DNA from: a virus
Strand: one strand, 5' to 3'
Virus record (IMG/VR): IMGVR_UViG_3300030328_001108
Span: 1 to 21,458 of that record
DNA length: 21,458 bases
This document shows, in pieces, positions 1 through 21,458 of the stretch. The position numbers were made by a program, and so were the translations under genes. Under the pieces are notes generated by a model. It was not told the DNA's origin. It worked only from the letters and a program-made list of their open reading frames with translations, and searched no databases. Each line of letters begins with the position of its first letter. Position 1 is the stretch's first letter.

Positions 1-47
1 TAGAGTGTGGGTTAGAGAATCCTGAGTATTGTGAAAGTTGTCAGTAG
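1..47 (+). CDS. 3' end of an upstream gene (partial)
   Basis: Reading from base 3, an open frame runs into the window and stops at 45-47. It ends ECGLENPEYCESCQ, with three closely spaced cysteines, as in the tail of a small zinc-ribbon-like protein. The stop codon sits directly on the Shine-Dalgarno sequence of the next gene (AGGAGG at 46-51), which is the spacing expected for a real gene end in this tightly packed block. Only 14 codons are visible, so neither the gene nor its function can be confirmed. The other two frames stop within the first 25 bases. Confidence 0.4.
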   Translation, partial: ECGLENPEYCESCQ

Positions 48-56
48 GAGGTAGTT

Positions 57-152
57 ATGCCGTATGGTAAGGGTACTTATGGGAGTAAGAGGGGTCGGCC
101 TTCTAAGAAGGCTAAGGCTGCTGGTCGTAAAAAGATGAAACGTAAAAAGTAA
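57..152 (+). CDS. 31-aa highly basic phage protein
   Basis: The ATG at 57 follows a perfect AGGAGG (46-51) with a 5-base spacer, the best ribosome binding site in this part of the window, so translation is likely despite the small size. The product begins MPYGKGTYGSKRGRP and ends in a run of lysines and arginines; 14 of 31 residues are K or R. Small proteins with a G-K-G-T-Y-G start and a basic tail are, from memory, common near packaging genes of marine and other tailed phages. Their role is unknown; nucleic-acid binding in the virion is an inference from charge. The stop TAA shares its last A with the next ATG. Confidence 0.75.
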   Translation: MPYGKGTYGSKRGRPSKKAKAAGRKKMKRKK

Positions 153-394
153 TGACTGATTTAGAAGTTGCTTTTGATTGGCTTGGCGATCCTAAAAAAA
201 TAGAGGCGTTTAAGAAAATTAGGTTTAAGAAGCACGCTAGATTAAAAAATGTTCCGTGGACTGCTGAAGAAAAAGAACAGTTAGGGACTTGGCCCGGCAT
301 CCTTGGCTTTTGTGGGCAGCAAACGTGGCAAGAACGTTGGGAAAAGTGGCTTTTAGAAAGAGGACTTTTAGAACAATGGCTCCTAGAAAAGTAG
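152..394 (+). CDS. 80-aa hypothetical protein
   Basis: This 80-residue product starts at the ATG of a TAATG overlap with the basic 31-aa gene, so it is probably translated by coupling; no good separate ribosome binding site is seen. Residues about 6-45 are mixed-charge and probably helical (WLGDPKKIEAFKKIRFKK), followed by an aromatic stretch with PW, WPG and QTWQERWEKW. It has seven tryptophans, one cysteine, and no signal peptide or membrane segment. I do not recognise a family. Its 3' end overlaps the next gene by 19 bases. It sits among small genes just upstream of the terminase, where phages often carry short lineage-specific virion or packaging accessories. Confidence 0.65.
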   Translation: MTDLEVAFDWLGDPKKIEAFKKIRFKKHARLKNVPWTAEEKEQLGTWPGILGFCGQQTWQERWEKWLLERGLLEQWLLEK

Positions 395-639
395 CAAAGC
401 CTAAAGCTACGGCTGCGTATTATCGTAAAAATCCTAAAGCTAGGGCGAAGAAGAAGGCGTATGACACGAAGTATCATTCTACGAAGAAACGTAAAAAGTA
501 TCGTGCTGATTTGAATAAGGAACGCCGTAAACGTGGTATTGCTGGTAAGGGCGGTAAAGATGTTTCCCATAAGAAGGGTGGCGGTTACACGTTGGAATCT
601 CCTTCTAAGAACCGTGCCAGAAACAGGGGCAAAAAATGA
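376..639 (+). CDS. 87-aa lysine/arginine-rich phage protein
   Basis: I chose the ATG at 376, not the in-frame start at 289, because the 289 start would overlap the previous gene by more than 100 bases and add an unrelated hydrophobic leader. An AAAGAGGA tract lies about 11 bases upstream. The 87-aa product starts MAPRKVAKPKATAAYYRKNP and is strongly basic throughout. The C-terminal half has the pattern GKDVSH-K-GG, then ESPSKNRARNRGKK. From memory, this arrangement (KDxSH, then xPSxNRxR) recurs in small basic proteins beside terminase genes of marine podoviruses. No enzymatic motif can be defended; a nucleic-acid-binding or capsid-associated role is inferred. It ends in an ATGA overlap with the next gene. 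Confidence 0.75.
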   Translation: MAPRKVAKPKATAAYYRKNPKARAKKKAYDTKYHSTKKRKKYRADLNKERRKRGIAGKGGKDVSHKKGGGYTLESPSKNRARNRGKK

Positions 640-830
640 CCGGCAATGTCGCCTTTTTGAACACTGAAGCGTGGGTCCAGTACGGGGTTGAGAAAGGTTT
701 TTGCTCTCCGTCGTATTGTTCGGTGCATGACATATCCCACGCAGATGATTATGACGAAATAGTTGAACTTATTGAAGATCACGATGGGGATGCCGATTTT
801 TGTTGGCCTGTTGTTCGCATAAAGATATAA
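636..830 (+). CDS. 64-aa acidic Cys-containing conserved phage protein
   Basis: The start ATG overlaps the stop of the basic 87-aa gene (ATGA at 636-639). The 64-residue product is acidic. It shows a W-V-Q-Y-G-V-E-K-G-F-C start region, then SPSYCSVHD, an Asp/Glu-rich helix (DDYDEIVELIEDHDGD), and a final ADFCWPVVRI. The cysteines at about 23, 28 and 56 plus the histidine after CSV could bind a metal or form a disulfide. From memory, this W..YG...GYC....C..HD...DPC pattern is a recurrent small protein family in aquatic phages and actinobacteriophages, without an assigned function. Its stop TAA is followed with no gap by the terminase ATG. Confidence 0.8.
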   Translation: MTGNVAFLNTEAWVQYGVEKGFCSPSYCSVHDISHADDYDEIVELIEDHDGDADFCWPVVRIKI

Positions 831-2738
831 ATGGCTTCGGGCAAATCCACTCCTGTAGAGAAATGGGTTGAGTATTTAATACTTCGCCGTACTATGAGCA
901 TGTATAAAGCTGCTCAACAATCAGGCGTTAACTACCATTCCGCTAGAGATAACGAATCTGGCCGTGTTAACACCCGTAATTACATGGTTGCGAAAGAACA
1001 AGTTGACGCTATAGGCGTTTCTGCGATTCCTTCCTACCAAGAACTTCCCCCCGAAGTACAAGAATGCTGGAACAACATCGAAAAATTCGCTTTACGGTAC
1101 TTTGGTATCATTTTACAGCCTTGGCAAATCGAAGCCACGGAACGTATCTTTGAATTATTTGAAACACCCGAAGAAGAATACGTTGTTATTAATGCCCCAC
1201 CCGGATCGGGTAAATCAACGTTCTTTGCGAAAGTACTTCCGGCATGGGCGACAGTCCGCAATAGGGCTATTAGGGGTATGCTCGGTTCCTCGACTCAACG
1301 TCTCGCTGAATGGTACACACGGCGTTTGAGGGCGGAGTTTGAACGTGAGCATGTCGCCCGTGCCGAACTCAACGACGTTAAATTAGGGTTAGCTGTAGAT
1401 GCCCAACGCACCCTGCAACAAGACTTTGGCCAGTTTAAGCCCGACGCTAAAGAAATCTGGCGTGCCGAAGCGTTCACAATAGTTCAACAAGACGACATGC
1501 CCCTATCGCAGAAAGAACCATCATGGTCAGCGTTTGGTATGGACTCCGGTTTTCTTGGTGGCCGTTTTGATCTCATTATTTGGGATGACGTATGGGATCC
1601 TCGCAAGATGCGTAACAGCGAATCACGGTCTGACATGTACCGCTGGTGGGATGAAGTAGCTGAAACACGACTAGAACCCGGAGGTCTGCTCATACTACAA
1701 GGGCAACGTATGGCCTCAGACGACATATACCGATACGCCCTAGACAAATTCGCCCCAATAGACGAAGACTACGACGAAGTAGACGAAGATAAAGTAGAAG
1801 AAGAAGGCGAACGCAAATATAACCACCTTAAATTCAAAGCCCACTACGACGACAGGTGCGAACAACTCCACAAACCAAGCGACCCAGCATACCCAGAAGG
1901 CTGCCTACTATACCCACGCCGACTGCCGTGGAGAAAATTGCGCCATATTAAAGCCCAGACTCCTGACAGGTACGAAATCCTATACCAACAAGAAGACACA
2001 GACCCTGCATCTGTTTTAGTTGACCCTCTTTGGATAACGGGAGGTGTAGGGAAAAACGGCGTTGACTACGTTGGCTGTTGGGACAAAGACCGTGACCTGT
2101 GGGAAGTACCAGAATATCTCGCTGGCGAAGTTATGGTTATAGCGTCAGCGGACCCTTCGCCATCTAATTTTTGGGCGTTGCAATGCTGGGCGTATTGCCC
2201 TGAAAGCGAGTACAGGTATTTGCTTGAATCGTACCGTCGTAAGATGGATGCTCCAGCGTTTTTGGATTGGAACCATGACACGCAACGTTTTACCGGCGTA
2301 GCTGAAGAGTGGTGGCAGATAAGTAACGAAATAGGTCATCCGATTACGCATTGGATAGTTGAAGCCAACGCAGCGCAAAAGTTTATTTTGCAGTACGACC
2401 ATTTCCGGCGGTGGTCAGCTCTCAGGGGGGTTGAGCTTATTCCGCATTACACGCATTCTAGAAACAAAGGAGATCCTAAATATGGGGTACAGATGTTAGC
2501 GCCTTTGTATCGTCTTGGTCGGATTAGACTTCCGGGTCGGCAACGAACTGACGCTCGGCCCCATTCTTTGCTTTTGGTGAATGAAGTAACAAAATGGAAC
2601 CCAGAAGGCACAGGTTCTAGAACTGATGACTGTGTGATGGCACAATGGTTTGTAGAACATAACCTAGAAAAATTATATACGCCTATGTCTGAGCCTCTCA
2701 AACTATGGCGGCCTTCGTGGGTAACAGCAGAAAGCTAA
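831..2738 (+). CDS. terL: terminase large subunit (ATPase and nuclease)
   Basis: This is the packaging motor, which pumps DNA into the prohead and cuts concatemers. In the 635-aa product, residues 118-130 hold Walker A (NAPPGSGKST). Residues 248-253 hold Walker B (LIIWDD), and ILQGQR at 288-293 fits the coupling motif after the ATP site. The C-terminal nuclease domain has the expected acidic residues in order: D441 (ASADPSPSN), E511 (WIVEANAA) and D599/D600 (SRTDDCVMAQW). A stretch at 315-328 is very Asp/Glu-rich. Residues about 21-45 look like a helix-turn-helix (MSMYKAAQQSGVNYHSARD), and no separate small terminase gene is seen here. The start follows the previous stop with no gap. Codons at 1713-1922 are unusual, with 66 of 70 ending in A or C. 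Confidence 0.97.
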   Translation: MASGKSTPVEKWVEYLILRRTMSMYKAAQQSGVNYHSARDNESGRVNTRNYMVAKEQVDAIGVSAIPSYQELPPEVQECWNNIEKFALRYFGIILQPWQIEATERIFELFETPEEEYVVINAPPGSGKSTFFAKVLPAWATVRNRAIRGMLGSSTQRLAEWYTRRLRAEFEREHVARAELNDVKLGLAVDAQRTLQQDFGQFKPDAKEIWRAEAFTIVQQDDMPLSQKEPSWSAFGMDSGFLGGRFDLIIWDDVWDPRKMRNSESRSDMYRWWDEVAETRLEPGGLLILQGQRMASDDIYRYALDKFAPIDEDYDEVDEDKVEEEGERKYNHLKFKAHYDDRCEQLHKPSDPAYPEGCLLYPRRLPWRKLRHIKAQTPDRYEILYQQEDTDPASVLVDPLWITGGVGKNGVDYVGCWDKDRDLWEVPEYLAGEVMVIASADPSPSNFWALQCWAYCPESEYRYLLESYRRKMDAPAFLDWNHDTQRFTGVAEEWWQISNEIGHPITHWIVEANAAQKFILQYDHFRRWSALRGVELIPHYTHSRNKGDPKYGVQMLAPLYRLGRIRLPGRQRTDARPHSLLLVNEVTKWNPEGTGSRTDDCVMAQWFVEHNLEKLYTPMSEPLKLWRPSWVTAES

Positions 2739-2742
2739 AACA

Positions 2743-4509
2743 TTGAAAACCGCTGAAGAAATTGTAGACCTGTACTATACCCGATCATCTAATCATGCTG
2801 GTGCAAAAGAACGGATGCGTCTTATTCGTGACCATTACAACGGTGACGTTATTGTACCGTTACCTGAAATAGATTCTACTGAGGCTTCATCGGTTGCTAA
2901 TTTATTGGCGCAAGGTTTAGATCAAACGGCGATGCGTATAGCGTCGGTAACGCCGGACATTGTGTGTCCACCTGAAGATGAGTCGTCTAAGCAAGCGCAA
3001 AAGTTTGCTGGGATCCGTCGTAAGGCGTTGTTTGGTTGGTGGCAAAACTCTCGCATAGATATGCAGCTTGCGAAACGTGCAAGGCATCTTATTGGTTACG
3101 CTAGCAGCATTGTGCAAATACGGTTTGACCATGAGAAAGGTTGCCCAACGTGGCATGTTCGTGATCCTTTAACAGCTTACCCGTCTAATTTGCGTGGGCC
3201 TGATGAAATGAGTCCTGCGGATTGCGTGTTTGGGTATGAACGTTCTCAAGGTTGGATTCGTAGACATTACCCTGACGCTGCGTTGCGATTTGCTGGCGTT
3301 AATGAAGCACCATACGACAATGACAGACCTGTTGAACTTATTGAATACGTTGACCGTGAAGAATATGTGCTAGTAGCAATACACAACCCTGCTCACAGTA
3401 TTGGCGTGCATACAATGAACGATAACCACGAACTTATTATTGCAGAGTTAGAACGCACACCTAATTTGACAGGTGTTTGCCCTGTTATTATGTCACAGCG
3501 AATATCGTTGGATGAACCTAATGGACAGTTTGACGGCATACTAGGGATGTATCAGCAACAAGCAAAGCTAATGGCGTTAGAAGTCATAGCTGTGCAAAAA
3601 GGTGTTTTCCCTGATACATGGCTAGTAGGTCGTGCTGGCGAACAACCAACTATTATTAATCCTGCAAATGGGTTAACAGGTGAGGTTGGTGTTTTGCGTG
3701 GTGGTGATTTGCGAGATATGCAACTTCAACCCGGTTTTATGACGAATCCTGCGATTGATCGTTTAGAAAGGGCGCAGCGTTTAACTGCTGGTGTCCCTGC
3801 TGAATTTGGTGGGGAATCTACTAGTAACATTCGTACTGGTCGCCGTGGCGACGCTGTGCTTTCTGCTGTTGTTGATTTTGCCGTTCAGGAATCGCAACGT
3901 ATCCTTGCTCGCTCATTAGAAGCTGAAAATAAAATAGCTATTGCTATGGCTAAATCTCATGCTGGTGGTAAATCTAAATCGTTTTATGTTTCTATGGGGA
4001 AAGTAAAAGGCAAGGTAGATTATGTTCCGAATAAACACTTTACAACGGATGACAATGTGGTCAGTTACAGTCACGCTGGGGCTGATATCAATAATCTTGT
4101 TATTGCTGGCGGTCAAAGACTTCAAATGGGTACGATGTCGAAAGAATCGTTTATGAAAATAGATCCTCTTGTTGAGGATGTTGAAGCTGAACGTGACGCT
4201 GTAACTGCTGAACAGTTAGAACAAAGTTTGCTTTCTGGTTTGCAGCAGCAGGCAGCGACAGGGGCGATACCTCCTAGTGACGTTGCTCGAATTATTGACC
4301 TTGTTAAATCAAACAAGGAAGAACTTGCTGGCGCTGTTGAAAAAGTACAACGTGAAGCGCAGGAAAGGCAAGCTGAAATGGTTTCTCCCACATCCCCTGA
4401 AGCACAATCCGGCATAGCCCAACCCGGAGCTGGAGCGGAAGCTATGGCTGCGCCGCCTCCTGCTGAGGGTGGGCCTGCTGGATTGCGTGAACTCTTAGGA
4501 GCGTTGTAA
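2743..4509 (+). CDS. portal protein
   Basis: The 588-aa product sits directly after the terminase, the usual portal position, and has portal-like length and layout. An N-terminal region (RMRLIRDHYNGDVIVPLPE) precedes a long mixed alpha/beta body. Next comes a conserved-looking segment near residues 340-390 (FMTNPAIDRLERAQ, then GGESTSNIRTGRRGDA), which I associate with portals of uncultured aquatic phages. The C-terminal 120 residues are Gln/Glu/Ala-rich, probably coiled coil, ending in a Pro/Gly tail. The portal forms the dodecameric DNA channel at one capsid vertex. The only start near the gene's beginning is TTG at 2743, with a weak purine tract before it; the next ATG, at 2818, would cut into the conserved N-terminus. 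It ends in a TAATG overlap. Confidence 0.9.
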   Translation: MKTAEEIVDLYYTRSSNHAGAKERMRLIRDHYNGDVIVPLPEIDSTEASSVANLLAQGLDQTAMRIASVTPDIVCPPEDESSKQAQKFAGIRRKALFGWWQNSRIDMQLAKRARHLIGYASSIVQIRFDHEKGCPTWHVRDPLTAYPSNLRGPDEMSPADCVFGYERSQGWIRRHYPDAALRFAGVNEAPYDNDRPVELIEYVDREEYVLVAIHNPAHSIGVHTMNDNHELIIAELERTPNLTGVCPVIMSQRISLDEPNGQFDGILGMYQQQAKLMALEVIAVQKGVFPDTWLVGRAGEQPTIINPANGLTGEVGVLRGGDLRDMQLQPGFMTNPAIDRLERAQRLTAGVPAEFGGESTSNIRTGRRGDAVLSAVVDFAVQESQRILARSLEAENKIAIAMAKSHAGGKSKSFYVSMGKVKGKVDYVPNKHFTTDDNVVSYSHAGADINNLVIAGGQRLQMGTMSKESFMKIDPLVEDVEAERDAVTAEQLEQSLLSGLQQQAATGAIPPSDVARIIDLVKSNKEELAGAVEKVQREAQERQAEMVSPTSPEAQSGIAQPGAGAEAMAAPPPAEGGPAGLRELLGAL

Positions 4510-4892
4510 TGCCAAGAAAAGGTAAGGGGCAACAGGCTGCAAAGACAGCTACGGGTCAAGCGTATGGTGAAGCAAAAGCGCAAGAAGAAGCACAAGGCGT
4601 AGTTCCACTTCCTCAAATGGAAGAACCACAAATGCCTGCGATGAGGGCTGGGTCTGCTCCGTTTGGTAGAGGCTCTGAACGACCTAATGAACCTGTTATG
4701 GAAACTGGTGAACCTCATCAAGCGGTTACTCCAGAAACGTCAGAACAACAAAGAATGAAAATAATGGCAATGTTGCCGCTTGTTGAAATGGCTGCTTCGC
4801 AACCTTACGCTACCCCAAGGACTAGGAACCTTGCTCGCAAGATGCGGCTTGCTGTCGGACCCATGAAAGACTTTGAAGATAGGAACCCATAA
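4509..4892 (+). CDS. 127-aa portal-adjacent conserved protein
   Basis: The ATG lies in a TAATG overlap with the portal gene and has AGGAG at 4497-4501, 7 bases upstream. The product starts with a basic MPRKGKG and has an Ala/Gln/Glu-rich segment and a low-complexity Pro/Met/Glu region (PLPQMEEPQMPAM). It then carries the motif SERPNEPVMETG near residues 56-67 and a helical C-terminus (MAMLPLVEMAASQPYATP and onward). From memory, short portal-adjacent proteins with an R-P-N-E-P-V/I-T-x-G motif occur widely in actinobacteriophages and related aquatic phages, and none has a proven function that I know of. A small head-completion or portal-associated protein is an inference from position. No membrane segment is seen. 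Confidence 0.82.
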   Translation: MPRKGKGQQAAKTATGQAYGEAKAQEEAQGVVPLPQMEEPQMPAMRAGSAPFGRGSERPNEPVMETGEPHQAVTPETSEQQRMKIMAMLPLVEMAASQPYATPRTRNLARKMRLAVGPMKDFEDRNP

Positions 4893-7800
4893 TGGGTTTT
4901 CTTGATTTGGTTAAGGGTGTTGGCGGTGGAGCGTTAGACGTTGTTCAAGGTGGCGCTGGTTTTGCTGTTGACACTGTTAAAGCAGCCGCAGAATTAGCAA
5001 CTGGCGATATTGGTGGAGCTGCTGATACTTGGTTTGAATCTTGGCAAGAGGACATTCTTGGCAATGTAGTTGGTGGAGCTTTTGGGCCTGAAGGCATTAT
5101 TGGTTCTGTTATTAAAGCGTTGCCAGAAGAAGGCCCGTTTGGTTTTATTCGTAGCGGTGGGAGGCAAGTAATTACTCCTGTTATGGAAGGCTGGGATTGG
5201 GTTATGCAGACCGTTGTTGATGACGGTCTTGGCACTTTTGCTACGGTAATGCACGCAGGTCTTAGGGGCGGCAATCCTTTGAAGATATTTGATTCTTCAA
5301 CGTGGTCAGAAGCATGGGATATTAATAGTAAATCTTTTGATCCTGTAACTGGTGAAAGGATTGAAGGGCATGGCCGCACTTTTGGTCAGTCTGTTGCTGC
5401 GGCGTTGTGGATTAACGATCCGTTTGACAATGAACAATACGATGCGATTAAAGATGATTCTTTGTTTAATCTTGTTTCGGGTTCGTTAGATTTTGCTCAA
5501 GAATTTTTAGATCCTGTAGATATTATGCTTGGAGGGTCAGCGAATCTTCTTTCTGGAAAAACAGCGATTGCTTTCAAAACGCAAGATAGTTACAAAATTA
5601 TTGGCAAAGGAAAGTATTTAGGGAAAAGGTACCTTGCCCCTCAAAGGATTTACACCCCAAACATGAGGGGAACTGGCGCAGGTTGGCGACGAATAGATCA
5701 AAAAGTTGGTAGCAACTTTATTACTAAAAAGTTTTGGAAAGAATTAACGCCAGAACAACAACGGATTCGTACTGCTATAGGAACTAAAGCAACAGAAGCA
5801 AGGGCCGCTGCTTTTGTTGATTCCAATAGGTGGGCTAGCGTTGAAACGCAATTAAAACAAATAGATGCCCAAACTACAAAAAGCGCTACGTTAGAAACAA
5901 TTAATAAAAAAGGTGAGCTTGAATACACAAAAAATCCAGAGCATTTATCTAGGGAGGAAGCGGCAGCTCAACGTGCTGGTGTGCTTCGTCAACTTGTTGG
6001 TCGTAAAGGCGCAAAAATGCCGGAAGAAGCTATTTTCGCTATAGCTCATGGTGCTACTCCAGAAGCAAGAAGGTTAACTGCCCGTGCAGCTATGGGTGAC
6101 GGGACTGCTTTTAGAGAGGCTTCAGCAATAGCTAGCAATGTAAGAAGTTTGCTTGCTGATGAAGGAGTTTCAAATCAAACTGGGAGTTTAAGTTTCGCTC
6201 AACAACTTGATGAAATAGACACTTTGAATGTGGACAGAAAAGTTCTTAGCGAAAAAATTAAAGATTACGATGAGCTTGAGAAAGCAGGAAAATTAACTCC
6301 TCAACAAAAAGGTTGGCGAAAAAGATATGACAATCAAAGAAAAGAAATGGATCGTCGTGTTGGTGAGCTTAATGTAAGCACAGCGAAAATACGGCAAGAT
6401 TACGGTTTAGATGACGTTGATTTTGAAATTATGTTTGATTTGCAATCGGAACTTTTTGAAAATCAGGTTAAAAGGGTTGAGAATACTAGTGTTGGCCCAG
6501 TTGTTGATGACATATCTGAATTAATTTCAGGAGACGCTGGGATGCAAGCTATGACTGAATTTGCGTTGCATCGTTTAGCTGACGCTGAGATTAACCCTAT
6601 AGCTGCTAGAGAATTTGGCAGGATAGATGAAGTTTGGCGAAGAAGAAGTTTAGATGAAGTAGTTGGTAGGCGCATTCGTTCTATGACAGAACGTTTTGTG
6701 GACACGGCAGAAGATGTGTATTGGATTCCTTCTGTTATTAATCCTCTTGGTTTCCGCAAATTGCGAGTTTTAACTGAACGTGTCCCTCAAGCGTTGATAG
6801 ATTTTAACGATACGCAAGCGTTTACACAATACGAACGTATTTTGGCTCAGGCTTCAAGAATTAAAATTAAAGGCAATCGTGTTGCGTCAGCTTCTAAAAA
6901 AAATGTTGAGCAGAGGCTTGGCCAGTGGATGGAGATATTAGAACGAGGAGATGTTGGCTTTCAAAACGAACTGCGGACTTTGTACGACAACACAATTGAC
7001 GATTTAATTGATGACATTGAAAAAATGCTTGAAGAAGCTAAACCTCCAATTATTATTAACGGAAAATCTCTTAGAGATGAATTAAATAACGCTAATTCTT
7101 TGAAAAATTCTTCGGTTATTAATCGTTATGGCGAACAAACAACAGATCACATGAGTACCAAAGGAAGAGAACAAGTAGGTGTGACGCAAGACAGCCGCCA
7201 ACACACAACTGTTTCTTATGGCGATACGACAGTAAATTATGCGATGTCTCCTCAACAGGTTTTGCAATCAGCGGTGCTTCCACGGTTTGATTTAATTAAT
7301 AGTCAATTACAAGATTTAGCTCGCAAAGATGGAACGTTAAAAAGCAAAGTTTGGGTAACTACAAAAGACGTTACGAAACGTGTAACAAGGTATCCACGCA
7401 GGACAGCGGAAATAGTAAATGGCATTTGGAGGCCAGCAGTTTTGCTTACTCCTAAATGGCCAATGCGTGTTCAACTTGATGAAACGTTGCGTCGTATGGC
7501 TGATTTGGGGACTATTTCTGAAATGAGAAGTTTGTTTGGGGCTATGGGTGACCTTAAAGATGGCTATGCAAGCAGAGCTATTGAAAATGGTTTAACAAAC
7601 GTTCCAACTCGTTTACGGCAAACAGTTCGAGAAAATGAACTTGCTGCTTTAGGTGACAATGTTACAAAAGAAGTGCGGCAAGCAAAACTTGATGAAATCA
7701 AAGAACTTACTGACGGTCAAATTCTTGAAAAACTTGACGATAAAAAAGTTAAAGAAATTGTTTTAGAGTCGGCGAAAGAAGCTCGAATAGAAGCTGGGTA

Positions 7801-10786
7801 CAATAGATGGAAACCTCTTTTGGCCCGTGCAGGGATAGGCGCTTTTCTTGTTAACCCGATTGCTGGGGCTGCGTGGGCAGGCATGTATGGGGTAAGCCAA
7901 TTTAGGCGTACAAATCGAGTAGCTATACGACGTTCTGGTATAGCTCACGCTGACTTACACATGAAAGAATCGCAACGTTTGTTAAAAGAAGCGATTGAGG
8001 ATGGGGACACAGTTTTAATTGCTCATGCTAATTTCTTGTTGGATCAAGGCGCAAATATGAACTCAGTGATAAACGAGTTGCATAAATACGACGTAGATCT
8101 TTCCCAAGTTAAAAACGCTGTTGAGAAAGCAGACGGTTTGTTAAAAGAAGCTGGTTTTGATGGGGTAAGATTTGGAAACGTTGCAGCACGGGGAGCTTTT
8201 GGAGATGACGCTGCGTATATTGAAATGCTGCAAAAATCAGTATCTTCTTCAAAAGCCCAACATGCTATGTATAGGGGTTACAGGAAATCTTCAGAACGTG
8301 AACTTCGTAAATACACAAATGTTGAATGGCGTTCATGGGATGTAGCTGCTGATAATCCAAACGTATTTGAAAAGGGTTTTACAGATATGTTGCAACGCTA
8401 CACGGCTATTGGAACAAGATGGCAAAGTTCGTTTTTTGATATTGTGTGGGGTGAAGGTTCTCGTACTTCTCGAATAGAGAATTTAGCGTCAGAGCTTAGA
8501 AGAAATGAACCTCTTGCTCAATCAACTGGTGTGTGGTTCGATTTACAAAAAACTGATGACACTGTAGGGCTTTCAAAAGAAATTGCCACAAAAATTATTG
8601 ATGAATATGACAATGTTCTTCCTCCTGAGTTGCTTACTAACACTCGTAAAAAAGCAAGAAATAACCAAGGAGACGTTTCTTGGAAAGATGTTAAAACAGA
8701 ACTTTCTGAACGCATCGAAGAAGTTGATTTTGACACTAATGTAAGTAATAACATTATTAGTCAAATACGGCGAGGAGATATAGAAGGCGTACCCTCGTAT
8801 GAACATTTTGGCAAATCTGTTGCGCCTCACCCCAAAAGCATAGACACACACAGGCTTAGCATTAGCAAAGAACTTGACGCAACGTTAGAGCGGATATTTG
8901 AAAATTTAGGTACGCTTCCAGCCGACCATCTTTCTCGTAACCCGTATTACAAAACAAAGTACAATAGGCACGTTTATCGATACCTTGCTAGGTACATGGA
9001 TGAAAACGGTGAAGTTGTAATAAACGCAACACAACTTAGAAGAGTAGAGGACCAAGCTAGAAAAGCTGCCCTTCGTGAAACACGGGATTTGTTGTATGAC
9101 CTTGCAGAAGAAACCAGAATAGGTGAAATCACAGCAACAATTATGCCGTTCTATAACGCTTGGCAAGAAGTTATTGGCAGGTGGGCAAAACTGGGACAAG
9201 ACAATCCTGCGTTTGTTGCGAAAGCAGCTCGATTGTATATGTCGGATTGGAACGCTGAAGTTTTAGGCATAACAGAAGTACACGATGAAGAATCAGGAGC
9301 TTCGTTTCTTGCTTTCCGGCTTCCAGAAGGTTTGTTAGGGGGAGTAAAAAAATGGAACGAAGCCAATCTTCCAAGTGCGTTGCGGCCGGGTCCGCTTGGG
9401 CAAATAACTTCTGATAACCCAATTAGATTTAGCAAAGAAGGATTAGCGTCGATGCTTCAAAGCACAACTCCCGGATTTGGGCCTTTAGTAAGTATCCCTG
9501 TTCGTGAAGCTGTGTTAGCTGATCCCTCGTTGGAAGAAACGTTTGATTTTATGTTTCCTTTTGGTCACCCTGAAGGTGGTTTGCTTGACAGGGTGAAATC
9601 TAACCTTATGCCTGCGTATATGCAAAACATTGAGAACCTTGTAGGGGATACTCCTACAAGGGAACGTGTTGTTCAATCTATGGCTTTGCAAATTTTTGTA
9701 GAAAACGCTGAAGCAGGAAACCCTATAGACATTGAAGATAAAGTTCAATTAAATGCGTTAATTGAAGAAGCAAACACAAGAGCAAATAATTTCTTTACAT
9801 TTCGTGTTGCTACTGGGTTGCTAATGCCAACATCTACTTCAACATTTTCACCGTATGACGATCTTATGAAAGAAGCACGGAAACTCCAAAAAGACCACGG
9901 GTCAATGAAGGGCAACCAGTTGTTTCTTGAAGAATATGGCCCAGAGCTATTTGCGTTAACTGCTCGCATGACAAAATTAAACGATGGTGTAGCTGCTTCG
10001 GCTACAAGCGAAGAAGCCTACATGGAAAATCAAGAACTTGTGCAAAACCATCCTGAAGTTGGTGGTTGGGTTACTGGAAGTCTTGGTTCAGGTGATGAAG
10101 AATTTAAGTTTAATGCAGCCGTGTACCGTCGCCAGACCGAAATGGAAATTAGTCCTTCTGACCCAAGGAAACGTCGTGAACGTAAAACAATTTATGACAC
10201 GATAGCTGATACAGAAATTGAACGTGGTTGGGCTAGCTACAGCGTGTATAGGGATTTGGTTCGTGCAGAACAAGACAAAATGAAAGAAGCAGGGTTAAGT
10301 TATTCTCTAAATTCTAAAAATATGATAGCTGTGAAAATGACGTTCGACATGATGGTCGATAGGTTAAAAGAAGAAAATCCTAGTTGGGCTGTAGAGTTTA
10401 GCGAAAAAACGCAAATTAGTAAGATGCCTGCAATTATTGATGGTTTTATGTCAGGTTTAGAATACGATTCAATTTTGCAACGGCCTTCTACGCAACATGT
10501 TATAGATTATTTACAACTGCGTAGTTTGGTTGAAAAAGAACTTATTAGAAGATCAACTACGGTTGACCCACGAACGGGTCGTTTTGGGAGTGTTTCGTTA
10601 TCTGCTAATTCTAACGCTGATTTGATGATGTTATGGGAGACAGAACGAGAGGATATTGCAATACGCCCAGAATTTTCTAAGATATATGATAGGTACTTTG
10701 AAAGAGATTTTATTTCAGAGGATAGTTTTGTTTCTGAGCTGAGGCCAGATTTGTGGACTAAATTTGAGAATGGAACAGGGTTTTAA
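4892..10786 (+). CDS. giant 1964-aa internal virion / ejection-type protein
   Basis: This 5.9-kb gene encodes 1964 residues with no stop or frameshift. The start overlaps the previous stop (TAATG) and has AGGAA 6 bases before it. The N-terminal 60 residues are Gly/Ala/Val-rich and amphipathic (VKGVGGGALDVVQGGAGFAV), as in membrane-interacting ends of ejection proteins. Near residue 610 is WIPSVINPLGFRKLRVL and then VPQALIDFND. Near 975-1000 lies a hydrophobic stretch (AGIGAFLVNPIAGAAWAGMY). Near 1420-1442 is PFYNAWQEVIGRWAKLGQDN. These landmarks recall the giant structural proteins of actinobacteriophages and aquatic podo-like phages. I see no lysozyme, transglycosylase or polymerase motif. 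Size, position before scaffold and capsid genes, and three tightly coupled partners suggest an internal virion protein. A tape-measure-like role is less likely but not excluded. Confidence 0.85.
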   Translation: MGFLDLVKGVGGGALDVVQGGAGFAVDTVKAAAELATGDIGGAADTWFESWQEDILGNVVGGAFGPEGIIGSVIKALPEEGPFGFIRSGGRQVITPVMEGWDWVMQTVVDDGLGTFATVMHAGLRGGNPLKIFDSSTWSEAWDINSKSFDPVTGERIEGHGRTFGQSVAAALWINDPFDNEQYDAIKDDSLFNLVSGSLDFAQEFLDPVDIMLGGSANLLSGKTAIAFKTQDSYKIIGKGKYLGKRYLAPQRIYTPNMRGTGAGWRRIDQKVGSNFITKKFWKELTPEQQRIRTAIGTKATEARAAAFVDSNRWASVETQLKQIDAQTTKSATLETINKKGELEYTKNPEHLSREEAAAQRAGVLRQLVGRKGAKMPEEAIFAIAHGATPEARRLTARAAMGDGTAFREASAIASNVRSLLADEGVSNQTGSLSFAQQLDEIDTLNVDRKVLSEKIKDYDELEKAGKLTPQQKGWRKRYDNQRKEMDRRVGELNVSTAKIRQDYGLDDVDFEIMFDLQSELFENQVKRVENTSVGPVVDDISELISGDAGMQAMTEFALHRLADAEINPIAAREFGRIDEVWRRRSLDEVVGRRIRSMTERFVDTAEDVYWIPSVINPLGFRKLRVLTERVPQALIDFNDTQAFTQYERILAQASRIKIKGNRVASASKKNVEQRLGQWMEILERGDVGFQNELRTLYDNTIDDLIDDIEKMLEEAKPPIIINGKSLRDELNNANSLKNSSVINRYGEQTTDHMSTKGREQVGVTQDSRQHTTVSYGDTTVNYAMSPQQVLQSAVLPRFDLINSQLQDLARKDGTLKSKVWVTTKDVTKRVTRYPRRTAEIVNGIWRPAVLLTPKWPMRVQLDETLRRMADLGTISEMRSLFGAMGDLKDGYASRAIENGLTNVPTRLRQTVRENELAALGDNVTKEVRQAKLDEIKELTDGQILEKLDDKKVKEIVLESAKEARIEAGYNRWKPLLARAGIGAFLVNPIAGAAWAGMYGVSQFRRTNRVAIRRSGIAHADLHMKESQRLLKEAIEDGDTVLIAHANFLLDQGANMNSVINELHKYDVDLSQVKNAVEKADGLLKEAGFDGVRFGNVAARGAFGDDAAYIEMLQKSVSSSKAQHAMYRGYRKSSERELRKYTNVEWRSWDVAADNPNVFEKGFTDMLQRYTAIGTRWQSSFFDIVWGEGSRTSRIENLASELRRNEPLAQSTGVWFDLQKTDDTVGLSKEIATKIIDEYDNVLPPELLTNTRKKARNNQGDVSWKDVKTELSERIEEVDFDTNVSNNIISQIRRGDIEGVPSYEHFGKSVAPHPKSIDTHRLSISKELDATLERIFENLGTLPADHLSRNPYYKTKYNRHVYRYLARYMDENGEVVINATQLRRVEDQARKAALRETRDLLYDLAEETRIGEITATIMPFYNAWQEVIGRWAKLGQDNPAFVAKAARLYMSDWNAEVLGITEVHDEESGASFLAFRLPEGLLGGVKKWNEANLPSALRPGPLGQITSDNPIRFSKEGLASMLQSTTPGFGPLVSIPVREAVLADPSLEETFDFMFPFGHPEGGLLDRVKSNLMPAYMQNIENLVGDTPTRERVVQSMALQIFVENAEAGNPIDIEDKVQLNALIEEANTRANNFFTFRVATGLLMPTSTSTFSPYDDLMKEARKLQKDHGSMKGNQLFLEEYGPELFALTARMTKLNDGVAASATSEEAYMENQELVQNHPEVGGWVTGSLGSGDEEFKFNAAVYRRQTEMEISPSDPRKRRERKTIYDTIADTEIERGWASYSVYRDLVRAEQDKMKEAGLSYSLNSKNMIAVKMTFDMMVDRLKEENPSWAVEFSEKTQISKMPAIIDGFMSGLEYDSILQRPSTQHVIDYLQLRSLVEKELIRRSTTVDPRTGRFGSVSLSANSNADLMMLWETEREDIAIRPEFSKIYDRYFERDFISEDSFVSELRPDLWTKFENGTGF
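9637..9661 (+). repeat. 11-bp inverted repeat inside the giant gene
   Basis: CCTTGTAGGGG at 9637-9647 pairs with CTCCTACAAGG at 9651-9661 around a 3-base loop (ATA). Ten pairs are Watson-Crick and one is a G-U wobble. It encodes ENLVGDTPTRE in the giant virion gene. No T-tract follows, so it is not a normal intrinsic terminator. The stem is much longer than nearby chance pairing seen by eye in this AT-leaning gene. Confidence 0.6.
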
Positions 10787-11544
10787 TGGAAGAAGAAGAA
10801 TTTTTGAACACGTTAGCTCAGTTAGCGCCTTTGTTTCAACAGGAAACAGGCCGCATTTTTGGTTACGAACCGACAATAGATTATGAAACAGGTGTAACAC
10901 AATTTGAAGGTTTGTTGTTAAATGAGCCGGTAGATGTGCCAATTTACGGTGAAGTTGCAATTACGGAAGATGATACAAATGCGATAGTTGGCGGTCTTTC
11001 TGATAAAGGCTTAAAAGATATGGCTATGGATATGTTTCTCAACGCAGAAGGAGCGTATGGAAACATAGATGATGTTTTTAACGAAGATGGTTCTGTTAAC
11101 ATGGGGGCTTTTACTTATGCGCTAGAAAGAACCAAAACTCTTGCAGAGCTTCAGTTGGGAACTGGAAGAACCGATTTTCTTGATATTTTGCAACGTGATT
11201 CGGATTTAACTCCAGAAGAAATTAGTACGTTATTTCGAGAACGTGAAGCAGAATTAAATAAAAAACCGGAACGTATTATTAATTTCATTGACCCTGCTGC
11301 TCTTAAAGTTGCAGCTAGCGACGCTTTTTCTGAAGTTACTGGCCGTAAAGCTACTGACGTTGAAATAAAAGCGTTTATTAAAAAAATTCATGGGCTTCAG
11401 GCTTCTGGTGTTTCTAGTATTTCTGTTGGAGCGCAAGCTGGCGAGTTCGCTAGGGGTGCTGCTCCGGTTGAGGCTGGGGCTATGAATCATGTTAATGCTG
11501 CTTCTTTGATTATGCAGGCTGCTGGTATTGGGGGTAGGCGATAA
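10786..11544 (+). CDS. 252-aa virion-associated protein
   Basis: The start is in a TAATG overlap with the giant gene, with AGGG 5 bases before it. The protein is acidic at the N-terminus (MEEEEF) and mostly helical by composition. Residues about 167-205 (FIDPAALKVAASDAFSEVTG, then RKATDVEIKAFIKKIHGLQ) form a compact segment resembling one I recall from short proteins encoded between giant structural proteins in actinobacteriophages. The C-terminus is Ala/Gly-rich and ends GIGGRR. There is no signal peptide, membrane span or catalytic motif. Its place in an unbroken chain of coupled genes implies it is made with the giant protein and probably joins the same assembly. From codon 203 onward, codons switch to mostly T- or G-ended. 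The function is not established. Confidence 0.82.
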   Translation: MEEEEFLNTLAQLAPLFQQETGRIFGYEPTIDYETGVTQFEGLLLNEPVDVPIYGEVAITEDDTNAIVGGLSDKGLKDMAMDMFLNAEGAYGNIDDVFNEDGSVNMGAFTYALERTKTLAELQLGTGRTDFLDILQRDSDLTPEEISTLFREREAELNKKPERIINFIDPAALKVAASDAFSEVTGRKATDVEIKAFIKKIHGLQASGVSSISVGAQAGEFARGAAPVEAGAMNHVNAASLIMQAAGIGGRR

Positions 11545-13502
11545 TGAAAAAGTATGATCTTAAAGATCGACGCTTTAGAAAAGAAAGTCTTGCTGCTTCT
11601 GGAGATTTAGAGTGGATCAGATACGGCGATACTTATGTTGCTGGTGATGATTCTCTTGGTAATCATATAGATCAAGTTTTTAGCACTCTTGAAGGGGAAC
11701 TTAAAAGAGCTAATAATAGGATAGGGACTCTTAATAAAATAACAAAACATTTGGATGAAGGACCACCTGATCGAAGTAAAAAAGATAGGGACGGCAAAAG
11801 CCTTCGTAGAGAATGGTTTGATGAACTTAGAGAGTTAACAAGCGAAGCTGGTATTCGTTTTTTAAGTTCTAAAGACAAACAAGAAATCGAAAGTGATCTT
11901 GGCATATTCACGTCAGACACATTTTCTTTTGAAGTTGGCAAAAATTGGGAAAAAGATATAAGAGATTCTGTTAGTAAACAAGAAAACCAAATTAAAAAAG
12001 ATAACGCTCAAACGTATAACTGGTTTCAAAAAATTAGCCAAGACAAAAGTATCGACGCTGTTAAAGAAGCGTTGTATGACATGTCGCCTAAAGGGTTTGT
12101 TGATGCTATAAAAAATTCTACTAAAGGATTTGGGGAAGACACTATTGCAGGGGTTAAATTTCAAAACATTGCAGATCCACAGTTTGCAGAGTTTGTGTAT
12201 GAACAAGAAGGAACGTCACAACTTGGTTTAGAAGTTTCACAATTTTTAGGGAAACCTCCAACACCTTCAGAAGTTTCTGAAGATGCTCAAATAACAGTTG
12301 AAGAAGAAGTTGAACAGCAAGCAGGAAATCAAAATTTAGGTACTGTTTTTGCAGCGATAGATGAAGCAGAAGACCTTGAAGAATATCAAGATATTGCAGA
12401 TTTCGCAGGGATGTTTGGTGGCGAGGCTTCTACTGCCGGATTAGATGTTGCTGATAGTGAAACACCAGCAGACGATGGTGACGATAACGTCGGCACTGAC
12501 ACTAGCACTGGCACTGACAGCGGCAGTAATATGGCTGCACTTGCCGCTCAAGAAGAAGCAAATAAAGACGAAATTTACCAACTTTTGACAGAACAATTTG
12601 GTGGAGCAAGCTACTTCTTCAGGGATCACGCAACAAACATGCTTATAGGCATAACTAGCGATGGAAAGATTGTAAATTACGACGATCCAGAAGCAGAAAC
12701 TCAAAAAGGGTTAATGGATTATATTGTAGAAAATGGGATAACTAGCCTTCCCCGTATTAAAGGATTGTTGCAAAAAACAGAATGGTGGCAAACAACAGAT
12801 AAAGAACGCCGTTTCTTTGACGTTACATGGGGCGAAATGAGCAACCCAGAACAAAAAGAATGGTTAGATCCTATAACTAAAGCGTTGCAGGATGAAGCGC
12901 AATACTTGGGTGTAGAGCTAAGTGATGAAAAAGCTTTTGAGCTTGGGCAGATGCTTGCTATGGAAGGCAACGGCGACGATCAAGAAGAAATCCGCAAAAT
13001 TTTATTTAACGAAAATGTTTACACGGGAATATCTGCTGAATTATCTGAATTTAGTGGAGCGATAGACAATATAAAACAATTAGCTAATACTTATTACAGT
13101 AGATTGCCAGACGAAGAAGCTCAACAATGGGCTGAATGGATTTATACAGGGGAAAGAACAGAAGGTGAATATGAGCAGTATTTGAAAACGTCAGCAAGTG
13201 CTTTGTTCCCTACGTTAGATAGAGTCATTAACGAATTGGGGGTTACTCCTCAACAGTATTTTGCTCCGTACAAGCAACAGATAGAACAGATGCTTGGCAG
13301 GCAAGTAGATATGTTGGAGGAGTTTTCTGATGTGATTGAGTACATTCCTGATACTGGTGGGACTACTTCTCGCCCGATGACTCTTTCTGAGGTTCGGAAC
13401 TTTGTTCGTGCTACTCCTGAGTGGCAGCAAACTGATGATGCTAAGGATCAGGCGAGGGCGTTGGCGTTCTCGATTGGTCAATCCTTTGGGGAGGTAGCGT
13501 AA
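11544..13502 (+). CDS. 652-aa internal virion-type protein
   Basis: The ATG is in a TAATG overlap, and a G-rich ribosome binding site (GGGGGT) ends 8 bases upstream. The 652-aa product has a charged helical N-terminal half and a middle rich in Glu/Gln. A flexible acidic linker near residues 305-330 (Asp, Thr, Gly and Ser; DDGDDNVGTDTSTGTDSG) separates it from a C-terminal domain. That domain includes ASALFPTLDRVINELGVTP near 545-563 and GGTTSRPMTLSEVRNFVRAT near 608-627. From memory, the C-terminal pattern (FPTL...G..P..Y..PY...I...LG, then RPMTL.E....VR..P.W) occurs in large structural proteins of actinobacteriophages. A two-domain internal virion protein with a flexible hinge is inferred. 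The last ~60 codons contain six GAG and no GAA, unlike the body. Confidence 0.83.
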   Translation: MKKYDLKDRRFRKESLAASGDLEWIRYGDTYVAGDDSLGNHIDQVFSTLEGELKRANNRIGTLNKITKHLDEGPPDRSKKDRDGKSLRREWFDELRELTSEAGIRFLSSKDKQEIESDLGIFTSDTFSFEVGKNWEKDIRDSVSKQENQIKKDNAQTYNWFQKISQDKSIDAVKEALYDMSPKGFVDAIKNSTKGFGEDTIAGVKFQNIADPQFAEFVYEQEGTSQLGLEVSQFLGKPPTPSEVSEDAQITVEEEVEQQAGNQNLGTVFAAIDEAEDLEEYQDIADFAGMFGGEASTAGLDVADSETPADDGDDNVGTDTSTGTDSGSNMAALAAQEEANKDEIYQLLTEQFGGASYFFRDHATNMLIGITSDGKIVNYDDPEAETQKGLMDYIVENGITSLPRIKGLLQKTEWWQTTDKERRFFDVTWGEMSNPEQKEWLDPITKALQDEAQYLGVELSDEKAFELGQMLAMEGNGDDQEEIRKILFNENVYTGISAELSEFSGAIDNIKQLANTYYSRLPDEEAQQWAEWIYTGERTEGEYEQYLKTSASALFPTLDRVINELGVTPQQYFAPYKQQIEQMLGRQVDMLEEFSDVIEYIPDTGGTTSRPMTLSEVRNFVRATPEWQQTDDAKDQARALAFSIGQSFGEVA

Positions 13503-14383
13503 TGGCTGAAGAAGATACAGTGCTAACTGATAATGCTGTGACAGCAGCGCAAGAAACACAAGATGACCGTGACGCTTTAACAATTATCAAAGATGCGTTA
13601 GCTGATTACGGTTTAGATGGTTTATCAGCAGACGCTTACCGTTTTTTGATGGAGGGCGCTTCAACAGAAAGCGTAATGATCCAGCTTAAAGAAACAGAAC
13701 AATTCAAAGAACGTTTCAAAGGTATGGAAACTCGCAGAGAACAAGGGCTGCCTGCTATTAGCCCAGCAGAGTACATACGTTTAGAGCGTGGATACCGTCA
13801 AGCGATGCAAACAGCAGGGTTACCTGAAGGGTTTTATGACAGCCCAGATGACTTTGCAGGCTTTATCGGGAACGATGTTTCTGAAGCTGAAATGACACAA
13901 CGAGTATCTATGGCTTCAGCAGCGGTAGCAAATGTCAACCCCGAACTTAAAAACCAGTTACAAGAAATGTACGGCATTGGAACAGAAAACGATGGGGAGC
14001 TTGTTGCTTATTTCTTAGACCCTGACAGGGGCGTAAACGTGATAGAACAACGGCTTCAAATGGAATCGGCTGGTTTGTCAGCAGCAGCGGTGCAATCTAC
14101 TGGCGCTGGTTTGTCAAAAGATCTTTCACGGCAGTTAGCTTCGCAGAATGTTCAACAACGTGAGGTTACGCAAAGGTTATCTCAGCAGGCTGGTTTAACG
14201 CAGGAAACTCTTGGCGATAAGGGTATTGGTACGTCTGAGCTTGCGGCGGCTTCGTTTGGTTTAGATTCTGAGTCTATTGCGAACGTGAAGCGGTTGCGTC
14301 AGCGTAGGCAGGCTTCAGCGATGAAGCAGGCTGGTGGTATGGTTACTGGCGCTGGTGCTAGTGGCCTTGGTGCTGCCCAATAG
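13502..14383 (+). CDS. 293-aa conserved virion-type protein
   Basis: The start overlaps the previous stop (TAATG) and has a strong GGGGAGGT (13488-13495) 6 bases upstream. The centre, residues about 73-135, carries the conserved-looking string KGMETRREQGLPAISPAEYI, then a YRQ....AGLPEGFYDSPDDFAGFIGNDVS stretch. I recall this from proteins encoded next to giant structural proteins in actinobacteriophages. The C-terminal third is Gln-rich and basic (VKRLRQRRQASAMKQAGG) with a Gly/Ala tail, which could contact DNA or a partner protein. No membrane segment or enzyme motif is present. It closes the four-gene coupled set; the next gene is 161 bases away. Codons after about 14159 favour CAG (6) over CAA (2) and GAG (3) over GAA (1). 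Confidence 0.83.
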   Translation: MAEEDTVLTDNAVTAAQETQDDRDALTIIKDALADYGLDGLSADAYRFLMEGASTESVMIQLKETEQFKERFKGMETRREQGLPAISPAEYIRLERGYRQAMQTAGLPEGFYDSPDDFAGFIGNDVSEAEMTQRVSMASAAVANVNPELKNQLQEMYGIGTENDGELVAYFLDPDRGVNVIEQRLQMESAGLSAAAVQSTGAGLSKDLSRQLASQNVQQREVTQRLSQQAGLTQETLGDKGIGTSELAAASFGLDSESIANVKRLRQRRQASAMKQAGGMVTGAGASGLGAAQ

Positions 14384-14544
14384 AAAAAGCTGATAGTGAA
14401 AACCGTAGGTTATATACGAAACCCGTTAATTTGCCTATATTAAGTTATGTATTCGGCCCCATTAAGAGGGTGAGCTGTATACACAAAATTAAACTCCGCT
14501 AGCATTCCACCGTTGTTAGCGTGTACGAGAAGGTGAGTGACATA
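14384..14544 (+). promoter_or_regulatory. 161-bp AT-rich leader before scaffold and capsid genes
   Basis: One of only two gaps above 60 bases. It holds no convincing ORF. AT-rich -10-like words occur (TATATT at 14436-14441, TATGTA at 14446-14451, TATACA at 14478-14483), but none has a matching -35 at 16-18 bases. A 7-bp stem (CGCTAGC 14497-14503 with GTTAGCG 14515-14521, one G-U pair, 11-base loop) sits just ahead of the scaffold ribosome binding site. Given the high dose of capsid protein needed, a separate promoter or processed leader here is plausible, but sequence alone does not prove one. Confidence 0.3.
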
Positions 14545-15012
14545 ATGGAAACAGAGTCTACTGAAACCGAAGAAGTTTCTAGTACCGAATCCAAACCAAA
14601 TTGGCGTAGAGAACTCGAAGCGAGAGCTGCGAGGGCTGATGAGCTTGAAGCACAAATTCAACAGATGCAACGCAAAGAAGTGTTCCGTGATGCTGGCTTA
14701 GATCCATCTAATAAGATGACTGAGTACTTCATGAAAGGCTACGAAGGCGAGCTAAATGTTGAAGCTATACAAGCTGAAGCACAAAGCGCAGGTTTATCGA
14801 ATGCGGTAAGCCAAGTTAATACTGCTAATTTGGAACAACAGGCGCAGTTTATGGAGCAAGTTGAAGCGGAGCGTAGAATCGCTGAAGCTAGTGACGATGC
14901 TGGTCCTGTGACAGATCCTCAATTAGAGAGTTTAATTAGACAAACTACAAACGCTGCTGAATTAGCACAGTTGTTGGAATCTAACGGTTTTACTATTAAC
15001 GCAATGACGTGA
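14545..15012 (+). CDS. capsid scaffolding protein
   Basis: The ATG at 14545 is preferred to an in-frame GTG at 14521 because AGAAGGTGA (14528-14536) lies about 9 bases before it, and the GTG would overlap the leader stem. The 156-aa product is acidic, with a Ser/Thr/Glu-rich start (METESTETEEVSS). It then has a strong coiled-coil heptad region near residues 21-45 (RRELEARAARADELEAQIQQ), followed by KEVFRDAGLDPS and a helical C-terminus. This length, charge and coiled-coil layout, directly before the major capsid gene, are typical of phage scaffolds, which guide prohead assembly and then leave. Identification rests on context and composition rather than a conserved active site. It ends TGA, 32 bases before the capsid start. 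Confidence 0.85.
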   Translation: METESTETEEVSSTESKPNWRRELEARAARADELEAQIQQMQRKEVFRDAGLDPSNKMTEYFMKGYEGELNVEAIQAEAQSAGLSNAVSQVNTANLEQQAQFMEQVEAERRIAEASDDAGPVTDPQLESLIRQTTNAAELAQLLESNGFTINAMT

Positions 15013-15014
15013 GG

Positions 15015-15044
15015 TAGGCTCCAAATTTAATTGGAGATAGCCTA
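15015..15044 (+). promoter_or_regulatory. hairpin covering the capsid ribosome binding site
   Basis: TAGGCT (15015-15020) pairs perfectly with AGCCTA (15039-15044), and CCAA (15021-15024) pairs with TTGG (15031-15034). The loop is ATTTAA and a 4-base bulge, AGAT, lies on the right arm. The Shine-Dalgarno GGAG (15033-15036) is half inside the stem, and the stem ends exactly at the ATG at 15045. The hairpin fills nearly all of the 32-base scaffold/capsid gap. A role in timing or boosting capsid translation, or in protecting a processed mRNA end, is inferred. Confidence 0.55.
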
Positions 15045-15986
15045 ATGGCAATAACACAAATGAGTTCGCTGAACTCTGCTGGTAATGCAGCATTTGAACA
15101 GCTCGCTTACTTTGCGTTGCGATCACAACCTCTTTTTGAGATGGTTTGCGATGTAAAAACCACAAACCAATCGCACGCTGGTGCAAGCGTTAAGTTCACA
15201 AAGTACAGTGACCTATCACAAGCTACTTCAGCAATTTCCGAAACTTCTGACCTCACTCCAGCAACAATGGGTGACGCACAGGTTACGGTAACACTTGCTG
15301 AGTACGGCAATACAATACAAACAACCGCTAAAGCTCGTGGAACCAGCTTCTTAAACATAGACGCTGACGCTGCGAACATTATCGGTTACAACATGGGTGA
15401 CAGTCTTGATAAGATTGTTCACGACATTGTTACTGAAGGAACTAACGTTCTATACGGTGGCGATGCAACCGCTACAGGAGAACTAGCAGCAGGCGATATT
15501 ATCACCGCTGATCTTGTTCGACAGTGTGTAGCTAACCTCAGAACCGCCTCTGCTCCTGCATTTGATGGCAACGTTTACGTTGGATTTATCCACCCTGACG
15601 TTTCCTACGATCTGCGGAAAGCTACAGCCGTAACTGACGTTATTCAACACCAAATCCGTCAAGACGGAGCTGGTGTCCGAACAGGTAGCATCGGTACATT
15701 CGGTGGAGTTGACTTTATTGAAACACCACGAATTACGCTAACCGCTGACGCTGGTGCTTCTAATGTCGATGAATACAAAACTGTTATTGTTGGTAGACAA
15801 GCTCTTGCTAAAGGACACAGCCGGGCAGCCGGTTTTGGTGCTGACCCAAGCATCGTATTCGGTCCTGTAACCGACAGCTTGCGCCGATTCAACACAGTTG
15901 GTTGGTATCACCTTGTAGGATACGGAAGATTCCGTGAGGAATGTATCCGAAGGATTGAAACATCATCCTCAATAGGAACTAACTAA
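15045..15986 (+). CDS. major capsid protein, N4-gp56-like
   Basis: The 313-aa product follows the scaffold gene, has GGAG 8 bases before its ATG, and is followed by a strong terminator, as expected for the most abundant virion protein. The N-terminal half shows ISETSDLTPATMGDAQVTVT, then LAEYGNTIQTT, a helix starting LNIDADAANIIGYNMGDSLD, then KIVHDIVTEGTNVLYGG. This order (E..D.TP..M....V......YG, then A......GE/D.LD.IV.D....GTN..Y.G) is the signature I associate with the N4-gp56 family of HK97-fold capsid proteins. The C-terminus contains GGVDFIETPRI and IVGRQALAKG, also usual for the family. It forms the icosahedral shell. Codons lean to C-ended forms (AAC, TTC, ATC, GGC, ACC) more than in its neighbours, consistent with high expression. 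Confidence 0.93.
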   Translation: MAITQMSSLNSAGNAAFEQLAYFALRSQPLFEMVCDVKTTNQSHAGASVKFTKYSDLSQATSAISETSDLTPATMGDAQVTVTLAEYGNTIQTTAKARGTSFLNIDADAANIIGYNMGDSLDKIVHDIVTEGTNVLYGGDATATGELAAGDIITADLVRQCVANLRTASAPAFDGNVYVGFIHPDVSYDLRKATAVTDVIQHQIRQDGAGVRTGSIGTFGGVDFIETPRITLTADAGASNVDEYKTVIVGRQALAKGHSRAAGFGADPSIVFGPVTDSLRRFNTVGWYHLVGYGRFREECIRRIETSSSIGTN

Positions 15987-16004
15987 TAGCTCCTAAACGA
16001 TATT

Positions 16005-16053
16005 AGGGAAGGCTGACTTTACTGGGAGGTTGGCCTTCCCTATATCTTTCTTT
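16005..16053 (+). terminator. intrinsic terminator after the capsid gene
   Basis: AGGGAAGGCTGAC (16005-16017) pairs with GTTGGCCTTCCCT (16029-16041). The 13-bp stem has two G-U wobbles and an 11-base loop, and is followed by a T-rich run, TATCTTTCTTT (16043-16053). It lies 18 bases after the capsid stop. The strength and T-tract make a Rho-independent terminator the best reading. Partial readthrough or a new start must feed the downstream genes. The AT-rich stretch at 16054-16072 could hold a promoter, but no clear -35/-10 pair is seen. Confidence 0.85.
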
Positions 16054-16079
16054 ATTCGATTATATTATTATTGGACATC

Positions 16080-16166
16080 ATGGAAGATGAACAAGTAAAC
16101 GTTGTGATAACCCCTGAGCCGATTGAGGCTAAGGTTGTGACAGACGAGGAGAACGCTGATGGCTAG
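16080..16166 (+). CDS. 28-aa micro-ORF upstream of the 142-aa virion protein
   Basis: After the terminator, an ATG at 16080 with TGGA 5 bases upstream opens a 28-codon frame. It encodes an acidic peptide beginning MEDEQVNVVITPEPIEAKVV and ending DEENADG. The frame overlaps the next start by 8 bases and contains that gene's GAGGAGA ribosome binding site. The V-x-V-V-I-T-P-E-P-I pattern looks like real protein rather than random sequence. It could be a small virion protein or a leader peptide coupling translation after the terminator. Its size makes the call uncertain. Confidence 0.45.
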   Translation: MEDEQVNVVITPEPIEAKVVTDEENADG

Positions 16167-16587
16167 CGGACTTTATGGAATAACTTTTCTTAACGCTTTG
16201 AAAAATACTCTTGCGTTAGACCTAGACAGTGACACGATTAAAATTATGTTGGTTACGTCGTCGTATACGCCTGATTTCGGGGCGCATGATTTTAAGAGTG
16301 ACGTTTCTAATGAGGTTTCTGGAACTAATTATACTGCTGGTGGTAACACGCTTGGCAGCGTAACGCTTACTCAAACAGGTGGCACTATTAAATTTGATGC
16401 TGCTGATACTTCATGGTCGTCTGCAACGATCACTGACGCTAGAGGCGCTGTGATTTACGATGATTCTTTAACTGATGATCCGCTTATTGCGTATATTGAT
16501 TTTGGTGCTAATTATTCTTCTAGTAATGGCACGTTTACGATTGCGTTTAATGCTGGCGGTATTTTTACAATAGATTTAACTCCATAA
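16159..16587 (+). CDS. 142-aa conserved phage virion-type protein
   Basis: A strong GAGGAGA (16146-16152) lies 6 bases before the ATG. The product starts MASGLYGITFLNALKNTLAL, followed by the characteristic DLDSDTIKIMLVTSSYTPDF. It then has HDFKSDVSNEVSGTNYTAGG, a beta-rich middle (TWSSATITDARGAVIYDD) and the ending PLIAYIDFG...F...GIFTIDL. This family layout (L...D.DTIKV.LV...Y......HD...D......G..Y..GG......A.IY.D.....LIAYID...GIF) is very common in tailed phages, almost always beside tail-fibre genes. It is predicted to be a beta-sandwich virion protein of unknown exact role. The sequence ends 10 bases before the fibre ATG, so joint expression is likely. No signal or membrane segment is seen. 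Confidence 0.85.
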   Translation: MASGLYGITFLNALKNTLALDLDSDTIKIMLVTSSYTPDFGAHDFKSDVSNEVSGTNYTAGGNTLGSVTLTQTGGTIKFDAADTSWSSATITDARGAVIYDDSLTDDPLIAYIDFGANYSSSNGTFTIAFNAGGIFTIDLTP

Positions 16588-16597
16588 GAGGTGACTG

Positions 16598-18493
16598 ATG
16601 GCAACTAGATATCCGGGTGCTTTAGACAGAGACCCAAATGAGCTTCCTGATAATATAGCTGATTCTGATACGCTTGATTCTCCTAATCATGCGACGGTGC
16701 ATAATAATGTGAATGGCGCTGTGTTGCAGATTGAGGAGAAGTTAGGTATTGGTGATACGACTGCTTCTGCTGGTGCTGTGTTGCATGGTACGGCTGCTGG
16801 TGAGTCTGCGTGGACTTCTGATCCGTCGATTGTTGGTTCTTTGTCGGTTGCTAAGGATTCTGCTGATGCGGTTATTAATTTGACTGCTCATCATGATACT
16901 GAGGCGACTGCTGCTGAGTTGACGTTGCGTAAGTCGGATGGGTCTAAGGCTTCTCCGGCGCTTGTTGATGATGACGCTGTACTGGGCAAGATTATGTTCC
17001 AAGGCTATGACGGCAACAGCTATGCAAACGGAGCGCAGATCATTGCTCAAGTTGATGGAACACCCGCTGATGGTGACATGCCAACAGAATTAATTTTCCA
17101 AGTTACTCCTGACGGAGGTTCAGAAACCCCAGCGACAGCAATGACGATTAAGCCAAGTAAAAATGTTGGGATTGGCAGTGCTGCACCAACGCAGTCACTG
17201 GTCGTGCTTTCTGATGATGGCAACTTGTCTGCTGGTGATGTTAGCGATGGCACGAAAGCTACTTTGTTTCTTGAGAACAGTGGTGGAGCTAAAGCTGACG
17301 GTAACCTTGCTACAGGTATTGGGTTTAGCGGTACGGATACTGGTCGTCGTCGTGCGATGATCGCTTCTTTTCAAGATGGCTCGGACGGTGACCCTCACGG
17401 CTTGCAGTTCTTTACCTATGGTTCAACATCAACAGCTTCTGACGCTGTGACATCACGAGTGACGATTGGGTCTGATGGCAATGTTGGGATAGGGACTACT
17501 AGCCCTGAGCGCATATTAGACATAAGAGGCGCAAGCAATCCCGAAATAAGACTACAATCTACCGACAGTTCCGATACCGCTATATATTTCGGAGATGAAT
17601 CCGATGCTGTGCAAGCAGGTATTTTCTTTGACAATAGCGAAAACGATCTTTGCTTTAGAGGTCATGACAACGTAACACGCTTTAAGATTCTAAGCTCTGG
17701 GACCACACAGTTTGATAACACAATGACTGTGGGTGCAAACGGTTCAGGACAAGACGCTGTACTTTACAGTAACACCTCTGGTAGCTATGCACTCTGGGAC
17801 GAAGATTCAACGCTGCATTCATTTAATGGAGTTTTACGGTTTATAGGAAACTCAGGTTTGAGTTTCGCTGGCACGACAGCAGGTGCTGACAATGAGCAAA
17901 TAGCGTTTGCAGAAGGCTACGAAATAAACGCTGATAATGCTGGATATGGTACTGGCTCAAGTCGGTTCTGGCTTGGCGGGGGTGATGGCGGTGCTTGCTA
18001 CATAGGACCACGGTCTGGTAGTGACACTTGGACTTTGATTCGGTTATCAGCAACAGCTATTTCATTATTAGGGACAGTTTCTAAAACTGCTGGCTCATTT
18101 GATATTGCACACCCATCAAAAGGTGGAGATTGGCGTTTGCGTCATTCATTTATTGAGGGGCCAACTTGCGACAACATTTATCGAGGAACCGCAACAATTA
18201 GTGGAGGTTCTGTAACCGTTGATCTTGACACTGTTTCAAATATGACTGATGGAACTTGGGAAGCACTAAACACAAACCCTTGGTCAATGGTTGCAAGTTC
18301 TGGAAATGCTGTTACATGGTCACTGTCAGGGAAAACTCTTACAATTAACGGACCAGATGGCGCAGTATGCAGTTGGATGGTAATTGGCGAACGTAAAGAC
18401 CAAGGAATTATCGATAGCCCTATGACCGATAGCAACGGTAAACTTATTGTAGAATATGAAGACGCTGAACGAGAAGCGTGCCCAGAAGAATAA
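16598..18493 (+). CDS. tail fibre / receptor-binding protein
   Basis: GAGGTG (16588-16593) lies 4 bases before the ATG. The 631-aa product has an N-terminal virion-attachment type region (DSPNHATVHNNVNGAVLQIE, then EKLGIGD). From about residue 128 comes the fibre module LGKIMFQGYDGNSYANGAQI, then two N-V-G-I-G repeats near 188 and 294 (NVGIGSAAP, NVGIGTTSPE), typical of phage beta-helical fibres. The C-terminal domain (about 496-600) starts GSFDIAHPSKGGDWRLRHSF, with IEGPTCDNIYRG and ends near WMVIGERKDQ. I recognise this widespread phage fibre tip from H-P....HS.IE.P..D.IYRG...VIGERKD. It should bind the host surface. An abrupt change in third-base usage at 16972 marks the join between attachment region and fibre module, suggesting the fibre was swapped in. 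Confidence 0.93.
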   Translation: MATRYPGALDRDPNELPDNIADSDTLDSPNHATVHNNVNGAVLQIEEKLGIGDTTASAGAVLHGTAAGESAWTSDPSIVGSLSVAKDSADAVINLTAHHDTEATAAELTLRKSDGSKASPALVDDDAVLGKIMFQGYDGNSYANGAQIIAQVDGTPADGDMPTELIFQVTPDGGSETPATAMTIKPSKNVGIGSAAPTQSLVVLSDDGNLSAGDVSDGTKATLFLENSGGAKADGNLATGIGFSGTDTGRRRAMIASFQDGSDGDPHGLQFFTYGSTSTASDAVTSRVTIGSDGNVGIGTTSPERILDIRGASNPEIRLQSTDSSDTAIYFGDESDAVQAGIFFDNSENDLCFRGHDNVTRFKILSSGTTQFDNTMTVGANGSGQDAVLYSNTSGSYALWDEDSTLHSFNGVLRFIGNSGLSFAGTTAGADNEQIAFAEGYEINADNAGYGTGSSRFWLGGGDGGACYIGPRSGSDTWTLIRLSATAISLLGTVSKTAGSFDIAHPSKGGDWRLRHSFIEGPTCDNIYRGTATISGGSVTVDLDTVSNMTDGTWEALNTNPWSMVASSGNAVTWSLSGKTLTINGPDGAVCSWMVIGERKDQGIIDSPMTDSNGKLIVEYEDAEREACPEE

Positions 18494-18503
18494 GGACAGA
18501 ACA

Positions 18504-18641
18504 ATGGATATTGAGATAAACCCAAATGAAGTCATTGCTGAAATGCAAAGAAGGTTCCCAAAGGAACTAGAGATCTGCGTGCAAAGTGTCCAAATCAGAA
18601 AGATGGGTGAACTGCTAGAAGATGATACCGACGACGAATAG
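18504..18641 (+). CDS. 45-aa small acidic protein before the endolysin
   Basis: The ATG at 18504 has AGGA (18493-18496) 7 bases upstream. An in-frame ATG at 18456 would start inside the fibre gene and is less likely. The 45-residue product reads as one helix with an acidic tail (INPNEVIAEMQRRFPKELEI, then LLEDDTDDE). There is no membrane segment, so it is not a holin. Small proteins of the form P-E-x-V-I-x-x-x-x-x-x-x-P-x-x-L-E are, from memory, often found between fibre and lysis genes in phages, with no known role. It overlaps the endolysin start by 20 bases, which implies coupled translation. Confidence 0.7.
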   Translation: MDIEINPNEVIAEMQRRFPKELEICVQSVQIRKMGELLEDDTDDE

Positions 18642-19347
18642 TAGCATAAACACTAAACTTTTACACCCTGAGTTCAAACGCAGGCTAGAAGCGTTCTTTG
18701 CCGACGACAGAATTTCTGGCCGTGTCAAAGTAGTGTCTGCTGTCCGAACCTACGCACAACAAAAATACTTGTACGACGGATACAAAAGCGGTAGGCCGGG
18801 TTTTAACCTAGCAGCCAACCCTGACCGTAAAACAGCGTCAGGTTTTCAAGGCTCTTACCACATGCAGCAACCAGCGTTCGATAACTGGGGTTATGCCGTT
18901 GACTTTAGAATTACTGGCCGAGGTATCAGTACTTCTCAAGTAAACGCCATAGCAAAATCGTATGGCATGGTCGCATACGTTCCGGGAGAGTGGTGGCATC
19001 ACCAGCCTTGCAAGGTAGTTAACGGCAAGATTCAATGGTTTGACGCTCCAGCTCTAAAAGGAACGAAAGCTAAGAAGAAAGCTAAGCAAGACCTTAAGGG
19101 TATTGGCGCTGCGTTAGCTGAGATAGAAGATTTGATCCGACGACACCCGTTGAAGAAGGGTTCTAAAGGGCAGCCTGTGAAGGTAGTTCAGCGACTTCTT
19201 GGCAATAAGGGCTTGTATCGGTACAAAGTCGATGGAGATTTTGGGAGGCTCACACATAAGGCTGTTGTGGAGTTTCAGAAGCGTCGTCTATTATATGTTG
19301 ATGGGATCGTTGGTCCCAATACTTGGAAGGCTTTATTAAGAAAATGA
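18622..19347 (+). CDS. endolysin: M15-type peptidase with peptidoglycan-binding domain
   Basis: This 241-aa enzyme should cut the peptide part of host peptidoglycan at lysis. Residues 36-50 hold VVSAVRTYAQQ, the S..RT..QQ motif of M15/VanY-like carboxypeptidases. Zinc ligands are H80 (GSYHMQ), D94 (WGYAVDF) and H126 in GEWWHHQP, with E123 as catalytic base (E-x-W-H). H80 and D94 are 14 residues apart instead of the usual 7, an insertion in the metal loop. A lysine-rich linker (148-156) leads to a peptidoglycan-binding domain (about 177-240: KKGSKGQPVKVVQRLL, KVDGDFGRLTHKAVVEFQ, VDGIVGPNTW). No signal peptide is present, so export relies on the holin encoded next (ATGA overlap). The start overlaps the 45-aa gene and its ribosome binding site is weak. 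Confidence 0.93.
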   Translation: MIPTTNSSINTKLLHPEFKRRLEAFFADDRISGRVKVVSAVRTYAQQKYLYDGYKSGRPGFNLAANPDRKTASGFQGSYHMQQPAFDNWGYAVDFRITGRGISTSQVNAIAKSYGMVAYVPGEWWHHQPCKVVNGKIQWFDAPALKGTKAKKKAKQDLKGIGAALAEIEDLIRRHPLKKGSKGQPVKVVQRLLGNKGLYRYKVDGDFGRLTHKAVVEFQKRRLLYVDGIVGPNTWKALLRK

Positions 19348-19589
19348 AAGAATATCTAGATTTACTTGAACGCTGCGGAGCGACGTTCGTACAAGCAGCA
19401 GTAGCCACAATCAGTGGTAACTCCTTCCTTGAGATGGGCGTAAGCAACTGGAAACTTGTTGTAGCTTCTGGTTTTGCTGCCGTGTTATCTGTTCTTAAGA
19501 GCTGGGCTGCTACTAAAATTGGGGATAGTTCGTTCTCGTTGGTTGGTCGTAAGACGCAATCTGAGGAGATTCTTTACGGCGAAGAGTAG
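19344..19589 (+). CDS. holin, r1t-like
   Basis: The ATG overlaps the endolysin stop (ATGA at 19344-19347); an in-frame TTG at 19323 was rejected because it lies inside the endolysin domain. The 81-aa product has two hydrophobic segments, residues about 12-30 (GATFVQAAVATISGNSF) and 36-58 (NWKLVVASGFAAVLSVLKSW). A short hydrophilic C-terminus (RKTQSEEILYGEE) and a KIGDSSFSLV border segment follow. The pattern TF.QA..A......L......DW...L..AG.AA.LSVL.S......G...S.SLV is what I recall for r1t-type holins of phages infecting Gram-positive bacteria. It would form membrane lesions that free the endolysin. Length, topology and position next to the lysin agree. Confidence 0.88.
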   Translation: MKEYLDLLERCGATFVQAAVATISGNSFLEMGVSNWKLVVASGFAAVLSVLKSWAATKIGDSSFSLVGRKTQSEEILYGEE

Positions 19590-19601
19590 TGAGGTCAGCA
19601 G

Positions 19602-20420
19602 GTGACAATAAACTACAGTTCATCTGCGGTTACCTACGCAAGTTCAAGCGTAAAGTATTCCCAGAAGGATGCTACAGTAAGTCCTTCGGTAATAGCGTGT
19701 TCTGCGACTGTTCCGGCTGTAACCGTGACAGCCTCTGCGAATGCTGCCGTTGCGGTGATTGCAGCTACGACAACTGTACCTGCACCGACTGTATCAGGGA
19801 CAGCTAGTGTAGCTCCTAGTGTGGTAGCGACTGCTGCTACAACACCTTCAGCGACTATTTCAGGAGCAGCAAACGTAGCTCCTAGTGTAATTGCTGGTGT
19901 TGGCGCTATGCCGTCAGCGACTATTTCAGGTACGGCTAGTGTTGCTGCTGGAGTGATCGCTGGGGCTGCTACAACGCCTTCTGCGACAATTGCAGGCGAC
20001 GCTAGTGTAGAACCATCAGTTATTGCTGGAACGTCTACAGTGCCGTCTGTGACTGTCAGCATGGATCAAGAAATATCTGTTGACACAATTACTGGGTCTA
20101 CATCTATAGAACAACTGTTGTTCCGTAAAAAATACGTTCCAGTGTTTGAAAATACGGTCCCAACATTAGATGTTACTAGATTCCCGACTATTAGCCCTGC
20201 TAGGAACTTACGCAGATTCTATCCTCCGACAGCTAGAGGGGTTAATATATTTATATTAAATGATGGGTCGGTAACGACTCGACAACCGGCAGACATGAGT
20301 ACAGTTTCTCGGACAATATACGGTGGGCATGAATCCCCTACTGATTTTACAGATGAAGAAATAAATATTTTACAAAATGCTGGGTACGGAATAGAGGTAG
20401 AGGGTTATGCCACGGTATGA
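19602..20420 (+). CDS. 272-aa repeat-containing virion protein
   Basis: The start is GTG at 19602, with GAGGT 6 bases upstream. After a Ser/Tyr-rich opening (MTINYSSSAVTYASSSVKYS), residues 27-157 consist of six tandem 22-residue units of Val, Ala, Ser, Thr and Pro with the core PSVIAG....PSATISG.A.V, a beta-solenoid-like composition. Residues 205-270 form a separate conserved-looking domain (RRFYPPTARGVNIFILNDGS, then QPADMSTVSRTIYGGHESPT, then NAGYGIEV). I recall the Y-P-P...G.N.F.L.DG..T..QP.D......YYGGH......E...L..AGY arrangement from short virion or tail proteins of actinobacteriophages. A shaft-plus-cap virion component is inferred. It overlaps the zinc-ribbon gene by 14 bases. Confidence 0.85.
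   Translation: MTINYSSSAVTYASSSVKYSQKDATVSPSVIACSATVPAVTVTASANAAVAVIAATTTVPAPTVSGTASVAPSVVATAATTPSATISGAANVAPSVIAGVGAMPSATISGTASVAAGVIAGAATTPSATIAGDASVEPSVIAGTSTVPSVTVSMDQEISVDTITGSTSIEQLLFRKKYVPVFENTVPTLDVTRFPTISPARNLRRFYPPTARGVNIFILNDGSVTTRQPADMSTVSRTIYGGHESPTDFTDEEINILQNAGYGIEVEGYATV
19680..20072 (+). repeat. six tandem 66-bp (22-aa) repeats
   Basis: Codons 27-157 of the 272-aa protein divide into six units of 66 bases, the last one slightly short, each with the core P-S-V-I-A-G near its start and P-S-A-T-I-S-G in the middle. Units 3 to 6 are the most alike, for example GCTCCTAGTGT recurring at unit starts and TCAGCGACTATTTCAGG in units 3 and 4. In-frame tandem units of this kind can gain or lose copies by recombination without breaking the gene. 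Confidence 0.85.
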
Positions 20421-20799
20421 CTATAAATGTAAACAATGCGAAAACATTGAAGAGATAATACATGGCTTTAATGATGGACATTCGTTTCATTGCGTTACTT
20501 GTGGGCAGGCGATGATTAAACTTATTTCAGGTGTGAACATTGCGCCTTCAGCTACCCCTTCTCGTAGCTCTGTTATTGATTTAGAAGCTACAAAGAAAGC
20601 TGATAAAGCTAAAGATGCTGATATGTCTGCGTATAAGCGTTTGCGCCAGAATGGTTTGCAACCTAAATCTATTAATGGTTCAGCGCATTTAGAGAAACAT
20701 GCTGAAACTAAGAGCGAAATTCAGGCAGGTCGTTTGTATTCTAGCGATGCGAGTAGGAAAGAAAGCGAAAGACTTATGAATAGTATTGAGGCGTTATGA
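20407..20799 (+). CDS. 130-aa zinc-ribbon (FmdB-like) phage protein
   Basis: A purine-rich AGAGGTAGAGGG lies about 4 bases before the ATG, inside the previous gene. The N-terminus MPRYDYKCKQC and FHCVTCGQAMIKLIS give a four-cysteine zinc ribbon (C8, C11, C29, C32) of the FmdB regulatory-protein type, spaced C-x2-C-x17-C-x2-C. Residues 45-130 are a basic, helical, low-hydrophobicity extension (DLEATKKADKAKDADMSAYK and onward) with no known domain. Such small zinc ribbons occur in phage structural modules, but their job there is unknown. It could be a virion protein, an assembly factor or a regulator. It joins the next gene through an ATGA overlap. Confidence 0.82.
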   Translation: MPRYDYKCKQCENIEEIIHGFNDGHSFHCVTCGQAMIKLISGVNIAPSATPSRSSVIDLEATKKADKAKDADMSAYKRLRQNGLQPKSINGSAHLEKHAETKSEIQAGRLYSSDASRKESERLMNSIEAL

Positions 20800-21458
20800 C
20801 CGCTCAAACTTGGATAGACGAAACAAAAAATTTATTGTTAACTGATTACGTTGAAGAACACGACGTGTTAGCTACAGGTGTTAATGATTCTGCGACGACT
20901 TTGAATTTTACTTATGATTCCGCTGGAATTGTTGAAGGTTCAATTATTGAAATTGGTACTGAATTAATGTATGTGTTTAGCGTTAACGCTACAAATAACG
21001 ACGCTACGGTTAAACGTGGTTTTCGTGGCACTACTGCTGCTGCACATAGTTCAGGGGATTTAATTACGGTTAATCCTAAATTCCCTGCACAACTTGTGTT
21101 GGACTCTATTAATGACGAGTTGGCTGATTTGTCGTCACCGCAAAACGGTTTGTATCAAATGAAAACCGTTGAATTTACTTACAACATTTCTCAAGACGGA
21201 TACGACCTGACTGGGGTAACTGACGACATTTTAGCCGTGTATCAAGTAACGTACACTGATGACGGTTCTGAGAATACTGAGCCGGTGTTGCCTGCGTGGA
21301 CTTTGCGACGAGATCGCAACACTAGTTCATTCGCTTCAGGGTACGCTTTAATTTTGCATGATGACGCTAACTCTGGGCAAGCAGTTAGAGTTCAGTATAA
21401 GACAGGGTTTACTGCGTTGGCTGCTACGTCAACAGCGTTAAGTACTGTTGGTTTGCAT
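20796..21458 (+). CDS. adaptor/connector-like virion protein (partial, runs off the window)
   Basis: The ATG lies in an ATGA overlap and 221 codons are open to the window end. The sequence opens with TWIDETKNLLLTDYVEEHDV and LATGVNDSATTLNFTY. IEIGTELMYVFSVNATNNDA follows, then VKRGFRGTTAAAHSSGD and LITVNPKFPAQLVLDSINDE. Further on are NGLYQMKTVEFTYNISQDGY, a region with LPAWTLRRDRN and ASGYALIL, then VRVQYKTGF. From memory, this order (E......L......I..G..IEIG.E...V.......A.V.RG..GT..A.H..G..V.VNP.F......L..IND......) is frequent in actinobacteriophages and aquatic phages in the tail or connector region. I take it as a virion adaptor-type protein; the exact position in the particle is not known. 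Its 3' end is missing. Confidence 0.85.
   Translation, partial: MTAQTWIDETKNLLLTDYVEEHDVLATGVNDSATTLNFTYDSAGIVEGSIIEIGTELMYVFSVNATNNDATVKRGFRGTTAAAHSSGDLITVNPKFPAQLVLDSINDELADLSSPQNGLYQMKTVEFTYNISQDGYDLTGVTDDILAVYQVTYTDDGSENTEPVLPAWTLRRDRNTSSFASGYALILHDDANSGQAVRVQYKTGFTALAATSTALSTVGLH

Follow-up and report, generated by a model that had tools for sequence, protein, structure and literature searches.

Tail fibre genes of a family of uncultured marine phages keep a G/T-ended 5' part, which in one phage adjoins an exchanged fibre tail

Results

We analysed a single 21,458-base record of an uncultured virus, here called the window (G000). The phage family to which it belongs consists of uncultured marine phages, and all sequences compared within it are metagenomic contigs; genes were called mechanically in the window and its relatives, and the relatives are not mutually independent. 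The window carries a terminase gene (TerL; 831-2738), a probable portal gene (2743-4509) named from its position without a family match, a 1964-aa gene and the major capsid gene (15045-15986). Downstream of the capsid gene lie a 142-aa gene (16159-16587, + strand; PHROG 644) and the gene at the centre of this study, which encodes a tail fibre of 631 amino acids (16598-18493, + strand; PHROG 9942 and 18345, tail fiber protein).

Within the fibre gene, an uninterrupted run of 76 codons ending in T or G from position 16745, reported in an earlier note on this DNA, proved exact. The run comprises fibre codons 50-125 (16745-16972, + strand) in the gene's own frame, starting at codon 50, and is bounded by codon 49 (TTA) and codon 126 (GAC); directly after it, 23 of 40 codons (126-165) end in A or C, as the same note had counted. 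With the protein held fixed and the codon usage of the window, the probability of such a run is P = 10^-18.9, and a first-order Markov null gives 10^-17.4. In a simulation of 2000 windows, the longest run had a mean length of 14 codons and was never above 27, the second-longest G/T-ended run in the window itself has 30 codons (11449-11538) and no longer run was found in the 29 contigs compared. Chance, amino-acid content and next-base context were rejected as explanations: local amino-acid content accounts for 2% of the G/T variation, and the contribution of the next base is close to nil.

High G/T extends beyond the run. The run lies in the 228-base region where G+T peaks in the window (0.675 at 16714; mean 0.516, s.d. 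0.051), fibre codons 16-90 are 96% G/T-ended and the 142-aa gene upstream is also G/T-ended (74% in the window, 56-85% in relatives).

To one contig, L002, the window is nearly identical on either side of the fibre tail. The two differ at 1 position over the 142-aa gene, at 10 over 16621-16761 and at none over 16762-16980; from 16981 they differ densely, at first mostly at every third base. Comparison with relatives, suggested earlier as a way to find a breakpoint near 16972, thus places a joint at 16980/16981. Codons 50-125 show no synonymous difference from L002, and in codons 126-215 synonymous differences occupy 29 of 58 comparable sites with a protein identity of 79%. The segment swapped relative to L002 (16981-18620, + strand) comprises fibre codons 128-631 and the short open reading frame after them; it mostly shows 31-60 differences per 60 bases, with 3-6 from 18619, and identity resumes at ~18620, at the start of the endolysin gene.

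The two parts of the fibre have different nearest relatives. The fibre start (codons 1-127) is closest to L002 (97%), and the fibre tip (codons 367-631; 17696-18490, + strand) to L024/L025 (86% over 431 bases), which carry another fibre start; related tips also occur in L110-L113, contigs where no such fibre start was found. Relatives sharing the whole fibre without conflict between its parts, which would have spoken against recent recombination, are therefore not what we see. Because L002 is near-identical on both sides of the segment and the tip is nearest to L024/L025, these alignments show a tail exchange at the joint, with a foreign fibre tail joined three codons past the end of the run. 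The recombination joint read by the earlier note thus exists at the 3' edge of the run, although it does not hold as the cause of the G/T-ended block. The VLGKIMFQGYDGNSYANGAQI module that follows the run does occur, as the earlier note stated, in unrelated fibres, namely those of the cyanophages S-TIM5, S-CBP1, S-CBP3 and S-B05.

Relatives share the bias of the G/T-ended segment at the 5' end of the fibre gene (codons 16-125; 16643-16972, + strand). All 35 fibre starts of relatives, drawn from 25 genomes, had a positive amino-acid-corrected G/T excess over codons 16-90 (mean +0.24), compared with 0.00 (s.d. 0.11) in 525 other genes (p 1.7e-19). The fibre start ranked top among the genes compared in 20 of 25 genomes, and its excess was above that of the last 100 codons in 23 of 24 longer fibres. 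A second scan, which used a divergent alignment as query and whose contigs overlap in part with the first set, found 58 of 60 distinct fibre starts positive (mean +0.25), with -0.004 beyond codon 130. The relatives that carry the bias span a genome GC of 0.41-0.61, and ten of them (G001, G002, G003, G004, G005, G009, G013, G014, G025 and G030) carry a pair of fibre genes that share this type of start, both G/T-ended.

The individual bases have turned over beneath this constant composition. Between fibre starts with <50% protein identity, T/G mismatch at shared fourfold sites is 0.38, against 0.45 expected if fully randomised, and both sites are G/T in 75% of pairs, A and C staying rare. Aligned G/T profiles correlate at r 0.23-0.36 with relatives that are ~70% different at fourfold sites, the maxima of a shift null being 0.17-0.30. 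Composition is kept while the letters turn over, and a continuing process therefore maintains the bias; since T and G are nearly randomised and A and C are rare, the block is not a recent import but an old part of the fibre gene that the relatives have in common. Had it been imported recently, sister phages without the block would be expected; its presence in 35/35 and 58/60 fibre starts contradicts this. In aggregate, these results show that the bias is an old, maintained feature of the fibre 5' part throughout the phage family. In several relatives without the tail swap, the G/T state continues past the joint position and fades at about codon 225-300; in the window it ends abruptly because the foreign tail is joined at 16981.

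A feature of tail genes in general was rejected, as T7 gp17, S-CBP1, P-TIM68 and Streptomyces phage Kumquat, a small set of four named controls from outside the family, are without the bias. Among the named phages in the collection searched, no fibre start of this kind was found.

Shorter patches of similar composition occur elsewhere in the window. The 3' ends of a 252-aa gene (patch at 11389-11538, + strand; gene end 11544) and of a 652-aa gene (13308-13457, + strand; gene end 13502) are G/T-ended and recur so in relatives, and a weaker patch at the 3' end of a 293-aa gene (14198-14347, + strand) is absent from some of them. The major capsid gene has the fewest G/T-ended codons (39-66%). Patches of the opposite kind, with A or C at the end of nearly every codon, are found in TerL codons 275-375 of the window (1655-1955), in endolysin codons 1-75 of G015 and in genes e and f of G008 and G015; they are common to close relatives and not to distant ones. 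In G019, whose genome has 61% GC, G/T-ended codons make up 84% of the terminase gene (L238:2724-4634) and extend over nearly all of it, and a later virion gene holds an A/C-ended patch.

Wherever the DNA is G/T-rich, the shift acts on bases rather than on particular codons. T exceeds C and G exceeds A in every codon box, including Arg CGN, where CGA is lowered (G:A odds ratio 2.2); this pairing of T over C with G over A at synonymous positions is the asymmetry expected of deamination. Leucine codons shift at their first base, TTG being favoured over CTG in 26/26 genomes (Mantel-Haenszel odds ratio 4.1), and T/(T+C) rises and falls with G/(G+A) along most genomes tested. Non-coding DNA is affected as well: 0.8-1 kb before the terminase gene, relatives carry 150 bases in which G+T makes up 85-93% of the late-gene strand (G016, L153:431-580; also G008, G003, G007, G004, G006 and G001), with A+C-rich DNA on the other side of this stretch. 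Because all boxes, the first base of leucine codons and non-coding DNA shift together, the bias is a base-level enrichment of one strand, which speaks against a decoding-speed signal.

The relatives also offered clues to the host. Three encode WhiB-like genes (G001:14640-14870, G006:22399-22647 and G008:2981-3223), and the capsid is similar to that of Streptomyces phages; these two observations together suggest an actinobacterial host. Scans of bacterial genomes with the WhiB-like protein and the capsid alignment matched nothing. In genome G003, a DpdA-type gene for 7-deazaguanine DNA modification was identified at L127:3312-4067 (- strand; Pfam E 1e-70).

Upstream of the terminase gene, relatives hold a conserved non-coding element of ~203 nt (L131:7677-7879 (+), L136:15538-15740 (-), L134:52-254 (-), L129:11105-11307 (+), L153:813-1013 (+), L123:9597-9797 (-), L162:3303-3506 (+), L138:16142-16345 (-) and L127:11493-11696 (+)), with distant versions in L224, L219, L215 and L222. 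Six genomes that differ at about half of their terminase fourfold sites share it at 96% identity, and its consensus fold has 60 pairs, 10 of them with compensatory double changes, at about -71 kcal/mol. Rfam gave no match for the element, probably a novel structured RNA; given its position beside the terminase gene, a role in packaging is a candidate worth testing.

Discussion

That the fibre start carries a maintained strand bias and that a foreign tail is joined at its edge are, taken by themselves, conclusions in which we have high confidence. Several explanations of the bias can be set against the evidence. Import of the whole G/T-ended block from a phage with G/T-ended genes, the joint marking the import, would fit the fact that the joint is real and that a strongly G/T-ended gene is known in a relative (TerL of L222, 84%). 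Yet the L222 genome is overall only 56% G/T-ended, every relative carries the block at the same place, distant relatives have nearly randomised its T and G and, between the near-identical window and L002, it is the tail and not the block that differs; we regard import as very improbable. Still less credible is an overlapping antisense gene or RNA structure constraining the sense sequence. An antisense frame of 102 codons is open across the run (16742-17050, - strand), but it is an automatic by-product and does not count as evidence of a gene, since any recoding that ends only in G or T has no antisense stop, for want of a T-first codon; the predicted RNA structure is ordinary (-74.9 versus -68.5 +/- 4.8 kcal/mol for recodings), and T and G change freely. 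Relief from mRNA structure was rejected too, the native sequence being no less structured than its recodings. A translation-speed role of wobble-read codons was the alternative offered by the earlier note; such codons would be selected in the fibre start to slow translation for folding or trimer formation. A T/G pattern is what G34 and U34 wobble reading would produce, the bias is confined to one defined protein segment and the major capsid gene is the poorest in such codons. The uniform shift across boxes and the lowering of CGA nevertheless disfavour a translation-speed role, the rise of TTG over CTG falls outside the wobble prediction and non-coding DNA of the same genomes is G/T-rich too. 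The pattern is moreover absent from the fibres of T7, S-CBP1 and P-TIM68 and from tail genes of the Streptomyces phage, and no tRNA genes were found in six relatives; altogether we think this explanation improbable.

Strand-biased mutation tied to position, without recombination, is the main rival to a link with recombination and equally likely, though we would not put it at even chances. Transcription or replication would expose the sense strand, on which C to T and A to G changes would accumulate. This accords with the correlation of the two ratios along most genomes tested and with the joint excess of T over C and of G over A, which affects third and first codon positions as well as non-coding DNA beside a divergent gene junction, where on either side the strand transcribed outwards is the G/T-rich one. 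Against it, the bias changes within a few hundred bases inside one gene and probably one transcript, A/C-ended patches adjoin G/T-ended ones and, across genomes with a GC of 41-61%, we found nothing that would leave precisely the fibre start exposed.

The explanation we propose is that the fibre 5' part may serve as a homologous anchor at which fibre tails are exchanged. Exchange would be carried out by the phages' own exonuclease, annealing protein, SSB and RusA-like resolvase. In Red/RecET-type systems, 5' ends are resected and 3' tails annealed. The sense strand of the anchor would be such a 3' tail, pointing into the variable part, and would have become G/T-rich in one of two ways: as a footprint, the strand being repeatedly single-stranded and losing C and A by deamination, or as a selected anchor, GT-rich single strands being favoured because they pair better. 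RecA is reported to have an in vitro preference for TG-rich DNA (PMC3763553), although such preferences need not hold for the annealing protein of these phages. The relative G001 carries, in adjoining genes, a RecE/Cas4-like exonuclease, an SSB, a RusA-like resolvase and a probable annealing protein (weak, E 5e-5); the window is without the genome arm that holds these genes in G001.

A polarity in the genomes at large is consistent with such a link. Where similar sequence gives way to diverged sequence, the GT-rich strand on the similar side tends to be the one that points into the diverged side. With fibre genes removed and gene-end effects corrected, this polarity was positive in 8/8 reference genomes (p < 0.05 in 7), and it was also positive in a first out-of-sample run on genomes not used to form the idea. 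The effect is small (0.007-0.03, versus 0.24 in fibres), the references are related by descent and some of these data had already served to form the idea. We put the link forward tentatively because within gene interiors the polarity was mostly not significant, a weaker effect persisting with gene junctions included and fibres left out. The G/T-rich non-coding block lies at a place without demonstrated exchange, and the opposite A/C-ended patches, such as TerL codons 275-375, are without a separate explanation; both count against the link. Bias, joint and an exchange of fibre tails by phage recombination genes, taken as one whole, therefore make a reading that we consider possible but would not bet on, and the narrower proposal that synonymous sites of the attachment domain were selected to be G/T-rich as a pairing anchor for swapping receptor-binding tails is unlikely.

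Several known systems resemble the locus in part. Mosaic fibres with a conserved attachment end and an exchanged receptor-binding end are described in P2-like phages (Haggard-Ljungquist 1992, as cited in PMC2266997); they share with our case the common start, the exchanged tail and the sharp joint at a domain border, but imply no codon signature, whereas here the attachment end carries one throughout the family. Phage codon-usage landscapes (Lucks et al. 2008, PMC2266997) likewise show regional non-random synonymous use, with head and tail genes differing, although they concern GC3 and host-preferred codons; here G/T-ended codons are set off from A/C-ended ones inside a single gene segment, and the contrast is not specific to decoding. 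The GT-rich islands around Chi and the TG preference of RecA (PMC3763553) resemble our case in having a G+T-rich strand in an exchange region; in E. coli, however, such islands are also known to arise from codon usage, and a function of the tract here is putative. Chi as such was rejected: exact octamers lie elsewhere in the window, at 1642, 3961, 14330 and 16336, and the tract has only 7-of-8 matches. Deamination asymmetry, as in mitochondrial genomes and transcription-associated mutation, also combines C to T with A to G and yields G/T-rich synonymous sites, but here it would act only in short tracts whose positions in a phage genome are conserved. A small literature search found no description of such a G/T-ended tract.

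Synonymous sites are usually held to be near-neutral or tuned to tRNAs. In this family, one gene segment keeps its composition while its bases turn over, regardless of genome GC and codon box. If the selected-anchor reading were true, the third codon positions of a structural gene would carry a recombination signal. More broadly, if the bias is tied to fibre-tail exchange, it would reveal, or itself bring about, the sites at which host-range modules are swapped in uncultured phages.
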